From positions 523,106 through 587,105 of the forward strand of contig NZ_SMGG01000003.1 in the NCBI RefSeq assembly GCF_004339245.1: DNA of 64,000 nt, written 5' to 3'. Both the position numbers and the translations under genes were made by a program. The notes beneath the pieces are model-generated. The model was not told the DNA's origin and made no database searches. It saw only the letters and a program-made list of their open reading frames with translations. Every line of letters starts with the position of its first letter. The stretch's first letter is position 1. Below, piece by piece: positions 1-64,000 of this stretch. This DNA comes from Seleniivibrio woodruffii (GTDB taxonomy: Bacteria > Chrysiogenota > Deferribacteres > Deferribacterales > Geovibrionaceae).

Positions 1-720
1 GTTGGCATAGGGGGAGTCGGAGTTCTCTATGAAGAGTGCGTCCTTGGAGGGGTTAAGTCCGCCTTCCAGAGCATAGTTAGTGTTGATGACTGCGGCGGCA
101 ACGTCGGCAAGGGCACGGGGAAGCTGTGCGGCATCAAGAGTTTTGAGTTTCAGCTTTTTGGGGTTCTCGACAACGTCCTGAACGGTGCCTGATATTCCAA
201 CTCCCTCTTTCAGCTTTATGAGGCCAGCTTTTTCAAGCAGAGCCAGTGCACGGCCTGCGTTTGAGGGGTCGTTGGGGATTGCTACCACTCCGACTTCGCC
301 GATCTCGGCTATTGTTTTAGCCTTTTTTGAGTATACGCCGATGGGTTCTATGTGAACCTTTGCTGTTGCCTTTAGGCTGAGTTTGTTGTCCTTGCTGAAG
401 GATTCCAGATAGGGAGTATGCTGAAAATAGTTTGCATCCAGTTCGCCTTTGTCCAGGGCGAGATTGGGCTGAACGTAGTCTGTGAACTGAATGATCTCAA
501 GTGTAACGCCCTCTTTTGCAAGGATGGGTTTCACAAACTCAAGGATCTCCGCATGGGGAACGGGAGTTGCGCCTACCTTGATAACCACTGGAGCGGCTGT
601 TTCCGGTGCCTTTGTTTCAGCGGGAGCGGCCTCCTCCTCTTTCTTTTTGGAGCATCCGGCGATAACGAATACTGCTGTGAGAGCCAGAAGAACGACAGTT
701 AAAAAACCTCTGAATTTCAT
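1..720 (-). CDS. metQ: MetQ, methionine-binding lipoprotein (NLPA family), partial
   Basis: Periplasmic lipoprotein that binds methionine and delivers it to the MetNI importer. Reading the minus strand from the ATG at 720 gives a signal peptide ending in the lipobox VIAGC, a Glu/Ala/Pro-rich linker, then an NLPA-type core (for example VGATPVPHAEILEFVKPIL and DANYFQHTPYLESF). A GGAGG ribosome site lies five bases before the ATG. The gene follows metI after 31 bases, so it is the third gene of metN-metI-metQ. The C-terminal end lies beyond base 1, so only about 240 residues are visible. The family and gene order are clear. The choice of methionine over another NLPA ligand rests on the MetN partner. 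Confidence 0.95.
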   Translation of the reverse strand, partial: MKFRGFLTVVLLALTAVFVIAGCSKKKEEEAAPAETKAPETAAPVVIKVGATPVPHAEILEFVKPILAKEGVTLEIIQFTDYVQPNLALDKGELDANYFQHTPYLESFSKDNKLSLKATAKVHIEPIGVYSKKAKTIAEIGEVGVVAIPNDPSNAGRALALLEKAGLIKLKEGVGISGTVQDVVENPKKLKLKTLDAAQLPRALADVAAAVINTNYALEGGLNPSKDALFIENSDSPYAN

Positions 721-751
721 CTATACCTCCGTGGGGCAAAAAAGCCCTCGC

Positions 752-1423
752 TTACCTTTTGCTGTGCATGGCTTTTACGGCCAGTTTTGTTCCGAAAGTC
801 TGAACCGCCTGAACGAAAATTACCAGAACGGCGACGGTTATTATCATTATGTCGGTGCGGAAGCGGTTATATCCGTACTGGATGGCAAGGTCACCCAGAC
901 CTCCGCCGCCAACTGCGCCCGCCATGGCTGTGTAGCCGATGACGTTTATAACGGTTATGGCCGCACCCAGAACAAGGGACGATTTCGCCTCGGGCAGAAG
1001 CACCTTGCGGATTATCTGAAAGGGCGATGCGCCCATGGACTGAGCCGCCTCAATGACCCCGTGGGGAACCTCTTTCAGAGATGATTCCACTATTCGGGCA
1101 ACAAAGGGAGCGGCGGCTATCACCAGCGGAACTATTGCCGCCGACGTACCGATGGACGTTCCCACCACCAGACGGGTGAAGGGGATGAGCGCAACCATGA
1201 GCACTATGAAGGGTGCGGAGCGCAGAATGTTTATGATTGTACCCAGAACCCTTTCAATCCACGGGTTCGGCAGAATATTACCGCCGGAGGACACTACAAG
1301 AAGGATGCCCAGCGGCAGGCCTATCACATATGCCATAACGGCGGCAACCACCACCATATATATGGTCTCTATAACCGCAGGGGTCAGAAGTCCAAGAATG
1401 GAAACAAAATATCCGTCACTCAT
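752..1423 (-). CDS. metI: MetI, methionine ABC transporter permease
   Basis: Inner-membrane permease of the MetNIQ importer, about 223 residues. The protein is hydrophobic with five or so membrane segments, and the binding-protein-dependent transport signature falls around VIEAAQSMGASPFQIIRKVL. The ATG at 1423 is preferred over an upstream GTG because it overlaps the end of metN by eight bases (ATGAGTGA), a usual translational coupling arrangement. The protein then begins MSDGYFVSILGLL, as expected for MetI. It is followed by metQ. Length and sequence are ordinary for the family. Confidence 0.95.
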   Translation of the reverse strand: MSDGYFVSILGLLTPAVIETIYMVVVAAVMAYVIGLPLGILLVVSSGGNILPNPWIERVLGTIINILRSAPFIVLMVALIPFTRLVVGTSIGTSAAIVPLVIAAAPFVARIVESSLKEVPHGVIEAAQSMGASPFQIIRKVLLPEAKSSLVLGAAITVINVIGYTAMAGAVGGGGLGDLAIQYGYNRFRTDIMIITVAVLVIFVQAVQTFGTKLAVKAMHSKR

Positions 1424-2438
1424 AGCTGACCCTCTCAACGGTAAGATTTAATCCCGTAAGATATTCGTGTGCACGCTCACGCTGTTCGAGCGTTCCCCGC
1501 AGTTCCAGAAGCAGGTTGCCGAAAAGGGTCCCCCTCAGGTGGTCGACGCTTCCGTACAGAATGTTCACCTGAACGTCGCTGCTGCGTATCAGTCCGTTTA
1601 TCATAGGCTCCGATGCGGAATTGCCGAGGAACGACACCCGCACGAGCTCCGAATCCGTATGTTTGTTAAGCTCTTTCAGGAGTTCTTCGGGAATCTCGGC
1701 CTTGAAAATGCCCGCAACGAAATCCTTTGCCACCTGCGATTTCGGCGAAAGAAAAACCTCTTCCACAGCGGCGTTTTCAACGCATCTGGATTCGGATAGC
1801 ACCGCAACGTGGGTACATATATCTTTGATAACGTTCATCTCGTGTGTGATTATCACTATGGTGAGCCCCAACTGACGGTTAATGTCACGCAGAAGGGCGA
1901 GTATGGACTCGGTGGTTTTAGGGTCGAGGGCTGATGTCGCCTCGTCGCAAAGGAGTACGTCCGGCTTAAGAGCCAGAGCTCTGGCTATACCCACCCGCTG
2001 TTTCTGCCCGCCGGAAAGTTCCGAAGGATATGCGTCCGCCTTGTCGGCCAGTCCCACAAGGGGGAGAAGTTCCGCCACACGGGCTTTAATATCCGCCGCA
2101 GTCCATCCTGCTATCTCAAGGGGGAAAGCGATGTTGCCCTCAACGGTTCTGGACTGGAGCAGGTTAAAGTGCTGAAAGATCATGCCTATTTTTTGTCTGG
2201 CGGTTCTGAGTTCTTTGTCGGTGAGTTTTGTCAGATCCTGCCCGTTGACGATCACCTCGCCTTCGGTGGGTCTTTCAAGAAGGTTGAGACAGCGCACCAG
2301 GGTGCTCTTTCCTGCGCCGCTTACTCCCATAATCCCGTATACGGAGCCCTGAGGTATGTTCAGCGATATTCCGCTCAGTGCCTGAACATTGCCGCTTCGG
2401 GCGGGATAAACCTTTGAGAGGTTGTTTATCCGAATCAT
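1416..2438 (-). CDS. metN: MetN, methionine ABC transporter ATPase
   Basis: ATPase that powers methionine uptake on the cytoplasmic face; 340 residues. Walker A GVSGAGKST is at residues 38-46, the ABC signature LSGGQKQR near 140-147 and Walker B LLCDEATS at 161-168. Residues from about 265 to the end form the NIL domain typical of MetN, the methionine-sensing module that inhibits transport when methionine is abundant. The ATG at 2438 has AGAGG six bases upstream. It is the first gene of the minus-strand metNIQ operon. A good sigma70 promoter and a palindrome lie upstream (2467-2542). Confidence 0.96.
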   Translation of the reverse strand: MIRINNLSKVYPARSGNVQALSGISLNIPQGSVYGIMGVSGAGKSTLVRCLNLLERPTEGEVIVNGQDLTKLTDKELRTARQKIGMIFQHFNLLQSRTVEGNIAFPLEIAGWTAADIKARVAELLPLVGLADKADAYPSELSGGQKQRVGIARALALKPDVLLCDEATSALDPKTTESILALLRDINRQLGLTIVIITHEMNVIKDICTHVAVLSESRCVENAAVEEVFLSPKSQVAKDFVAGIFKAEIPEELLKELNKHTDSELVRVSFLGNSASEPMINGLIRSSDVQVNILYGSVDHLRGTLFGNLLLELRGTLEQRERAHEYLTGLNLTVERVSYE

Positions 2439-2466
2439 ATGTTCCTCTTAGTTAAAACAAATAATA

Positions 2467-2482
2467 CACGACGGCTGTCGTG
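2467..2482. promoter_or_regulatory. 16-bp palindrome in the metN leader, candidate operator
   Basis: CACGACGGCTGTCGTG is an interrupted palindrome with perfect 6-bp arms (CACGAC and GTCGTG) around GGCT. It lies about 30 bases downstream of the -10 box of the metN promoter and 29 bases before the ATG. It could be a repressor site or a small RNA hairpin. No S-box (SAM riboswitch) structure fits in the short leader. Confidence 0.5.
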
Positions 2483-2513
2483 CTTTTCCAAAATCTATTT
2501 AATCTATGTATTT

Positions 2514-2542
2514 TATATATTATCTTGAGAGCTAAAAGTCAA
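2514..2542 (-). promoter_or_regulatory. Sigma70-type promoter of metNIQ
   Basis: On the minus strand, TTGACT (2542-2537) and TATATA (2519-2514) are separated by 17 bases, an almost ideal sigma70 arrangement. It points at metN and leaves a leader of about 70 bases that holds the 2467-2482 palindrome. Confidence 0.6.
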
Positions 2543-2563
2543 CGTCAATTTTAAATTTTTACA

Positions 2564-2667
2564 GTCATTCTGAGTCGAAGACGAAGAATCACTTCATTAG
2601 ATTCTTCACTAATTTCGACAAAGGCAAAAGTTGACTCATTCAGCCTCCGGCTGCCGTTCAGAATGAC
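2564..2667. repeat. 104-bp palindromic repeat element, complete copy
   Basis: The ends are inverted repeats GTCATTCTGA (2564-2573) and TCAGAATGAC (2658-2667). Inside is a second inverted pair, GAAGAATC and GATTCTTC. The left end with its GAAGAATC core recurs at 9397-9423, so this is a dispersed family. It sits between the metN promoter and the terminator of the next gene and has no coding capacity. It looks like a REP/MITE-type element. Confidence 0.7.
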
Positions 2668-2678
2668 AGGTAAAGTAA

Positions 2679-2700
2679 GGGCGGTCAGTTTTGACCGCCC
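2679..2700 (-). terminator. Hairpin terminator after the 2722-3336 lipoprotein gene
   Basis: Nine-base-pair stem GGGCGGTCA/TGACCGCCC with loop GTTT, 21 bases past the stop codon at 2722 on the minus strand. The minus-strand flank TTACTTTACC is only moderately T-rich. Confidence 0.6.
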
Positions 2701-2721
2701 CGAAGCTGATGTGTCATTTAA

Positions 2722-3336
2722 TCACTTAACAGGGCAGCCTTCAAGCCCTTTCACGCTTTCATTGTCAGCAAAAAATGTAAATTCCTGCTTACCTTCGGAC
2801 TTTTTGCCGAAATTTTCAACAGCATATTTTGCCAGAACGGGTGCCGTTTTCGAAAGTTCTGTGTCACGGGTGAAAATTTTGCCCTGCCAGACAGGCTGTT
2901 CATCAGTTCTGCCCGCCATGAACAGTTTTATGTCCAGATAGGACATATCCTTGCTGTCGGCTCCTGTGGATGTGCCTACATAGGTTCCCAGTGACAGTCC
3001 GCTGCCGAACCCTCCGCTTAAAACTCCGAATCCGCCGCCGATACTTATTCTGGGTTCAGATTCGGTTTTGCCGAGCACAACGCCGAAAACTGGGGTTATC
3101 ATATAGTCCGGCGACTTTGTGTCACGTTTCCATCCGATGCAGTTGAGCTGTCTTTCCAGAACGCCCACATACTTCATCATCTCAAGGTCGGTTTTCACCG
3201 CAGAGGGCAATGCAAAGTCGTAGGTTTTCGACTTATAGGTCTCCTGTCCGCCGTATCCGGTGACGTTTACATCGTATCTTGTTGCGCATCCCATCAGCGC
3301 AAGCATTATTATAAGTAAAGGAATTATTTTTTTCAT
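2722..3336 (-). CDS. Putative lipoprotein, DUF4136-like
   Basis: A 204-residue envelope lipoprotein. It starts MKKIIPLLIIMLALMGC, a signal peptide with lipobox LMGC, so Cys17 should be lipidated. An upstream in-frame start would add four residues, but MKK at 3336 fits the signal peptide better. The body contains a TYDF segment, a region MMKYVGVLERQLNCIGWKR and then SPDYMITPVFG, an order resembling DUF4136 lipoproteins. A glycine-rich stretch lies in the middle. It has its own terminator and no obvious operon partners. The function is unknown and the family call is tentative. Confidence 0.75.
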   Translation of the reverse strand: MKKIIPLLIIMLALMGCATRYDVNVTGYGGQETYKSKTYDFALPSAVKTDLEMMKYVGVLERQLNCIGWKRDTKSPDYMITPVFGVVLGKTESEPRISIGGGFGVLSGGFGSGLSLGTYVGTSTGADSKDMSYLDIKLFMAGRTDEQPVWQGKIFTRDTELSKTAPVLAKYAVENFGKKSEGKQEFTFFADNESVKGLEGCPVK

Positions 3337-3405
3337 GCCGGCCCCCATGCCCCATATGAGGGGCTGTTGACTAACAATTTAGGACTTTTTGAGTCTTATA
3401 CAAGA

Positions 3406-4323
3406 CTAATTGAGTGTGTCAAGGAGTGACTGCGCCTCCGCAAGTGTGGGCATGCCGCCCTGTGCGCCCGCCTTGGTGGTGGATATTGCGGCGGCGGCGT
3501 TTGCAAACCGCACAGCCTTCATAAGGGGCATTCCCGCCCCGAGTCCGTATGCCAGTCCGGCGTTGAAAGTATCGCCGGCGGCGGTGGTGTCCACTGCGGT
3601 GACCCTGAATCCCTCAACATGGGTGAGCATATTGTCAGAAAATACATACGCACCCCTGCTTCCCGCTTTCATCACCGCAGTCTTAACACCCCTGTCTATC
3701 AGAATTCTACCTGCGGAGGCAAAACCCGCCTCGTCCGCAGGTCTGATACCCGTCAGAATCTCCGCTTCCGTCTCGTTGGGAGTTATGATGTCCACATATT
3801 TAAGCAGTTCGTCGGCAAGGGGCACAGCGGGGGCAGGGTCAAGAATGACCCTGGTTCCGCTTTCCGCCGCACATTTCGCCGCCTGAACCACAGCATCCAT
3901 GGGTACTTCGAGCTGAAGCAGGAGATATTTTGAGTCGTTTATTATATCCGAGTTGCTGAGTATATAGTCAGCATCGACCTTTGCGTTTGCGCCGGAAACA
4001 ATGATGATATTGTTTTCGCCGTCGCCGTCGACGATTATAACCGCTATTCCTGTGGAGGTTTCAACGCCTTTAACGCTATTTGTGTTTACGCCGAGCTTTT
4101 TGAAATATGCCATGTAGTCGTCGGCATAGATGTCGTTCCCTACAAGACCGATCATTGCTGTGTCGGCTCCCAGCTTTGCCAGAGCCACGGCCTGATTCGC
4201 TCCCTTACCCCCTGTGAAGGTGTGGAAGGATTCGCCGTACATGGTTTCGCCGGGTTTGGGGAATCTGGATGTTTTTGTCACAAGGTCGATGTTTATGCTT
4301 CCCGCAACGCAAAATCTGCTCAT
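3406..4323 (-). CDS. rbsK: Ribokinase (PfkB family)
   Basis: Phosphorylates ribose to ribose 5-phosphate in the cytoplasm; 305 residues, usual length. The N-terminus has the ribokinase pattern GSINIDLV and, further on, GGKGANQAVALAKLG. The C-terminal PfkB signature DTTAAGDTFNAGL carries the catalytic Asp. The ATG overlaps the stop of the upstream LacI-type gene by four bases (ATGA), so regulator and kinase are co-transcribed leftward. They lie opposite rbsDACB, which supports ribose as the substrate. A weak hairpin (3392-3407) overlaps the stop codon and may end transcription. Confidence 0.96.
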   Translation of the reverse strand: MSRFCVAGSINIDLVTKTSRFPKPGETMYGESFHTFTGGKGANQAVALAKLGADTAMIGLVGNDIYADDYMAYFKKLGVNTNSVKGVETSTGIAVIIVDGDGENNIIIVSGANAKVDADYILSNSDIINDSKYLLLQLEVPMDAVVQAAKCAAESGTRVILDPAPAVPLADELLKYVDIITPNETEAEILTGIRPADEAGFASAGRILIDRGVKTAVMKAGSRGAYVFSDNMLTHVEGFRVTAVDTTAAGDTFNAGLAYGLGAGMPLMKAVRFANAAAAISTTKAGAQGGMPTLAEAQSLLDTLN

Positions 4324-5360
4324 TCTTCCTCCCCGCTGAGGTTTTTTACGCTTCTGCGCTCAACAACCTCTCCGCCGATAACCGTTTTTTCATAGGGCAT
4401 TCCGCTGCCCTCTTTTATCCTCTGCACCAGAAGCCGCACGGCCTTGGTGCTGATGCTTTTTTTGGAAACATCAACAGTGGTCAGTGCAGGTTCTGTCATT
4501 GCGCTCATGGGCAGGTTGTCATAGCCCGCCACGGATATGTCCTCCGGAATGGAGTAGCCTGACTCTCTCAGCGCACGCATGCAGCCCAGTGCTATGATGT
4601 CGTTTGCGCAGAATAGGGCTGTGGGCAGTTCCTTCTGTTTTTTCAGTATTTCAAGCATGTCTTCATATGCCTTTTCATAGGTGGAGTCCACTCTGAACAC
4701 AAAATCCTTGCGGAATTTATGTCCGAAGTGCTTCATTGCACCTTCGAAACTGTCCATGCGCTGACGGAAGTTGATGGATTCGATACTTCCGGTGACAATT
4801 CCTATTGATGAATGACCCATGCGGGTCAGGTATGACATCATGTTGAAAACGGATGATGCGTTGTTCATATCCACAAAGTCATAGGGCATGAACGGACAGA
4901 GTATGTCTATGAAAACCAGCGGAATATGGATTTTGAGAAAGTGCTCAACGTCCGGTTCGTCCAGTTCCGTTCCCAGAATGACAGCTCCGCTTGCGAAGGA
5001 GTTGTTCACATATTCCGTGATCTCCTCAGGGTTGAAACTGTTGAAAACAGCAACCTCCAGCGAATAGCTCTTCTTTGCGGCCTCCATCTGCGCAGCGTTT
5101 ATGTAGTCGGCTACGAATGACTGGTGGTTTATGTTGAGTATGTGTCCGTGTTTGACAATATTGACGAACAGGATAGTCTTGTGTTTCTTGTTCATCCCGC
5201 CGAATGTTGTGCCTTTATAGTTATGTTCTCTGGCGATTCGCTGTACACGTTCACGAACGGCAGGGCCAACCCCTGTCTTTCCGTTCAGCACCAGAGAAAC
5301 GGTGCTGACGGACACGTCCGCCAGTTTAGCTATTTCAGTTATTGTTATGGTCTTTTTCAT
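4320..5360 (-). CDS. rbsR: LacI-family transcriptional repressor of the ribose genes
   Basis: DNA-binding repressor of 346 residues. The start at 5360 is chosen because MKKTITITEIAKLADVSVST begins exactly at the LacI helix-turn-helix; an upstream ATG would add 17 unlikely residues. Residues 1-55 are the HTH plus hinge, and the rest is a periplasmic-binding-protein-like sensor domain (GYDNLPMSAMTEPALTTV near the end is typical). No strong ribosome site precedes it. It shares a transcript with rbsK and lies divergent from rbsDACB, with matching operators at 5368-5381 and 5482-5495. The most likely effector is ribose; that and the symbol are inferred from context. Confidence 0.9.
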   Translation of the reverse strand: MKKTITITEIAKLADVSVSTVSLVLNGKTGVGPAVRERVQRIAREHNYKGTTFGGMNKKHKTILFVNIVKHGHILNINHQSFVADYINAAQMEAAKKSYSLEVAVFNSFNPEEITEYVNNSFASGAVILGTELDEPDVEHFLKIHIPLVFIDILCPFMPYDFVDMNNASSVFNMMSYLTRMGHSSIGIVTGSIESINFRQRMDSFEGAMKHFGHKFRKDFVFRVDSTYEKAYEDMLEILKKQKELPTALFCANDIIALGCMRALRESGYSIPEDISVAGYDNLPMSAMTEPALTTVDVSKKSISTKAVRLLVQRIKEGSGMPYEKTVIGGEVVERRSVKNLSGEEE

Positions 5361-5367
5361 ATATGTT

Positions 5368-5381
5368 ACTAAAATTCCAGT
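5368..5381. promoter_or_regulatory. LacI-type operator O1 (over the repressor gene leader)
   Basis: ACTAAAATTCCAGT is an imperfect version of the perfect palindrome at 5482-5495. It lies just past the -10 box of the leftward promoter and directly before the repressor start codon, so binding would give autorepression. Confidence 0.6.
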
Positions 5382-5397
5382 GTGAACCAATGTTGGT

Positions 5398-5426
5398 ATA
5401 TTAAAACGCAATATGGCTTATTGCAA
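5398..5426 (-). promoter_or_regulatory. Promoter of the rbsR-rbsK unit
   Basis: On the minus strand, TTGCAA (5426-5421) and TAATAT (5403-5398) have a 17-base spacer. The promoter points leftward into the LacI-type gene, and O1 lies immediately downstream. Confidence 0.55.
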
Positions 5427-5481
5427 GCGATTATGCCGCATGCTCTATATTTCTTATTATAGCATATCTTCGAATATGACA

Positions 5482-5495
5482 ACTAAAATTTTAGT
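5482..5495. promoter_or_regulatory. LacI-type operator O2 (upstream of rbsD promoter)
   Basis: ACTAAAATTTTAGT is a perfect 14-bp palindrome. It lies 21 bases upstream of the -35 box of the rbsD promoter and 114 bases, centre to centre, from O1. A DNA loop between the two sites could silence both divergent promoters. Confidence 0.65.
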
Positions 5496-5516
5496 AAAAA
5501 TTACTGGTTTTTTTAC

Positions 5517-5544
5517 TTGATATCTTCCGCCGCTCTGGTATTCT
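5517..5544 (+). promoter_or_regulatory. Promoter of rbsDACB
   Basis: TTGATA (5517-5522) and TATTCT (5539-5544) are separated by 16 bases. The predicted transcript starts near 5551, leaving a very short leader before the rbsD ATG at 5567. Confidence 0.5.
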
Positions 5545-5566
5545 TTAAGGTATAAGGATGGACGGG

Positions 5567-5962
5567 ATGAAAAAAGGTACACTGCTCAACAGCCGTATCT
5601 CGGCGGTCATTTCCGAGATGGGACACACCGACACAATAGTGATAGCGGACGCAGGTCTGCCCATTCCCGCCGGAGTGGAGCGCATAGACCTTGCTGTGCA
5701 TGCGGGTCTGCCGGATTTCGTTTCGGTTCTCAAAACAGTTCTTTCGGAACTTAAGGTCGAAGAGGCTACCATCGCCTTTGAGATAGCCGAAAAGAATCCG
5801 TCAGTTTATCAGGCGATTCAGGAACTTACTAAGGACGTTAAGATCAATATCGTCTGCCATGAAGAGTTCAAGTCCATCACAAAAAGGGCGAAGGCGGTTG
5901 TGCGCACAGGGGAATGCACCCCTTATGCAAACATAATTCTTCACTCAGGGGTGGTGTTCTGA
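5567..5962 (+). CDS. rbsD: D-ribose pyranase
   Basis: Interconverts the pyranose and furanose forms of ribose so that ribokinase can use it; cytoplasmic, 131 residues. The start at 5567 gives MKKGTLLNSRISAVISEMGH, which aligns with the RbsD N-terminus including the conserved GHTD and the DAGLPIP segment. The SD-like AAGGATGG ends five bases before it. An ATG nine bases earlier is less likely. The C-terminal part has RTGECTPYANIIL, the conserved end of the family. Its TGA overlaps the rbsA ATG by one base. It is the first gene of rbsDACB. Confidence 0.95.
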   Translation: MKKGTLLNSRISAVISEMGHTDTIVIADAGLPIPAGVERIDLAVHAGLPDFVSVLKTVLSELKVEEATIAFEIAEKNPSVYQAIQELTKDVKINIVCHEEFKSITKRAKAVVRTGECTPYANIILHSGVVF

Positions 5963-7464
5963 TGTCTGTGCCTGTTCTGGAGATGAAAAACATTTCAAAA
6001 TCATTTCCCGGTGTAAAGGCTTTGAACGATGTCTCTCTGCGCATATTTTCCGGTGAGGTCATGGCACTGCTGGGAGAGAACGGAGCGGGCAAATCCACAC
6101 TTATGAAGATACTCAGCGGCGTCTACACCAAAGACGCAGGTGAAATAGTATACAAGGGCAAACCTCTAAGCCCGAAAGACCCCAAGGACGCAATGGATAA
6201 GGGTATTGCCATTATCCATCAGGAGCTGAACCTTATTCCGGAGCTGACGGTTGCGGAGAACATTTTCATAGGCCGTGAGCCTGTAAACCTGTTCCGCAAG
6301 GTGAAATATTCGGAGATGAACGCCGCCGCAAAAGGCTATCTTGAGCGGCTCGGCGAAAAGACGTCGCCCACGGCGAAGGTATCGAGCCTCAGTGTCGGTC
6401 AGGCGCAGATGGTGGAGATTGCCAAGGCTCTCTCCATGAACGCCGAAATAATCATCATGGATGAACCCACGGACGCACTTACGGACGTTGAGACCGAAAA
6501 TCTTTACAAGGTCATAAACGACCTGAAGAAAGAGGGCAAAGCTCTCATCTATATATCCCACAAACTTTCCGAGATCTTTGACGTGTGCGACAGGGCGACA
6601 ATCCTGAGAGACGGCACCTTCGTTGACGAACAGCCGGTTTCGGCACTCACCGAAGAGAAGATAATTCAGCTGATGGTGGGCAGACCCTTAAGCGACAGAT
6701 ACCCCAGATGCGACTGCAAAGCGGGCGAAGTGGTCTTTCAGGCGGAAGGACTCACAAATCACCGCATAACGGACGTGTCTTTCAGCGTGCGAAGCGGCGA
6801 GATAGTAGGCATTGCAGGTCTCATGGGCTCGGGACGAAGCGAGGTTGCGAAATCCATCTTCGGCGAAATGCCCATTTCAAAAGGCTCAGTGACGCTGGCG
6901 GGTAAAAAATTAAAGATAAATCATCCTTCCGAAGCGATACGCAACGGAATTTCATACGTTTCAGAAGACAGAAAACAGCTCGGTCTCATAATAGGCATGA
7001 CAATAAAAGAGAACATCACCCTCCCTGCGCTGAAAAAGTTTCAGACCTTTCTTTCAAAGGTCTCTTTCAGCAAAGAGGACGAGGTTTCCGCAGAATACAT
7101 TGAAAAAATGTCCATCAAGACTACAGGCCCCTCCCAGAGAGTTGTAGACCTGAGCGGCGGAAATCAGCAGAAGGTGGCCATCGCAAAGGGGCTGGTGACG
7201 GCTCCGAAGGTTCTCATCCTCGACGAACCCACCAGAGGTGTTGATGTCGGTGCAAAAAAAGAGATTTACGACCAGATAAACATACTGAAATCCAACGGAA
7301 TGTCCATCATCCTCATCTCCTCGGAGATGCCGGAGGTGATAGGCATGAGCGACAGAATACTCGTTATGAGCAACGGCAGGATAGCGGGCGAGGTTTCGGG
7401 GGAAGAGGCAACGCAGGAGAACATCATGCGGCTTGCCATGAGCTACATTAAGAACGCCATATAA
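5962..7464 (+). CDS. rbsA: Ribose ABC transporter ATPase (two ABC domains)
   Basis: Energises ribose uptake; 500 residues with two fused ABC domains, as in RbsA/MglA. The first domain has Walker A GENGAGKST at residues 38-46, signature LSVGQAQMVEIAKAL and Walker B IIIMDEPTDAL. The second has the degenerate GLMGSGRSE in place of Walker A, then LSGGNQQKVAIAKGL and LILDEPTRGVDVG. The start at 5962 overlaps the rbsD stop by one base, and AGGGGTGG lies upstream. An upstream in-frame ATG would run through rbsD and is rejected. rbsC follows after 14 bases. Confidence 0.96.
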   Translation: MSVPVLEMKNISKSFPGVKALNDVSLRIFSGEVMALLGENGAGKSTLMKILSGVYTKDAGEIVYKGKPLSPKDPKDAMDKGIAIIHQELNLIPELTVAENIFIGREPVNLFRKVKYSEMNAAAKGYLERLGEKTSPTAKVSSLSVGQAQMVEIAKALSMNAEIIIMDEPTDALTDVETENLYKVINDLKKEGKALIYISHKLSEIFDVCDRATILRDGTFVDEQPVSALTEEKIIQLMVGRPLSDRYPRCDCKAGEVVFQAEGLTNHRITDVSFSVRSGEIVGIAGLMGSGRSEVAKSIFGEMPISKGSVTLAGKKLKINHPSEAIRNGISYVSEDRKQLGLIIGMTIKENITLPALKKFQTFLSKVSFSKEDEVSAEYIEKMSIKTTGPSQRVVDLSGGNQQKVAIAKGLVTAPKVLILDEPTRGVDVGAKKEIYDQINILKSNGMSIILISSEMPEVIGMSDRILVMSNGRIAGEVSGEEATQENIMRLAMSYIKNAI

Positions 7465-7478
7465 TTTCGGAGAAACGG

Positions 7479-8417
7479 ATGAAAATAGACATCAAAGACG
7501 TGCTGAAACGCTCAAGACCCCTGCTGGGACTCATCATCCTGTCGGTGATAGTCTCCTTCATAAGTAAGGACTTTTTGACCGTCAGCAACATTATGAACGT
7601 AATGAGGCAGACCTCCATAAACGCCATAATAGCGGCGGGCATGACGTTTGTCATCCTCACCGGCGGAATCGACCTTTCGGTTGGTTCCATTCTGGCGATA
7701 TGCGGAGCCATCGCCGCAACTATGATCTCCACTGGCTTCGGCGTGGCCTCAACAGTTTTCGTAACCCTGTCGCTGGGTGTTCTGCTGGGTGTTTTCGCAG
7801 GTATCGCAATCACCAAGGGCAGGATTCAGCCTTTTATAGCCACTCTGGTCGCCATGACACTGCTCAGGGGCGCAACCCTTGTCCATACGGACGGAAAACC
7901 CATCTCCACTGGCTATGATGCCGCCGCAGATGCTTTCGCATGGTTCGGCACAGGCTATGTGGCGGGAATCCCCGTTCCCGTGGTGCTTATGGTTGTGGTT
8001 TTCGCACTGTCCCACTATGTTCTCAGGCATACCCGCTTCGGTCGCTATGTTTACGCCATCGGCGGCAACGAGGAGGCCTCAAGGCTTTCCGGCGTGCGGG
8101 TCACAAGAATAAAAATTGCGGTCTATGCCATCTGCGGACTTGTTTCCGCTCTGGCAGGGATAATATTAACATCAAGGCTCTCCTCCGCACAGCCCACGGC
8201 GGGCGCAGGATATGAGCTTGATGCCATCGCCGCTGTTGTTCTGGGCGGAACAAGCCTTGCAGGCGGCGCAGGAACCATACTGGGAACCTTCACCGGAGCG
8301 CTTATCATAGGCATTCTGAACAATGCCCTGAACCTGCTGAACGTTTCGTCCTATTATCAGATGATAGCAAAGGGTGCGGTGATACTGGTCGCCGTTCTTA
8401 TGGATAGAAAGAAGTAA
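7479..8417 (+). CDS. rbsC: Ribose ABC transporter permease
   Basis: Inner-membrane permease of the ribose importer, 312 residues. The hallmark GGIDLSVGSILA lies near residues 62-73 and a C-terminal GTSLAGGAGTILGTFTGALI segment is typical of RbsC/BPD_transp_2 proteins. About eight to ten membrane segments are visible as hydrophobic stretches. The start follows rbsA by 14 bases with GGAG upstream. It works as a dimer with RbsA and receives ribose from RbsB. Confidence 0.95.
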   Translation: MKIDIKDVLKRSRPLLGLIILSVIVSFISKDFLTVSNIMNVMRQTSINAIIAAGMTFVILTGGIDLSVGSILAICGAIAATMISTGFGVASTVFVTLSLGVLLGVFAGIAITKGRIQPFIATLVAMTLLRGATLVHTDGKPISTGYDAAADAFAWFGTGYVAGIPVPVVLMVVVFALSHYVLRHTRFGRYVYAIGGNEEASRLSGVRVTRIKIAVYAICGLVSALAGIILTSRLSSAQPTAGAGYELDAIAAVVLGGTSLAGGAGTILGTFTGALIIGILNNALNLLNVSSYYQMIAKGAVILVAVLMDRKK

Positions 8418-8448
8418 CAGCACATATCCAAACTAAGGAGTGAAAAGT

Positions 8449-9324
8449 ATGAAAAAGTTTCTCGCTATTTTCGTAGCCCTTCTGGCGATTCCCGCCATGA
8501 CGGCATTTGCGGCACAGAAGACTGTCGGTCTTGTGGTGTCCACACTGAACAACCCCTTCTTCGTTACTCTGAAAGACGGAGCAGTGGGCGAAGCTAAGAA
8601 AGCGGGCATAAACCTTATTGTCCTTGACTCACAGAACGACCCCGCAAAAGAGATTGCAAACGTTGAAGATCTTTTGTCTAAAGGTGTTTCAGCAATCCTT
8701 ATCAACCCTACTGACTCAGACGCAGTGGGCAACGCAATCAAAATGGCAAACAGAGCCAAAGTTCCCGTTATCACACTTGACAGAGGCGCAAACGCAGGTG
8801 CAGTTGTTTCCCACATTGCATCTGACAACGTAGCCGGCGGCAAAATGGCTGGTGAGTTCATCGCCAAAAAACTCGGCAAAAAAGGTAACGCTGTTGAGCT
8901 TGAAGGTATCCCCGGAACATCCGCAGCCCGTGACAGAGGCAAAGGCTTCAACGACGCTGTTAAAGGCACTCAGATCAAAGTTGTTGCACGTCAGGCGGCA
9001 GATTTTGACAGAACAAAAGGTCTGAACGTAATGGAGAACATTCTTCAGGCACAGCCTAAGATTGACGCTGTGTTCGCACACAACGACGAGATGGCTCTCG
9101 GCGCACTCAGAGCTATTCAGGCATCAAAAAGAAACATCCTCGTAGTGGGATTTGACGCTACAGACGACGCTGTTAAAGCTGTTAAAGAGGGTAAACTGGC
9201 CGCAACTGTTGCACAGCAGCCCGCTTTCATCGGCGCAAAAGGCGTTGAAACTGCCAAGGCAGTTCTGGAAGGTAAAAAAGTTCAGCCCAGCATCCCTGTG
9301 GCGCTGAAATTGGTCGTTAAATAA
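8449..9324 (+). CDS. rbsB: Ribose-binding periplasmic protein
   Basis: Periplasmic sugar-binding protein of 291 residues. It starts [20 protein letters not shown], a classic signal peptide with cleavage likely after AFAA. The mature part begins [21 protein letters not shown], as RbsB does. AAGGAG sits eight bases before the ATG at 8449; the GTG at 8440 overlaps that site and is rejected. Codon use is strongly biased (GCA, AAA), as in highly expressed genes. It is the last gene of the operon and is followed by a strong terminator. Confidence 0.96.
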
Positions 9325-9350
9325 AAGGTTTTGCAAACAACCTTCAGATG

Positions 9351-9379
9351 AAAAAGGCGGCTGTCAGGCCGCCTTTTTT
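9351..9379 (+). terminator. Rho-independent terminator after rbsB
   Basis: Stem GGCGGC/GCCGCC (9356-9361 and 9368-9373) with loop TGTCAG, followed by six T and preceded by five A. It can therefore act in both directions, serving rbsB and the convergent tonB gene. Confidence 0.9.
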
Positions 9380-9396
9380 CGTTTATATAGTACCAT

Positions 9397-9423
9397 GTCA
9401 TTCTGAGTGGAACGAAGAATCTC
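9397..9423. repeat. Partial copy of the TCATTCTGA repeat family
   Basis: GTCATTCTGAGTGG...GAAGAATC matches the left end of the element at 2564-2667. It lies between the rbsB terminator and tonB, and its last bases contribute to the tonB stop codon region. The right half seen in the complete copy is missing. Confidence 0.6.
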
Positions 9424-10132
9424 ATTTTATCAGTTTATAAACTATGGGAACCACAAGGGAAACCTGTTTGTCCGAGTTGTGGCGGACAGGAAATACCGAC
9501 TTCACCAGTTTCAGGGCTTCCGAATCCAGTGTGTCGTAGCCGCTGGAGGAGACCACCAGCGATTCGAGCAGTGTTCCGTTCTCTGCTATGGTCAGTTTCA
9601 GCTTTACAGTTCCCTCTATGCCCCTGCGTCTGGCAGACATGGGATATGTCTTGTTTGCTTCCAGTTTCGAGTTGAGAACAGACTGATATCCGGAATAGTC
9701 AAAGGGTCTGGGCGATGCGGACACTGCGGGTGTTGGAGTGTTCTGAACTGGTGAGGCTGCAACGGGTGCATAGGTTTCCGCAGGCACTGCCGATGTTACT
9801 GCGGCGGGTGCAGGTTCTGCGGCTGCGGTGGCGGGTGCTGAAACCTCGGCCACTGCGGCGGAGTTCACCTGCTCATATTTTTTCTGAGGTGCAGGCTGAA
9901 CCGTCTGTTTTCTGACAGGCTCGGCTTTCTGAACTCTCTCCGTCTGCTGAGGGGACATGGGCACGGGAGCTTCAATCTGCTCAGGTGCCGGAGCCGCCTG
10001 CCTGAAATAGGCCGAAAGGTCTATAACGTGGGGTTCGGGCTGCGGGACGAATCCGCCCATGCTCATTCCATAGAAAAAGATAGCGGCCATCATACCGTGG
10101 ATGGCCAGAGACTGGGTCATTGCCTTTCTCAT
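9422..10132 (-). CDS. tonB: TonB energy-transducing protein
   Basis: Couples the inner-membrane proton gradient, through ExbBD, to outer-membrane receptors; 236 residues. There is one N-terminal membrane anchor (about residues 5-25). A long Pro/Ala/Glu-rich periplasm-spanning stretch covers about residues 30-140. The C-terminal TonB domain begins near YPMSARRRGIEGTVKLKLTI. AGGAG lies five bases before the ATG at 10132; a GTG two codons earlier also overlaps the exbD stop. It is the last gene of exbB-exbD-tonB, which has a Fur box upstream, so it probably serves the receptor at 14826. Confidence 0.92.
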   Translation of the reverse strand: MRKAMTQSLAIHGMMAAIFFYGMSMGGFVPQPEPHVIDLSAYFRQAAPAPEQIEAPVPMSPQQTERVQKAEPVRKQTVQPAPQKKYEQVNSAAVAEVSAPATAAAEPAPAAVTSAVPAETYAPVAASPVQNTPTPAVSASPRPFDYSGYQSVLNSKLEANKTYPMSARRRGIEGTVKLKLTIAENGTLLESLVVSSSGYDTLDSEALKLVKSVFPVRHNSDKQVSLVVPIVYKLIK

Positions 10133-10134
10133 GG

Positions 10135-10509
10135 TCACTCCTTTTCGGTTTCAAGGTTTACGTTCTTGAAACCTGCCAGTTTCAGCATATTCATTATATC
10201 CACAAAGTTCTGGATAACTGCGTTCCTGTCGGCTCGGAGAACTATGGGACTCTCTTTGTCCAGTGTGTTCATGGTTTCGGAAAGTGCCTGAATGGAATAG
10301 CTTTTTCCGTTATAGTAATATTCGCCCTCTTTCGACACGTCTATGGTGACACCCTGTTTTGCGCTCTCTGTCTGTGCCGCTTTTGGCAGCTCCACAGGTA
10401 TTGAGCCTTTTGCGATGAAGGTCGCCGTTGCCAGAACTATGGTGAGCAGCACCAGCATGATGTCAATGAAGGGGACAACGTTTATGGTGTCAAAGCTTTT
10501 GTCTTTCAT
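10135..10509 (-). CDS. exbD: ExbD, biopolymer transport protein
   Basis: Second membrane component of the TonB motor; 124 residues with a single N-terminal membrane segment. The segment NVVPFIDIMLVLLTIVL (about residues 10-26) carries the conserved Asp that carries protons in ExbD/TolR. The periplasmic domain follows. The start lies inside the end of exbB (20-base overlap) with GAGG upstream, and the stop touches the tonB start, so all three are translationally linked. Because tonB is adjacent, ExbD is favoured over TolR. Confidence 0.94.
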   Translation of the reverse strand: MKDKSFDTINVVPFIDIMLVLLTIVLATATFIAKGSIPVELPKAAQTESAKQGVTIDVSKEGEYYYNGKSYSIQALSETMNTLDKESPIVLRADRNAVIQNFVDIMNMLKLAGFKNVNLETEKE

Positions 10510-10924
10510 TGATAGCCTCTTTCTGAAGCATCAGAACGTTCACCCTTCTGTGGAGCAGGTTATAGAGCACAATTGAGGGGATGGCCACCAGAAGGCCTGC
10601 CGCTGTGGCTTTCAGAGCCAGAGCCAGTCCCGCCATTATGTCGTTCACGTTTGTCGTGCCGCCGCTTCCCATGGCATAAAAGGTGTGCATAATTCCCATA
10701 ACCGTGCCCAGAAGACCTATGTAGGGAGCGTTGCTGCCGATGGTTCCGACAATGTGCAGACGTCCTGTCAGGGCGGATTCCAGCTCCTGAATGGTCTGGT
10801 AGGTGTTAACGTCTGTTCTGCTGTAAAACCGGAAACGTTCGATGGACACAGCCACCGCAACGATACTTAAGACCACGAGCAGACCGATCACGCCGTAGTC
10901 AACCATACTGCCGAGCATATTCAT
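10490..10924 (-). CDS. exbB: ExbB, TonB-system proton channel
   Basis: Forms the proton channel that drives TonB; a short 144-residue version with three membrane segments. The MotA/TolQ/ExbB core is evident in NAPYIGLLGTVMGIMHTFYAM and GLALALKATAAGLLVAIPSIV. GGAGAAG lies six bases before the ATG. It is the first gene of exbB-exbD-tonB. The Fur box at 10949-10967 lies 24 bases upstream, so iron repression is likely. Some epsilonproteobacterial ExbB proteins are similarly short. Confidence 0.94.
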   Translation of the reverse strand: MNMLGSMVDYGVIGLLVVLSIVAVAVSIERFRFYSRTDVNTYQTIQELESALTGRLHIVGTIGSNAPYIGLLGTVMGIMHTFYAMGSGGTTNVNDIMAGLALALKATAAGLLVAIPSIVLYNLLHRRVNVLMLQKEAINERQKL

Positions 10925-10948
10925 GGATACTTCTCCGTTTAATATTGT

Positions 10949-10967
10949 GATAATGATATTCGATATC
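10949..10967. promoter_or_regulatory. Fur box upstream of exbB-exbD-tonB
   Basis: GATAATGATATTCGATATC matches the classical 19-base Fur consensus at 16 of 19 positions by my alignment. It lies between the divergent exbB and siderophore-permease genes, nearer exbB. Confidence 0.75.
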
Positions 10968-11059
10968 AGAGAAAGGCTGTCTAGTCAATAAAAAATGGTA
11001 AATATCCTCATTTGTCAATTACGGCTTTACAAACAATACTTTTTCAAGTAAACAGCATT

Positions 11060-11078
11060 GAAATTGAATATCAATATC
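11060..11078. promoter_or_regulatory. Fur box upstream of the siderophore ABC operon
   Basis: GAAATTGAATATCAATATC matches the Fur consensus at 14 of 19 positions. It lies 14 bases before the ATG at 11093. It would fall inside the gene if the earlier start at 11012 were used, which supports the later start. Confidence 0.65.
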
Positions 11079-11092
11079 CGGTGATTCTTTTA

Positions 11093-12046
11093 ATGAAAAT
11101 TATTATTTTGTTTGTACTTGTCTGCGTTCTCGGCATCTGGTCGCTATTTCTGGGTTTTACGGATATTTCGGTGACAGAAGTTTTCTCAATGTCCGAAAGC
11201 CAGTCCCTTGTGATGGCTGTGAGCAGGATTCCCAGACTTGCGGCTGTGATAATTGCGGGCGCTTCGATGAGCATCTGCGGCGTGATTATGCAGCAGATGA
11301 CCCACAACAGATTTGTTTCGCCCACAACAGCGGGCACTATGGATGCCGCCGCACTGGGCATAATGCTTTCAATGCTGATATTCCCCGACGGCGGGACCTA
11401 TCAGCGTCTCAGCGTTTCTCTGGCGGTGACGCTTGGCGCGTCTGCGGTTTTCATGACACTGGCGGAGCGCATAAAATTCAAAAATCTGGTATTCGTTCCT
11501 CTGCTGGGGATAATTTTCGGGAATATTCTGGATTCGGTAACAACTTTCATAGGGCTTCAGTTCAACGTGGTTCACAGCATGGCCTCGTGGCTTCAGGGTG
11601 ATTTCTCATCCGTTATGCAGGGGAACTACGAACTAATGTATATCAGCGTGCCCCTCCTGGCGGTGACGTATTTTTACGCCGACAGGTTTACGCTGATGGG
11701 TATGGGCAAAAGTTTTGCGGTTAATCTGGGGATGAACTACGCCAATATGTTCCGGCTGGGGCTGGTGGTCACCTCCTGTGTTACATCGGTGATAGTGCTC
11801 ACCGTGGGTATGATCCCCTTCGTGGGGCTGATAGTCCCTAACATAATAAGTATCCTGTTCGGCGATAACCTGCGGAAAACCCTTCCGCTGACAGCCCTCG
11901 CAGGTTCGGCTTTTCTTCTGGCGTGCGACATTCTGGGGCGCAGTGTAATGTATCCCTATGAGGTTTCCGTGAGCGTCATGGTGGGGATAATAGGCGGTGC
12001 CGTGTTTCTGTATCTGATACTGGGGAGGCGGCTGAATGCGGGATAA
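11093..12046 (+). CDS. Iron-siderophore ABC permease (FecCD family, CeuB/VctD-like)
   Basis: Inner-membrane permease for iron-siderophore uptake; 317 residues from the ATG at 11093. Multiple membrane segments are visible, with the FecCD pattern SRIPRLAAVIIAGASMSICG near the N-terminus and GMIPFVGLIVPNI near the C-terminus. An in-frame start at 11012 is rejected because it would bury the Fur box. The end overlaps the second permease by 11 bases. The two-permease, separate-ATPase layout matches CeuBCDE, VctPDGC and YclNOPQ systems for linear catecholates or mixed-type siderophores. Confidence 0.92.
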   Translation: MKIIILFVLVCVLGIWSLFLGFTDISVTEVFSMSESQSLVMAVSRIPRLAAVIIAGASMSICGVIMQQMTHNRFVSPTTAGTMDAAALGIMLSMLIFPDGGTYQRLSVSLAVTLGASAVFMTLAERIKFKNLVFVPLLGIIFGNILDSVTTFIGLQFNVVHSMASWLQGDFSSVMQGNYELMYISVPLLAVTYFYADRFTLMGMGKSFAVNLGMNYANMFRLGLVVTSCVTSVIVLTVGMIPFVGLIVPNIISILFGDNLRKTLPLTALAGSAFLLACDILGRSVMYPYEVSVSVMVGIIGGAVFLYLILGRRLNAG

Positions 12047-12977
12047 TGTAAAACTTGTTCTGCTGTCCGTTCTTTCGGCGGCGTGCATTCTGCTGTTTCT
12101 GTTTTACGATTCAGGGAGCGACCTTTCGTTCATTCTGCCGGAGCGGGGAGCGAAAGCGGGCGCAATGGTGATAACGGGAATTGCGGTGGCATATTCCGCA
12201 GTGATCTTTCAGACAATATCCTTCAACCGGATACTTACTCCCTCAGTGATGGGGTTCGATGCGGTGTATCTGTTTTTGCAGACAACTGCGCTTTTTATTT
12301 TCGGCAGCGGCGGCTTTATGATGGTGAACGAGGTGTTCAACTTCGGCATATCTGCGGCGGCGCTGATGCTGTTTACATTCTTTCTGTACAGACTGATATT
12401 TGTCCGTAACGGAAACGTTTTTTTCCTGATGCTTGTCGGTGTGGTGATGTGGACGCTGTTCCGCAGCCTCACCGTGTTCATGCAGATGCTTATAGATCCC
12501 AATGAGTTTGCTGTGGTCCAGGACGCAATGTTTGCCAGTTTCAACAACGTGCGGGTGGATCTGCTCGGCGTGTCTGCGGCGGTCATCATCGCCGTTGCGC
12601 TCTATTGTATCCCCATGTTCAGAAAGCTGGACGTGATGCTTCTGGGCAGGGAACATGCGGTGAGTCTTGGCATTGCCTACGACAATCTGGTGAAAAGATC
12701 CCTGATAGTTATAACCCTGCTGGTGGCTGTTTCCACCGCCCTTGTGGGTCAGATGACCTTTCTGGGGATAATAGTCAGCAATCTGGCGTATGAATCCATG
12801 AAAACCTACAAACACAGCTATGTGATAGCCTGTTCAGCCCTCTATTCGGTGATTGCCATCGTGGGTGGACAGTTTGTCATAGAGCGGGTGTTCTATTTCA
12901 ACATAACAGTGTCCGTGGTGATAAATTTCGTTGGCGGACTGTACTTTATGTATCTTCTGACAAAGGAGAGTAAATAG
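12036..12977 (+). CDS. Iron-siderophore ABC permease (FecCD family, CeuC/VctG-like)
   Basis: Second permease of the importer, 313 residues, with about nine hydrophobic segments. Landmarks are FNRILTPSVMGFDAVYLF and GQMTFLGIIVSNLAYE, as in the CeuC/FatC/VctG branch. It overlaps the preceding permease by 11 bases and the ATPase gene by one base (TAGTG), so the three are translated together. A heterodimer with the 11093-12046 protein is expected. Confidence 0.92.
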   Translation: MRDNVKLVLLSVLSAACILLFLFYDSGSDLSFILPERGAKAGAMVITGIAVAYSAVIFQTISFNRILTPSVMGFDAVYLFLQTTALFIFGSGGFMMVNEVFNFGISAAALMLFTFFLYRLIFVRNGNVFFLMLVGVVMWTLFRSLTVFMQMLIDPNEFAVVQDAMFASFNNVRVDLLGVSAAVIIAVALYCIPMFRKLDVMLLGREHAVSLGIAYDNLVKRSLIVITLLVAVSTALVGQMTFLGIIVSNLAYESMKTYKHSYVIACSALYSVIAIVGGQFVIERVFYFNITVSVVINFVGGLYFMYLLTKESK

Positions 12978-13735
12978 TGCTGAAAACAGAGAATATATCG
13001 AAATTTTATGACGGTAAGGCGGTTATCGACGGGGTTGATGTTGAGATACCCAAGGGGAAGATAACCTCTTTCATAGGCTCAAACGGTGCGGGAAAGAGTA
13101 CTCTTCTTTCTGTGATAAGCAGGCTTATCAAGCAGAACGGGGGAAACGTTTACCTTGAAGGCACTCCGATATCCGACATAGACGACAGCGAACTGGCCAA
13201 AAGAATATCCATCCTGAAACAGTCCAGCCATGTGAACATAAAGCTTACCGTGCGGGAGCTGGTCGCTTTCGGCAGATTTCCACACTCAGGCGGCAGGCTG
13301 AATGGGGTTGATGAAGAGATGATTAGTCGGGCAATCGGTTACATGGATCTGAAGGAATCAGAAAATAAATTTATCGATACACTCAGCGGCGGTCAGCGTC
13401 AGCGGGCTTTCATCGCCATGATAATCGCACAGGATACGGATTATATCCTGCTGGATGAGCCGCTGAACAATCTGGATATGAAGCATTCCGTACAGATTAT
13501 GAAGACCTTGCGCAGTCTGGCGGATGATTTCGGCAAGACCATCGTTCTGGTTATACACGACATAAACTTCGCCTCCTGCTACTCGGACTACATCGCCGCC
13601 ATGAAAGACGGAAAGATGGCGGGGTTCGGAAGGGTGGAGGAGATGATAGAGAACGGGATACTGAACGACGTGTTCGGAATGGATTTTGATGTGAGAGAGA
13701 TGAACGGCAGCAGGATCTGCCTTTATTATACCTGA
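12977..13735 (+). CDS. Iron-siderophore ABC transporter ATPase (CeuD/VctC-like)
   Basis: ATPase of the siderophore importer; 252 residues. Walker A GSNGAGKST lies near residues 34-42, signature LSGGQRQRAFIAMI near 135 and Walker B YILLDEPLNNLD near 155. It starts with GTG at 12977, with AAGGAGAG six bases upstream and a one-base overlap with the previous stop. It is followed 12 bases later by the binding-protein gene. Confidence 0.94.
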   Translation: MLKTENISKFYDGKAVIDGVDVEIPKGKITSFIGSNGAGKSTLLSVISRLIKQNGGNVYLEGTPISDIDDSELAKRISILKQSSHVNIKLTVRELVAFGRFPHSGGRLNGVDEEMISRAIGYMDLKESENKFIDTLSGGQRQRAFIAMIIAQDTDYILLDEPLNNLDMKHSVQIMKTLRSLADDFGKTIVLVIHDINFASCYSDYIAAMKDGKMAGFGRVEEMIENGILNDVFGMDFDVREMNGSRICLYYT

Positions 13736-13747
13736 GAAGGAGAAATA

Positions 13748-14665
13748 ATGAGAAAATTGCTCAGTTTTGCCGCTACGGCACTGCTGGTGCTCGGTTTTTC
13801 AGCCGGAGCGCAGGCGGCCGGATTCGTGCTTCTGGACAAAGGGAAAAAGGCTGAAAATTTCCCTGCCGCACCCAAAAGGGTCGTTGTTATGGACTACAGC
13901 ACTCTGGACACCATGGATGAGCTGGGGCTTTCGTCTGCGGTTATCGCAGTGCCGAAAATGCACCTGCCGAAATATCTGGAAAAATTCAGAGATAAAAAAT
14001 ATGAGGACGTGGGCGGGGTCATGGAGTTTGATATCGAGAAGATATACAAGCTGAAGCCCGACTTCATCGTTATCAGCAACAGACAGCTGAAAAGCCATGA
14101 GAAGCTTTCGAAAATCGCCCCAACTGTGAACGTCAATATCGACAGCAGACGCTATATGGATTCGTTCAGGGAGAACACCCTGCTGACCGGCAGAATATGG
14201 AACAAAGAGGCTGAAGCGAAACAGCTCATCTCTAAGGTGGACACAGCTGTGAACAGGCTCAGGGCTGAGGCATCGGACAGGGGCGGAAAGGCTCTGCTGG
14301 TGATGTTCAGCGCAGGCAGATACAGCGCATTCGGAAGCGGATCCAGATTCGGAATAATCTATGATGCTTTCGGTGTTGCTCAGGCAGACGGAGGCATTCA
14401 GGTATCAAACCACGGCAAAGCGGTGAACAGCGAATACATCGCCAAAATAAACCCCGACTATTTCTTTGTTGTGGACAGAGATGCGGTTGTGGAGGGCAAG
14501 GCATCGCCCAAAAAAGAGGTTGAGAATACACTCATCCGCACAACGAAAGCCTTTAAGAACGGAAAGATAGGGTATCTTCCCGCAGACCACTGGTATCTGG
14601 CAAACGGCGGGGCAAAGTCGCTCCTGCTGATGGTAAACGATATACATTCGGTAATCTCGAAATAA
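13748..14665 (+). CDS. Periplasmic siderophore-binding protein (CeuE/VctP/YclQ-like)
   Basis: Binds the ferric siderophore in the periplasm; 305 residues. The signal peptide ends in AGAQAA. The PBP class III fold is supported by PKRVVVMDYSTLDTMDELG, GSRFGIIYDAFGV and NSEYIAKINPDYFFVVDRD. His222 (in SNHGKAV) and Tyr283 (in DHWYLANGG) are 61 residues apart. That is the same spacing as His227 and Tyr288 of Campylobacter CeuE, which complete iron coordination by tetradentate bis-catecholates (CeuE numbering from memory). This suggests a linear, hydrolysed siderophore as ligand. It is the last gene of the four-gene ABC operon. Confidence 0.92.
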   Translation: MRKLLSFAATALLVLGFSAGAQAAGFVLLDKGKKAENFPAAPKRVVVMDYSTLDTMDELGLSSAVIAVPKMHLPKYLEKFRDKKYEDVGGVMEFDIEKIYKLKPDFIVISNRQLKSHEKLSKIAPTVNVNIDSRRYMDSFRENTLLTGRIWNKEAEAKQLISKVDTAVNRLRAEASDRGGKALLVMFSAGRYSAFGSGSRFGIIYDAFGVAQADGGIQVSNHGKAVNSEYIAKINPDYFFVVDRDAVVEGKASPKKEVENTLIRTTKAFKNGKIGYLPADHWYLANGGAKSLLLMVNDIHSVISK

Positions 14666-14742
14666 CATACTAAAAATTGCATGTATAAAACAAAATATTG
14701 ACACTCACGTCATATTTTGATAACTAACAATCGGCACATATT

Positions 14743-14761
14743 GATACTGAGAATCAATACC
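14743..14761. promoter_or_regulatory. Fur box upstream of the TonB-dependent receptor
   Basis: GATACTGAGAATCAATACC matches the Fur consensus at 15 of 19 positions. It lies 64 bases before the receptor ATG, the third such site in this iron island. Confidence 0.65.
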
Positions 14762-14825
14762 TTTAATGGGTTCTGTTAGCGGGTTTCAGAAAAGATGTGT
14801 TGATAAAGCGTCATATGGAGGAAAG

Positions 14826-16886
14826 ATGAAGCAAAGGACAATTTTCAAACCCGGCAGCTTTATGCTTGCGGTGACTATGGTGCTCTCTTCGCTGACAGCG
14901 GCACATGCGGAAGAGGCAAAAGAGATCAAGCCTGTGGTTGTAACGGCAACTGGCTATGAGCAGTACATTTCCGATGCTCCGGCCAGCATCAGCGTTATCA
15001 CGAAAGAGGATATCGCAAAACAGCCTGCGGCCACTGTTACCGACCTGCTCAAAAAGGTTGAAGGTGTCAGCATCGTGGGCGGAAGTCCCAACGAGACAGA
15101 TATTTCCGTAAGGGGTATGCCGGGCGAATACACCCTTATTCTGGTTGACGGCAAACGTCAGAACACCAGAGAGACAATGAACAGAGGCACAGGCGGCGTT
15201 CAGGCGAACCTCATTCCGCCCCTTGATGCAATCGAGAGGATAGAGATCGTCAGAGGCCCCATGTCATCCGTTTACGGTTCCGAGGCCATGGGCGGTGTTA
15301 TCAACATCATCACCAAAAAAGTACCCGAAAAATGGAGCGGCTCGCTCACTCTGGGCACGGTTCAGCATAAGGACGGTGAATACGGAACAACTTTCAACAG
15401 ACAGTTCTGGATCGGCGGCCCCATCGTTAAAGACAAAGTGGGCTTCCAGCTCTACGGCGAACTGAACGACCGCAATGAGGACGACATCTATTATTCCGGC
15501 TCCGCAACCAGCGGAAACAACGGAAAAGAGGATGAGAACATCACTGCGAAACTGACCCTGACCCCCGACAAGAACAACGAGATAAACATCGAAGCCGGAT
15601 ATGATCAGCTGACTTACGAGCGTACTGCCGGAAAATCTCTGGCGGCAACAGCGGCCTCAACAGAGACCGAACACTCACGCAGACACTGGTCTGTAAGCCA
15701 CGACGGTAAATACGGAAAAGCCACCACAAGCCTTGCTCTGAGCCAGGAGGTTGCAGATCAGGAAAACTGGACGAACGGCGTTAAAAGCACAGTTAAACCC
15801 GAACTGACCAACACCACACTGGATGCGGGTCTGTCGTATGCATTTTCAACGAACACCCTGCGCACAGGCGGCCAGTTCATAAAATCCGAGGTTGAGGGCA
15901 TCGGCAAACAGGATTCCATCACAGGATATCCCGTTAACACCGACGATGTTTCCATAGACTCATACGCACTCTATGTTGAGGACGAATACTTCCTTACGGA
16001 CAACTTTGCAATTACAGCGGGCGTTCGTATGGACGATGACGAGAGATACGGCTCCAACTGGACGCCCAGACTCTACTCCGTTTACAAGCTCACCGACAGA
16101 TGGACGCTGAGAGGCGGCGTTGCAATGGGATTCAAAGCCCCCACAGTGCGCCAGACAACAGACGGCTACTGTATGACGACGGGCGGCGGAACACAGGTTG
16201 CGGGAACCCTTTGCGGAAACCCCGATCTTGATCCCGAAAAGAGCATCACCGAAGAGGTGGGTATCAGATATGACGTACCCGGCGGCATGAGCTTCGGGTT
16301 CACAGTTTACAACAACGATATTAAAGACAAGGTATCAAGCTACAGTACAGGCGTGGTCGACCCCCTTGTGCCCAGCAGATACATATATACTTATGAGAAC
16401 ATTGACGAGGTCAACCTGAAAGGTGTCGAGGTTTCATTCAGCACCCCCATCGGCAAAAAGCTGAAGCTGAACGCAAACTATACCTACACAGATTCCGAGC
16501 GTAAAGGCGGCGAACCCGCATATGACGGAAGCTCACTGGACGGTCTGCCTCTGGACAAAACCCCCGAGCACATGTTCAACACCCAGCTTGACTGGCAGGC
16601 GACAAAAGCAATCGGTCTCTATGTGAGAGCGAACGCCGTAAGCAAGCAGTACTGGTCTGCGTTCAGAAACGGTGCAATGAGATCCAGAGTGCGCCCCGGC
16701 GCAGCGACCTATGACATCGGCGGTGTATATGATGTCAGCAAAAACCTTTCGTTCAAGCTTGCAGTGCTCAACCTCACCGACAAAAAGGTTGCGGTTGACG
16801 ACCGCACACGCACAGGCGGACTGGACGGCAACTGGATGGTTGACGAAGGTCTCCGTGTTGCGGCGGATATGACCCTCAGATTCTGA
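14826..16886 (+). CDS. TonB-dependent siderophore receptor (CirA/CfrA-like)
   Basis: Outer-membrane receptor for ferric catecholates, 686 residues. The start at 14826 follows GGAGG by four bases; an upstream in-frame start would spoil the signal peptide. The signal peptide covers residues 1-28 (ending AHA), the TonB box IKPVVVTAT lies near 34-42 and the plug has DAIERIEIVRGPMSSVYGSE. The beta-barrel ends in Phe, as expected for assembly. It most resembles CirA/IrgA/CfrA receptors, which handle enterobactin and its linear fragments. It is flanked by a Fur box and, downstream, the esterase gene. The exact ligand is inferred. Confidence 0.93.
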   Translation: MKQRTIFKPGSFMLAVTMVLSSLTAAHAEEAKEIKPVVVTATGYEQYISDAPASISVITKEDIAKQPAATVTDLLKKVEGVSIVGGSPNETDISVRGMPGEYTLILVDGKRQNTRETMNRGTGGVQANLIPPLDAIERIEIVRGPMSSVYGSEAMGGVINIITKKVPEKWSGSLTLGTVQHKDGEYGTTFNRQFWIGGPIVKDKVGFQLYGELNDRNEDDIYYSGSATSGNNGKEDENITAKLTLTPDKNNEINIEAGYDQLTYERTAGKSLAATAASTETEHSRRHWSVSHDGKYGKATTSLALSQEVADQENWTNGVKSTVKPELTNTTLDAGLSYAFSTNTLRTGGQFIKSEVEGIGKQDSITGYPVNTDDVSIDSYALYVEDEYFLTDNFAITAGVRMDDDERYGSNWTPRLYSVYKLTDRWTLRGGVAMGFKAPTVRQTTDGYCMTTGGGTQVAGTLCGNPDLDPEKSITEEVGIRYDVPGGMSFGFTVYNNDIKDKVSSYSTGVVDPLVPSRYIYTYENIDEVNLKGVEVSFSTPIGKKLKLNANYTYTDSERKGGEPAYDGSSLDGLPLDKTPEHMFNTQLDWQATKAIGLYVRANAVSKQYWSAFRNGAMRSRVRPGAATYDIGGVYDVSKNLSFKLAVLNLTDKKVAVDDRTRTGGLDGNWMVDEGLRVAADMTLRF

Positions 16887-16900
16887 TAATAACCTTTAAG

Positions 16901-16926
16901 GGCACCGTGAAAGCGGTGCCTTTTTT
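16901..16926 (+). terminator. Terminator between receptor and esterase
   Basis: Stem GGCACCG/CGGTGCC with loop TGAAAG, then six T. It lies 14 bases past the receptor stop and 13 bases before the esterase ATG, so it may act as a partial terminator that lowers esterase expression. Confidence 0.85.
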
Positions 16927-16938
16927 AATGGAGATAAC

Positions 16939-17853
16939 ATGAAAAAGCTGTTAATTCTCTCTGTTCTTCTCTCCGCCGCCTTCGGACTGCACGCCGAACC
17001 GGTAATTCAGAAAGCCATGTATGCCGAAAGCAGATATTCGCAGTTCTACACGTTTCATTACGACAAAGCTGTTTCTGCTGACGGAAAAAGAACATACAGA
17101 ATAGTCACCGCTGTCCCGAAAAAATCGCCCCGGACAGGCGGCTATCCTGTCGTGTATGCTCTTGACGGCAACGCCGCCCTGCATCACGTCTCTGAAAAAC
17201 AGCTTGGAGAGCTTTCTGCGGGTGAGCCTCCGGTTCTGGTTTCGATAGGCTACGAGACAGATGAGCTGTTCGACATGCCGTCAAGAACCTATGATTTCAC
17301 TCCTAAGCGCAGTGACGGCAAACCCGCTGTTGATGCTCTGGACACCTCCCGAACGGGCGGCGGAGCAGATGAGTTTTTAACGTTCATAGAGAACAGGGTG
17401 TTTTTAATTTCAGAGAAGTACGCTCATGTGAATAATGACAAAAAAAACCTTTTCGGGCACTCATACGGCGGGCTGTTCGTTCTGTATGCGCTGTCTGCCA
17501 GACCGGATATGTTTAAAAACTTCGTTTCCGCAGACCCTGCCCTCTGGTGGCAGGACGGAGACTTTTATAAAAGCATAACTGAGAGCGAACCGAAAGGGCT
17601 TAAAGGTAAAAACGTTTTTATGCTTAAGGGTGCGGCAAAGCAGGCATATACCCCTGCTCAGGAGGACAGCGAAAGGGTTAAGCTGAGAAAGAAGCTCTAC
17701 GGAAATATACCTTCCGATGCATCGCTGAGTATTATAAGGAAACTGTCGTCTGCGGATGGTGTTCGGACTCAGTATATCGAATACGGATGGCTGTCACACG
17801 GGCCTCTTTTCCCCGTTTCGCTTGATTTTGCATTGAAAGCCGCTTCAGAATAG
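16939..17853 (+). CDS. Periplasmic siderophore esterase (IroE/Cee-like alpha/beta hydrolase)
   Basis: Likely cleaves the trilactone backbone of ferric-enterobactin-type siderophores in the periplasm. It has 304 residues and a signal peptide ending GLHA. The alpha/beta-hydrolase (PF00756-type) features are GYETDELFDMPSRTYDFTP, the nucleophile elbow GHSYGG with Ser175, and a catalytic-type His287 in LSHGPLFP. Family members are IroE, BesA, Fes and Campylobacter Cee; the signal peptide fits Cee/IroE, not cytoplasmic Fes. It lies directly after the receptor. Together with the CeuE-like binding protein this implies hydrolysis before import. Confidence 0.88.
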   Translation: MKKLLILSVLLSAAFGLHAEPVIQKAMYAESRYSQFYTFHYDKAVSADGKRTYRIVTAVPKKSPRTGGYPVVYALDGNAALHHVSEKQLGELSAGEPPVLVSIGYETDELFDMPSRTYDFTPKRSDGKPAVDALDTSRTGGGADEFLTFIENRVFLISEKYAHVNNDKKNLFGHSYGGLFVLYALSARPDMFKNFVSADPALWWQDGDFYKSITESEPKGLKGKNVFMLKGAAKQAYTPAQEDSERVKLRKKLYGNIPSDASLSIIRKLSSADGVRTQYIEYGWLSHGPLFPVSLDFALKAASE

Positions 17854-17857
17854 AAAA

Positions 17858-17878
17858 AGCTCCCTTCGGGGAGCTTTA
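17858..17878 (+). terminator. Terminator after the esterase gene
   Basis: Stem AGCTCCC/GGGAGCT with a TTCG tetraloop, four bases after the stop codon. An almost identical hairpin recurs at 18031-18054 on the other side of a repeat element. Confidence 0.75.
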
Positions 17879-17884
17879 TGTTGT

Positions 17885-18022
17885 TGACAAAGTTTGCTTT
17901 GCGCTCTTAAGCCTCCCTTTGCCAAAGGGAGGTTTGGAGGGATTTTCTTTTATTAGCAGGGAAATCCACCCTGCCCTCCTTTCCCAAAGGAGGGTGCAAT
18001 AAAGCAAAACTATAGTTTGTCA
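17885..18022. repeat. 138-bp MITE/REP-like element with nested inverted repeats
   Basis: The outer ends are TGACAAA (17885-17891) and TTTGTCA (18016-18022), with GCTTT/AAAGC just inside. Within are two strong hairpins, CCTCCCTTTGCCAAAGGGAGG and CCCTCCTTT...AAAGGAGGG, facing each other across GGGATTTT and AAATCC. Both hairpin modules recur, inverted, at 24947-25025. No coding capacity is seen. Confidence 0.75.
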
Positions 18023-18030
18023 TCAGTCTG

Positions 18031-18054
18031 AAGCTCCCTTCGGGGAGCTTTTTA
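18031..18054 (+). terminator. Second TTCG-loop terminator, direct repeat of 17858-17878
   Basis: Stem AAGCTCCC/GGGAGCTT with loop TTCG, then TTTATTT. It is nearly identical to the hairpin after the esterase gene and lies just past the stop of the convergent minus-strand gene at 18056. Confidence 0.75.
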
Positions 18055-18055
18055 T

Positions 18056-18304
18056 TTACTGCATTTCCATTATCTGCTGCTCGTAGCCCTCGATGCTGCA
18101 CTCCTGTGCGCTGAGGCCGAGGCTCACCATTCCGAACATCCTGCCGAACCTTTCTCTGTCGATATCCTCTTTGCCGAGATACACTTCCAGCATCTCAAGG
18201 CAAACGGTGGGGTCGCCTTCGTGGGGCATGGAGTAGTTCTGCATCATTTTGTGGATGTTGTTGTAAAATTCGGGTGTGTCGGAGAAATATGCACGTCTTC
18301 CCAT
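18056..18304 (-). CDS. Small hypothetical protein, 82 residues
   Basis: Starts at the ATG at 18304 with GGAGGA five bases upstream, giving MGRRAYFSDTPEFYNNIHKM. An upstream in-frame start has no ribosome site and is rejected. The protein is soluble, slightly acidic, Met-rich, and ends GYEQQIMEMQ. I recognise no family. It lies convergent to the iron island and divergent from the signalling module at 18475, with about 170 bases between. The good ribosome site and separate placement support a real gene. Confidence 0.65.
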   Translation of the reverse strand: MGRRAYFSDTPEFYNNIHKMMQNYSMPHEGDPTVCLEMLEVYLGKEDIDRERFGRMFGMVSLGLSAQECSIEGYEQQIMEMQ

Positions 18305-18474
18305 AGTCGTCCTCCATATAGGATTACTGACTGTATTAAGGGCCTTTTTCCCTGCGAAGCCGCTGTATAAGGCTATTATAGCACAGGCTGAGCCTTTTTC
18401 CGAAATTAATCCGAGCAATTTGTGCAGAATAGTGTAAAATAATTTTATAATTCTGATTTTGCGAGGAGAAGCGG

Positions 18475-19062
18475 ATGGCTTCAGCGCCGGAACTTGAGCG
18501 CAGGCTGGACATCACATACAGATATTTCTCCCACCACATACGCACGTGCACTTCTGTTGTGGTGGCTATGCTGGATGCCGTGGCGGAGGGACTCACCGAC
18601 GATTCCATGACAGCCATGATAATGGAGTCCGGATACCTGCTGGATATTTATGACCGAGGGATGAGCGTCTGTTTCAGCCACATCCTGAACAAACCCCACA
18701 ATGTTGAGCTTGAAGAGGTTGATATGGATCACCTGACCGAGCTTTACATAAAGAACGGTGTGTCGCCGGAAAGCCCTATGGTGACCCATCATCTTAAGGG
18801 TGTGCATGTGACATGCGACGCTTATTCGTTCAAAAGCCTTTTCCAGATACTCATGCAGGAGGGGCTTGCCTCGTCCAGAGACGAGCTGAAAATTGTGCAT
18901 GACGATAATAAAATATTCATTATCCCCGACAAGGGATACAACGAGATACAGCCTATTTTTTCCATTTTTGCGGAGATTTTTGAAAGAACGGGAATTGTGA
19001 TGAGCTTCGACAAATCTTCAATCATTCTGAGGTTCCAAAATGAAAGTATTAATTGCAGATGA
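18475..19062 (+). CDS. Histidine-kinase-like phosphotransfer protein lacking a functional ATPase domain
   Basis: A 195-residue protein. Residues about 5-45 look like a dimerisation/phosphoacceptor (DHp) helix: YFSHHIRTCTSVVVAMLD parallels the kinase H-box pattern SHEIRTPL, with His20 as the likely phosphorylated residue and Cys replacing the usual Pro. The rest may be a shrunken catalytic-like domain: IPDKGYNE recalls the D-box, but the N-box and glycine-rich lid are missing. This layout recalls ChpT-type phosphotransferases. GAGGAG lies seven bases before the ATG. It overlaps the lone receiver gene by 23 bases, strongly linking the two. Function is inferred. Confidence 0.7.
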   Translation: MASAPELERRLDITYRYFSHHIRTCTSVVVAMLDAVAEGLTDDSMTAMIMESGYLLDIYDRGMSVCFSHILNKPHNVELEEVDMDHLTELYIKNGVSPESPMVTHHLKGVHVTCDAYSFKSLFQILMQEGLASSRDELKIVHDDNKIFIIPDKGYNEIQPIFSIFAEIFERTGIVMSFDKSSIILRFQNESINCR

Positions 19063-19396
19063 CGAACTGCGTCTGCGCAAGGTTGTTTCGCTCCATCTGA
19101 AAAAGAGCGGATTTGATGTTTTTGAGGCCGGAAACGGTCAGCAGGCTGTGGATATGGCGAAGGAGATAATTCCTGATGTGATAGTTCTGGACGTTATGAT
19201 GCCGGAGAAAACCGGTCTTGAGGCCTGTGCCGAGCTGAAGGCGCATCCTGAGCTTTCGAAGATCCCCGTTGTTCTGCTGACGGCAATGGCCGAGGCGGAC
19301 GATATGAAAAAAGGAAGGGATGCCGGAGCCGATGAGTATCTTACTAAGCCTTTCAGCCCCAAAGAACTTATCGATATAATCAGAAGCAGGTCATAA
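19040..19396 (+). CDS. Single-domain response regulator (CheY-like receiver)
   Basis: A 118-residue stand-alone receiver. The acidic pair is at Asp8-Asp9, the phosphorylation site Asp52 lies in VIVLDVMMPEKTG, the conserved Thr is in LLTAMAEADD, and Lys102 is in YLTKPFSPKEL. It overlaps the phosphotransfer-like gene by 23 bases and the HDOD gene by one base. It probably passes phosphate or acts by binding a partner within this module. Its sequence is closer to PleD/DivK-type receivers than to chemotaxis CheY. Confidence 0.9.
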   Translation: MKVLIADDELRLRKVVSLHLKKSGFDVFEAGNGQQAVDMAKEIIPDVIVLDVMMPEKTGLEACAELKAHPELSKIPVVLLTAMAEADDMKKGRDAGADEYLTKPFSPKELIDIIRSRS

Positions 19397-20493
19397 TGCG
19401 TATTCTTTTTATAGGTTCTCAGGAGAGCAGAGCGCTTTTTCAGTCCGCAGTAAAGGGGCACGGCGAGATAACATCGGACAAAGATTCCGAGCTTTGCATC
19501 ATTGAGGTTTCAGAAGTTTCCACCCTTTTCAGACTGCCGAAGAAATTTTCGGTTCCCACGTTTTTTTACATAACCAAAAAGGACAAACAGCTTATTGAAG
19601 CTCTTTCGGATTTCAAGATATCGGGCATTTTTTTCCCGCCGCTTAAGCCGGAGGACATTGTCAGCAAGATGTTCCGTGGCAGTGCACAGCCGAAAGCCGC
19701 CGTTACGGACGGTTTTGACACCCTGAAAGCTAAAATAATAGCCAAGGCGGAGAATATTCCGCCCCTGCCGGCACTCGCCCGTGAGCTGGTTCGGCTCACC
19801 CGCAACGACAAAACCCAGATGAAGGATTTTGTCGAACAGATAAAAAAGGATCAGGGACTCAGCTCCAGAATAATAAAGCTTGTCAATTCGCCTTTCTACG
19901 GGGTCAGACAGGAGATATCCAGCATAGACCGTGCGACGGTTCTGCTGGGGCTTAATACAGTGAAAAATCTTGCTCTGGCGGTTTCCACCGAGCAGTTTTA
20001 CAATAAAAATTTCAGTCTGTTCAAAACCACCGGACAGAAGATATGGCACCACGGATTCGTCGTAGGCCGCCTTTGCGAGGTGATAGCAAAACCCGCAGGA
20101 GAGGATGAGGATTCTCTCTATCTCGCAGGTCTGATGCACGACATGGGAAAGACCGTCATAGTCGATTTTCTGGTGAAAGAGGTAAGCACAATAGAGGACG
20201 AGCGCAATCAACTGGGAACCGACCACTGCGCAGTGGGCGAACTGGTGCTCACCAAGTGGGCTGTGGTGAAGGATATCGCCGAAGCGGTTCACAATCACCA
20301 TCAGCTCGGCAAGGATATTTTCAGCCGGATACTTTACTACGCAAACCAGATGCATAAGAATATAGACAGTGCGGAAGATCTCCACGACAATATAGAGGAC
20401 TGCGCCTTCGCTGTGGGGGTGCCGTTCGAAAAACTTGAGGAACTGGTGATGCCCGTGCTGGAATCGGAAAGGATTGGTAATGATACTGCCTAG
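19396..20493 (+). CDS. HDOD-domain signalling protein with degenerate receiver-like N-terminus
   Basis: A 365-residue cytoplasmic protein. Residues 1-105 look like a receiver fold (MRILFIGSQESRALFQ) but lack clear phosphorylation residues. Residues about 110-310 form an HDOD domain (IPPLPALARELVRLTRN, SSRIIKLVNSPFYG, AGLMHDMGKTVIVDFL, then HNHHQLG). HDOD proteins are usually non-catalytic relatives of HD-GYP proteins that recruit partners in signalling. The start overlaps the receiver stop by one base (TAATG), and the end overlaps the phosphatase gene by 14 bases. Confidence 0.88.
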   Translation: MRILFIGSQESRALFQSAVKGHGEITSDKDSELCIIEVSEVSTLFRLPKKFSVPTFFYITKKDKQLIEALSDFKISGIFFPPLKPEDIVSKMFRGSAQPKAAVTDGFDTLKAKIIAKAENIPPLPALARELVRLTRNDKTQMKDFVEQIKKDQGLSSRIIKLVNSPFYGVRQEISSIDRATVLLGLNTVKNLALAVSTEQFYNKNFSLFKTTGQKIWHHGFVVGRLCEVIAKPAGEDEDSLYLAGLMHDMGKTVIVDFLVKEVSTIEDERNQLGTDHCAVGELVLTKWAVVKDIAEAVHNHHQLGKDIFSRILYYANQMHKNIDSAEDLHDNIEDCAFAVGVPFEKLEELVMPVLESERIGNDTA

Positions 20494-22045
20494 AAAACTT
20501 CTGGATGCCATTTTTGCTCCCGGTGTGAGGGAATTTTATCATGCGCTTAAGGAATATCTGGACGGCGCAGGTTTTGTCCCCTTCACCATCTGGCAGGTGG
20601 ACATGAGCATATGCACACCGCTTATGGGTGAATATAAGAATGCCGAAGGCCGCTACGATATCCACGATCTGGGCTTCAACGAGGACGGCAGCAGTGACGG
20701 CAGCAGAGTTCTTGAGTTCTTCGATGAAAGAATAGAGGTCTGCGCAACTGTGTTTTTTAGCCATATGGGTGTGATATACGGGGCTGTGACCTTCCATGCG
20801 AAACCGGAACATAAGATGTTTTACGAGCTGGACAGCTTCAGCGGATACATCGGTCAGCGGATTTCTGAACTGATGGCCCGTGAGAAGAATATAAACGTTT
20901 ATGTGGACTACCAGAAGAAGATAGAGTTTGTTAAACAGAGCAGCCGCATTCTGCGTGCTGTGGAGCTTGACGAAGTGGTGGCCATGGCGCTGACTTTTTT
21001 TATGGACGTTTTCAGCGCAGAGGCGGGCTGTGTTCTGCATAACGGCGAGTTCAAAGGGTTCGGCGTTGAAGAGGGCGACATCCGCAACAACATCCGTATC
21101 GGCAATCATGGTGCATATGCGTATGTGATGGGGCTTGACTACACAGAGTTCATAGAGGACAGGATAGACTGTTCGAAATTCAACATAGAGAACATTTTCA
21201 TCATCTACGAAGAGACCAAGAACATCCGTATCCTGCTGTTCAACATACATTTTGATATAATTCCGGATAAGGAATTTTCCGAACTGGTGTCCTCAATAGT
21301 CTCAACCGCTGTGGAAAACGCAGTTTACCACCAGAGAATGACGAAACTGAAAGTTCAGGAATCGGAGATGGCCGTCACCGGAGACATTCTGAACAAGTTT
21401 GTTTCAAAAGAGGTCTCTGCCGACTGCGGAATAAAGCTGAGGGGAATAAACCGCCCCGCCAGAGCCGCCGGAGGCGACTATATGGCTGTTAAGGAGACGG
21501 ACAAAGGGCTGTTCTTCTGTGTTGCCGACGTGTGCGGCAAAGGCTATTCTGCGGCGGTGTTCACCGTTGTGCTCAGTGTTTTCACAGAGAACGCAGCCCT
21601 GTTCAGCGGCGAAGCGGCTCTGGACAGACTGGCAGGCAGCCTGAATACGTTCCTGCTGGGTAAAAATTTCGGCGACAGGTTCATAACGGCATTCTTCGGC
21701 TACATCGACAGAGCCGACCTTACGCTCAAATATATCTCCTGCGGTCATGAACCGGTGATGCATATTTCAGAAACTGCTGATAACCGTATAGTTTCTGACT
21801 TCCTGCCCATCGGCCTTATGGAAGAGAACTACTCTGTTAAGAGCGTTCAGCTGAAAAAGGAAGACATACTTTTTCTCTACACCGACGGTCTGACCGAATA
21901 TATGAATGAAGATAATCTTACAAATAAGGTCAAACAGCTTGCAAAATCTGAACCGGATAATATACTTGATGTTCTTTACGAGGATATGGTATTGGACAGG
22001 GACAGTCAGCGGGATGACTTCACCTGCATGATCATCAGAATTTAA
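20480..22045 (+). CDS. SpoIIE-type PP2C serine phosphatase with sensor domains
   Basis: A 521-residue protein. The first third is unrecognised, and residues about 140-290 look GAF-like. A C-terminal SpoIIE/PP2C phosphatase follows: AAGGDYMAV and FCVADVCGKGYSAAV hold the metal-binding Asp residues, then LYTDGLTEYMN and QRDDFTCMIIRI close the domain. The ATG at 20480 is preferred over an in-frame TTG two codons upstream; AAAGGA precedes it. Such phosphatases usually act on anti-sigma-factor antagonists, but none is encoded nearby. It is the last gene of the four-gene signalling module. Confidence 0.9.
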   Translation: MILPRKLLDAIFAPGVREFYHALKEYLDGAGFVPFTIWQVDMSICTPLMGEYKNAEGRYDIHDLGFNEDGSSDGSRVLEFFDERIEVCATVFFSHMGVIYGAVTFHAKPEHKMFYELDSFSGYIGQRISELMAREKNINVYVDYQKKIEFVKQSSRILRAVELDEVVAMALTFFMDVFSAEAGCVLHNGEFKGFGVEEGDIRNNIRIGNHGAYAYVMGLDYTEFIEDRIDCSKFNIENIFIIYEETKNIRILLFNIHFDIIPDKEFSELVSSIVSTAVENAVYHQRMTKLKVQESEMAVTGDILNKFVSKEVSADCGIKLRGINRPARAAGGDYMAVKETDKGLFFCVADVCGKGYSAAVFTVVLSVFTENAALFSGEAALDRLAGSLNTFLLGKNFGDRFITAFFGYIDRADLTLKYISCGHEPVMHISETADNRIVSDFLPIGLMEENYSVKSVQLKKEDILFLYTDGLTEYMNEDNLTNKVKQLAKSEPDNILDVLYEDMVLDRDSQRDDFTCMIIRI

Positions 22046-22055
22046 GAGGGTTATC

Positions 22056-22739
22056 TTGGAACAGAAATCAAAAGAAATACAGCAGATGTTTGATAATATA
22101 GCAGGAAAATACGACCTTCTGAACAGGCTTCTCAGCTTCAGAACAGACGTGCGCTGGCGCAAAAAGGCCATAAAACTGGTCGGCATAGCCAATGGACAGC
22201 GTGTCCTCGACCTTGCATGCGGAACTGCGGACATGATGATCGAGATGGACAGGCGTGTTGACGGGGTTACACTCGTCGGAGGTGATTTCAGTTATAACAT
22301 GATGCTCATCGGCAAACAGAAGTTTCCCAAAGGTGCTTTCAGCGTAGCCGATGCCCATTGTCTGCCCTTTGCGGACAACAGTTTCGACCGGATAACCATA
22401 TCTTTCGGTTTCAGAAACGTAACCGACAAGCCCACAGGTCTGAAAGAGATGCACAGGGTTCTCAAAGACGGCGGCAAGCTCTGCATTCTGGAGTTTTCAC
22501 AGCCGGAAGGCCCCATTTTCAGCAGGCTTTACAGGCTCTATTTCACAAAGATACTCCCTTTTATCGGCGGAATAATATCCGGCAACAGAAAAGCATACGA
22601 ATATCTGCCGGATTCTGTTTATAAATTTCCGAAAAAGGACGAATATAAGAAAATGATTCTCAACGCAGGTTTTTCCGAAGTTATATTCAATCCCATGAGC
22701 TTCGGAATTTGCGATGCCACGATCTGTGTTAAAAAATAG
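22056..22739 (+). CDS. ubiE: Demethylmenaquinone/ubiquinone methyltransferase UbiE (MenG)
   Basis: SAM-dependent C-methyltransferase of the quinone pathway, 227 residues. The hallmarks are VLDLACGTADM (SAM motif I), ITISFGFRNV and ILEFSQPEGPIFSRLYRLYF, all typical of UbiE/COQ5. The start is TTG at 22056 with AAGAGG upstream; the next ATG (residue 10) would trim a conserved N-terminus. In an anaerobe with menaquinone it would make the final methylation of demethylmenaquinone. The preceding gene ends 10 bases upstream, so it may share a transcript with the signalling module. Confidence 0.95.
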   Translation: MEQKSKEIQQMFDNIAGKYDLLNRLLSFRTDVRWRKKAIKLVGIANGQRVLDLACGTADMMIEMDRRVDGVTLVGGDFSYNMMLIGKQKFPKGAFSVADAHCLPFADNSFDRITISFGFRNVTDKPTGLKEMHRVLKDGGKLCILEFSQPEGPIFSRLYRLYFTKILPFIGGIISGNRKAYEYLPDSVYKFPKKDEYKKMILNAGFSEVIFNPMSFGICDATICVKK

Positions 22740-22823
22740 CTTCTGAGTTTATTATTTATTTTCAATTGGTTGTTTCATTATTCGCTTATGCATATCAATT
22801 AGTTGTATAGTTTAATTTTTATA

Positions 22824-22856
22824 TTGACGTAATGGCGAATATGTATATATTTCGCC
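22824..22856 (+). promoter_or_regulatory. Promoter with overlapping inverted repeat before the chemoreceptor gene
   Basis: TTGACG (22824-22829) and TATATT (22846-22851) have a 16-base spacer. A perfect inverted repeat, GGCGAA (22834-22839) and TTCGCC (22851-22856), spans the spacer and -10 box. This is a natural place for a repressor to sit. Confidence 0.5.
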
Positions 22857-22903
22857 TTACAATATACAATCCGCTGCACAATTTACTTGATATTGGGGGA
22901 AGA

Positions 22904-24946
22904 ATGAATCTAAAAAGCATCAGAGTGAAATATTCTCTGTATTTCGGTATTCCGCTTATCATTATCTTTTTTTTCCTGGCCTATGCAACAGGCGAAAAAG
23001 TTAAAAACGAGATGCTGCTTGAGTCGAAAGCGTCTCTTGAGGCAAATTCTGCCATTCTCAACGAAACAGTAAGCCTTTTTTACGCTCAGTCGCTGGAAAT
23101 AGTCGGGGCAAACTTCAGCAATTTCCGAAATCTGCTTTATCAGAAATCAGACTTTTCTCTGGAACAGACGGACGCTCTGACGGTTGACGCTGTAAACCAG
23201 AAGAGCAGTGAAGCGCACACAGTCACCATTCCTGCGATGATGTACGGCGGCCAGAAGGTCTATGAAAACTTTGCCATGGTGGACGATACTGCCGGAAAGG
23301 CGAAGGTGGAAGGGCTGACGGCAACCATTTTTCAGGTTATCGACAAGGGGCTTCTGCGCATATCAACCAACGTTGTCAAAAAAGACGGCACAAGAGCCGT
23401 CGGAACATATATTCCTGAAGATTCAGCGGTCTATCAGACTGTAATGTCCGGTCAGACATACAGGGGCAGGGCTCTTGTTGTGGGCAAATGGTACTGGACT
23501 GTCTATGAACCCATAAAATCCGGCGGGGACATAATCGGGGTTCTTTATGTGGGAATATCCGAGGACGTTCTTCTTAATTCAATCCGCAGTTCACTCTCAA
23601 AGGTAAAAATAGCAGAAACAGGCTATCCGTTCGTTTTCGACAGCGAGGGCAACTATCTTGTGCACCCCGAAAAAGAGGGTATGAACGGGCTTGAGGACAC
23701 TGATACAGAAGGTTTCGCCTATATCAAAGACATGATAGAGAAAAAGAAGGGCGACACTGAATATTACGAAATGAAGGACGGCAACCCCGAAAAGAGGATC
23801 ATGAAGTTCTTCACTCTGGATCAGCTCGGCTGGATAGTTGCCGTAGGCTCTTTCGAAAGCGAGTTTCTCGTTTATCAGCAGGCGGTCATCAGAGGTCTGG
23901 CGTTCATCCACGTGGCCGCCATAGTCGTTCTTCTGCTGATGGTCATAACCGTTACGGGGATACTCTCCAAAGACCTGATATTCCTGAGAAATAAGATGGT
24001 GGACGAGAAGGATCTTACCAATCGCATCACTCTGAAAAGGGATGATGAACTGGGGCAGCTCGCATCATACATGAATACATTCATAGAGAATCTGCACAGA
24101 ATTATAATCCGTGTTAAGGAGAGCACAACAGACCTCTCCAGCATAAACAACGAACTCGCCTCCACAATGGAGGAGTTCTCGTCAACTTTCAGAGAGCAGA
24201 CCGACGAGATAAGCGGTGTCGCAGGAGAACTTCTTGAGGTGCGGTCACAGACTGAAGCTGTTGAAGCAAGTATGCAGAGCATCTCCGTTCAGACCGAAGA
24301 GACCATCTCCAAAACAAAAGAGGGCGGAGTCAAACTTGACAGGTCGCTGGGTGCAATTCAGGATATCAGCGTTCAGGTTGGCGAACTCTCATCAACAGTT
24401 GACAAACTCTCCGAATCTTCCGAGGAGATAGGCAACATAATCAACGTTATCAGCGATATCGCCGATCAGACAAACCTCCTTGCCCTCAACGCCGCAATAG
24501 AGGCCGCCAGAGCCGGAGAAGCAGGACGCGGATTTGCAGTGGTTGCCGACGAGGTGCGCAAGCTGGCGGAAAAAACACAGACCGCCACCAACGAGATAGG
24601 CAAGATAATCTCCACGCTCCAGTCGGAAACAGTGACCGTTAACAGCACAATGAAAGAGGCCGCCCTGACCGTCGGTGTGGGAGTTACAACCATAACGGAC
24701 GCAAAGGAGACCTTCGACACGATAATATACGCAATGGATGAGATCCGCTCGGCAAACACCGGAATGGCGGAAACAGTGCTCAGTCAGACACACTCCATAA
24801 ACCATATCGGAGCCAAACTTGAGAACGTTACCGACAGCATCAAGCAGAGCTTCATAGCAGTGTCCAACGTGAACGATACTGTGGCGCAGCTGCAGAAGGA
24901 TGCGGTGGAGTTGATGTCGCTGGCTAACGAATTCAAGACAGAGTAA
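22904..24946 (+). CDS. Methyl-accepting chemotaxis protein with Cache sensor
   Basis: A 680-residue inner-membrane chemoreceptor. The first membrane segment is about residues 15-30. The periplasmic Cache-type domain includes [16 protein letters not shown] and the motif [19 protein letters not shown]. The second membrane segment is near residue 335. HAMP follows, and the signalling hairpin [20 protein letters not shown] marks the kinase-contact tip. The start at 22904 has GGGGGA just upstream; an in-frame ATG further up is rejected. Cache receptors often sense small organic acids or amino acids; the ligand cannot be read here. A chemoreceptor implies a motile cell. Confidence 0.94.
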
Positions 24947-25025
24947 TACAAATCCCTCCAAACCTCCCTTTATAAAAGGGAGGCTTAAAGCTCCCTCCTT
25001 TGACAAAGGAGGGCTGGGGTGGATT
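24947..25025. repeat. Second copy of the CCTCCCTTT REP-like modules, inverted
   Basis: AAATCCCTCC plus the hairpin CCTCCCTTT...AAAGGGAGG is the reverse complement of the first module in 17885-18022. CTCCTTTGACAAAGGAG...GGTGGATTT is the reverse complement of the second. The module order is kept while each module is flipped, as if cut from a longer alternating array. The outer TGACAAA ends are absent. It begins one base after the chemoreceptor stop. Confidence 0.7.
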
Positions 25026-25121
25026 TACATTGTCTCATGAAATTATCATGTATATAATCGGGTATGACAGGAGGCTGTTATACCCGATCTTGATTTCTAC
25101 CTCAAACGTACTGATATCCCT

Positions 25122-26210
25122 ATGCTGGAAGGAGAATACGAAGGCACCGGGCTTTCGAAGCTGGCGAAAAGCGGCTGTGTCAAAGGTGAACCGCCATTTT
25201 TTGCCCGTGTCAGAGGCTTCAGGATTCCTCTTCTTATCAATGCCTTTGCGTCCACGCACAGGCTTGAGGCCGCATGGGGCATGTCCGCAGATGCTCTTGC
25301 CGAGCGAGCCAACAGGCTTTCAAAAGAACTTACACAGCTTACATATACCGACCCGAAACTTTATGAGACCCTGACAGGGCTTGATGAACTCCCGCTGTGC
25401 AGATTCCACGAAGGGGACACCGCAGGTTCCATAAATCTGGGATGCGTCATAACCGAGCACGGCGGAACCTATCGGGGCGGCATATACCGCATTGAACCGA
25501 TAGACGGCAGAACGGCCGTTATTCACTGCGCACAGGGCAGCGGACTCAGGCGGTCCATCGAAGAAGGGAACGGCGACATACCGGTCACGGTGGCTGTGGG
25601 CTGTTCTCCGTTTCTGGTGTTCACCTGTGCCTGCACCTTTCCATATGAGTATGATTCGCTCAGGCTGGCATCAGCTTTGGGTGACGCTAAATATATCCGC
25701 ACGTCCGGCTTTCCCGTTCCCGCCGACACAAGGGTCATAATCCACGGCACGGTAGGCCGCAAAGAGATGAAAGGCGGCAGGTTTTTCAATCACACCGGAA
25801 AGCACACCGAACCGAAAGATTATCCGCTGATGAATATAAAATCCGTACAGATAATGAAGGGCGGTTTTCTGCAGACAATGATAACTGACATCCCTCCCAC
25901 GGAGAACGTATATCTGGGGCAGGCGGCTGCCAGAGTACACTTTTACAGATTTCTTGAAACCTATTCGGCGGTAAGAGACATTCGCCACCCTGAAGTGGGG
26001 GTGTATGGCAGGCTGTGCTTTGTTTCTGCGGACGGAATAAACGACGTGCTGCTGAAAAGGCTTAAGAACGACCACTTTTACGGACGGTTCTCAAAAATAT
26101 TCGTGTTCGATGACGACACAGATATTACTGATATAGAAAATGTTTTCTGGCGCATAGGCCACAGTCAGCGTTTCGGGCGAAACATTGACGGAAAGATTTT
26201 TATTGTCTGA
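25122..26210 (+). CDS. UbiD-like decarboxylase family protein, probably catalytically altered
   Basis: A 362-residue protein related to UbiD/FDC decarboxylases, which use prenylated FMN. It matches along its length: FARVRGFRIPLLINAFAS, FHEGDTAGSINLGCVIT, GGIYRIEPID, the PVTVAVGCSPFLVF region, and a C-terminal KIFVFDDDTDITD. It is shorter than the usual 450-500. Where active members have the catalytic Glu pair in EGPFGEFTG, this has KGGRFFNHTG, so both Glu appear lost. Coding extends upstream of 25122: an AGGAGG (25069-25074) sits five bases before ATA at 25080, which would add 14 residues (IPDLDFYLKRTDIP). A quinone-pathway role is possible but unproven. Confidence 0.75.
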   Translation: MLEGEYEGTGLSKLAKSGCVKGEPPFFARVRGFRIPLLINAFASTHRLEAAWGMSADALAERANRLSKELTQLTYTDPKLYETLTGLDELPLCRFHEGDTAGSINLGCVITEHGGTYRGGIYRIEPIDGRTAVIHCAQGSGLRRSIEEGNGDIPVTVAVGCSPFLVFTCACTFPYEYDSLRLASALGDAKYIRTSGFPVPADTRVIIHGTVGRKEMKGGRFFNHTGKHTEPKDYPLMNIKSVQIMKGGFLQTMITDIPPTENVYLGQAAARVHFYRFLETYSAVRDIRHPEVGVYGRLCFVSADGINDVLLKRLKNDHFYGRFSKIFVFDDDTDITDIENVFWRIGHSQRFGRNIDGKIFIV

Positions 26211-26272
26211 ACCCTGAACTTATATCATTATTGTCTGTCTGGTCTATAGATTTATATCCGGAGGATAATACA

Positions 26273-26413
26273 ATGAAATCAGCATTTATTACGGTTCTGG
26301 CCCTTACTCTTTTTGCGGCAGTGACAGCATACGCAGCGGACAAAACAGCGCCCGCTCCTCAGGCTCCCGCGGCAAAAGAGGTTCCCGCAAGCAACTGCGG
26401 CTGCCAGAAATAG
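26273..26413 (+). CDS. Small secreted cysteine-tailed peptide, 46 residues
   Basis: Starts at the ATG at 26273 with GGAGG eight bases upstream. The sequence opens MKSAFITVLALTLFAAVTAY, a signal peptide with cleavage likely after AYAA. The mature part is about 25 residues, Ala/Pro/Lys-rich, and ends ASNCGCQK, with a Cys-Gly-Cys pair. A strong terminator follows, so it has its own short transcript. I know no family. A CGC pair could bind metal or form a disulfide. Signal peptide, ribosome site and terminator together make it convincing despite the size. Confidence 0.75.
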   Translation: MKSAFITVLALTLFAAVTAYAADKTAPAPQAPAAKEVPASNCGCQK

Positions 26414-26442
26414 TTTCCACATTTTCAGGAATGACCCTTAAA

Positions 26443-26468
26443 CCCTGCGCCAAATCGCAGGGTTTTTT
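26443..26468 (+). terminator. Terminator after the small secreted peptide gene
   Basis: Stem CCCTGCG/CGCAGGG with loop CCAAAT, followed by six T. It isolates the peptide gene from RNase J. Confidence 0.9.
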
Positions 26469-26488
26469 ATTTCGGTGCTTTAACTTAC

Positions 26489-26517
26489 TTGTTTTTTCTC
26501 TCCGAGTTATTTAATAT
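26489..26517 (+). promoter_or_regulatory. Promoter of the RNase J gene
   Basis: TTGTTT (26489-26494) and TAATAT (26512-26517) have a 17-base spacer. The predicted transcript would start at about 26524-26525, which is the ATG itself. Confidence 0.5.
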
Positions 26518-26524
26518 AGCGATT

Positions 26525-28162
26525 ATGTCTTGTTCTATTTCTATATTGGGCGGTGTTGGCGAGATAGGCATGAATATGTATGTCTACGAGACCGACAAAT
26601 CCGCCGTAATTGTTGACTGCGGCGTAATGTTCGCCGATAACAATTTTCCGGGCATCGACTACGTCATTCCGGGTTTTGATTATATCGAGAAGATTAAGCA
26701 CAAGCTGAGAGGAATTTTCATAACCCACGGACATGAGGACCATGTGGGTGCCGTGCCGATACTTCTGCGTAAATATAATCTGCCTGTGTTCGGCGGACGG
26801 CTGTCGCTGGGGATTCTGGCGGCGAAGGGGCGTGCGAGACACTGTCCTTTCGAGCTGAACTTTGTCGACCCCAGACAGACAGTTCGGGCGGGGGATTTCA
26901 GTATTACCTTTCTGCCCGTGACACACTCCATAAGCGATACCTACGCACTGCACATCGAAACCGAAGGGTTTTCGGCTCTGCACTGTTCGGATTTCAAGAT
27001 AGACCAGACCCCTGTGGGCGGCGAGCCTTTCCGTCCGGCGGATTTCACTGCGCTGGCCGAAAAAGGGCTTACTGCTCTTCTCATAGATTCCACAAACGCC
27101 GAGAGGGAGGGATTCACCCATTCCGAATCCTCCATCCGTGACAATCTGCTGAAAATCTTCCGCAACGCTCAGGGCAGGGTGTTTTTCACCACCTTCTCCT
27201 CGAACGTCGACAGGTTCAAGCAGGTTTTCGATATTGCCAGAGAGTGCGGCCGCAAGATAGTGCTTGAGGGTGCGGCTCTGGACAGAAACGTGAACATAGC
27301 GGCGGATCTGGGCTATGTTGAGCTTCCCAAAGACCTTATGGTGGATCTGAAAACAGCGAAAAAGATGGATCCCGACAAGATATGCTACATAATAACAGGC
27401 TGTCAGGGCGAGACCAACAGCACCCTTTACAGGGTGGTTTCCGGCGAACGCAAAGACCTTTCCGTTAAAGAGGGCGACCTGTTCGTCATCTCCGCCAGAG
27501 TAATCCCGGGCAACGAAAAGAACCTGATAAACCTTGTGAACATGATTTATAAAGCCGGCGGTTCCGTTGTGGACATCGGCAAAAACCGTATACACGTCTC
27601 CGGTCATGCCTCGCAGGAGGAGATAAAGCTGATGGTGAACTTCACCCGTCCGAAGTTCGTCATACCTATCCACGGCGAGCCTGTGCACCTGATAACCATG
27701 AAAAGGATGCTCAAAAGCATGAGCATACTGGACAACGACAACGTTCTCCTTATCGAGGACGGCGACAGACTGACCTTTGAAAACGGTGAGATAGCTAAAA
27801 AGGACAGGGTTGAGACCGACAAGATATATATCGACCTGAGAGGTCATTTTGCGATAGACGAGGAGTCTGTCCGTGAGCGGAAGCATTTGAGCCGTGACGG
27901 GGTTGTTACGGTGGTTGTGCAGAAAAATACCGACGGCTCGTTCGAGCTTCCCCCTGTGGTTGAAACTGCCGGTTTCACGCCTGAGGAGAAGAGCATTCAG
28001 AAGCTGAAGGATTTTCTGGCTGAACACATGCCGGAGCTTATGAACGACAACGATTATGACAGCACGGTTATAAAAGAGGGGCTCAGGCGCCTCACGAAGC
28101 GGTTCTTTAAAAAGACATTGGACAGAAGACCGCTGGTTGTTCCCGTGGTTTTGGAGAAATAA
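26525..28162 (+). CDS. rnj: Ribonuclease J
   Basis: Metallo-beta-lactamase/beta-CASP ribonuclease for RNA decay and maturation; 545 residues, typical. The protein opens MSCSISILGGVGEIGMNMYV, the standard RNase J start, and carries the metal motif THGHEDHVGAVP. Later landmarks are SDFKIDQTPVGG, LLIDSTNAEREGFT, FTTFSSNVDRF and VSGHASQEE. No ribosome site precedes the ATG. An upstream TTG at 26489 is the promoter -35 box and is rejected. uppP begins immediately after the stop. Confidence 0.95.
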   Translation: MSCSISILGGVGEIGMNMYVYETDKSAVIVDCGVMFADNNFPGIDYVIPGFDYIEKIKHKLRGIFITHGHEDHVGAVPILLRKYNLPVFGGRLSLGILAAKGRARHCPFELNFVDPRQTVRAGDFSITFLPVTHSISDTYALHIETEGFSALHCSDFKIDQTPVGGEPFRPADFTALAEKGLTALLIDSTNAEREGFTHSESSIRDNLLKIFRNAQGRVFFTTFSSNVDRFKQVFDIARECGRKIVLEGAALDRNVNIAADLGYVELPKDLMVDLKTAKKMDPDKICYIITGCQGETNSTLYRVVSGERKDLSVKEGDLFVISARVIPGNEKNLINLVNMIYKAGGSVVDIGKNRIHVSGHASQEEIKLMVNFTRPKFVIPIHGEPVHLITMKRMLKSMSILDNDNVLLIEDGDRLTFENGEIAKKDRVETDKIYIDLRGHFAIDEESVRERKHLSRDGVVTVVVQKNTDGSFELPPVVETAGFTPEEKSIQKLKDFLAEHMPELMNDNDYDSTVIKEGLRRLTKRFFKKTLDRRPLVVPVVLEK

Positions 28163-28954
28163 ATGAATTATTTTGATGCGATCATCTTAGGTATCGTACA
28201 GGGTCTTACAGAATTTCTGCCCGTGAGCAGTTCAGGCCACCTCATCATTGCGCAGGCTCTGATGAAGGATTTCAAACAGCCCGGAATGCTTTATGATACA
28301 CTTCTTCACGGAGCAACACTGGGAGCGGTATTCGTATATTTCCGTCACAGGATCTTCGAGCTGTGCATCAGCCCCCTCGGGCTGGTTAACAACAGCTATA
28401 AGGTTATATATTTCGAGAACAAGAGATTTCTCTGGGGAATAATCCTCGCTTCAATACCCACTGCCATCATAGGGCTTACGCTCCAGAACAGTGTGGAGGG
28501 GATGTTCTCTGCGCCCTCCTTCGTGGGCTATTTCCTGATACTCACATCCGTTCTTCTGCTTATTTCCGACAGATATCACGGTCAGAAGATGATATCGCTG
28601 GGTACAGCGTTCATCATCGGCATAGTGCAGGGCATCGCAGTTATCCCCGGAATATCAAGGGCGGGATCCACAACGGCGGCTGGACTTATTCTGGGCGTTA
28701 AACGTTCCGAGATGGGCGAATTTACATTCCTTATGTCCATTCCGGCCATAATAGGCGCAATAATCCTTCAGTCCAGACACATGGATTCTGTGCCTTCCGA
28801 GCATATCCCCATGTATATTTCCGGAATGGTTGCGGCGTTCATAACAGGACTTTTTGCCATAAATATTATGGTATACTTCATAAAAAGGGCTAACCTGAGG
28901 GCATTCGCACTGTATTGCCTTATAGTAGGGATAGTATCGATAGTATGGATATAG
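28163..28954 (+). CDS. uppP: Undecaprenyl-diphosphatase
   Basis: Recycles the lipid carrier undecaprenyl pyrophosphate for peptidoglycan and O-antigen synthesis; an inner-membrane protein of 263 residues. The BacA-type signature GIVQGLTEFLPVSSSGHLII is at residues 10-29, and a second conserved segment, GIVQGIAVIPGISRAGST, lies near 153-170. It starts right after the RNase J stop codon and overlaps the ftsK gene by 10 bases. Its output feeds the polysaccharide genes further right. Confidence 0.96.
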   Translation: MNYFDAIILGIVQGLTEFLPVSSSGHLIIAQALMKDFKQPGMLYDTLLHGATLGAVFVYFRHRIFELCISPLGLVNNSYKVIYFENKRFLWGIILASIPTAIIGLTLQNSVEGMFSAPSFVGYFLILTSVLLLISDRYHGQKMISLGTAFIIGIVQGIAVIPGISRAGSTTAAGLILGVKRSEMGEFTFLMSIPAIIGAIILQSRHMDSVPSEHIPMYISGMVAAFITGLFAINIMVYFIKRANLRAFALYCLIVGIVSIVWI

Positions 28955-31227
28955 AAACGAAAAACATCAGAGCAGACATTGTTTTTCTGGCTATATTATT
29001 CGTAACAATCTTTTCGGCTCTCGCCATCTATTCCCATTCGGAATCCGACCCCGGCTACACGTTCATAGTTTTTTCCAACTATGAGCAGAACGTTGCGAAC
29101 CTTTTTGGAAAGACGGGAGCATATCTCAGCGATGTTCTGGCCACATTTTTCGGCTGGACGACCTTCCTTCTGCCCAGCGTTTTCATATGGCTGACATATC
29201 ATGCGCATCTGCACAGAAAAGATAAAACACTGAAATGGAAGCGTACAATCTTCCGTTTCATACTTTTTCTGATTCTGCTCTATCTGCTCTCGACCCTTTC
29301 CGGGTTTGCGGGCGGAATAGATTTCATATTCGGCAACAAACCCACCGGAGGTCTCTGGGGGCTTTTTTCTTCCGACCTCTTTTCATCCCTTGTGGGCAGA
29401 GTCGGTGGTGTTATAGTTTGCATATTCCTGATACTGCTCACCCTTCTGGCTCTGTTCCCCAGAGTCATAATAGGGTTTATCCGCAACGGAGTTGACATCC
29501 GTCTGCCGGAGTTCGGCAGGAAAGAGACGCAGAGCAGGGTTGTGGAAACCCAAAATGAACCGGACTACGGCGACTTTATGCCCGTTAAAAACATGCCTGT
29601 GGATGAAAAATCTCCCATCGGCAGCCTGAACAGGTCTGTGGGACCGGAAGACGACGGCTATACCCCACCGCAGAAGGTTAAAATGCCCGATGCGCCCGCT
29701 GTTCAGACCATTCCCGAAGTTAAAGAGGATATGGGCAATTTGGAGAGCATCGCCACAAAACCGAAGATAAAGGAACCGTTCAATCACATAACCATAAAGG
29801 AACCTGTGATGATGGAACAGGTTATAGGCAACTACACAGTTCCGCTGAACCTGCTGGACGAACCGAAAAAGGACAGCAGAGCCGAATCTCCGGAGGAGAT
29901 GAAGGCCAAGGGTGAGCTTCTGCTTGCGAAACTGGCGGATTTCGGGGTTAACGGAAAGATTCGTGAGATCCAGCCGGGGCCTGTGGTGACACAGTATGAG
30001 TTTGAGCCGGCACCCGGCGTTAAGATAAACAAGATAGCGAACCTGACGGACGACCTCGCACTGGCGATGTCAGCCCTCAGCGTAAGGATAATAGCACCCA
30101 TTCCCGGTAAATCCGTGGTGGGTATTGAGCTTCCCAACAAATACCGTGCGATGGTGTCGCTCAGTGAGCTTATGCAGTCCAAAGAGTATACCAACAGTCC
30201 CTCGCCCCTGACCTTTGCAATGGGCAAGGACATTTCAGGAAAGGCCTATGTCAGCGATCTGGCATCTATGCCCCACCTTCTGGTTGCAGGTACTACGGGC
30301 AGCGGTAAATCCGTTGCAGTGAACACGCTGATATGCTCGATAATCTTTAAGTCCTCACCTGATAAGGTCAAATTCATCATGGTCGATCCGAAGATGGTTG
30401 AGCTTTCGGTCTATGAGGACATTCCTCACCTCGCTGCACCTGTGGTGACAGACCCTAGAAAGGCGGCAAACGTTCTTAAGAACGTGGTTGAAGAGATGGA
30501 GAACAGATATTCGGCTCTGGCCTCTCTGAAGGTCAGGAACATAGATTCCTATAACATGCGTGCGGAAAACGACCCGGAACTGCCCAAAATGCCATATCTG
30601 GTGGTGATTGTGGACGAGTTCGCAGACCTTATGCTTGTTTCAGGCAAAGAGGTTGAACAGTCCATCATCCGTATCGCCCAGATGGCAAGGGCGGTGGGTA
30701 TCCACCTTGTTCTGGCCACACAGAGACCCTCGGTCAACGTCATTACGGGCATAATAAAGGCGAACATGCCCGCCCGTCTGTCGTTCAGGGTTTCATCAAA
30801 AGTGGATTCCAGAACTATCATCGATTCAGGCGGCGCGGAGGTTCTGCTGGGCAAAGGGGACAGCCTTTTCATTCCCCCCGGCATGAGCGACTGCACCCGT
30901 GTTCACGGCTGTTTTGTTTCGGATGAAGAGGTGGGACGCATTGTGGAACACCTGAAATCCATGGGCAGACCGGAATATAATATGGATCTTGTCCGTGAGC
31001 AGACGATTGATGCGGACGATGTTGACGACAGCGAAATGGACGAAAAATATCAGGAAGCACTGGAACTGGTGCGCCAGAAGGGTTTTGCGTCCATATCAAT
31101 GATACAGAGATATCTGCGGATAGGCTACAACAGAGCCGCCCGCATTGTTGAGATAATGGAAAAACAGGGGATAATAGCCCCCAGCGACGGAACGTCCAAG
31201 CCCAGAGAACTTCTTATTAAAGATTAG
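28945..31227 (+). CDS. ftsK: DNA translocase FtsK/SpoIIIE
   Basis: Septal DNA pump that clears chromosome termini at division; 760 residues. The N-terminus holds four membrane segments up to about residue 185. A short linker follows, then the motor domain with FtsK-alpha signatures (GPVVTQYEFEPAPGVK), Walker A GTTGSGKSV and Walker B VVIVDEFADLM. The C-terminal winged helix SMIQRYLRIGYNRAARIVE would recognise oriented KOPS-like sites. The start MDIETKN at 28945 overlaps uppP by 10 bases; a start 30 bases earlier is less likely. Confidence 0.95.
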   Translation: MDIETKNIRADIVFLAILFVTIFSALAIYSHSESDPGYTFIVFSNYEQNVANLFGKTGAYLSDVLATFFGWTTFLLPSVFIWLTYHAHLHRKDKTLKWKRTIFRFILFLILLYLLSTLSGFAGGIDFIFGNKPTGGLWGLFSSDLFSSLVGRVGGVIVCIFLILLTLLALFPRVIIGFIRNGVDIRLPEFGRKETQSRVVETQNEPDYGDFMPVKNMPVDEKSPIGSLNRSVGPEDDGYTPPQKVKMPDAPAVQTIPEVKEDMGNLESIATKPKIKEPFNHITIKEPVMMEQVIGNYTVPLNLLDEPKKDSRAESPEEMKAKGELLLAKLADFGVNGKIREIQPGPVVTQYEFEPAPGVKINKIANLTDDLALAMSALSVRIIAPIPGKSVVGIELPNKYRAMVSLSELMQSKEYTNSPSPLTFAMGKDISGKAYVSDLASMPHLLVAGTTGSGKSVAVNTLICSIIFKSSPDKVKFIMVDPKMVELSVYEDIPHLAAPVVTDPRKAANVLKNVVEEMENRYSALASLKVRNIDSYNMRAENDPELPKMPYLVVIVDEFADLMLVSGKEVEQSIIRIAQMARAVGIHLVLATQRPSVNVITGIIKANMPARLSFRVSSKVDSRTIIDSGGAEVLLGKGDSLFIPPGMSDCTRVHGCFVSDEEVGRIVEHLKSMGRPEYNMDLVREQTIDADDVDDSEMDEKYQEALELVRQKGFASISMIQRYLRIGYNRAARIVEIMEKQGIIAPSDGTSKPRELLIKD

Positions 31228-31237
31228 GAGACGCACC

Positions 31238-32218
31238 ATGCCGGATATCAGCACTGAATATATGGGACTCAAACTCAAAAGCCCCGTGATTGCGGCCAGC
31301 AGTACGCTGACCAGAGATATCGACGGGCTTAAAAAAGCTGAAGAGGCCGGAGCGGGTGCGGTTATCCTGAAATCCCTTTTCGAAGAGGAGATAAGACAGG
31401 AGAGCGGGCTGGATGCGGACATGGCGTTCCACACCGAGGCCTACGACTATATGGCGGCTGATGCGGCCATGGTTTACGGCGCAGGGGACTATCTGGAGCT
31501 TGTGCGAAAGGCTGTTGCTTCTGTTTCTGTGCCTGTTATCGCCAGTGTGAACTGCGAAGGCGGCAAATGGTGGACAGAGTATGCAAAGTCCATAGAGGAT
31601 GCCGGAGCGCATGGTCTGGAGCTTAATATTTCGTTTCTGCCCTTCGATTCGGGCATATCGTCGCAGGAGGCGGAATCCAGATATTTCGAAGTGGTTTACG
31701 AGGTCACGAGGGCTGTAAGGATTCCCGTTGCGGTAAAGATCGGTCAGGGGATCACCGCTGTGCCCTACATGGCACGCAGGCTCCACAGCACAGGCGCAAA
31801 GGGCCTGACGCTGTTCAACAGATATTACCAGATGAAGATAAACACCGAAACGCTGGAGCTTGAGCCCGTGCATCATTTCAGCACGGAGGATGAAGCCTAT
31901 AACGTTATCCGCTGGGTTGCTGCGGTTTCCAGAGAATCGGCCATCGATATTTCGGCTTCAACAGGCGTCCACAGCGCAGACGTTGCCATCCAGTACATCC
32001 TTGCGGGTGCGGCCACGGTTCAGACAGCTTCCATGATGTATAAAAAAGGATACTCAGCCATAAGCGAGCTTAACAAAGGGATTGCAGAATGGCTCGACAG
32101 AAAGGAGATGAGCCTTGACGAGGCCAGAGGACTGATTCTGCGCAAAAAGATACGTCAGTTTCATACTCTGGAAAGGGTTCAGTACATCAACATTGCAAAC
32201 GGAAGCATAATTAAATAA
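31238..32218 (+). CDS. Dihydroorotate dehydrogenase-like flavoprotein
   Basis: A 326-residue TIM-barrel flavoprotein of the DHOD-like group. It opens STEYMGLKLKSPVIAASSTL and has a flavin-site end region FDISASTGVHSADVAIQYIL in variant form (IDISASTGVHSADVAIQYIL). In true class 1 PyrD enzymes the active-site loop reads NLSCPN, with a catalytic Cys. Here it is ELNISFLPFDSG, so that Cys is missing. It is therefore probably not the pyrimidine enzyme; its substrate is unknown. The ATG has AGGAG upstream and lies 10 bases after ftsK. Confidence 0.85.
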   Translation: MPDISTEYMGLKLKSPVIAASSTLTRDIDGLKKAEEAGAGAVILKSLFEEEIRQESGLDADMAFHTEAYDYMAADAAMVYGAGDYLELVRKAVASVSVPVIASVNCEGGKWWTEYAKSIEDAGAHGLELNISFLPFDSGISSQEAESRYFEVVYEVTRAVRIPVAVKIGQGITAVPYMARRLHSTGAKGLTLFNRYYQMKINTETLELEPVHHFSTEDEAYNVIRWVAAVSRESAIDISASTGVHSADVAIQYILAGAATVQTASMMYKKGYSAISELNKGIAEWLDRKEMSLDEARGLILRKKIRQFHTLERVQYINIANGSIIK

Positions 32219-32220
32219 TC

Positions 32221-32424
32221 TCAGGCGAGAATATCTACCATCGATCCTTTTGCTGCGCCTTCCGAGGCTCTGTTGACGTTTGCCGATACGTCCAGCGGGC
32301 TTAAAAGGGAGAGTCCGGCCTTCTGGCTGTCCAGAGCCATTTTCATCACTTTTATATTTGCGGCATATTGTGTTTCTGCGGCCTTCATTTCGCTGGCGGC
32401 AGATGCTATTGATGCGATGTCCAT
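32221..32424 (-). CDS. YjfB-like putative motility protein, 67 residues
   Basis: A short Ala-rich helical protein starting MDIASIASAASEMKAAETQY, with AGGAG six bases before the ATG. The MDI start, the MKMALDSQKAG helix and the short acidic tail match the YjfB family, small proteins often found near motility genes. It is convergent with the DHOD-like gene, with two bases between stops. Its promoter region is shared with the divergent binding-protein gene at 32597. Confidence 0.8.
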   Translation of the reverse strand: MDIASIASAASEMKAAETQYAANIKVMKMALDSQKAGLSLLSPLDVSANVNRASEGAAKGSMVDILA

Positions 32425-32490
32425 ATAAAACTCCTGAGTTTATATATCGTCCTCTTCTGCATAAACTTAACATAATTTAGTTTGCATATT

Positions 32491-32521
32491 AATTATAATT
32501 GTTGGCTGAAAGATTATAATT
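32491..32521. promoter_or_regulatory. Inverted repeat upstream of the 32597 binding-protein gene
   Basis: AATTATAAT (32491-32499) and ATTATAATT (32513-32521) are perfect inverted arms 13 bases apart. They lie just upstream of the promoter at 32537-32564 and in the divergent leader of the YjfB-like gene. A regulator site is possible; the AT-rich sequence makes chance more likely than usual. Confidence 0.35.
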
Positions 32522-32536
32522 AGCTTGATAAAACAT

Positions 32537-32564
32537 TTGAAATTATCATGACATTTGTTATAAT
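32537..32564 (+). promoter_or_regulatory. Sigma70 promoter of the 32597 binding-protein gene
   Basis: TTGAAA (32537-32542) and a perfect TATAAT (32559-32564) are 16 bases apart and leave a leader of about 26 bases. Confidence 0.65.
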
Positions 32565-32596
32565 CAGCAACCGACCCCATTCAAGGAGTGAGATTA

Positions 32597-33715
32597 ATGA
32601 GAAAAATATCATTTATACTGCTTGCGCTGCTCGTTTGTGCCGTTGCGCATGCTGAAATCAGGCTGGGCGGTCTTTTTTCCGTTACAGGCCCCACAAGCTT
32701 TCTGGGAATGCCCGAAAAACAAACCCTTGAGATGCTCGTTGAAGAAGTTAACAAAAGCGGCGGCATCAAAGGCGAAAAGATCAAGCTTTTCATCTATGAC
32801 ACACAGGGCGACGAAAATATCACAATCAACTCATTCAAAAGACTTGTGACCGTTGACAAGGTTATCGCTGTTGTCGGACCCTCCAGAACAGGAGAGGCGC
32901 TGGCAATAAAAAACCTCGCCGTCAAATATAAAGTTCCGCTGATATCCTGTGCGGCAAGCCTTGATATTGTTACACCCGTCAGCAAATATCTCTACAAAAC
33001 TCCTCAGTCAGACACACAGGTGGCTGAAAAGCTCCTTGAATATCTCCAGCACAAAAAGAAAAAGAACATCGCCCTCATCACCGAGCAGAGCGGATACGGC
33101 TCAACAGGCAGGGACGCAGTTCTCGAATATGCTAAAAAATTCAACATGAACATTGTCGCAGACGAAAAATTCCGTGACAAAGATAAAGATATGACATCTC
33201 AGCTTTCTAACATCAAAGCGAAGAAACCCGATGCCATCATCTGCTGGGCGGCCGGTGCGGCACCCGCCATCATCGCCAAAAATGCTCAGCAGCTGGGCAT
33301 GGGTGACCTCTATATGACACAAGGGGTCGCTTCCATGAAGTTTATTGAGCTGGCAGGCGATGCGGCAAACGGAATCAAACTTACAGCCGGCAGAATCGTC
33401 GTTGCAGATCAGCTCCCCGACAGCGACAAGTTTAAAAAGACCCTTGTTAAATATAAAAATGATTTCGAGTCAAACTTCAAATCTCCTGTTTCCGCATTCG
33501 GAGGCCACGCATATGACGCTTTCATCCTTTTCAGAGCGGCATATCTTAAATCAGGCAACAACAGCGAAAAACTGGCAGGAGAGCTTGAAAAGGTCAGAAA
33601 GCTCGTGGGTATCGCAGGCGAGTTTAACATGAGCCCCACAGACCACACAGGGCTTACAAAGGACTCTTTCGTAATAGTTGAGATAAAAGACGGCCAGTTC
33701 GTTCTGGCTAATTAA
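32597..33715 (+). CDS. LivK-type ABC substrate-binding protein (orphan)
   Basis: Periplasmic solute-binding protein of the branched-chain amino acid/amide family (PBP type I), 372 residues. The signal peptide MRKISFILLALLVCAVAHA precedes EIRLGGLFSVTGPTSFLG, the usual start of the mature domain. AAGGAG lies eight bases before the ATG. No permease or ATPase genes adjoin it, so it must pair with a transporter elsewhere or act as a sensor. The substrate cannot be told. A promoter with a perfect TATAAT suggests strong expression. Confidence 0.92.
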   Translation: MRKISFILLALLVCAVAHAEIRLGGLFSVTGPTSFLGMPEKQTLEMLVEEVNKSGGIKGEKIKLFIYDTQGDENITINSFKRLVTVDKVIAVVGPSRTGEALAIKNLAVKYKVPLISCAASLDIVTPVSKYLYKTPQSDTQVAEKLLEYLQHKKKKNIALITEQSGYGSTGRDAVLEYAKKFNMNIVADEKFRDKDKDMTSQLSNIKAKKPDAIICWAAGAAPAIIAKNAQQLGMGDLYMTQGVASMKFIELAGDAANGIKLTAGRIVVADQLPDSDKFKKTLVKYKNDFESNFKSPVSAFGGHAYDAFILFRAAYLKSGNNSEKLAGELEKVRKLVGIAGEFNMSPTDHTGLTKDSFVIVEIKDGQFVLAN

Positions 33716-33747
33716 GACCGCATATTTGGTGATTTGTTAAAAACTTA

Positions 33748-33776
33748 TTGACTGCAATAAAAAGATAGGGTATATA
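33748..33776 (+). promoter_or_regulatory. Promoter of the CAU tRNA gene
   Basis: TTGACT (33748-33753) and TATATA (33771-33776) have a 17-base spacer, placing the transcript start about 10 bases before the tRNA. Confidence 0.65.
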
Positions 33777-33791
33777 AACATCCCTATCTAA

Positions 33792-33865
33792 GGCGGTGTA
33801 GCTCAGATGGTTAGAGCATGCGGCTCATATCCGCAGTGTCCGGGGTTCAATTCCCTGCACCGCCA
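33792..33865 (+). tRNA. tRNA with anticodon CAU (Met elongator or Ile2 type)
   Basis: The acceptor GGCGGTG pairs with CACCGCC, the D-stem is GCTC/GAGC, the anticodon stem TGCGG/CCGCA encloses CTCATAT with anticodon CAT at 33826-33828, and a T-loop TTCAATT is present. The discriminator is A and no CCA is encoded. It is not the initiator: the first pair is a normal G-C and the anticodon stem lacks three G-C pairs. Elongator Met and lysidine-modified Ile2 cannot be separated by eye. Confidence 0.93.
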
Positions 33866-33873
33866 TTTAAAAA

Positions 33874-33899
33874 ACCGGATCGTTTGATCCGGTTTTTTT
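33874..33899 (+). terminator. Terminator after the tRNA gene
   Basis: Stem ACCGGATC/GATCCGGT with loop GTTT and six or more T, preceded by a run of A. It can also serve the convergent NDH-2 gene. Confidence 0.9.
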
Positions 33900-33957
33900 G
33901 TTTTCAAGGTAATCATTTAATTACAAATATGCTTAATAGGTCGTAAGCGTGGGGAAA

Positions 33958-35277
33958 TTATCCCTCCGGCATCCTCTTCACAGGCTTTTTATGGTTTTTC
34001 TGCAGAATGCAGTTTGTGCAGTTGTCCTGTTCTAGGATAAGCACGGATTCGTTGCCGAAGCAGAACGACATTACCCAGTCGAAGAACACGGCCACCTGCT
34101 TTTTAAACATGCCTATTTTTGCGAGATATGCCACTTTCCATATGTAATATGCCAGTGCCCCCCTCATCTTTATTCCGAAGAGGTTCACCACCGAGTTGTT
34201 TTTGCCGAGAGACACGAGATAGCCGAAGTGGAGATATGAGAACTCAATCGGTTCTTTTCCGTTTATAAGGCGGATAATGTTCTTAACAGCCATAACGCCC
34301 TGCTGCATGGCCAAAGGAGCCACAGGGGGCAGAAATCTGCCTTTAAACTCATATGCACAGCTGTCGCCGATAACAAAAACATTGGGTGCATCTATGGATT
34401 GGGGGGTGAGCGCTTTGTTGATTTTCAGTCTGCTGTCGGGAGTGGCTTCGCCGCCCATATGCTTCAGATATTCCTGACCTTCAACTCCCGCAGTCCATAC
34501 GGTGAGCGTGGAGTTTTTGGTATACTGCTGTCCGTTTATGGAATATGTGATGTGGGTCAGACCGACTTCGTCGACAGCGGCACCGTTGACAACATGGATG
34601 CCGTTGTTCACAAGAATTTCCTGAGCTTTCTGTGCCTGTCCGGGGTCTATGGCCGGAAGAACGGTTTTTGCGTATTCGAAAATGGTTATGTCATATTCGT
34701 CAGGCTTCACCGTGTTATATTCTTTCTTGATCTTGGCTCTGATATAGTCGTTCATTTCGCTGGCTAGTTCCACTCCGGTGATTCCGCCTCCTATAATGGA
34801 GAATGAAAGCAGTTTGCGCTTTTCTTCGGGATCATCCATTGTGCTCGCTTTTTCCAGTGAGTCGATTACCAGATATTTGATGTGTATAGCGTCTGTTATG
34901 TTCTTAAATTCAAAAGCATTTTTCATTGCGGAAAGGTTGCCTCTGAAGTTTGTCCGGCTCCCTGTGGCCACAATGAGATAGTCATAGCTGTATTCGCCGT
35001 TTTCGCAGATCACTTTGCGGGTTTCAGGGTCAACTTTCTTGACCTCATCTTTAACGAAGTGCACAAGGTTTTTTACGCATATTTCTCTGAGGGGAAAGAC
35101 TATATTTTCGGGTTTAACATTTCCGCTGACAACCTCGGCAAGCATGGGGGTGAAGAGTGAATAATTGTTTCTGTCGATAAGGGTGACGTTAACTTTGCCG
35201 GATTTTATGTGTTTTCTGAAAAATGAAACAGCTGTGAGGCCGCCGAAGCCGCCTCCCAAAATAAGAACGTTTTTCAT
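33958..35277 (-). CDS. ndh: Type II NADH dehydrogenase-like FAD oxidoreductase
   Basis: Membrane-associated flavoprotein that probably passes electrons from NADH to the quinone pool without pumping protons; 439 residues. FAD-binding GGGFGGLTA is at residues 8-16, and the second dinucleotide motif SIIGGGITGVELASEM is near 165-180. VFVIGDSCAY and PLAMQQGVMAVKNI are typical near the end. The C-terminus carries an unusual DNCTNCILQK, a Cys-x-x-Cys pair. It has its own transcription unit, convergent with the tRNA. A related sulfide:quinone or other dehydrogenase role is less likely. Confidence 0.88.
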   Translation of the reverse strand: MKNVLILGGGFGGLTAVSFFRKHIKSGKVNVTLIDRNNYSLFTPMLAEVVSGNVKPENIVFPLREICVKNLVHFVKDEVKKVDPETRKVICENGEYSYDYLIVATGSRTNFRGNLSAMKNAFEFKNITDAIHIKYLVIDSLEKASTMDDPEEKRKLLSFSIIGGGITGVELASEMNDYIRAKIKKEYNTVKPDEYDITIFEYAKTVLPAIDPGQAQKAQEILVNNGIHVVNGAAVDEVGLTHITYSINGQQYTKNSTLTVWTAGVEGQEYLKHMGGEATPDSRLKINKALTPQSIDAPNVFVIGDSCAYEFKGRFLPPVAPLAMQQGVMAVKNIIRLINGKEPIEFSYLHFGYLVSLGKNNSVVNLFGIKMRGALAYYIWKVAYLAKIGMFKKQVAVFFDWVMSFCFGNESVLILEQDNCTNCILQKNHKKPVKRMPEG

Positions 35278-35347
35278 ATGGAAGCCTCTGTCTATATGGT
35301 GTAATTTAATTTACACCTGATTGGTCTTTTTGTACAGAGGGATTCGG

Positions 35348-36259
35348 TCAGAAATTCAATCCTGCTCCTATGGCCGCAAAATATGTTTCTGCGTCAAAAA
35401 ACTCGGTGTTTGCTTCCCTTGCGGAGTAGCCGCCGGCGAAGGTGAGGAATTTGTCTTTAAACCCAAAGGGGTTGTTAAGGGTGTAGAGGAGCATTGCGCT
35501 GTAGTCCGTCTCTTTTCTTGTTTCTTCAAAGTAGGGATTGGCGGAGTCGAAATCCACTCTGTCGGCCGAAAGCAGGAAGATGAGGAAGTCGCCGTCGTGG
35601 GTAAGGGTGGTGACTTTTACGCCGCCTCCGAAACCGTCGAATGATTCAGCACTGCCGCTTCTGTCACCTCTGGAGTATTTTGCGAAAAAGTCTGTGAATA
35701 TCTTTCCCTTTTTAAGTGTATATCCGGCTTTCAGTTCATAGTCGTATCCGTTTCTGCCGAGTGAGCTGTGCGCCGCTTTTGCCTTGTCGTCGGCAACGTT
35801 TCGGTGAACAGCGGCCGATTCCGCAAAGAAGCCGGAGCCGCCGATGTTTTTAAGCTTGATCTTTAATCCGTAGCTCTCCGCCTTGGATTTACTGCGATCG
35901 TAAACGTAAGGGTTTTCCCATTCGTTCTCTATGGGGCTGATGAGAAGCGACACATCCGCTTCGGTCTTGTTCATGAATTTTGAGGTGACGCCCAGTTCAA
36001 GTTTGGGGACTATTTCTGTTCTGGGGGCGCCGAAGTGTATTTTTGTTCTGTCGTTCAGCGCATAGTTTATCTCGCCGGATATCATTGCGCCTATTTTTGT
36101 GAGGGAATCGAAATCCGACTTATCGCCGTCTCCGTCCACCATAAGTTTGTCATCCGAGTTTATTACAAAAATTCCGCCGGTGATATAACCGGATATTTTG
36201 TCCTCCGCAAAGGCAGAGAAAGAGACCAGCAGGCAGATAAGCAGAGCAGTAACCCTCAT
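35348..36259 (-). CDS. DUF2860-like outer-membrane/periplasmic beta-rich protein
   Basis: A 303-residue exported protein with signal peptide MRVTALLICLLVSFSAFA. Alternating beta-strand-like stretches run through it, and it ends GLNF, an outer-membrane-type terminal Phe. The order (SGYITGGIFVINSDD, YALNDRTKIHFGAPR, a central LELGVTSKF) resembles DUF2860 proteins, but this is by recollection. It begins two bases after the stop of the sigma54 activator gene, so it is made with the two-component pair and may be its main output. Function is unknown. Confidence 0.75.
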   Translation of the reverse strand: MRVTALLICLLVSFSAFAEDKISGYITGGIFVINSDDKLMVDGDGDKSDFDSLTKIGAMISGEINYALNDRTKIHFGAPRTEIVPKLELGVTSKFMNKTEADVSLLISPIENEWENPYVYDRSKSKAESYGLKIKLKNIGGSGFFAESAAVHRNVADDKAKAAHSSLGRNGYDYELKAGYTLKKGKIFTDFFAKYSRGDRSGSAESFDGFGGGVKVTTLTHDGDFLIFLLSADRVDFDSANPYFEETRKETDYSAMLLYTLNNPFGFKDKFLTFAGGYSAREANTEFFDAETYFAAIGAGLNF

Positions 36260-36261
36260 AA

Positions 36262-37557
36262 TTAATCCTCGATATCGAATTCTTTCAGTTTATTATGCAG
36301 AGTGCGTCTGGATATTTCAAGGATTTCCGCCGCTTTCGACTTATTTCCTCCGGTTTTTTGCAAAGCTTTTACAATTAATTCACGTTCATTGTCACGAATG
36401 CTCAGTCCGCCTGTCTGTTTTGAACCCAGAGGGGGCAGTGTGGATGCGTCCAGTTTAGTGGATGTGGTGAGAATCATGCTTCTTTCCACCAGATTCTCAA
36501 GCTCACGGATGTTTCCGGGGAATGGATAGTTCTTCAATGCCCTCAGATATGCTTCGTCGGCTGACTTTACAAGTTTGCCGAAACGTTTTGCATGCTTTTC
36601 GATGAAAAACTTTACGAGTGCCGGAAGCTCCTCTCTCCTTTCACGCAGAGGGGGGATCTCAACGGGGAAAACCGCAAGGCGGAAATAGAGGTCTTCACGG
36701 AAAGCTCCGGTTTCGGAGAGTTTTTTCAGGTTTTTGTTGGTGGCGGCGATTATGCGCACGTCGGTTTTGAGGGTTCGGGTGTCGCCGACCCTTTCGAAGG
36801 TGCCCTCCTGAAGAACCCTCAGCAGTTTTGCCTGAACCGCCTGCGAAAGCTCGCCTATTTCGTCCAGAAACAGGGTTCCGCCGTCTGCCGCCTCAAAAAG
36901 TCCGGTCTTGTCACGTACCGCAGTGGTGAACGCACCTTTGACGTGACCGAAAAGTTCGCTTTCTATGATATTCTCGCTCAGGGCGGCACAGTTTATTGCG
37001 AGGTAGGGTTTGTCCTTGCGCTTGGAGTTGTCATGCACCGAGCGGGCGACCAGTTCCTTGCCCGTGCCCGATTCTCCCAGAATAAGCACAGTTGCGTCTG
37101 TGGGAGCCACAAGTTTCAGCTGACTGATTATGTGCCCCAGACCTGTCTCTGAATAGACACCGTTGAAGACGTATCCGTCGGCGGGGGCATATTCGCATGT
37201 GCTCCCCTGTTCGCAGAGTTTCAGAGCTTCCATCAGTGCGGGAATGTCCACCGGTTTTGTCAGGTAGTCCGCCGCACCCAGCTTCATGGACTCCACAGCA
37301 GTTTTTACAGTTGAAAAAGCGGTTATGATTATGACAGGAGTTTCAATGCCTTTGCGGCGCATCATTCCCAGCGTGGTAATTCCGTCCATGATGTCCATTT
37401 TCATGTCCAGAAGCACCGCATCAAAAGTATGACTGTCCAGAATGTTGAGCGCTTCAAGACCGTTAGCCGCCTCACTTGTTGAGTGCCCGGCATCTTCCAG
37501 ATGGAGTCTCAGCATCAGTCTGTGGTTCTGTTCATCATCAACAATAAGTATTTTCAT
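36262..37557 (-). CDS. Sigma54-dependent response regulator (NtrC/ZraR type)
   Basis: A 431-residue transcription activator. The receiver covers residues 1-115, with phosphorylation site Asp51 ([11 protein letters not shown]) and Lys102 in YLTKPVDIP. The AAA+ domain has Walker A GESGTGKE at 162-169 and Walker B GGTLFLDE near 227-234. The sigma54-contact loop reads GAFTTA (209-214) instead of the usual GAFTGA. The Fis-type [23 protein letters not shown] ends the protein. The start overlaps the kinase stop by one base (TGATG). It should activate sigma54 promoters, possibly for its own operon. Confidence 0.94.
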
Positions 37558-38801
37558 CAGAAAGTTATCTCCGCTGTAAACACATCTTTGGCTGAAAGGT
37601 TCAGCCCGAACCCGTGGAGGGTCAGTATTCTTTTTACAATGGCAATGCCCAGTCCTGTTCCAACGGTTTTTGTGGTGTAAAAGGGGGTGCCAATCTTTTC
37701 AGTCTCAGGTACAGTTCCGGCTATCCTGTTGGTGACTGTCAGGCTGTGGGGTGATATCACCACCGAGACGGATGTGTTCTCCGGTGATGCCTGAACAGCG
37801 TTCAGCAGAAGGTTGAAAAGCACCTGCATCATCTTAGGGCTGTCGGCCTTTATGCGGGTTTCGGTTCCAGATACATTAATAGTTATACTCTTTGCCGCCG
37901 CATCCGCTGTCAGCAGTTCGGCAGTCTTTTTTGTGAGTTCAAGGAGGCTGACTTCGGTTTTCTCAATGGAAATGTCCCGTCCGTAGGTCAGGAAGTCGTT
38001 CACAATCCTGTCCAGACGTGAAAGCTCGTCAACGCACCTTTCCGCTATGTCCTTTGCGGCTCCCTCGCTCTTTTTTGCCGAAAACTCTATCAGACCTTTA
38101 ACGGAGCTGAGCGGGTTTTTCAGCTCGTGTGCCATAACGAGGGACATTTTTCCCATCTGGGCTTCACGTTCGGCCAGTTCCAACTGACGTGACTGCTCGG
38201 TGCTGTGGCGCATGAATCTGATTGTATAGTAAAACACTGCGGCCAGAAGAATCTGGAGCAGAACAACCCCTGTCAGGAACCCGTATTGCGAGGCCTTTAT
38301 GCTCTCAAGGCCTGATGAGTCAAGGAGTGCGCCCCCGTAAGCTACTGTCTGGGGAGTGTTGAATCCATCATAATTGTGCATGCGCCCCATCCGTCCCATG
38401 CCCATGTGGTGCTGGTTTATCCGCTTGATGACCAGAAGACCTTCAGCGGTCTGAACCACAAGACGTTTGGAAAGCTCCACCTTCGGCAGATCAACGTCGC
38501 CTGAGTTGAGGAGCATTTCGCCCTTTTCGTCAAACAGGTAGAGTGATCTTATGGTGCTGCTGTCCGTTGTGTCTTTCAAAATTTCTTTAAATCTGGGCGA
38601 ATAGTCCGGATCCAGAGCCATCATAGCCCTTCGTCCGCCTTCGAAAGTTGAGAGTGCGGCAAAACCTGTCAGAGCCAGAGAATTTTTCGCACTTTTGACA
38701 GTGGCGGCGGTGTTATACATTTGTGCGAGCACCACCAGCAGGTTAAGTACCATTGCGGCAGCGATCAGAATTTTAAGTTTGTTTGCAGTTCTTTTTTCCA
38801 T
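37557..38801 (-). CDS. Membrane sensor histidine kinase (ZraS/HydH-like)
   Basis: A 414-residue kinase partnering the downstream sigma54 activator. Membrane segments lie at about residues 10-28 and 175-195. The periplasmic sensor between them contains the His/Met-rich stretch HHMGMGRMGRMHN (131-143), which suggests metal binding. The H-box VMAHELKNPLSSVKG holds His225. The N-box (LLNAVQAS), an F-box-like FYTTK and the lid GTGLGIAIV are present. The G1 box, however, reads VTNRIAG where DxGxG is expected, so its Asp is replaced by Asn. It is the first gene of the three-gene minus-strand operon. Confidence 0.9.
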   Translation of the reverse strand: MEKRTANKLKILIAAAMVLNLLVVLAQMYNTAATVKSAKNSLALTGFAALSTFEGGRRAMMALDPDYSPRFKEILKDTTDSSTIRSLYLFDEKGEMLLNSGDVDLPKVELSKRLVVQTAEGLLVIKRINQHHMGMGRMGRMHNYDGFNTPQTVAYGGALLDSSGLESIKASQYGFLTGVVLLQILLAAVFYYTIRFMRHSTEQSRQLELAEREAQMGKMSLVMAHELKNPLSSVKGLIEFSAKKSEGAAKDIAERCVDELSRLDRIVNDFLTYGRDISIEKTEVSLLELTKKTAELLTADAAAKSITINVSGTETRIKADSPKMMQVLFNLLLNAVQASPENTSVSVVISPHSLTVTNRIAGTVPETEKIGTPFYTTKTVGTGLGIAIVKRILTLHGFGLNLSAKDVFTAEITF

Positions 38802-38856
38802 GATTCAATAATACACCTTATTGACAGAAATTTACATTTGAAAAATTTGCCAGTGA

Positions 38857-38875
38857 GTGTGCATAAATTGCACAC
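38857..38875. promoter_or_regulatory. 19-bp dyad GTGTGCA-N5-TGCACAC upstream of the kinase operon
   Basis: Perfect 7-bp arms around TAAAT, 56 bases before the kinase start codon. The spacing and TGCA core resemble sites of NtrC-type activators, so it may be the binding site of the response regulator encoded downstream. Confidence 0.55.
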
Positions 38876-39117
38876 TTCAGACCGGAGTATAAATTTTGAA
38901 CGCCAAATAGTCGGAATTTTGGCTGAAATGGCGTTTAATTTTGTAAAAACCTCGTGCTTTTTATGTCATAAAGCTGTCAAAACGGAATGTAAATTCTTGT
39001 CTATCAGTATCTTAATGTAATTAGGCGCATTATTATCCGTTTCTTGCTTTTTTTGGATTTTTGGATAAGGTATGTAATAAATCTTTATATTTTTTCAGTC
39101 CGGTTGGTACAATTATA

Positions 39118-39146
39118 TTGACATTATAGTTGTTTTTCCGTAGATT
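39118..39146 (+). promoter_or_regulatory. Promoter of the spermidine operon
   Basis: A perfect TTGACA (39118-39123) and TAGATT (39141-39146) with 17 bases between, ahead of speA. Confidence 0.65.
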
Positions 39147-39179
39147 TCTCTGTCCTAAGACTAATGCGGGGGTTTATCA

Positions 39180-41105
39180 ATGTGGCGTGACCCTGAGAAA
39201 TGTAAAAACTGGACTATTCAGGATTCCGAAGAGCTTTACGGCATCAACAAATGGGGAGCGGATTATTTTCAGATCAATCCCATCGGTGATGTAACCGTTA
39301 CTCCTTTCGGAAAGGGCAACAATGCCCGTATCAGTCTGTACGACATCGTTCAGGAGATAGAGGAACGGGGGATGAGCATGCCCGTTATCCTGCGTATCGA
39401 AAACATTCTGGGTTCCCAGATCAAGCTCCTGCACGAAACTTTCCGCAAAGTTATCGAAGATACCGGATATCAGGGGCAATACAAGGGTGTGTTCCCCATC
39501 AAGGTGAATCAGCAGGAACAGGTTATCGAAGCCATTGCCGAATTCGGCAGGAAGTATAACCACGGACTGGAGGCCGGCAGCAAGCCGGAGCTTATCGCCG
39601 CCATCAGCATGCTGCAGAACCGTGACGCATGTCTTATCTGCAACGGATATAAGGACGAGGAGTTCATCGATCTTGGGCTTAACGCCGTCAAGATGGGCTA
39701 TCAGTGCTTTTTTGTTATAGAGGTTCCGGGCGAAGTCGACCTTATCCTTGAGCGTGCCAAAAAACTCAAGGTTCGTCCCCTGCTCGGACTCAGAGGAAAA
39801 CTTTCAACACAGGCCGAAGGTCAGTGGTCGGAATCAGGCGGAGACAACAGCGTTTTCGGTCTGAACGTCAGCCAGATGGTGGATGTTCTGGACAGGCTGA
39901 AAGAGGAGAACAAACTCGACTGCCTGAAACTTCTGCACTACCACATCGGTTCCCAGATTCCCAACATCCGTGACATCCGTGCGGGTGCTCTCGAGGCCTG
40001 CCGGATATACGAAGAACTGGTGAACGAAGGCGCCCCCATGGGCTACATCGACTTTGGCGGCGGTCTTGCCGTTGACTATGACGGATCGAACACCAACTAT
40101 CACTCCAGCCGCAACTATTCCGTCGAGGAATACTGCTATGACGTGGTAGAATCTATAATGAACGTTCTCGGGAAAAAGGGTATAACCCATCCCACCATAA
40201 TTACCGAGTCCGGCCGTGTAACTGTCGCCTACTACTCTGTATTGCTGTTCAATATTCTGGATGTGTCCAGCTTCATCCCTCATCCCATTCCGGATGAACT
40301 GCCGAAATGCAGCAACGATCTGCTAGACAATCTGTTGGCCACATATAAGGACGTTGCGCCCAGAAGCATTCAGGAGAGCTGCAACGATGCGCTCTTCTAT
40401 CGGAATCAGGCCCGTCAGCTTTTCAAGCACGGCCAGATAACCCTGCGCCAGCGTGCCATGGCCGAGAACCTTGTGCGCCATATTCTGATGAAAATATCCT
40501 CCACCGCCAGACACATGACCCATGTGCCAAAGGATGTGCAGGACATAGATAAACTGCTGTACGACATATACTACGGCAACTTTTCGCTGTTCCAGTCGCT
40601 GCCCGACGTATGGGCGATAAACCAGATATTCCCCGTTATGCCTATCCACAGGCTGAACGAGGCTCCCACGCGTCCGGCGATAATTTCGGACATAACCTGC
40701 GACTGTGACGGCAAGATAGACAACTTTCCCGACTACTCCCACGACAAGAATGCGATCCTTCTGCACGATTTGAAGGAGAGCGAGGAGTATTATCTCGGCG
40801 TGTTCCTTGTGGGTGCATATCAGGAGACGCTGGGCGACCTGCACAACCTGTTCGGCGACACGAACGTGGTGTCCATAAACGTTCATCTGGACGGCTCATA
40901 TGAGGTTGTCAGAGAGCTTGAAGGCGATTCCGTGTCGGATGTTCTGTCGTATGTGGAATACGACGTTAAGGCCATGAAACACAGACTCAAGAAAATAGCC
41001 GAGGATGCGGTTCAGAAGGGCTTCATCACCGGAAAGGAACGCAAGGATATCCTCAACGGGTTCGAAGAGGGTCTGCGCGGATATACATATTTCGAGAAGG
41101 ACTAG
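39180..41105 (+). CDS. speA: Biosynthetic arginine decarboxylase
   Basis: Converts arginine to agmatine, the first step of this operon; PLP fold-III enzyme of 641 residues, normal length. It opens MWRDPEKCKNWTIQDSEELY. The PLP lysine is probably Lys108 in GVFPIKVNQQEQV. EFGRKYNHGLEAGSKPEL and the HYHIGSQIPNIRDIR motif match SpeA. A GGGGG run lies about eight bases before the ATG. It is followed 11 bases later by the carboxyspermidine dehydrogenase gene. Confidence 0.96.
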   Translation: MWRDPEKCKNWTIQDSEELYGINKWGADYFQINPIGDVTVTPFGKGNNARISLYDIVQEIEERGMSMPVILRIENILGSQIKLLHETFRKVIEDTGYQGQYKGVFPIKVNQQEQVIEAIAEFGRKYNHGLEAGSKPELIAAISMLQNRDACLICNGYKDEEFIDLGLNAVKMGYQCFFVIEVPGEVDLILERAKKLKVRPLLGLRGKLSTQAEGQWSESGGDNSVFGLNVSQMVDVLDRLKEENKLDCLKLLHYHIGSQIPNIRDIRAGALEACRIYEELVNEGAPMGYIDFGGGLAVDYDGSNTNYHSSRNYSVEEYCYDVVESIMNVLGKKGITHPTIITESGRVTVAYYSVLLFNILDVSSFIPHPIPDELPKCSNDLLDNLLATYKDVAPRSIQESCNDALFYRNQARQLFKHGQITLRQRAMAENLVRHILMKISSTARHMTHVPKDVQDIDKLLYDIYYGNFSLFQSLPDVWAINQIFPVMPIHRLNEAPTRPAIISDITCDCDGKIDNFPDYSHDKNAILLHDLKESEEYYLGVFLVGAYQETLGDLHNLFGDTNVVSINVHLDGSYEVVRELEGDSVSDVLSYVEYDVKAMKHRLKKIAEDAVQKGFITGKERKDILNGFEEGLRGYTYFEKD

Positions 41106-41116
41106 GAGTGAAAACA

Positions 41117-42334
41117 ATGTCAAAAATTCTTATAATCGGAGCCGGCGGAGTAGGTAACGTTGTTGTGAAGAAGTGCGCACAGCACCCCGATGTCTTCACC
41201 GATATACACCTTGCAAGCCGTACAAAATCAAAATGCGACCAGATAGCTGAAGAGGTCAAAGGCCTCTACGGCGTGAAAGTCAGCACCTATGCCGTGGATG
41301 CTGACAACGTGCCTGAGCTGGTTCAGCTCATCAATGCGGTAAAACCTGCGCTTGTGCTCAACGTTGCCCTTCCCTATCAGGATCTTACGATAATGGACGC
41401 ATGTCTTGAGGCAGGCGTTAACTATATGGACACGGCGAACTATGAGCCGAAAGACACCGCTCATTTTGAATATTCATGGCAGTGGGCATATCAGGACAGA
41501 TTCAAAGAGAAAGGTCTGATGGCTGTTCTCGGCTGCGGTTTCGATCCCGGCGTAACGAACATCTTCTGCGCATATGCACAGAAGCATCTCTATGACAGCA
41601 TTGAGACAATCGACATTCTCGACTGCAACGCAGGCGACCACGGACATCCTTTTGCAACGAACTTTAACCCTGAGATAAATATCCGTGAGGTGACTCAGGT
41701 TGTGCGCCACTGGAAGAACGGGCAGTGGGTTGAAACTCCCGCCATTCTTGACGATAAATGCATCCACTTCCCCTTTGACTACCCCGAAGCGGGTGTTAAA
41801 GAGAGCTATCTGCTCTATCACGAGGAGATGGAATCCCTCGTTAAGCACATTAAAGGTCTGAAGCAGATCCGCTTCTGGATGACATTCTCCCAGAACTACA
41901 TCACTCACCTGAAAGTTCTTGAGAACGTGGGCATGACGAGAATCGACGAAGTTGAGTACAACGGAGTCAAGATTATCCCCCTTCAATTCCTGAAAGCTCT
42001 TCTTCCCGATCCCGGTACTTTGGGGACTAACTACACAGGAAAAGCTGTAATCGGCTGTATCTTTGACGGCGAAAAGGACGGCAAAAGATTTAAAAAATAC
42101 ATCTACAACGTATGCGACCATGCCGAATGCTACCGTGAGGTTCAGGCGCAGGCTGTTTCATACACAACAGGCGTTCCCGCCATGATAGGCGCAATGATGA
42201 TGCTGAAAGGCATCTGGACGGGTGCAGGCGTTTACAACGTTGAACAGCTCGACCCCGACGTTTTCATGGACGAGCTGAACAAGTGCGGTCTGCCCTGGCA
42301 GGTTGTGGACTTTAACGGCGAGCTTCCTGTATAA
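41117..42334 (+). CDS. Carboxy(nor)spermidine dehydrogenase (CASDH, Lys1-like)
   Basis: Reductively condenses putrescine (or diaminopropane) with aspartate semialdehyde to give carboxyspermidine; 405 residues. The NAD(P)-binding GAGGVGNVVVKK opens the protein, followed by NYMDTANYEPKDTAHFEY and GCGFDPGVTNIFCAYA, all typical of the saccharopine-dehydrogenase-like CASDH family. The ATG at 41117 has TAGGAG upstream; a GTG three codons earlier overlaps that site. It lies between speA and the matching decarboxylase, which makes the assignment firm. Confidence 0.94.
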   Translation: MSKILIIGAGGVGNVVVKKCAQHPDVFTDIHLASRTKSKCDQIAEEVKGLYGVKVSTYAVDADNVPELVQLINAVKPALVLNVALPYQDLTIMDACLEAGVNYMDTANYEPKDTAHFEYSWQWAYQDRFKEKGLMAVLGCGFDPGVTNIFCAYAQKHLYDSIETIDILDCNAGDHGHPFATNFNPEINIREVTQVVRHWKNGQWVETPAILDDKCIHFPFDYPEAGVKESYLLYHEEMESLVKHIKGLKQIRFWMTFSQNYITHLKVLENVGMTRIDEVEYNGVKIIPLQFLKALLPDPGTLGTNYTGKAVIGCIFDGEKDGKRFKKYIYNVCDHAECYREVQAQAVSYTTGVPAMIGAMMMLKGIWTGAGVYNVEQLDPDVFMDELNKCGLPWQVVDFNGELPV

Positions 42335-42336
42335 TA

Positions 42337-43515
42337 ATGAGCCAGCAAACTAAAAAGATTCTTGCGGATTTTCCGCAGGAGATAACAGATAAAGTGGATA
42401 CTCCATGCTATCTCATCAGTGAGGATGTGATACGCAGAAACTGCGAAATGCTGAACTATGTTCAGCTGCGCACGGGTGCAAAGATACTCCTTGCGATGAA
42501 GGCCTTCGCTCTGCCGAAGGTCTTCCCGCTCATTTCGCAGTATCTCCACGGAGTCTGCGCCAGCGGACCGATAGAGGCGCAGATGGGAAGGGAGGAGTTC
42601 GGCCGTGAGGTGCACACCTACAGCCCCGCATTCTCCCAGTGGCAGATGGAGCGTACAATATCATTCAGCGACCATATCGTGTTCAACTCAATCGGACAGT
42701 GGCACACCCACAGGGGAGCCATCGCAAAATCCGGCAGGAACATTGAGGTCGGTCTGCGTGTAAACCCAGGTCATGCCGAGGTTGAGGTTGATCTGTACAA
42801 TCCCTGTCTCCCCGGTTCCCGTTTCGGCGTGAACCCGAACGACCTTGAGGGTGTCGACCTGACAGGCATCAGCGGTCTGCATTTCCATGCTATGTGCGAG
42901 CAGAACTCGGACGTTCTGACGAGGGTTCTGGCAAGCTTTGAAAAGCGTTACGGACATCTTATCCCGCAGATGAAGTGGATAAACTTCGGCGGCGGACACC
43001 ATATCACCCGTGAGGACTACGATGTGGAACTGCTCTGTGAAACGATAATCGATTTCCGCAAAAGATATAACAATATTCAGGTCTATCTGGAGCCGGGCGA
43101 GGCTGTGGTGCTGAACGCCGGAGTTTTCGTCACAAAAGTTCTGGATAAGATTCATAACGGCATGGACATCGCAGTTGTGGATTCATCAGCCGAAACACAC
43201 CTCCCCGATGTTCTGGCAATGCCATACCGTCCGGTGCTTGTGGGAGCGGCTGAGGCAGGCAAATATGAATTTGACTGCAAAATAGGCTGCATCTCATGCC
43301 TTGCGGGGGACTTCATCGGAACCTATTCTTTCAGAAAGAAGCCTCAGATAGGGGACAGGCTAGTGTTCACGGACATGGCTCTGTACTCTTTTGTTAAAAA
43401 TACCAACTTCAACGGTGTGGAGCTTCCCGACCTTGCGGTTTTCAGCCTTGAAAAAGGATCCTTTGAGGTTGTGCGCAGATTCGGCTACGAAGACTATAAA
43501 AGCAGGTTGTCATGA
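42337..43515 (+). CDS. nspC: Carboxy(nor)spermidine decarboxylase
   Basis: PLP fold-III decarboxylase that turns carboxyspermidine into spermidine; 392 residues. The PLP lysine is probably Lys55 in ILLAMKAFALPKVF. GLHFHAMCEQNS, INFGGGHHITREDYD and the late CLAGDFIGTYSF (catalytic-type region) match NspC/CASDC. It starts two bases after the CASDH stop and overlaps speB by four bases (ATGA). Confidence 0.95.
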   Translation: MSQQTKKILADFPQEITDKVDTPCYLISEDVIRRNCEMLNYVQLRTGAKILLAMKAFALPKVFPLISQYLHGVCASGPIEAQMGREEFGREVHTYSPAFSQWQMERTISFSDHIVFNSIGQWHTHRGAIAKSGRNIEVGLRVNPGHAEVEVDLYNPCLPGSRFGVNPNDLEGVDLTGISGLHFHAMCEQNSDVLTRVLASFEKRYGHLIPQMKWINFGGGHHITREDYDVELLCETIIDFRKRYNNIQVYLEPGEAVVLNAGVFVTKVLDKIHNGMDIAVVDSSAETHLPDVLAMPYRPVLVGAAEAGKYEFDCKIGCISCLAGDFIGTYSFRKKPQIGDRLVFTDMALYSFVKNTNFNGVELPDLAVFSLEKGSFEVVRRFGYEDYKSRLS

Positions 43516-44402
43516 GCGAGATCATCACTTTCCACGGGGACGACGTTCCCCAGTCGAGACCGGACGAGGCACTCTTCCATGTTATCCCCGTGCCCTATGA
43601 AAAATCAGTTTCATACGGTTCGGGCACAGCCGAAGGGCCTGCGGCCATTCTGGCGGCTTCCTGTCAGCTTGAGGTTTTCGACGGAAAGAGCACTCCCGCC
43701 CAGTACGGCATCTATACCCACGAGGCTGTGAACTGTGACGGCGGACACGAAGAATCGCTGGCAAACATTAAAGAGGCGGTGCTTAACTGCCTGCGCCACG
43801 GCAAGATGCCTGTTGTGCTCGGCGGCGAACATACCGTCACCAACGGCGTGATAGATGCGCTGATAGAGAAATACGGCACGGATTTCGGCGTTGTTCAGTT
43901 CGATGCCCATGCCGACCTGAGAGAGAGCTATGAAGGCTCAATATTCAGCCATGCCTGCGTGATGAAACGCACCATCGACAAAGGTATACCCATATATCAG
44001 CTCGGCACTCGCAGTTACTGCATGGAGGAACACCAGACTAGGGTGTATAACGAAATACCCTATATGGACGCAGAGGACATCCACAGGCAGGGGACGGACG
44101 CATTCGTCCTGCCGGACGGGTTCCCGGAAAAGGTATTTATCACATTTGACATAGACGCTCTGGATTCATCAATAATGCCTGCAACAGGCACTCCCGTTCC
44201 CGGCGGTCTTACATGGTATCAGGCCATGTGGCTCATCGAACGTATAGTTAAACAGCGCACCTGCATAGGTTTTGACGTTCTGGAATACGCACCTATGTAT
44301 GGACTGCACAGTGCGGACTTCACTGCCGCCCAGCTTGTTTACAACATGATGGGCTATGCTGCGAGGAGCACCGGAGTGCGCAGTTTTTTTCAGTTAGGCT
44401 GA
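43512..44402 (+). CDS. speB: Agmatinase
   Basis: Hydrolyses agmatine to putrescine and urea; 296 residues, ureohydrolase fold. The manganese-binding motifs are clear: GGEHTVTNGV, FDAHADLRESY and FDIDALDSSIMP. It overlaps the preceding decarboxylase by four bases. With SpeA, CASDH and CASDC it completes arginine to agmatine to putrescine to carboxyspermidine to spermidine within one operon. It is the last gene of that operon; no strong terminator is visible before the next gene. Confidence 0.95.
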   Translation: MSEIITFHGDDVPQSRPDEALFHVIPVPYEKSVSYGSGTAEGPAAILAASCQLEVFDGKSTPAQYGIYTHEAVNCDGGHEESLANIKEAVLNCLRHGKMPVVLGGEHTVTNGVIDALIEKYGTDFGVVQFDAHADLRESYEGSIFSHACVMKRTIDKGIPIYQLGTRSYCMEEHQTRVYNEIPYMDAEDIHRQGTDAFVLPDGFPEKVFITFDIDALDSSIMPATGTPVPGGLTWYQAMWLIERIVKQRTCIGFDVLEYAPMYGLHSADFTAAQLVYNMMGYAARSTGVRSFFQLG

Positions 44403-44462
44403 AATAACTGTACAAAATCAACATAAGACTGTATCATTGTTTAAGTTTTTCATATTATCCAG

Positions 44463-46037
44463 ATGGCGGGTATGGACGATTTAAGCATTCTGCTCCTTTC
44501 CTTTCTGATTAGTACGCTTACTGTACCGGTTTTCACCATTATCGCCGTCAGATGCGGGATAATCGATGAGCCCGGCGGACGCAAGATACATTCCGACCGG
44601 ATACCCAGACTGGGCGGTCTGGGAATAATTCTCGGCGTGTTCGTTTCAGTATGGCTCTTCTGCGAGATGGATCCGCTCTACACCTACTACGCTTTAGCTA
44701 ACTTTTTTATAATATTCATAGGAATATACGACGACAGCAGAAACGTCAGACCTGTCGTTAAACTTGTTTTTCAGGGGCTCGCGGCAACGGTTGTTATCTT
44801 TCTGATGGATACCCGTTTTGAGTATTCTCTTCCGTGGCTTTCGTGGATGAACAACGGAATCGTTATGGTTATCTCCACCTATATCTGGATCGCACTGGTA
44901 ACAAATGCGGTGAATCTTATCGACGGTGTCGACGGACTTGCCGGCGGAGTGGCGTTTATGGCGTTCGGTTCGCTTATGGTTGCGTCCCACCTGTCCATGG
45001 ATATGAACCATGCAGTGTGTCTCGCTTTTCTGGGAGGGATACTTGGTTTTCTGCGGTATAACCTGCCTAAGGCGACGGTTTTCATGGGCGACACGGGCAG
45101 TCTTTTTCTGGGATTCAACATCGCTGTCATCTCCCTCTCCTCATCCTTTAAAACCAACACGATAATGGCGGTGGTAATGCCGGCGCTTTTTGTATCCATA
45201 CCGCTCTTTGATACGTTTCTGGCCATCCTGAGGCGCACGTTCCGCCTCCAGAACCCTATGACCGCAGACAGGGAACACCTTCACCACAAACTGCTGGATC
45301 TGAAGCTGACGGCATCTCAGACACTTATGATATTCTATACCATGTCGATAGTGCTCTCCGCCGCAGCGCTGATATTTTTCCGTGATCCCAAGCTGTATGT
45401 GGTTCTCATCAGTATATTCTTGCTCTATTTTTTCCTGCTCTCAATAAAAGTGCTTAAAATTGCCAGTCCTCGCAGAATGATAGAACAGTTCAACGGGCCT
45501 GAGAGGCGGAACAGGATAGAGAAGAGGATAGAGCGCATAAAGGGCGATCTGTTCGGATACAGGCTGAGTCTGTTCGTTATTGCTGTCTGCGTGCTGATTT
45601 CAATTGTGACTGCTTTTGCGGCGGGCATCGTTTATGCCGAAGAGTGGACGGCTCTGCTGCTTTATATGCTTACTCTGGCGGTTCTCCTGTTTTACAGGAT
45701 AAGGTCGGCCAGCAGGCTGTATTATGCGGCCATGCTTCTTTTCTGGCTGTTTTATGCGGCGGCTTTCTATTCAGTATCCCTCAGCACATACGCTCTTACA
45801 GGCGGTGCGCTGTTCCTGCTTACACTGCCCTACATGCTAAGGGTCACGGGGCTTTTTGTCCCCTATGATCTGCTGAACGTGTTTCTGGTGATACTGGTGT
45901 CGCAGCTAAGCGATAGAACTATTGCTGAAGATATGCTTACTGCGGCAACGGCGGCGCTTTATTACATACCGCTGAAGACGGCTATATTGTATGCCATAAC
46001 CTATAAGAGACCGGAAGATATTAAGAATATAATCTAG
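44463..46037 (+). CDS. WecA-like undecaprenyl-phosphate sugar-1-phosphate transferase with long C-terminal extension
   Basis: Polytopic membrane enzyme that probably starts O-antigen assembly by putting a sugar phosphate on undecaprenyl phosphate. Family motifs are RKIHSDRIPRLGGLGIILG, IGIYDDSRN with the metal-site Asp pair, NLIDGVDGLAGG, GDTGSLFLGF and EHLHHKLLDL. At 524 residues it exceeds the usual 340-370: a further 180 or so residues, with about six more hydrophobic segments, follow the core. An ATG nine bases downstream is an equal start candidate; neither has a good ribosome site. It is convergent with the next gene, and their stops overlap. Confidence 0.9.
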   Translation: MAGMDDLSILLLSFLISTLTVPVFTIIAVRCGIIDEPGGRKIHSDRIPRLGGLGIILGVFVSVWLFCEMDPLYTYYALANFFIIFIGIYDDSRNVRPVVKLVFQGLAATVVIFLMDTRFEYSLPWLSWMNNGIVMVISTYIWIALVTNAVNLIDGVDGLAGGVAFMAFGSLMVASHLSMDMNHAVCLAFLGGILGFLRYNLPKATVFMGDTGSLFLGFNIAVISLSSSFKTNTIMAVVMPALFVSIPLFDTFLAILRRTFRLQNPMTADREHLHHKLLDLKLTASQTLMIFYTMSIVLSAAALIFFRDPKLYVVLISIFLLYFFLLSIKVLKIASPRRMIEQFNGPERRNRIEKRIERIKGDLFGYRLSLFVIAVCVLISIVTAFAAGIVYAEEWTALLLYMLTLAVLLFYRIRSASRLYYAAMLLFWLFYAAAFYSVSLSTYALTGGALFLLTLPYMLRVTGLFVPYDLLNVFLVILVSQLSDRTIAEDMLTAATAALYYIPLKTAILYAITYKRPEDIKNII

Positions 46038-46885
46038 CGAAGTCTTCTAGAGGGCACTGTGAACTCTGTCTCCGTGCAGGAGGGAAGTGTGCGGATGCCG
46101 AAAAGCCCTACTGACTCTTTCCGCCACAGCCTCATATTGTCCAGAACGATGTACTGATGCATCTTTATCACTTTTTTCATCACTACAGTGAAAAGTCCGC
46201 CCAGTTTATGTTTTTTAACCACAAGGTAGTCATCGTTCATCTTTTTCATGAGGTTTTTGGGGCTGTTGTTGCTTGCTCCGCCCGCTCTCATTTTTACGAG
46301 GAGCTTGGGCAGATAGCAGGAGTTCTTGCCCTCTTCGCTCATTATGCGGAGGATGAGGTCATAGTCCGCAGAGATGCGGAAGTTTGTATCGAAAAGGCCG
46401 TATTTCTGATACAGCTCTCTTTTGACAAAGAAAGAGGGATGCGGGGGCATCCAGCCCATATAAAGCTTGCTTTTGCTGAATTTGCCGCTTTTCCAGTATC
46501 TCACCATGCGGTCGGGCTCGTCATGCTTAACGATGGCAAGATCGCCGTAAACCGTTGAACAGTCAGTTTCTTCAAAGCACTTAACTACATCGGCAAGAAC
46601 ATGGTCGGATGCGTATACGTCGTCGGAGTGAAGGATCGCCACTATGTCGCCTGTGGCAAGTTTTATCGCCTTGTTAAGGGCGTGATACAGGTTCTTGTCC
46701 TTTTCGGAAATGAGGACAGATATCCTGCTTTTATATTCTTTGATAATTTTGAGGGTTTTGTCTGTTGATTTACCGTCGATGACAATGTATTCGAGGTCAA
46801 CGTTCCGCTGACCTATGGCCGACTCAATGGCCTGTCTGATGGTTCTTTCGTTATTCTTCACAACGGTGATGACGCTGACTTTCAT
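46034..46885 (-). CDS. Family 2 glycosyltransferase
   Basis: A 283-residue GT-A fold transferase, probably adding a sugar to the surface polysaccharide on the cytoplasmic face. It opens MKVSVITVVKNNERTIRQAI, and the DxD-type motif is ILHSDDVYASD near residue 85. The middle PPHPSFFVKRELYQKYG and FRISADYDLILRI are typical of the WcaE/colanic-type GT2 group. Its stop lies in the CTAG shared with the WecA-like gene. It is the last gene of a minus-strand run starting at 52798. Confidence 0.92.
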   Translation of the reverse strand: MKVSVITVVKNNERTIRQAIESAIGQRNVDLEYIVIDGKSTDKTLKIIKEYKSRISVLISEKDKNLYHALNKAIKLATGDIVAILHSDDVYASDHVLADVVKCFEETDCSTVYGDLAIVKHDEPDRMVRYWKSGKFSKSKLYMGWMPPHPSFFVKRELYQKYGLFDTNFRISADYDLILRIMSEEGKNSCYLPKLLVKMRAGGASNNSPKNLMKKMNDDYLVVKKHKLGGLFTVVMKKVIKMHQYIVLDNMRLWRKESVGLFGIRTLPSCTETEFTVPSRRLR

Positions 46886-46970
46886 TTACCTACCATATAG
46901 CAGATTTGAGATTGTAAAAATTACCCTACAATTTCTCTTATACTCTTTAGTTGTACAATTTCAAGAGATA

Positions 46971-48944
46971 TTATTGGGACGCCATTTTAGATATCAAAGT
47001 TCCTATCCCGCGGACGGCTTCGACAGATCCGGCTCTGGAAAGGTGATTGTCGTCCATGTACAGGGCTTTGCCGTCTTTTTCACCAATGCACTCGCCTTCG
47101 GGACAAAGCCCGTCCGCCAGTTCGATTATGGAAAACTTATAATGTTCCGAAAGATTTGCAACGATTTCACGGACTTTTTCGTTGGACTCTTCATATTCGT
47201 CTTTTTTTATGCCCACATTGGAGTCTTCAGCCAGCGAGGGCAGATACTTTTGCAGAACCGTGAGCTTCGCAAGCTCTCTCGGGATATCGTAGGGAAAGTC
47301 GGGGCTGTCCATTACAAAATAGACGTTCTTGCCCGCCAGCTTCTGCATGGTTCTTTCCAGTCCCCTCTCAAACACTTTAGGGTTCTCCTCGGGAGATGAT
47401 TTGACAGTTTCGCCGTCCTTTATGAAAAAGTGGGGAGCCGAGCCCACAGAGGCGTCCTGCCAGCGGGCGTTTATCAAAACGTTCTTAACGGGTGACTGCT
47501 GTATAAGCTCAAGAACTCTGTCGTTATATTCGATGCATCTGAAAGTTGCGGGTTTCGTTGTTCGGGTCACACCCTGCAGGGGTGCGCATGCCGCCTTTGC
47601 CGCCAGAATGCCTGATATTCCTTTTTCTTTGCCGTAGGCATCGAACCCGTCAGCCAGAACAAGAGCGTGGGAATCGCCCCAGAGAATGAAGGACGGTGCT
47701 TTTGTCTTGTCACCCATGATGCAGAGTCCGTTAAGGGTGAGTTTTGACGCATCCTTGCTGAAACATTCGGGAGTTTCGAATGCGCTCTTCTCTGTTTTGG
47801 CGTATGCCGCCGCCTGAGGCGGTATTCTGTCGGGAAGACCTTTATGCAGAGCGACGTAGCCGCCGAGGATGCATCCCAGCGCCATGACGGCGTAAGTTGC
47901 ACGGAAGAATACCTTCTTGTTCTCAATCTTTTTAACCCTCAGGGGTTTTTCGACAATGTAGTAGGAGAAGGAGGCGAAAGCGAACGTAAGGAATATGAGA
48001 AAGGCATCGGACTTCCAGAACTCGGGGATATGGATGCTCTCCCAGTAGTTTCTGAGTGCGAAGAGCGGCCAGTGCCACAGATAGAGCGAATAGGACAGAA
48101 GCCCCACCCACACCACAGGACGCAGGCTGAGGATATTGTTGATCACGCTTCCCTGCGACATTATTATCAGCGCAGTGCCCACGCAGGGCAGAAGAGCCGC
48201 ATAGCCTGGAAAGGGCGTGTCGGTTTCGAATGTGAAAATACTTATTGAGAGCAGGGCTATGCCTGCTATGGACATGATGTTCGTATACAGAGGTTTTTCA
48301 GTTCTCGGGAAAAATTTAAGCGCTATGAGCGCACCGAGCATCAGCTCCCATGTGCGGAAAGGGATAAGATAGAATGCCGCTTCGGGATGGGTCTTTGTTC
48401 CCCAGATGCAGAGGATAAAGGACGCAATGAAGAGCGCCAGCGCATAGCGGACGTATTTTTTACTGCCGTATCTGGCTATAAGCATGAGCATTACGGGAAA
48501 GAAGATATAAAACTGTTCCTCAACACCAAGCGACCAGGTGTGGAGCAGGGGTTTTGTCTCCGCCTGAGTGTCGAAATAGCCGCTTTCACGCCAGAAGAGT
48601 ATATTTGAGCTGAAAAGCACCGTCGAAACGATACTTTTTCCGAAACTTTCAAAGTGGGACGGCATAAGGGAGAAGAACGAAAGGATAAAGGTGAACGCCA
48701 GAAGGAAATAGAGCGCAGGGAAGATACGCTTGACCCGCCTGACATAGAAGTTGGAAATCGTGAAATTTCCGGCATCAAGTTCCTTAACGATTATCGAGGT
48801 TATGAGGTAGCCTGATATCACAAAAAAGATATCAACGCCAACATAGCCGCCGGAGAAAAGGGTCATTCCGGCATGGTAGAAGATAACGGGCATAACGGCC
48901 AGCGTTCTGAGGCCGTCTATATCGCTTCGGTATTTTAAACTCAT
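46971..48944 (-). CDS. OafA/YrhL-type acyltransferase with C-terminal SGNH domain (copy B)
   Basis: A 657-residue membrane O-acyltransferase, probably acetylating the surface polysaccharide. Residues 1-380 are an acyltransferase-3 domain with ten or so membrane segments; SDIDGLRTLAVMPVIFYHAG carries the catalytic His. The C-terminal part is a periplasmic SGNH domain with LWGDSHALVLADG (Ser) and YMDDNHLSRAGS (Asp/His). It is a close paralog of the next gene upstream, overlapping it by four bases (ATGA). The membrane halves are nearly identical and the SGNH halves have diverged. Confidence 0.93.
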   Translation of the reverse strand: MSLKYRSDIDGLRTLAVMPVIFYHAGMTLFSGGYVGVDIFFVISGYLITSIIVKELDAGNFTISNFYVRRVKRIFPALYFLLAFTFILSFFSLMPSHFESFGKSIVSTVLFSSNILFWRESGYFDTQAETKPLLHTWSLGVEEQFYIFFPVMLMLIARYGSKKYVRYALALFIASFILCIWGTKTHPEAAFYLIPFRTWELMLGALIALKFFPRTEKPLYTNIMSIAGIALLSISIFTFETDTPFPGYAALLPCVGTALIIMSQGSVINNILSLRPVVWVGLLSYSLYLWHWPLFALRNYWESIHIPEFWKSDAFLIFLTFAFASFSYYIVEKPLRVKKIENKKVFFRATYAVMALGCILGGYVALHKGLPDRIPPQAAAYAKTEKSAFETPECFSKDASKLTLNGLCIMGDKTKAPSFILWGDSHALVLADGFDAYGKEKGISGILAAKAACAPLQGVTRTTKPATFRCIEYNDRVLELIQQSPVKNVLINARWQDASVGSAPHFFIKDGETVKSSPEENPKVFERGLERTMQKLAGKNVYFVMDSPDFPYDIPRELAKLTVLQKYLPSLAEDSNVGIKKDEYEESNEKVREIVANLSEHYKFSIIELADGLCPEGECIGEKDGKALYMDDNHLSRAGSVEAVRGIGTLISKMASQ

Positions 48945-50863
48945 TTCACCATCTCAAGCAAAAGTGCACCGCCGTTTTTGACTGCATAGTCTGCTCCGAA
49001 TACCGAAAGGTGATCATCGTCGTAATACAGCGCACGGCCGTCATATTGGGTGATGCATCCGTCAGGTCCGCAAAGCCCCTGATACAGAGGAACAACGTGG
49101 AAATTGGTTCTGTTCTCATATTCTTTCAGCAGGCTGATGAGGTTTGAGTTCATTGTTTCATAAGTGCCTGCGGATATATTTATAGGCTGTTTTGAGGCTA
49201 GGGCCGGGATGTACGCCTTGAGCAGTGCATCTTTTGCCAGTTCACGGGGGACATCGAAATCCGCCTCGGCGTTGTCCAGAACAAAAAAGACCTCTTTGTG
49301 CTTCAGCTTATCCAGTGTTCTGTCCAGAGCGGCACGGAAATCTTCCAGTTTTTGGGGTGAGTCGGTGTATTTCATCCATCTGCAAACCAGAACGACATTC
49401 TCAACCTTTCTGTTGTCGGCTATTTCGTCTGCAATGGCGATATTGCTTTTTATACACTGGTCGGCCTTCGCCCTGTCTGTTCCTGCCAGACCCAGAAGGG
49501 GCGGACAGGCTGAGTTGGACATGAACAATCCTGAGGCCTTGTTGTCTCCGGCGAACTTATCCAGTCCGTCTGAAAGTGCCAGTGCGTGGGAGTCACCCCA
49601 CAGAGCGAACACGGGTTTCGACTCCGTATCACCCATGGAGCAGTATTTTCCGGCCTTTATGGCATCTTCGGACAGTTCGTAGCACTCTTTTGTTTTAAAC
49701 TTGCTGTTAGGCGTGTAGGCCAGTTTAGCCGCTTCTTCGGGGATACGCTGGGGTATGCCGTTGGTGACAATTGCGGATGCGCCCACCAGACAGCCGATGA
49801 ACATAACTGCGTAGGTTGCACGGAAGAACAGCTTCCTGTTTTCTATCTTTTTGACCCTCAGGGGTTTTTCGACAATGTAATATGAAAACGCCGCAAAGGC
49901 GAAAGTTAGCAGGATGAGAAACAGGTTCGACTTGTAGAAAGGGGGGATGTCAATATTGCCCCAGTAGTTGCGCAGGGCGAACAGAGGCCAGTGCCAGAGG
50001 TAGAGCGAATAAGACAGAAGCCCTATCCATACAACTGGTTTTGTGCTGAGCACCCTGTTAACGAAACTGCCTTCGGACATTATTATAAGTGCCGTTCCCA
50101 CGCAGGGCAGAAGAGCCGCATAGCCGGGGAAGCTGGTGTCGTGGGAGAAATAGAATATACTGATGCAGAGCAGAAGCAGTCCTGTACCGGACATTATATT
50201 CGTGTGGAGCGGTTTTTCGGTCTTAGGGAAGAATTTCAGTGCGATGAGGGCTCCGAGCATCAGCTCCCATGTGCGGTAGGGGATCAGATAGAAAGCCGCT
50301 TCGGGGTGTGTCTTCGTTCCCCATACGCAGAGGATAAAAGACGCTATGAAGAGTGTCAGCGCATAGCGGACGTATTTTTTGCCGCCGTATTTGGCTATCA
50401 GCATCAGCATTATGGGGAAAAAGATGTAAAACTGTTCCTCAACCCCCAGCGACCAGGTGTGGAGCAGGGGCTTTGTCTCGGCCTGAGAGTCGAAGTAGCC
50501 GCTCTCCTGCCAGAAAAGTATATTAGAGCCGAAAAGCACAGTTGAAACAACGCTTTTGCCGAAACTTTCAAAATGCACCGGCATAAGGGTGAAAAAAGAC
50601 AGCAGAAATGTGAAAGCCAGAAGAAAATAGAGAGCAGGGAAGATACGCTTTACCCGTCTGACATAAAAGTTTGATATGGTGAACCTGTCCTCGTCCAGCT
50701 CTCTTACTATGATGGAGGTTATCAGGTAGCCCGATATGACGAAAAAGATATCCACGCCGACGTAGCCGCCTGAGAAAAGAGTCATTCCGGCGTGATAAAA
50801 AAGGACGGGCATAACGGCCAGTGTCCGCAGTCCGTCTATGTCGCTTCGGTATTTAAGGCTCAT
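48941..50863 (-). CDS. OafA/YrhL-type acyltransferase with C-terminal SGNH domain (copy A)
   Basis: A 640-residue paralog of the 46971-48944 protein with the same architecture. The acyltransferase-3 domain starts SDIDGLRTLAVMPVLFYHAG, and the SGNH domain has LWGDSHALALSDG and YYDDDHLSVFGAD. The family modifies O-antigens and peptidoglycan with acetyl groups. The start lies one base after the stop of the GT2 gene, so both copies belong to one minus-strand transcript. Divergent SGNH domains suggest different acceptor positions. Confidence 0.93.
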   Translation of the reverse strand: MSLKYRSDIDGLRTLAVMPVLFYHAGMTLFSGGYVGVDIFFVISGYLITSIIVRELDEDRFTISNFYVRRVKRIFPALYFLLAFTFLLSFFTLMPVHFESFGKSVVSTVLFGSNILFWQESGYFDSQAETKPLLHTWSLGVEEQFYIFFPIMLMLIAKYGGKKYVRYALTLFIASFILCVWGTKTHPEAAFYLIPYRTWELMLGALIALKFFPKTEKPLHTNIMSGTGLLLLCISIFYFSHDTSFPGYAALLPCVGTALIIMSEGSFVNRVLSTKPVVWIGLLSYSLYLWHWPLFALRNYWGNIDIPPFYKSNLFLILLTFAFAAFSYYIVEKPLRVKKIENRKLFFRATYAVMFIGCLVGASAIVTNGIPQRIPEEAAKLAYTPNSKFKTKECYELSEDAIKAGKYCSMGDTESKPVFALWGDSHALALSDGLDKFAGDNKASGLFMSNSACPPLLGLAGTDRAKADQCIKSNIAIADEIADNRKVENVVLVCRWMKYTDSPQKLEDFRAALDRTLDKLKHKEVFFVLDNAEADFDVPRELAKDALLKAYIPALASKQPINISAGTYETMNSNLISLLKEYENRTNFHVVPLYQGLCGPDGCITQYDGRALYYDDDHLSVFGADYAVKNGGALLLEMVK

Positions 50864-50864
50864 A

Positions 50865-51641
50865 TCATTTGTCCGCCTTGTGTTTTATAACGGTTCTGAC
50901 GGTCTTCTCCGGCAGAATGCTTTTGACTCTCTGTCTCAGCCATGATTCGGCAATTCTGAACACATAATAGATTATAATTTTGGGGCTGAATCCGCAATAT
51001 CTTCTTACTGTCTGCAAATGTTCCCTGTAAACCTGAATACGTTTTCTGTCGGAAACGCCCCCCGGCTCTATAACTGCGATGGTTACGGGGGTGTAAAGGA
51101 ATCTGCATCCCTTTACGGCCAGTTTGTACAGGGTGCCGAAGTCTGCGCCTATTTTTAGATTCAGATCGAACGGATAGCTCCGCATCAGCTCGGTGCGCAC
51201 CAGTGTGCTCTGGTGGGATGTCAGCATCCCCTGCCATATCTTTTCGGCGGGTATGCCGTGGAGCAGTCTTGTCGTGTAGCCGTAGTCCACCAGATAGTCG
51301 CCGTATATCACATCCGGTCTGCCCTTAATAGATGAAAACACCAGCTCAAGGACTTCGGGTGATGCGAAAACGTCTCCGGCATTCATGAAGATGATGTATT
51401 CACCGGAGGCGCTGGCGATGCCTTTGTTCATGGCATCGTAAATGCCGTTGTCCGGTTCGGAAATGATTTTCCGGAAGTGCTGTTTAAATGTGTTTATGAC
51501 GTCCGGCGTACCGTCGTTTGATGCGCCGTCGATTATTATGAATTCATAGTCCTGAAATGTCTGAGCTGTAACGCTTTTAACTGTTTTTTCAAGCCCTGCC
51601 GAATCGTTCTTAACAATGGTAACGATTGACACTTTATTCAT
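50865..51641 (-). CDS. Family 2 glycosyltransferase
   Basis: A 258-residue GT-A transferase. It opens MNKVSIVTIVKNDSAGLEKT, has the DxD-like MNAGDVFASPEV near residue 90 and GADFGTLYKLAVKGCRFLYT further on, as in WcaA/WcaE-type enzymes. It overlaps the GDP-fucose synthase-like stop by one base (TAATG) and is followed one base later by acyltransferase copy A. Donor and acceptor sugars are unknown; the neighbour hints at a fucose-type donor. Confidence 0.92.
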   Translation of the reverse strand: MNKVSIVTIVKNDSAGLEKTVKSVTAQTFQDYEFIIIDGASNDGTPDVINTFKQHFRKIISEPDNGIYDAMNKGIASASGEYIIFMNAGDVFASPEVLELVFSSIKGRPDVIYGDYLVDYGYTTRLLHGIPAEKIWQGMLTSHQSTLVRTELMRSYPFDLNLKIGADFGTLYKLAVKGCRFLYTPVTIAVIEPGGVSDRKRIQVYREHLQTVRRYCGFSPKIIIYYVFRIAESWLRQRVKSILPEKTVRTVIKHKADK

Positions 51642-52798
51642 TATGTGCGGCTCAGATAATCGTTAAAAGCGGACACCAGACCATCTTTCAGGGGGATTCT
51701 GTGTCTGAACCCGAGGCTGTGGAGCCTTGAGCAGTCCAGAAGTTTTCTGGGTGTTCCGTCGGGCATTTCGGGGTTGAAGCGGAGTTCGCCTTTATAGCCC
51801 ACAACTTCAGCCACCATTCGGGAAAGCTCCTTTATGGAGACCTCGTCGCCGGAGCCTATGTTTATGTGTGCGTTGCGGTAGGTTCCGCTGCCGTTGTCCA
51901 TATCCCATGCATCAACGTTTTCCATCAGAAAACAGGATGCATCGGCCATGTCGTCCACATGCATGAACTCACGCAGGGGGCTTCCGGTTCCCCAGAGGTT
52001 CAGAACGGTTCTGCCGTCCTTTTTCTCTATGCCGATTTTTTTCAGACAGCCTTCAAAATCCGTGCCTTCGCATTCGTTTTTCAGGTTGTCCTCTATTGTT
52101 TTCATGTCGCCTTTGTCGAGCAGGCTTGCCAGATAGGTCTTTCTGATGAGTGCGGGGATGACGTGTGAACCTTTCAGGTCGTAGTTGTCATTATAGCCGT
52201 AAAGGTTTGTGGGCATAACGGATATGAAGTTGCATCCGTATTGCAGGTAATAGCTTTCGCAGAGTCTTATGCCTGCGATCTTTGCCAGCGCATAGGGTTC
52301 GTTGGTGTATTCCAGTTCGCCTGTGAGAAGCTGTGCTTCGTTTATGGGCTGTTGCGCATTTTTAGGATAGATGCAGCTGCTGCCCAGAAACAGGAGTTTT
52401 TTTACTGAAAACTCGTATGAGTAGTGGATCAAATTGTTTTGCATGCGGAGGTTTTCGTATATGAACTCCGCTCTGAAGGTGTTGTTGGCGTATATTCCGC
52501 CCACCCTTGCCGCTGAGTTGAAAACGAAATCCGGCTTAACCCTGCTGAAAAGGTTCTTGGTCTGCCTCTGATCGGTGAGGTCGGTCTTGATCATCCTCAG
52601 CTGACCGCTCTTTATCATTTCTGAGTAGTTTTTAAGGTAGTTTTTGTAAACAGGTGCGGGCGTTTTTTTGTAATAAGTGCCTACTATGTTTGTGTAGCCC
52701 CGCTCGGCCAAAGCTCTGACAATTGCAGAACCCACAAGGCCTGTTGCTCCCGCCACCAGAACACAGTCGGTCTTTTTGACCATGGTTTTGTTTTTCAC
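51641..52798 (-). CDS. fcl: GDP-L-fucose synthase-like epimerase/reductase with insertion
   Basis: SDR-type enzyme, most like GDP-4-keto-6-deoxymannose epimerase/reductase; 385 residues. The NAD(P) motif AGATGLVGSAIVRAL is near the start, LGSSCIYPKNAQQPINE gives the Ser, and NEPYALAKIAG the Tyr-x3-Lys. NLYGYNDNYD and GSPLREFMHVDDMAD are strongly GMER-like. It exceeds the usual 310-320 because of extra segments, mainly a charged insert of about 35 residues between IRKTYLASLL and VLNLWGTG. GTG at 52798 has AGGA upstream; an ATG 15 bases in lacks one. No gmd (GDP-mannose dehydratase) gene is seen here. Confidence 0.85.
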   Translation of the reverse strand: MKNKTMVKKTDCVLVAGATGLVGSAIVRALAERGYTNIVGTYYKKTPAPVYKNYLKNYSEMIKSGQLRMIKTDLTDQRQTKNLFSRVKPDFVFNSAARVGGIYANNTFRAEFIYENLRMQNNLIHYSYEFSVKKLLFLGSSCIYPKNAQQPINEAQLLTGELEYTNEPYALAKIAGIRLCESYYLQYGCNFISVMPTNLYGYNDNYDLKGSHVIPALIRKTYLASLLDKGDMKTIEDNLKNECEGTDFEGCLKKIGIEKKDGRTVLNLWGTGSPLREFMHVDDMADASCFLMENVDAWDMDNGSGTYRNAHINIGSGDEVSIKELSRMVAEVVGYKGELRFNPEMPDGTPRKLLDCSRLHSLGFRHRIPLKDGLVSAFNDYLSRT

Positions 52799-52881
52799 GG
52801 AAATTCCTGAATATAGTTTAATCTGCCATATTTAAACGAAACCCGTCCGCATGTCAATAGACTGCGCAGAGCCAAAAAAAC

Positions 52882-52910
52882 TTAACACCTCTCGCAGTAT
52901 ATGCTAGTAT
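52882..52910 (+). promoter_or_regulatory. Candidate promoter of the 52918 glycosyltransferase
   Basis: TTAACA (52882-52887) and TAGTAT (52905-52910) are 17 bases apart. The predicted start falls on or next to the ATG at 52918, implying a very short or absent leader. Confidence 0.4.
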
Positions 52911-52917
52911 CCGGAGT

Positions 52918-53994
52918 ATGAACATATACTATGACAACATAGTTTTCTGGCTGCAGCGTTCCGGCGGTATCTCAAGATACTGGCAGGAGCTTGCCATGCG
53001 CTTTATAGCCGATTCGGACAGCGAAATAACCTTCATCGAACAGCAGCGCCCATGCGAAAACCGCTTCCGTGAAGCGCTACATATGAGCAATATGCTTTAC
53101 GAAAGGAGGCTGCCGCTTCAGATCGCAAGATATCTGAACGTGAGGGCGAAGCTGAAAGAGCTTTCGGTGTTTCATTCCAGCTATTACAGGGACATAAATG
53201 CGCCCCGTTCGGCAAAGATCGTCACTGTCCACGATATGACCTATGAGCTTTATGTCAAGGGGCTTAAAAAGACTGTGCATACCGCCCAGAAGCGCCATGC
53301 GGTGCGGGCTGCTGACGGCGTTATCTGCATTTCGGAGAACACCAGACGTGACCTCCTGAGTTTTTTTCCTGAAATTGACGAATCAAAGATCACTGTGGTA
53401 CACAACGGCGTAGGCGAGGATTTCAGACCTTCTGATAAGCCGAAAGAGGCTATTTTTGAGGCTTTCGGGCTGAAAGATGATAAGTATGCAGTTTTTCTGG
53501 GAGACAGGGGAAGATATAAAAACTTTGATGCCGCAGTAAGGGCATGCGCACTCAGCGGACATTTTCTGCTTGTGATGGGCGGAAAACCTGTGACCGATGA
53601 TGAAAAAGAACTGCTGAAAACCTGTCTGAAAGACAGATATAAGATATTCGGATATATGACAAACGGGCAGATATGCGAGGTTTTTTCTGCGGCGGACTGC
53701 CTGCTCTATCCTTCGCTTTATGAAGGGTTCGGACTGCCTGTTCTGGAAGCCATGCGCTGTGGATGCCCTGTGGTTGCGTCCGACTGCTCCTCTCTGCCGG
53801 AGGCGGCGGGGGATGCGGGCATACTGGTTAAAAACATGACGCCTGAAGGCTATGCCGAGGCCATGGACAGCCTGAAAGACCGCAGGGACGAGCTTATCGC
53901 CAGAGGCTTTGCCCATTCCGCAAATTTTTCATGGGACAGATGCTTCGAAGAGACAAAATCCTTCTATGCGAAAGTGTTGGGGAAAATAGCCTGA
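52918..53994 (+). CDS. Family 4 (GT-B) glycosyltransferase
   Basis: A 358-residue retaining glycosyltransferase of the mannosyltransferase-like GT4 group. The N-terminal half has RSGGISRYWQELAM and FHSSYYRDI. The C-terminal half has VFLGDRGRYKNFDAAVRA and the donor-binding LLYPSLYEGFGLPVLEAMRCG, with the EGFGLPVLE signature and its conserved Glu residues. It begins a rightward unit divergent from the 51641-52798 gene. Its end overlaps the convergent YhcH-like gene by 31 bases. Confidence 0.92.
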   Translation: MNIYYDNIVFWLQRSGGISRYWQELAMRFIADSDSEITFIEQQRPCENRFREALHMSNMLYERRLPLQIARYLNVRAKLKELSVFHSSYYRDINAPRSAKIVTVHDMTYELYVKGLKKTVHTAQKRHAVRAADGVICISENTRRDLLSFFPEIDESKITVVHNGVGEDFRPSDKPKEAIFEAFGLKDDKYAVFLGDRGRYKNFDAAVRACALSGHFLLVMGGKPVTDDEKELLKTCLKDRYKIFGYMTNGQICEVFSAADCLLYPSLYEGFGLPVLEAMRCGCPVVASDCSSLPEAAGDAGILVKNMTPEGYAEAMDSLKDRRDELIARGFAHSANFSWDRCFEETKSFYAKVLGKIA

Positions 53995-54482
53995 AAAGTT
54001 CCGTCAGCGGGGACTTTCAGCACAGTTTTGTAAACAGTTGAGGTTTCGCCGAGCTTTGCCACGCAGAGGTGGGCATCGGCGGGGAAATATACTGCGCAGT
54101 CGAATCCTGAGAACGCAAGTTTTGATGCGTTGTCTGTCAGTTTATATTTAATGAGATCCTTTCCCGCATCAAACGGAACGTCCGTCTCCAGTTTTTCAAT
54201 GCGGCACAGTTCCATCTGTTCGCTTCCGTCAATTATTATCTGTATATCGATGTAGTTCCTGTGTGATTCGAAAAAGCAGAGTTCCCGGTCCTTGGTGTCA
54301 AAAGACTGCTCGATGGCGAAGATGCTGTCTGTTATCTGAAATCTTTCAAACGTGGGCTGAGAAAAGGAGCGTATCCTGCGGACCGCATCGGATTTTTCAT
54401 CTTTAAGCGACAGCAGATATTTTTTTACGGTCTCATCGGCACAGGCGTTTATAAGTTCGTCCAGAACGGTCACAATAGCCAT
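53964..54482 (-). CDS. YhcH/YjgK/YiaL (EbgC-like) family protein
   Basis: A 172-residue cupin-fold protein. The family pattern shows as SHRNYIDIQIIIDGSEQMEL and YFPADAHLCVAKLGE, then KTVLKVPA. Relatives accompany sialic acid and sugar-catabolism genes and may be sugar anomerases or acid-sugar-handling proteins. Here it lies beside the CMP-sugar cassette but on the opposite strand. The start at 54482 has a GAGG upstream (in GTGAGG). It overlaps the convergent glycosyltransferase end by 31 bases. Confidence 0.85.
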   Translation of the reverse strand: MAIVTVLDELINACADETVKKYLLSLKDEKSDAVRRIRSFSQPTFERFQITDSIFAIEQSFDTKDRELCFFESHRNYIDIQIIIDGSEQMELCRIEKLETDVPFDAGKDLIKYKLTDNASKLAFSGFDCAVYFPADAHLCVAKLGETSTVYKTVLKVPADGTFQAIFPNTFA

Positions 54483-54610
54483 TTTTCACCTCACATGGGT
54501 ATATATTCCACCTGTGGCGGCAAATATCAATAAAAATCTGTTGCAGTTAGCTTAAAGCAGGATTATTAACAAACATCTGACTATGAGATATCGGCGGATT
54601 GAATGTGGAA

Positions 54611-54685
54611 GACTGCCACGGGCTGAAGCCCTCGCAGAGACGACTGTTTGTCTTCGCGAGGAGCGAAGCGACGCGGCGATCTGCC
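54611..54685. repeat. GC-rich palindromic intergenic repeat
   Basis: It runs from GACTGCCACGGGCTGAAGCC to GGCGATCTGCC and contains GAGGAGCGAAGCGACGCGGC. GGGCT..AGCCC and CTTCGC..GCGAAG pairs allow strong hairpins. This type of GCGAAGCGACGCGGC repeat is a known kind of dispersed intergenic element. Only one copy is seen in this window. The surrounding 54483-54726 gap holds no gene. Confidence 0.55.
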
Positions 54686-54726
54686 ATAAACAGAATGCCC
54701 TTATTAACTAATTACGAGGCGGTAAT

Positions 54727-55395
54727 ATGAAAGTAACGGCACTGCTCCCCATGAAAGGCAATTCCGAAAGGGTTAAGAACAAGAATATGCGTGATTTCGG
54801 CGGGAAGCCGCTCTATCACGCCGTGATGAGCGTGCTCCTTAAATGCAGGAACATCGACAGGGTGGTCATAAACACCGACAGCGAAATAATAAAAAATGAT
54901 GCGCTGAAAAATTTCGACCGTGTTCAGGTTATCGACAGACCCGTTGAGATTCAGGGTGATTTTGTGGCCATGAACGATATCATAGCCTATGACCTGTCGA
55001 AACTGGACGGCGAATATTTCCTCCAGACCCACAGCACAAATCCGCTGGTCAGCCCGGAGACAATAGACAAGGCAATCGAATATTTCTTTGAAAATCTTAA
55101 TAAATATGACTCAGTCTTCTCGGTTACCCGTTTGCAGACACGCCTTTACTGGGCGGACGGCAGCCCCGTTAACCACAACCCCGCAGAACTTCTGCGCACA
55201 CAGGATCTTCCCCCTGTATACGAGGAGAACAGCAACTTTTTCGTATTCAGCAAAGCCTCTTTTGCCGCCGCAGGCAACAAGCGCATAGGGCTTAAACCCG
55301 CCATGTTCGAGATGAACAAGCTGGAAGCTGTCGACATTGACGAGCCTGAGGACTTTGAACTGGCGGAACTTCTTTACACCAAAAGGAATAAGTGA
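54727..55395 (+). CDS. CMP-sugar synthetase (NeuA/KdsB-like acylneuraminate cytidylyltransferase)
   Basis: Activates an acidic sugar with CTP; 222 residues. The nucleotide-binding start LLPMKGNSERVKNKNMRDFG matches the cytidylyltransferase P-loop-like signature, followed by VVINTDSEII and the THSTNPLVSPETIDKAI segment. The TGA overlaps the next ATG by one base. No NeuB/PseI-type synthase is in the cluster; instead an HpcH/HpaI aldolase lies two genes on. The activated sugar is therefore probably not a standard sialic, legionaminic or pseudaminic acid, unless those genes lie elsewhere. Confidence 0.9.
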   Translation: MKVTALLPMKGNSERVKNKNMRDFGGKPLYHAVMSVLLKCRNIDRVVINTDSEIIKNDALKNFDRVQVIDRPVEIQGDFVAMNDIIAYDLSKLDGEYFLQTHSTNPLVSPETIDKAIEYFFENLNKYDSVFSVTRLQTRLYWADGSPVNHNPAELLRTQDLPPVYEENSNFFVFSKASFAAAGNKRIGLKPAMFEMNKLEAVDIDEPEDFELAELLYTKRNK

Positions 55396-56477
55396 TGACC
55401 CTGCGCCGTATGGCATGGTATTTTTTCAGACTGTTCCGCAAGCTGTGCAAAACTCTTTTCGGCACACCGGAAACCGTCAGAACAATAGCGGTTCTGGGCG
55501 GAAAGGATCCGGATTTTGACAAAAAGGCCGCATGGTATGCGCCGGACACCTTCCGGTTTGTTTCCGGAAGTGCGGACTATTACCTTATTGCCGACTGGCG
55601 GCTTATCTTCATCAATTTTTTCAGACTGCATAAATGCGCTGTGACCGATGAAAATTTTTACTCAACGGAAGAGTGCACCGCATGGAGCTATCTCTACGGC
55701 GGTTTTTCGCAGAAGAACCACAAGGAACTCTCAGCAAAGAATTTTGAAGCGTTGTCAAAAAAACTCCACGGGAAAAGGCAGGCCTGCTGTTTTCTGACGG
55801 GAGAGTCCTTTTCAGATTACGAAAAGCACCCAGAGACAAGGGATATGGTTAAGGTCATATGCAACAGCGTGGTGAAAAACGACGTTTTTCTCGAATGGCT
55901 TAAGCCGGATATTCTCTGTTTTGCGGATCCGGTCTACCATTTCAGCTGGAATGAATATTCCGAAAACTTCCGCAAAGACGTGCTCAAGGCTGTTGAAAAA
56001 TACGATGTGTATGTGATGATCCCTGAGAACATGGTAGCCCTGATGCTGGCGCATTATCCTCAGCTGACCGACAGAATAATTGGCATAGGCCGCAGTGCTG
56101 ATTGGAACTTCCCCTCGGCGGATGATCTATCGGCAAGGTCAACGGATAACATCCTGACCTATCTTATGCTCCCCGCCGCATCCGCATTTGCCGATGAGAT
56201 TTATGTTCTGGGGGCAAACGGCAGAAGCCCCGCCGACAGCATGTTCTGGAAACATAACAGCACTGTTCAGTATGACGGGCTGATGCAAAAGGTGGTGGAC
56301 GCACATCCCTCTTTTTTCCGTGACAGAAATTATGTACAATATCAGAACGGACATGATGAATTAATGGAGTCCCTCTTCGCATACGGCGAGGGCAGGGGCA
56401 AAAAATACATATCGCTGAATGAATCTTATCTGCGGAGCATCTCCGCAAGGTATAACGGAGTAAAGAATGTCTCTTAA
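55395..56477 (+). CDS. Unrecognised polysaccharide-cluster protein, possible glycosyltransferase
   Basis: A 360-residue soluble protein with a basic, Arg-rich start (MTLRRMAWYFFRLFRKLCKT). I do not recognise a family. It reads like an alpha/beta protein: VRTIAVLGGKDPDF, CFLTGESFSDYEKH, DILCFADPVYHFSW, VYVMIPENMVALML and a late IYVLGANGRSPADSMFWKHN. The ADPVYHF and GANG segments recall 6-HMPK/sialyltransferase-like folds seen in some bacterial transferases, but this is a guess. It is tightly coupled between the CMP-sugar synthetase (one-base overlap) and the aldolase (11-base overlap), so it may use the CMP sugar. AAGGA lies seven bases before the ATG. Confidence 0.7.
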   Translation: MTLRRMAWYFFRLFRKLCKTLFGTPETVRTIAVLGGKDPDFDKKAAWYAPDTFRFVSGSADYYLIADWRLIFINFFRLHKCAVTDENFYSTEECTAWSYLYGGFSQKNHKELSAKNFEALSKKLHGKRQACCFLTGESFSDYEKHPETRDMVKVICNSVVKNDVFLEWLKPDILCFADPVYHFSWNEYSENFRKDVLKAVEKYDVYVMIPENMVALMLAHYPQLTDRIIGIGRSADWNFPSADDLSARSTDNILTYLMLPAASAFADEIYVLGANGRSPADSMFWKHNSTVQYDGLMQKVVDAHPSFFRDRNYVQYQNGHDELMESLFAYGEGRGKKYISLNESYLRSISARYNGVKNVS

Positions 56478-57219
56478 AAAGAAACTGCAAAACAACGAAC
56501 TCACACTCGGTTCATGGGTCACCATCGGCCACCAGTCGGTGGTTGAGATAATGGCTTCCGCCGGATTCGAGTGGCTGACAATAGATATGGAACACAGCGT
56601 GATAGAGCTTGCGGCGGCGCAGAACCTCATCGGCCACATTCAGGCGGCGGGCATGAAAGCCCTTGTCAGAGTTGGTAAGAACGAAGAGGTGGTCATTAAG
56701 CGTGTTATGGACGCTGGAGCTGACGGAATCATCGTTCCCATGGTGAACAGCCGTGAGGACGCAGAACAGGCAGTGCGCTATGCGAAATATCCGCCCATAG
56801 GCAAAAGGGGCGTTGGTCTCGCCCGTGCTCAGAAATACGGCATCGGGTTCGACGAATACAAAGGCTGGCTCAACGATGAAGCGGTAATAATAGCTCAGGT
56901 GGAGCATATTGATTCTGTGCGCAACATAAACGACATCATCACGACACCCGGAATAGACGGCATAATAGTCGGTCCCTATGACCTTTCAGGCTCAATGAAC
57001 GTGCCGGGTGAGTATGACCGTCCCGAAGTTAAGGAAGCCCTCCTTGCCGTTGAAAAGGCTTGTAAGGCGGCTAACTTTCCTCTGGGTTTCCATGTTATCC
57101 AGCCGGATTATGACAAACTGAAAGAGAAGATAGATCTCGGATATACATTTCTCGCATTCAGCCTCGATTTTCTGTTTCTGGGGCAGAAGGCCCGTGAAGA
57201 GATGGGAAGGCATAAATAA
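56467..57219 (+). CDS. HpcH/HpaI-family aldolase
   Basis: Class II pyruvate aldolase, 250 residues. Family motifs are FEWLTIDMEHSV, ALVRVGKNEEVVIKRVMDAG (substrate Arg), IIAQVEHIDSV (metal-binding Glu) and IIVGPYDLSGSMN (metal-binding Asp). The family joins or splits pyruvate and an aldehyde to make 2-keto-3-deoxy acids. Sitting beside a CMP-sugar synthetase, it could build a 3-deoxy-2-ulosonic acid in place of a KDO/NeuB-type synthase. That role is inferred from context. It overlaps the previous gene by 11 bases and the next by one. Confidence 0.9.
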   Translation: MSLKKKLQNNELTLGSWVTIGHQSVVEIMASAGFEWLTIDMEHSVIELAAAQNLIGHIQAAGMKALVRVGKNEEVVIKRVMDAGADGIIVPMVNSREDAEQAVRYAKYPPIGKRGVGLARAQKYGIGFDEYKGWLNDEAVIIAQVEHIDSVRNINDIITTPGIDGIIVGPYDLSGSMNVPGEYDRPEVKEALLAVEKACKAANFPLGFHVIQPDYDKLKEKIDLGYTFLAFSLDFLFLGQKAREEMGRHK

Positions 57220-58172
57220 TGAAGGTATTCATCTCCACCCATCCTTTTTTCGAAACGTCTCCCGTGCCTAAAAAGCTCCTTGAGGACAACGGGATAGAAT
57301 ACCGTCTGAACTCAAGAGGCCGCAAGCTGACCTCCGCCGAACTGGCAGAGGACATCAGGGATGCAGTGGTTCTGGTTGCGGGTACAGAGAACATAACCGA
57401 GGAAGTCTTCAAAAATGCGCCGAACCTTAAACTCATCTCCCGTGTTGGAGTGGGGCTTGACGGTGTGGATTTTGAGCTTTGCAGAAAATACGGCGTACAG
57501 GTGGCATACACCCCCGAAGCACCCACAACGGCTGTTGCGGAACTCTGCGTGGGCATGATGCTCGATCTGGCGAGAAAGATAACCGAATCGGACAAGCTCA
57601 TGCGCAAAGGCGGCTGGGCAAGGCACATGGGGCTTCTGCTCCACAGCCGCACAGTGGGCATATTCGGCATGGGACGCATAGGCAAGAGCCTTGCGCATAT
57701 GCTTTCAGGCTTCAACGTTAAAATTCTGGCGCACGACATCAACCCCGATATAATCTTCGGGCGCAACGAGCGCATAACCTATACGGATAAAGAGACGGTG
57801 CTCAGAAACAGCGACATAGTGAGTATTAATCTGCCGCTGAAAAAGGACACAAGAAACTTTATAACGGCAAAAGAGTTTTCCATGATGCAGAAACATGCAT
57901 TTCTGATAAACACCGCCAGAGGCGGAATTGTGAACGAGGATGATCTGTACGATGCGCTGAAAAACGGTGTGATAGCCGGTTCTGCGGCAGATGTTTTCGT
58001 GGACGAACCGTACAAAGGCAAGCTTCTTGAACTGGAGAACATGATATTCACCTGCCACATGGGCGCAGCCACAACGGCCAGCCGCACCGATATGGAGGTT
58101 GAATCCGTTCAGGAGGCGGTGCGCTTCCTTACGGGGCAGAAACTTAAGAACGAGGTTTTCTCCAATGAATGA
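57219..58172 (+). CDS. D-isomer-specific 2-hydroxyacid dehydrogenase (PGDH-like)
   Basis: NAD-dependent dehydrogenase of 317 residues, interconverting a 2-hydroxy and a 2-keto acid. The NAD motif is VGIFGMGRIGKSLAHML near residue 145. The catalytic triad positions are an Arg in NTARGGIVNEDDL, a Glu in VDEPYKGK and a His in CHMGAATTAS. It lies inside the CMP-sugar cassette, overlapping the aldolase by one base (TAATG) and the epimerase by eight. It may form the hydroxy- or keto-acid precursor. A plain serine-pathway PGDH would not be expected here. Confidence 0.9.
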   Translation: MKVFISTHPFFETSPVPKKLLEDNGIEYRLNSRGRKLTSAELAEDIRDAVVLVAGTENITEEVFKNAPNLKLISRVGVGLDGVDFELCRKYGVQVAYTPEAPTTAVAELCVGMMLDLARKITESDKLMRKGGWARHMGLLLHSRTVGIFGMGRIGKSLAHMLSGFNVKILAHDINPDIIFGRNERITYTDKETVLRNSDIVSINLPLKKDTRNFITAKEFSMMQKHAFLINTARGGIVNEDDLYDALKNGVIAGSAADVFVDEPYKGKLLELENMIFTCHMGAATTASRTDMEVESVQEAVRFLTGQKLKNEVFSNE

Positions 58173-59052
58173 AAAGGTTATTGTTTTCGGAGGGGCGGGG
58201 TTTCTGGGATGTTATGTGGTGGAGGAGCTTCTGAAAAGGGGCTACAGGGTCACTGCGGCTGATATCAGAAAGAGCGAATATCTTCCGGAAGCATGCGAAT
58301 TTGTTCAGTGTGATATTATGGACAGGCATGCGGTAAGTCAGCTTATCACTTCTGATGTGTCCTATGTCTACAACTTTGCCGGCATGGCAAATCTGGATAT
58401 GGCTGTTGCGCACCCCGTTGAGACCATCGAGTCCAACATAATGGGCAACCTGAACATTCTGGAAGCCAGCAAAAATAAAAATATCAAAAGATATATTTAC
58501 GCATCAAGCGCTTACGCTCTCAGCGACAGAGGCTCGTTTTACGGTGTCAGCAAACTGGCATCGGAAAAACTCACCGAGGAATATTACAGAGCGTTCGGAC
58601 TGAAATTTACCATCATCCGCTACGGTTCGGTATACGGCGAGAGGGCATACGGCAACAACTATCTCTATTCGGTGCTGAAAAGCGCAATAACCGAGAAGAA
58701 GATAGTCCACGACAGGGACGGGCAGGAGGTTCGGGAGTACATCCACGCACAGGATGCCGCCACAATGTCGGTGGATATCATTGAGGATGAAAAATTCTCC
58801 AACGGACACATAATCCTGACGGGCATCGAGCGGATGCCGAGGGTGGATCTGTTCGTAATGATAAAAGAGATTCTGGGCAACGATGTGGAGATTGTGCTGA
58901 ACAAAGAGGTGAACGACCACCACTATAAGCTCACGCCCTATTCGTTCCATCCCAGCGTCTGTAAAAAACTTGTACCCAACCCGTTCATAGATATGGGACA
59001 GGGGATTCTTGACTGTATCCGTGAGATACACGAGAGGGAGCACGGCGATTAA
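58165..59052 (+). CDS. NAD-dependent sugar epimerase/dehydratase
   Basis: Extended SDR enzyme of 295 residues. The NAD motif is GGAGFLGCYVVEELL at residues 8-22. YASSAYALSD carries the catalytic-type Ser and FYGVSKLASEKL the Tyr-x3-Lys pair; RYGSVYGERA and EYIHAQDAATM are typical late motifs. The ATG at 58165 overlaps the dehydrogenase end by eight bases; an upstream in-frame start lies deep inside that gene. Its substrate is probably a nucleotide sugar or the cassette's own intermediate. Confidence 0.92.
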   Translation: MNEKVIVFGGAGFLGCYVVEELLKRGYRVTAADIRKSEYLPEACEFVQCDIMDRHAVSQLITSDVSYVYNFAGMANLDMAVAHPVETIESNIMGNLNILEASKNKNIKRYIYASSAYALSDRGSFYGVSKLASEKLTEEYYRAFGLKFTIIRYGSVYGERAYGNNYLYSVLKSAITEKKIVHDRDGQEVREYIHAQDAATMSVDIIEDEKFSNGHIILTGIERMPRVDLFVMIKEILGNDVEIVLNKEVNDHHYKLTPYSFHPSVCKKLVPNPFIDMGQGILDCIREIHEREHGD

Positions 59053-59704
59053 GCGTATCTTTCTTTCCCACACAATAAATTCTGAAACCCCCGCATACGG
59101 CGGAAAAAAACAGGTTGAGCTTGAGCGCACTTCCGACATGGCAAAGGGCGACACTGCCAACAATACTCGTCTGAGCATGAGTCTGCACACGGGAACCCAT
59201 CTGGACATGCCCCTGCATTTCTTTGCAGACGGGCAGGACATCAGCTCTTACGGTGCGGATTTCTGGTTCTTTGAAAAGCCTCTTTTCGTGTGCGTTGAGC
59301 CTGCGGGCTATGTTATAAATGATGAACTGCTTGGCAAGCTCGACACCATCGAAGACAAAGGATATGACTGCATCATCGTCCGCACGGGTTTTGACCGTTC
59401 AGACGAAAACATGGCGGATAAAAACTTCGGTTTCCACGAATCGGTGGCGGACTATATACGGAAAAAATACAGGTCTGTCAGACTGTTCGGAATGGATACC
59501 CTTTCGGTTTCCTCTTTTCAGGACAGGATGGAGGGCAGAAAGGCGCACAGGGCTTTTCTGAATCCTGAAAGCCCGCTGATACTCCTTGAGGATATGAAAC
59601 TGGACGATCCTGATATTTATAAAATAAGCAGACTTATTATATTGCCTCTGCGGGTTGACCAAGGTGACGGATTGCCCTGCACAGTGGTGGGCGAGACAGC
59701 ATGA
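59009..59704 (+). CDS. Cyclase-family protein (kynurenine formamidase-like metal hydrolase)
   Basis: A protein of 231 residues at most, with the cyclase fold signature LSMSLHTGTHLDMPLHFFAD, whose His and Asp residues bind metal. Members hydrolyse or cyclise amides and lactones (KynB is the best known). No tryptophan genes are nearby; here it may open or close a lactone-type sugar acid. The start is unclear. TTG at 59009 has AGGGG close by and adds 13 out-of-family residues. ATT at 59048 follows AGGGAG by seven bases and would give MKRIFLSHTI, the expected family N-terminus. The end overlaps the HAD gene by four bases. Confidence 0.8.
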   Translation: MTVSVRYTRGSTAIKRIFLSHTINSETPAYGGKKQVELERTSDMAKGDTANNTRLSMSLHTGTHLDMPLHFFADGQDISSYGADFWFFEKPLFVCVEPAGYVINDELLGKLDTIEDKGYDCIIVRTGFDRSDENMADKNFGFHESVADYIRKKYRSVRLFGMDTLSVSSFQDRMEGRKAHRAFLNPESPLILLEDMKLDDPDIYKISRLIILPLRVDQGDGLPCTVVGETA

Positions 59705-60333
59705 TACAGAGCATAATTTTCGATTTCGACGGTGTGGTGCTGGATTCCATGCCTGTTAAAGACAGAGGATTTGAGCTTCTTTTTGCGGAGTTCGACGAGG
59801 TTTCCGTCGGAAAACTTCTGGCTTTCCACAGGGAGAACGGCGGTATATCCAGATTTGTCAAGATACGCCATATGTTTGAGAATATTCTGGGACAAAGCAT
59901 AACCGACGAAGGTGTCAGCGAGTATGCCGAAAGGTATTCGAAGCTGATGCTGGCGGAGCTGACCAGTCCTAAGTATATAATAGACGAAACACTTGATTTC
60001 ATTAAAGAATACAGCGGCAGAGTCCCCATGCACGTCGCATCGGGCACAGAGCAGAACGAGCTGAGATATATCTGCCAATGTCAGGGACTTACTCAGTTTT
60101 TCGGCTCAATTTACGGTTCACCTGCGCCCAAGGACAGGCTGGTGGCGGACATCATCGCCGAAAACTGCTATGACCCTGCAAAAGTGGTCATGATAGGTGA
60201 TTCCACAGCGGATCATGATGCCGCAAGAGCCAGCGGACTGATATTCTGCGGCTACAACGGCGAACGTTTGAGAAAAATTTCCGATTTTTACATAGACGAT
60301 TACGGCTCATTTGCCGAAAGGTTTCTGGGCTGA
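59701..60333 (+). CDS. HAD-superfamily phosphatase
   Basis: A 210-residue haloacid-dehalogenase-type phosphatase. Motif I FDFDGVVLDSMP is at residues 7-18 with nucleophile Asp7 or 8 and acid Asp9 or 10. Motif II is in HVASGTEQNEL, the Lys near SPAPKDRLV, and motif IV VVMIGDSTADHDAARA. The helical cap after motif I marks it as a beta-phosphoglucomutase/GPH-like member. In the cassette it could remove the phosphate from an ulosonate before CMP transfer, as KdsC does for KDO. It overlaps the cyclase gene by four bases. Confidence 0.9.
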   Translation: MIQSIIFDFDGVVLDSMPVKDRGFELLFAEFDEVSVGKLLAFHRENGGISRFVKIRHMFENILGQSITDEGVSEYAERYSKLMLAELTSPKYIIDETLDFIKEYSGRVPMHVASGTEQNELRYICQCQGLTQFFGSIYGSPAPKDRLVADIIAENCYDPAKVVMIGDSTADHDAARASGLIFCGYNGERLRKISDFYIDDYGSFAERFLG

Positions 60334-60344
60334 CGGGGTTTTAT

Positions 60345-61157
60345 TTGTTAAGCATAATCAGGGGTTCTCTGGAATTTATTCAGAATATCTACAAAGAGCG
60401 GGCGCTTGTGCTTGCGCTTTCGGTGGACGATTTCCGCCAGCAGTATCTGGGGTCATATCTGGGTCTGCTCTGGGCGCTTTTCCGCCCTCTCCTGTTCGTT
60501 GCCACCATCTGGCTGGTTTTTTCCGTGGGCTTCAAGCGGATTGGCAGCGACCATGTGCCGTTCCTGCTCTATCTTGTCTGCGGCTATGCCCCGTGGGTAT
60601 ATTTTGCTGACTGCGTCAACGGCGGAATGAACGCTGTTGTGAACAACAGGCATCTGGTGAAAAAGGTTGACTTCCGTGTGAGTATCCTGCCTCTGGTCAA
60701 AATAATTTCGTCTTTCTTTCTGCATCTTATTTTTCTGCTTATCATAGCGGCTATAGCTATTTATAAAGGGTATTACCCCACCGTCTACTGGCTCCAGCTT
60801 CCGTTCTATCTGTTCTGTATATTTCTGATAACCCTCGGTCTCGGATGGTTCACAGGAGCTATCCGTGTTTTCACCAAGGACATGAGTCAGGTTGTCAGCG
60901 TGATCCTCCAGACGGGATTCTGGATAACCCCCATCTTCTGGCAGGTTTCCTCCGTTCCTGAAAAATACAGAGTGTTCCTTTATATCAATCCCATGGTGTA
61001 TATCGTTGAAGGTTATAGAAATACCTTCATCTATAATAAATGGTTCTTTGCGGATATAAATGCGCTTTTGTTCTTCCTGTTCTTTGCGCTCATTTTTCTG
61101 CTCATCGGTGTTGTCACCTTTAAGAAACTGCGCCCCCATTTTGCGGAGGTGCTGTAG
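60345..61157 (+). CDS. wzm: O-antigen ABC exporter permease (Wzm-like)
   Basis: ABC-2 type permease that moves lipid-linked polysaccharide to the periplasm; 270 residues with six membrane segments. DFRQQYLGSYLGLLWALFRP, the amphipathic start before the first membrane helix, is highly typical of Wzm/TagG. So is GFWITPIFWQVSSVP near the end. The start is TTG at 60345, seven bases after GGGG. Its stop overlaps the Wzt GTG by one base (TAGTG). Confidence 0.93.
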   Translation: MLSIIRGSLEFIQNIYKERALVLALSVDDFRQQYLGSYLGLLWALFRPLLFVATIWLVFSVGFKRIGSDHVPFLLYLVCGYAPWVYFADCVNGGMNAVVNNRHLVKKVDFRVSILPLVKIISSFFLHLIFLLIIAAIAIYKGYYPTVYWLQLPFYLFCIFLITLGLGWFTGAIRVFTKDMSQVVSVILQTGFWITPIFWQVSSVPEKYRVFLYINPMVYIVEGYRNTFIYNKWFFADINALLFFLFFALIFLLIGVVTFKKLRPHFAEVL

Positions 61158-62326
61158 TGAGCAGGGTAACTGTTGTCCGTGCGGAGAACATCGGCAAAGT
61201 CTACAGGCTCTATGCAAAACCTTTCGACAGGGTTCTGGAGGTTTTCAGCCCCACAGGAAAACCGAAGCATAAAGAGTTTCATGCGCTGAAAGGCGTTTCG
61301 CTGGAACTGAAACGGGGCGAGACTCTGGGGATCATCGGCCGCAACGGCCACGGCAAATCAACACTGCTTAAGATAATAGCGGGTGTCATTCAGCCCACAT
61401 ACGGCACAGTGCACAAGCGGGGCAGGGTGGCGGCCATTCTGGAGGTTACCTCAGGCCTTAAGCCAGAGCTGACCGGAATGGAGAACATCATCCTGAACCT
61501 TAAGATAAACGGGTTCACCGGAGATATTCTCAAAGCAAAATCGGACGAGGTCATAGCCTTTGCGGAGTTGAAAGAGCACATCAATCAGCCTGTGAAAACC
61601 TACAGCAGCGGCATGAAATCCCGTCTGGGGTTCGGCATCGCCACCTCTGTTGATCCCGATATTCTGATTCTGGACGAGGTGCTTGCGGTGGGGGATTTTG
61701 TTTTCCGTCAGAAGTGCCTCTCAAAGATAAATTCCATGCGGGAGCGGATGTCGGTGATATTCGTTTCCCACTCAATGAACGATGTCAAAATGTTCTGCGA
61801 CAAGGTGATGGTCATCCGCAACGGAGAGGCTGTTTTCAACGGCAACACCGACGAGGGGATAGAGCTTTATCTGAGCAGTCAGGAGCAGAAGGGCACGGCC
61901 GAGCCGGTTCGTCCCTTCTATGGCGACATTTTCCACAATGAAGGAAAAATCAGCGACGTTACCCATTTCTGGGATAAAGAACAGTACAGGCTGGGCGAGG
62001 ACATGATTTTCGAGTTCTCATTCCGTCTGCATTTCGAACCGAAGAACCTGATAATAGGAATCCCGCTGTATACTGCGGAGGGAACCCTTGTCACCGCCTT
62101 TAACACGGACACCTCAAAATTCCATTTTGATAACGCAAATAATGTGGTAAAAGGTAGATTAAGGGTACCCTGTGTGTTCAACCCGGCGGATTATATTTCC
62201 GTTATCGCCGTTGTTGACGGACGGGAGTTCCTCTACAGACAGCTCAACGGCGGCTTCTGCGTTCTGCCGCAGGAGAGGGTTTTCGGATTTGTTACTGTCG
62301 GACAGAAATGGGAGACATATGAGTGA
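61157..62326 (+). CDS. wzt: O-antigen ABC exporter ATPase with carbohydrate-binding domain (Wzt-like)
   Basis: ATPase partner of Wzm, 389 residues. Walker A is GRNGHGKST (His in place of the common Ala), the signature is YSSGMKSRL, and Walker B is ILILDEVLAVGD. Residues from about 245 form an extra beta-sandwich domain (EGKISDVTHFWDKEQY, FSFRLHFEPKNLIIG). In E. coli O8/O9a-type Wzt proteins this domain recognises the capped end of the O-chain before export. GTG start with a one-base overlap with wzm; it overlaps the methyltransferase gene by eight bases, tying the capping enzyme to the exporter. Confidence 0.93.
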   Translation: MSRVTVVRAENIGKVYRLYAKPFDRVLEVFSPTGKPKHKEFHALKGVSLELKRGETLGIIGRNGHGKSTLLKIIAGVIQPTYGTVHKRGRVAAILEVTSGLKPELTGMENIILNLKINGFTGDILKAKSDEVIAFAELKEHINQPVKTYSSGMKSRLGFGIATSVDPDILILDEVLAVGDFVFRQKCLSKINSMRERMSVIFVSHSMNDVKMFCDKVMVIRNGEAVFNGNTDEGIELYLSSQEQKGTAEPVRPFYGDIFHNEGKISDVTHFWDKEQYRLGEDMIFEFSFRLHFEPKNLIIGIPLYTAEGTLVTAFNTDTSKFHFDNANNVVKGRLRVPCVFNPADYISVIAVVDGREFLYRQLNGGFCVLPQERVFGFVTVGQKWETYE

Positions 62327-63605
62327 CATCAACTTTCCTCAGTTTCGTGAAATTCTTCTTGAAAAAGACAGGATCCCCAGAAAGCTTAACGAAAACGCCG
62401 AACAGCAGCGTCTGCTGTTTCTTGAACATGTCCGCAGCGGGAAAATAAAGACCGAAAAGGTTTCTGCCTGCCAGTGCGGTTCAGAATCCCTTGAAAAAAT
62501 AGCCGAGATAGACCGTTTCGGTCTGCCATTCGGCTCGCTGATATGCAGGGATTGCGGACTGGTGGTAACCTCGCCCCGAATCTGTGCGGAATCACTCCCA
62601 GAATACTACGACAAATTCTATCATATACTTAACTACGGACATCTCCACGTCCATGAACAGCAGGCACTCTTCAGACTGTGGCAGGGCAGCAAGATATTCC
62701 GCATGGTGCGCCCGTTTCTGGCTGATGTTAAAGAGATATCGGTGCTTGAGATAGGAGCAGGAACCGGAAACGTTCTGACCGAGGTTGTTGCCGAAGCGGC
62801 CAAAGAGGGGATTACGGTTCATGCATCGGGCACGGAATACAGCACCGACTGCATAGAGGAATGCCGCAGATCGGGCATCAACATTGTCTACGGTGACCTG
62901 AACACCATGCTTGAGCAGGGCGGCAGGTTCGATCTTATAATTCTCAGCCACGTTTTCGAGCATTTCATCGACCTGAAAGATGAACTTTCTAAAGTAAAAA
63001 AACTCCTTAACCCGCAGGGGCTTCTCTATATCGAAGTGCCGGGGTTATGCAACATAGGCAATATTGCCACTTACAATTTCGATTTCCTCGAATATGTTAT
63101 CCATGCGCACATGTATAACTTCAACAAAACTTCGCTGACTGCGATTCTGGCTTTATGCGGTTTCGAAACACTCACTGCCAACGAAAAGGCCGAGGCGGTT
63201 TTCAGACCGTCGGAAACCGCAAAAGCTGTTGATGCGAGTTCAAACTATTCATATATAATGTCATATCTGCAAGGTCTGGTTTTCAGCCGGACGTTTCTCA
63301 GAGAAGGAATAGAAAATTTCAGCACCATAAGGGCTAACCTGAAAGATGATCTGGCAACCGTTCACCGCTGGCACGACCACGAAAAAGCCGAGGCCGAGAA
63401 ATTCTCCCGCTGGCACGATGCAGAGAAGGAGAGGGGCGACATTGCCCGCCGCTGGCACGAGGGAGAAAAGAAAGTTGCAACGGAACTGATGGAGACCCTT
63501 GACGTGTACTTCAAAACGCCATATACAGATGTCCGTGCAAAAATGAAGAGCTATCGGGGCATCAGGCACATCTTTGAAAAATACTATAAGAGGTATTTCG
63601 GTTGA
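62319..63605 (+). CDS. SAM methyltransferase with zinc-type cysteines and periodic coiled-coil, possible chain terminator
   Basis: A 428-residue protein. Residues 51-79 hold a CxC...CxxC set (Cys51, 53, 76, 79), probably zinc-binding. The SAM motif VLEIGAGTGN is at 142-151, and LSHVFEHFIDL and GLLYIEVPG follow. Residues about 340-390 form a charged helix where RWHxxEK recurs at Arg350, 364 and 378, exactly 14 residues apart (two heptads). The order methyltransferase plus coiled-coil next to a Wzt with a binding domain parallels WbdD, which caps and measures O9a chains. GGAG lies just before the ATG. It overlaps wzt by eight bases. Confidence 0.88.
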   Translation: MSDINFPQFREILLEKDRIPRKLNENAEQQRLLFLEHVRSGKIKTEKVSACQCGSESLEKIAEIDRFGLPFGSLICRDCGLVVTSPRICAESLPEYYDKFYHILNYGHLHVHEQQALFRLWQGSKIFRMVRPFLADVKEISVLEIGAGTGNVLTEVVAEAAKEGITVHASGTEYSTDCIEECRRSGINIVYGDLNTMLEQGGRFDLIILSHVFEHFIDLKDELSKVKKLLNPQGLLYIEVPGLCNIGNIATYNFDFLEYVIHAHMYNFNKTSLTAILALCGFETLTANEKAEAVFRPSETAKAVDASSNYSYIMSYLQGLVFSRTFLREGIENFSTIRANLKDDLATVHRWHDHEKAEAEKFSRWHDAEKERGDIARRWHEGEKKVATELMETLDVYFKTPYTDVRAKMKSYRGIRHIFEKYYKRYFG

Positions 63606-64000
63606 AACTCATAATATACAGCGAGAACGACTACGGCTGCGGTGCGTCAATAGCCGCATTCCGTCTCGCCGCTGCGGCGGCAAAGACCCACGAGGTCATG
63701 TATGTTTTCGAAAAGCAGAAGAACGACTATTCGCTGTACAAAAACACGGGGATACGCCCGTGGCATCTTGGCAGAAGCTATTCGCTCCCGAAAAAAATTG
63801 TGTATAAACTCGCCCGTCTTGCCGCAAAATATACCCGTACCGAGATAAACAGGAATCTCATCTTTTCTGTTTTTCTGAGACAGGCCAGACAGTTCAGGCC
63901 GGATGTCATCCATCTGCACAACTGCTATTTCACCCAGAAACAGATAGCTCTGCTTGCTTCCGAGTTTCCGGTGGTGTGGACGATGCACGATCAGTTCGCA
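63602..64000 (+). CDS. Glycosyltransferase (GT4-like), partial at right edge
   Basis: Starts with TTG at 63602, overlapping the methyltransferase stop (TTGA), and reads MKLIIYSENDYGCGASIAAF, then RPDVIHLHNCYFTQKQIAL and PVVWTMHDQFA at the edge. The glycine/alanine-rich start and the DVIHLHN...WTMHD pattern are typical of GT-B glycosyltransferases of the GT4 group, many of which begin this way in O-antigen clusters. Only 133 residues are visible, so the donor-binding half is missing. It continues the same rightward operon. Confidence 0.85.
   Translation, partial: MKLIIYSENDYGCGASIAAFRLAAAAAKTHEVMYVFEKQKNDYSLYKNTGIRPWHLGRSYSLPKKIVYKLARLAAKYTRTEINRNLIFSVFLRQARQFRPDVIHLHNCYFTQKQIALLASEFPVVWTMHDQFA

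Follow-up and report, generated by a model that had tools for sequence, protein, structure and literature searches.

The seven-gene cassette at positions 54727–60333 of the 64,000-nucleotide stretch of Seleniivibrio woodruffii DNA analysed here (the window) probably encodes an aldol route that makes and CMP-activates a 3-deoxy-2-ulosonic acid and has its own transferase. The cassette consists of seven coupled ORFs on the plus strand, all in one direction, which were assigned by Pfam and NCBIfam, in gene order, to CTP_transf_3, no family, HpcH_HpaI, 2-Hacid_dh, Epimerase, Cyclase and HAD, in agreement with the preliminary description of this DNA. The seven genes are real and form one unit, although its extent had been drawn too narrowly, as a DUF386 gene on the 5′ side and the Wzm/Wzt genes downstream belong to it too. 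No KdsA or NeuB-family synthase was found by Pfam or NCBIfam among the seven genes, which bears out the earlier statement that KdsA, NeuB and PseI are absent from the cassette. The features are as follows:

53964..54482, minus strand: DUF386 (YhcH/YjgK/YiaL) protein, putative ulosonic-acid anomerase (PF04074, E 8e-23)
54727..55395, plus strand: member of a cassette-specific clade in the NeuA/PseF/KdsB superfamily of cytidylyltransferases (PF02348, 115 bits)
55392..56477, plus strand: putative CMP-ulosonate glycosyltransferase with a Maf/CstII-like fold (AlphaFold2 model, structural realignment)
56467..57219, plus strand: HpcH/HpaI-type pyruvate aldolase, the proposed stand-in for the PEP-dependent synthase (PF03328, ~124 bits)
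57219..58172, plus strand: D-2-hydroxyacid dehydrogenase, phosphoglycerate dehydrogenase (PGDH)-like (PF02826/PF00389)
58165..59052, plus strand: NAD-dependent epimerase/dehydratase-family protein, extended SDR (PF01370, 140 bits)
59048..59704, plus strand: metal-dependent hydrolase with the cyclase/kynurenine-formamidase fold, ATT start (PF04199, 65.7 bits)
59701..60333, plus strand: HAD-family phosphatase (PF13419, E 1.7e-12)
60345..61157, plus strand: Wzm-type ABC-2 permease, O-antigen/polysaccharide export (PF01061)
61157..62326, plus strand: Wzt-type ABC ATPase with a C-terminal domain (PF00005; PF14524 26.1 bits, under the cut-off of 30.4)

The junctions of the seven genes overlap by 4, 11, 1, 8, 5 and 4 bases in order. 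Overlaps of up to 44 bases had been reported, and while the coupling itself stands, the value of 44 requires the cyclase gene to start at TTG 59009. Judging by the sequence, the ATT codon at 59048, which together with the purine-rich site 5′ of it is kept in four relatives, is the likelier start, and with this placement the epimerase and cyclase genes overlap by 5 bases.

The co-occurrence of the cassette genes far exceeds chance and, when the gene neighbourhood was checked in other genomes as had been suggested, it proved to be kept across several phyla. A cytidylyltransferase gene, either of the NeuA/PseF-like cassette type or KdsB-like, is located no more than 4 kb from the aldolase gene in 48 of the 48 testable loci, 38 of which come from one genome scan together with the S. 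woodruffii window and 10 of which were sampled independently; the KdsB-like genes of two loci, L052 and L089, were identified by tblastn, as they had been masked by antisense ORFs. The spacing between the two genes is often 20 bases or less, and the majority of the testable loci also carry the dehydrogenase, the epimerase, the cyclase-fold hydrolase and the phosphatase. Among the 249 Campylobacteria genomes scanned the aldolase is present in only six, and it lies directly 3′ of the cytidylyltransferase gene in all four genomes possessing the cassette-type enzyme (67–71% identity, the next best value being 36%). The plasmid collection yielded one distant aldolase match with 43% identity, and no relatives of the aldolase or the epimerase were found in the viral-contig scans.

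With a PF02348 score of 115 bits against a gathering score of 22.6, the cytidylyltransferase is a member of this family, and its nucleotide-site residues K10, S13, R157, Q159, D160, D203 and D205 are conserved in relatives. It misses both the PseF equivalog TIGR03584 (81.6 vs 205.7 bits) and the KdsB equivalog TIGR00466 (21.5 vs 155.2 bits) and belongs to a clade apart from the KdsB and the LegF-type paralogues of S. woodruffii, being only ~26% identical to the latter. In other loci there is a KdsB-like variant, which scores above the threshold set by the model for a subfamily of KDO cytidylyltransferases. Characterised members of both the NeuA/PseF-like and the KdsB-like families activate 3-deoxy-2-ulosonic acids.

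In each of eight genomes there are two more cytidylyltransferases than NeuB synthases, the two being accounted for by KdsB, which serves KDO, and by the cassette enzyme, and therefore no known PEP-dependent synthase is left for the latter. Canonical KdsA and KdsB occur separately in cassette genomes, with one KdsA per genome in the seven genomes tested, and two genomes, G049 and G292, possess the cassette and two cytidylyltransferases each, with no NeuB found anywhere in either of them. Draconibacterium mangrovi is one cassette strain devoid of NeuB, and the cassette occurs in Sulfurimonas as well. A synthase encoded elsewhere had been named beforehand as the explanation to be checked, and these counts leave the cassette cytidylyltransferase without a NeuB or KdsA partner.

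The aldolase carries the HpcH/HpaI class II domain (PF03328, 124.5 bits) with the catalytic Arg and His and the metal-binding Glu and Asp: R68, H43, E146 and D172 align with those of HpaI and YfaU and are kept in 37 relatives, except that one of these lacks D172. Its scores lie under the equivalog cut-offs for HpaI (171 vs 368.8 bits), GarL (154.5 vs 406.75 bits) and RhmA (134.8 vs 441 bits). That such a pyruvate aldolase takes the place of the PEP-dependent synthase, as had been proposed, receives support of a genomic kind from the conserved co-occurrence and from the counts in eight genomes.

The second protein, which had been regarded as unrecognised, indeed has no family match in Pfam or NCBIfam and no match to a solved structure in a profile search of PDB sequences, but it did not prove unrecognisable. 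Its AlphaFold2 model (pLDDT 85.8) gave no significant match with plain Foldseek, and the transferase fold emerged only by structural realignment, with Z 13.5 for Maf (5mu5), 11.2 for CstII (1ro7) and ~9 for human sialyltransferases, compared to only 4.6 for the next unrelated fold. On the strength of this model, the protein is predicted to share the fold of the transferases using CMP-sialic acid. One of its relatives (L053) has a weak MptE-like match (E 1.7e-5, under the cut-off), while the protein itself matches none.

The catalytic motifs of the remaining enzymes are likewise intact. The dehydrogenase residues R234, E263 and H280 are kept in 33 relatives, the YxxxK and glycine motifs of the epimerase are conserved in its relatives, as are H60, H64, D66 and H70 of the hydrolase (numbered from TTG 59009), and the DxD, S140, K144 and GD motifs of the HAD phosphatase are kept in 22 relatives. 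The recurring 2-hydroxyacid dehydrogenase and cyclase-fold hydrolase are not required by the simplest aldol scheme. In the loci designated type II, the epimerase and HAD genes are replaced by a GmhA-like sugar-phosphate isomerase and a phosphatase or a phosphate-eliminating cyclase, a swap which looks like KdsD-KdsC logic built round an aldolase.

The DUF386 gene, overlooked in the preliminary description, is divergent and located upstream of the S. woodruffii cassette, and in other genomes it is found inside or beside the cassette. The protein is a family member (PF04074, 81.5 bits vs a cut-off of 26.5) with E71, H73, D78, Q80 and H137 invariant in a 12-member alignment, its profile matches the structures of HP1029 and HI0227/YhcH, and it misses the N-acetylneuraminate anomerase equivalog NF040884 (52.4 vs 160 bits). 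YhcH of this family is an anomerase giving its aldolase the open form of Neu5Ac (PMC8141875).

The scheme proposed here is an inference as regards the direction of the aldolase, its acceptor and product, and what the individual accessory enzymes do. The aldolase would join pyruvate to an aldehyde, with the dehydrogenase, the epimerase, the cyclase-fold hydrolase and the HAD phosphatase either making this aldehyde or trimming the product. The DUF386 anomerase may accelerate the exchange between the open form handled by the aldolase and the ring form handled by the cytidylyltransferase, which would produce the CMP-sugar; the Maf/CstII-fold protein would then move the sugar from it onto a surface glycan to be exported by Wzm/Wzt.

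It is unlikely that two pathways lie here side by side, the cytidylyltransferase serving an ordinary nonulosonic acid or Kdo from a synthase encoded elsewhere and the other enzymes making a separate hydroxy acid or substituent of the same glycan. The S. woodruffii genome would be compatible with this, as it contains two NeuB genes, C5 being without an adjoining cytidylyltransferase gene, and a legionaminic-type locus outside the cassette, but by count every NeuB and KdsA in the eight genomes has its own cytidylyltransferase, two cassette genomes do without NeuB, and the aldolase adjoins either of two distinct cytidylyltransferase kinds. The dependence of an orphan PseI on the cassette cytidylyltransferase was also considered and rejected, because each of the two strong NeuB genes of S. 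woodruffii is accompanied by NeuC-like genes and there are two enzymes of the LegF type. It also seems improbable that the aldolase uses not pyruvate but hydroxypyruvate, formed from 3-phosphoglycerate by the PGDH-like enzyme and the phosphatase, yielding, for CMP activation, a 2-ulosonic acid in which the 3-hydroxyl is retained: this would account for the PGDH-like dehydrogenase (226.8 bits with the PGDH model) and the phosphatase recurring in most loci, and hydroxyketoacid aldolases of the HpcH type are among the PDB relatives of the aldolase, yet characterised members of both cytidylyltransferase families take 3-deoxy acids and the nearest relatives, HpaI, GarL and YfaU, use pyruvate.

Activation of a non-sugar or open-chain acid, with a CMP-linked product that is not ulosonic, is quite unlikely given the conserved nucleotide-site motifs, the KdsB-like variant exceeding the KDO subfamily cut-off and a DUF386 partner, one member of whose family is an anomerase acting on cyclic keto-sugar acids, even though the two dehydrogenase/epimerase-type enzymes and the hydrolase have no sugar-nucleotide partner in the cassette and the identity to the LegF-type paralogues is low. 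Recycling or salvage, where the aldolase would break down the sugar and its proximity to the cytidylyltransferase would reflect a common substrate and not synthesis, could be suggested by the catabolic nature of HpaI, GarL and RhmA and by YhcH partnering a catabolic aldolase, but is very improbable, as the cassette is embedded in regions for glycan assembly that also encode glycosyltransferases, flippases or Wzm/Wzt, and no uptake or sugar-acid breakdown genes were seen beside the cassette in the loci inspected.

The aldol route to a CMP-activated 3-deoxy-2-ulosonic acid thus remains the preferred reading, and the chances are about even that it is a widespread one, in which PEP synthases are dispensed with and HpcH/HpaI aldolases of several phyla lead to an undescribed acid of this kind, served by two cytidylyltransferase clades and dedicated Maf/CstII-fold transferases; the type II accessory enzymes suggest that this acid is possibly branched, cyclitol-derived or dicarboxylic. 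To our knowledge, the known CMP-activated ulosonic acids (Kdo, sialic, legionaminic and pseudaminic) are all made by one PEP-dependent synthase superfamily. If the proposed route is real, an unrelated pyruvate aldolase would give them a second biosynthetic origin, undescribed surface sugars would be predicted in Campylobacterota, Bacteroidota, Deferribacterota and Desulfobacterota, with an aldolase gene adjoining a cytidylyltransferase gene as the marker for finding them, and a glycan-building role would be added to the HpcH/HpaI and DUF386 families, both known mainly from breakdown pathways.

No comparable system is described in the open-access papers searched, where HpcH and cytidylyltransferase came up together only in a Halomonas genome paper, and the literature search on the bradyrhizose pathway gave no match. 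The Klebsiella K38 capsule contains a 3-deoxy-pentulosonic acid; neither aldolases nor cytidylyltransferases are mentioned in the text of the cps survey consulted for comparison with K38. The CMP-Kdo pathway (KdsD-KdsA-KdsC-KdsB) resembles the cassette in sugar-phosphate supply, a phosphatase and a PF02348 cytidylyltransferase, which in some cassettes is KdsB-like, but uses PEP-dependent KdsA where the cassette has the HpcH/HpaI aldolase. The nonulosonic acid pathways (NeuB/LegI/PseI, NeuA/LegF/PseF) have in common with it a NeuA/PseF-like cytidylyltransferase, although that of the cassette falls under the PseF cut-off, and a transferase predicted to have the Maf/CstII fold, whereas the seven genes include no NeuB-family synthase, aminotransferase or acetyltransferase. 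With HpcH/HpaI, GarL and YfaU/RhmA the aldolase shares the family, the metal ligands and the catalytic Arg and His, but it has conserved GPYDLS and LxRAQxYG motifs of its own, scores under all the equivalog cut-offs and is encoded in glycan-assembly loci, not in breakdown operons. Likewise, the N-acetylneuraminate anomerase YhcH shares with the cassette DUF386 protein the family, the candidate metal-site residues and a pyruvate-aldolase partner, while the latter lies under the equivalog cut-off and its locus looks biosynthetic.

Seven ORFs lie on the + strand in the order given in the preliminary description, and both this order and the families named there are borne out by the ORF positions and by Pfam and NCBIfam, successive junctions overlapping by 4, 11, 1, 8, 5 and 4 bases.

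54727-60333, + strand: cassette coding for a PF02348 cytidylyltransferase (CT), a second protein (P2), an HpcH/HpaI-type aldolase, a dehydrogenase, an epimerase, a cyclase-fold hydrolase and a HAD protein
53964-54482, divergent from the cassette: DUF386 gene

The cassette is flanked by other glycan genes on one side and by a Wzm/Wzt exporter on the other, and its G+C content (0.49) equals that of the window (0.49). For the cyclase gene, the apparent start codon is the rare ATT (59048-59050); loci L020, L021, L022 and L023 share ATT-AA(A/G) at this position, with a purine-rich stretch upstream. A G+C-rich hairpin-like stretch resembling a dispersed repeat is located between the DUF386 and CT genes (54540-54720), and a tandem pair of closely similar genes for acyltransferase-like proteins of 657 and 640 aa, probably glycan O-acetyltransferases, occupies 46971-50863.

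The order CT-P2-aldolase-dehydrogenase-epimerase-cyclase-HAD-Wzm-Wzt-MT is kept in all four other genomes of the genus tested. A single genome_contigs scan with an aldolase alignment returned 38 true relatives among its 39 loci, with hosts in Campylobacterota, Bacteroidota, Deferribacterota, Thermodesulfobacteriota and further phyla. According to ORF clustering and tblastn, a NeuA/PseF-like or KdsB-like CT lies within 4 kb of the aldolase in 38/38 testable loci, the window included and L042 left out because only 18 bases of sequence precede the aldolase there. Among the 37 clustered loci, 32 have a dehydrogenase of the HDH cluster and 32 an epimerase-family SDR (a small number of these being SDRs of other kinds); the cyclase-fold hydrolase is present in 26 and the HAD protein in 22. 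Ten loci from Campylobacteria and Bacteroidia genomes, picked independently by aldolase alone, also possess a CT (10/10) and most of the other partners.

The cassette-type CT is present in only 4 of 249 Campylobacteria genomes (identity 67-71%, the next matches falling to 36%), and each of the four has its aldolase start no more than about 25 bases from that CT. The aldolase itself occurs in six of the 249, the remaining two having the KdsB-like version. In the tree, the NeuA-like cassette CTs stand apart from KdsB and from the LegF-type enzymes of this genome, some deep branches being long and loosely placed. One copy (G231:C1:666745-668156) contains one TGA and two TAG within the aldolase match and, in one search, one TGA in the CT match, which may reflect gene decay, an error in the sequence or a match extending beyond the gene end.

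Clear PF02348 matches, excluding marginal near-cut-off ones in long frames, equal one plus the number of NeuB matches plus one in eight genomes, several of which are drafts or MAGs.

Clear PF02348 matches per genome, as 1 + NeuB matches + 1
This genome: 4 = 1+2+1
G165: 4 = 1+2+1
G231: 5 = 1+3+1
G174: 4 = 1+2+1
G190: 4 = 1+2+1
G049: 2 = 1+0+1
G292: 2 = 1+0+1
G600: 3 = 1+1+1

Canonical KdsA is found once per genome in 7/7 tested (all but G190), which suggests that KdsB serves KdsA and that there is one CT for each NeuB. With KdsA and every NeuB thus paired with a CT of their own, the aldolase would be the only candidate supplier of the cassette CT, by elimination from gene counts in genomes including several drafts or MAGs. 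This genome also has, at L018 (G000 C3:895000-914000), L019 and L067, a full legionaminic-type locus (genes for LegB, LegC, NeuB, NeuC, PtmE and a LegF-like enzyme), another set of LegF-type genes that lacks NeuB, and a separate NeuB-NeuC pair.

Two types of loci can be distinguished. Type I carries the epimerase and the HAD protein. Type II (Bacteroidota, Denitrovibrio) has a Gfo/Idh oxidoreductase and a GmhA-like isomerase, accompanied either by a short SDR and an AroB-related phospholyase (scoring above the TIGR04425 cut-off) or by a phosphatase of the inositol-monophosphatase type. Both have a phosphate-removing step and retain the dehydrogenase and usually the cyclase-fold hydrolase, so the two types may share one aldol-activation core and differ in the acceptors or derivatives that they make around it. 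Sugar-phosphate cyclase genes accompany the aldolase and CT in L035, L036, L040, L044 and L047, mostly with GmhA-like and Gfo/Idh genes; NCBI names such cyclases "AroB-related putative sugar phosphate phospholyase" (TIGR04425; scored for L040), and these loci suggest a pathway context for this hypothetical family.

P2 matched no family in Pfam or NCBIfam. Its AlphaFold2 model (11 homologues, pLDDT 85.8) aligns best with Maf glycosyltransferase (Z 13.5), followed by MptE-like HPPK (Z 12), CstII sialyltransferase (Z about 11) and human sialyltransferases (Z about 9), well above the following matches (Z 4.6). Related DUF115/MptE-like proteins adjoin the CT in other loci and weakly match an alpha-2,3-sialyltransferase family. 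This match and the predicted fold make a putative CMP-ulosonate transferase the natural reading of P2. DUF386 homologues are found within the cassette in L039, L041, L046, L090 and L091, and beside or near the CT in L033-L035, L040, L044, L047 and L055.

The cassette observation is confirmed and extended. As for the proposal that a pyruvate aldolase replaces the PEP-dependent synthase (KdsA or NeuB), its pathway logic is well supported, while the chemistry is unproven. No account of such a cassette was found in the open-access literature searched, and it is of real interest for bacterial glycobiology.

Six cassette proteins (aldolase, CT, dehydrogenase, epimerase, hydrolase and phosphatase) retain intact catalytic motifs. 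In the proposed pathway, an acceptor would be prepared, pyruvate added to it by aldol reaction, phosphate removed where needed, and the product anomerised, activated with CMP, transferred and then exported. Hydroxypyruvate instead of pyruvate is a live alternative as the nucleophile because the cassette dehydrogenase resembles phosphoglycerate dehydrogenase. The acceptor could possibly be a carboxylated aldehyde, since such aldehydes are naturally released by HpaI and GarL.
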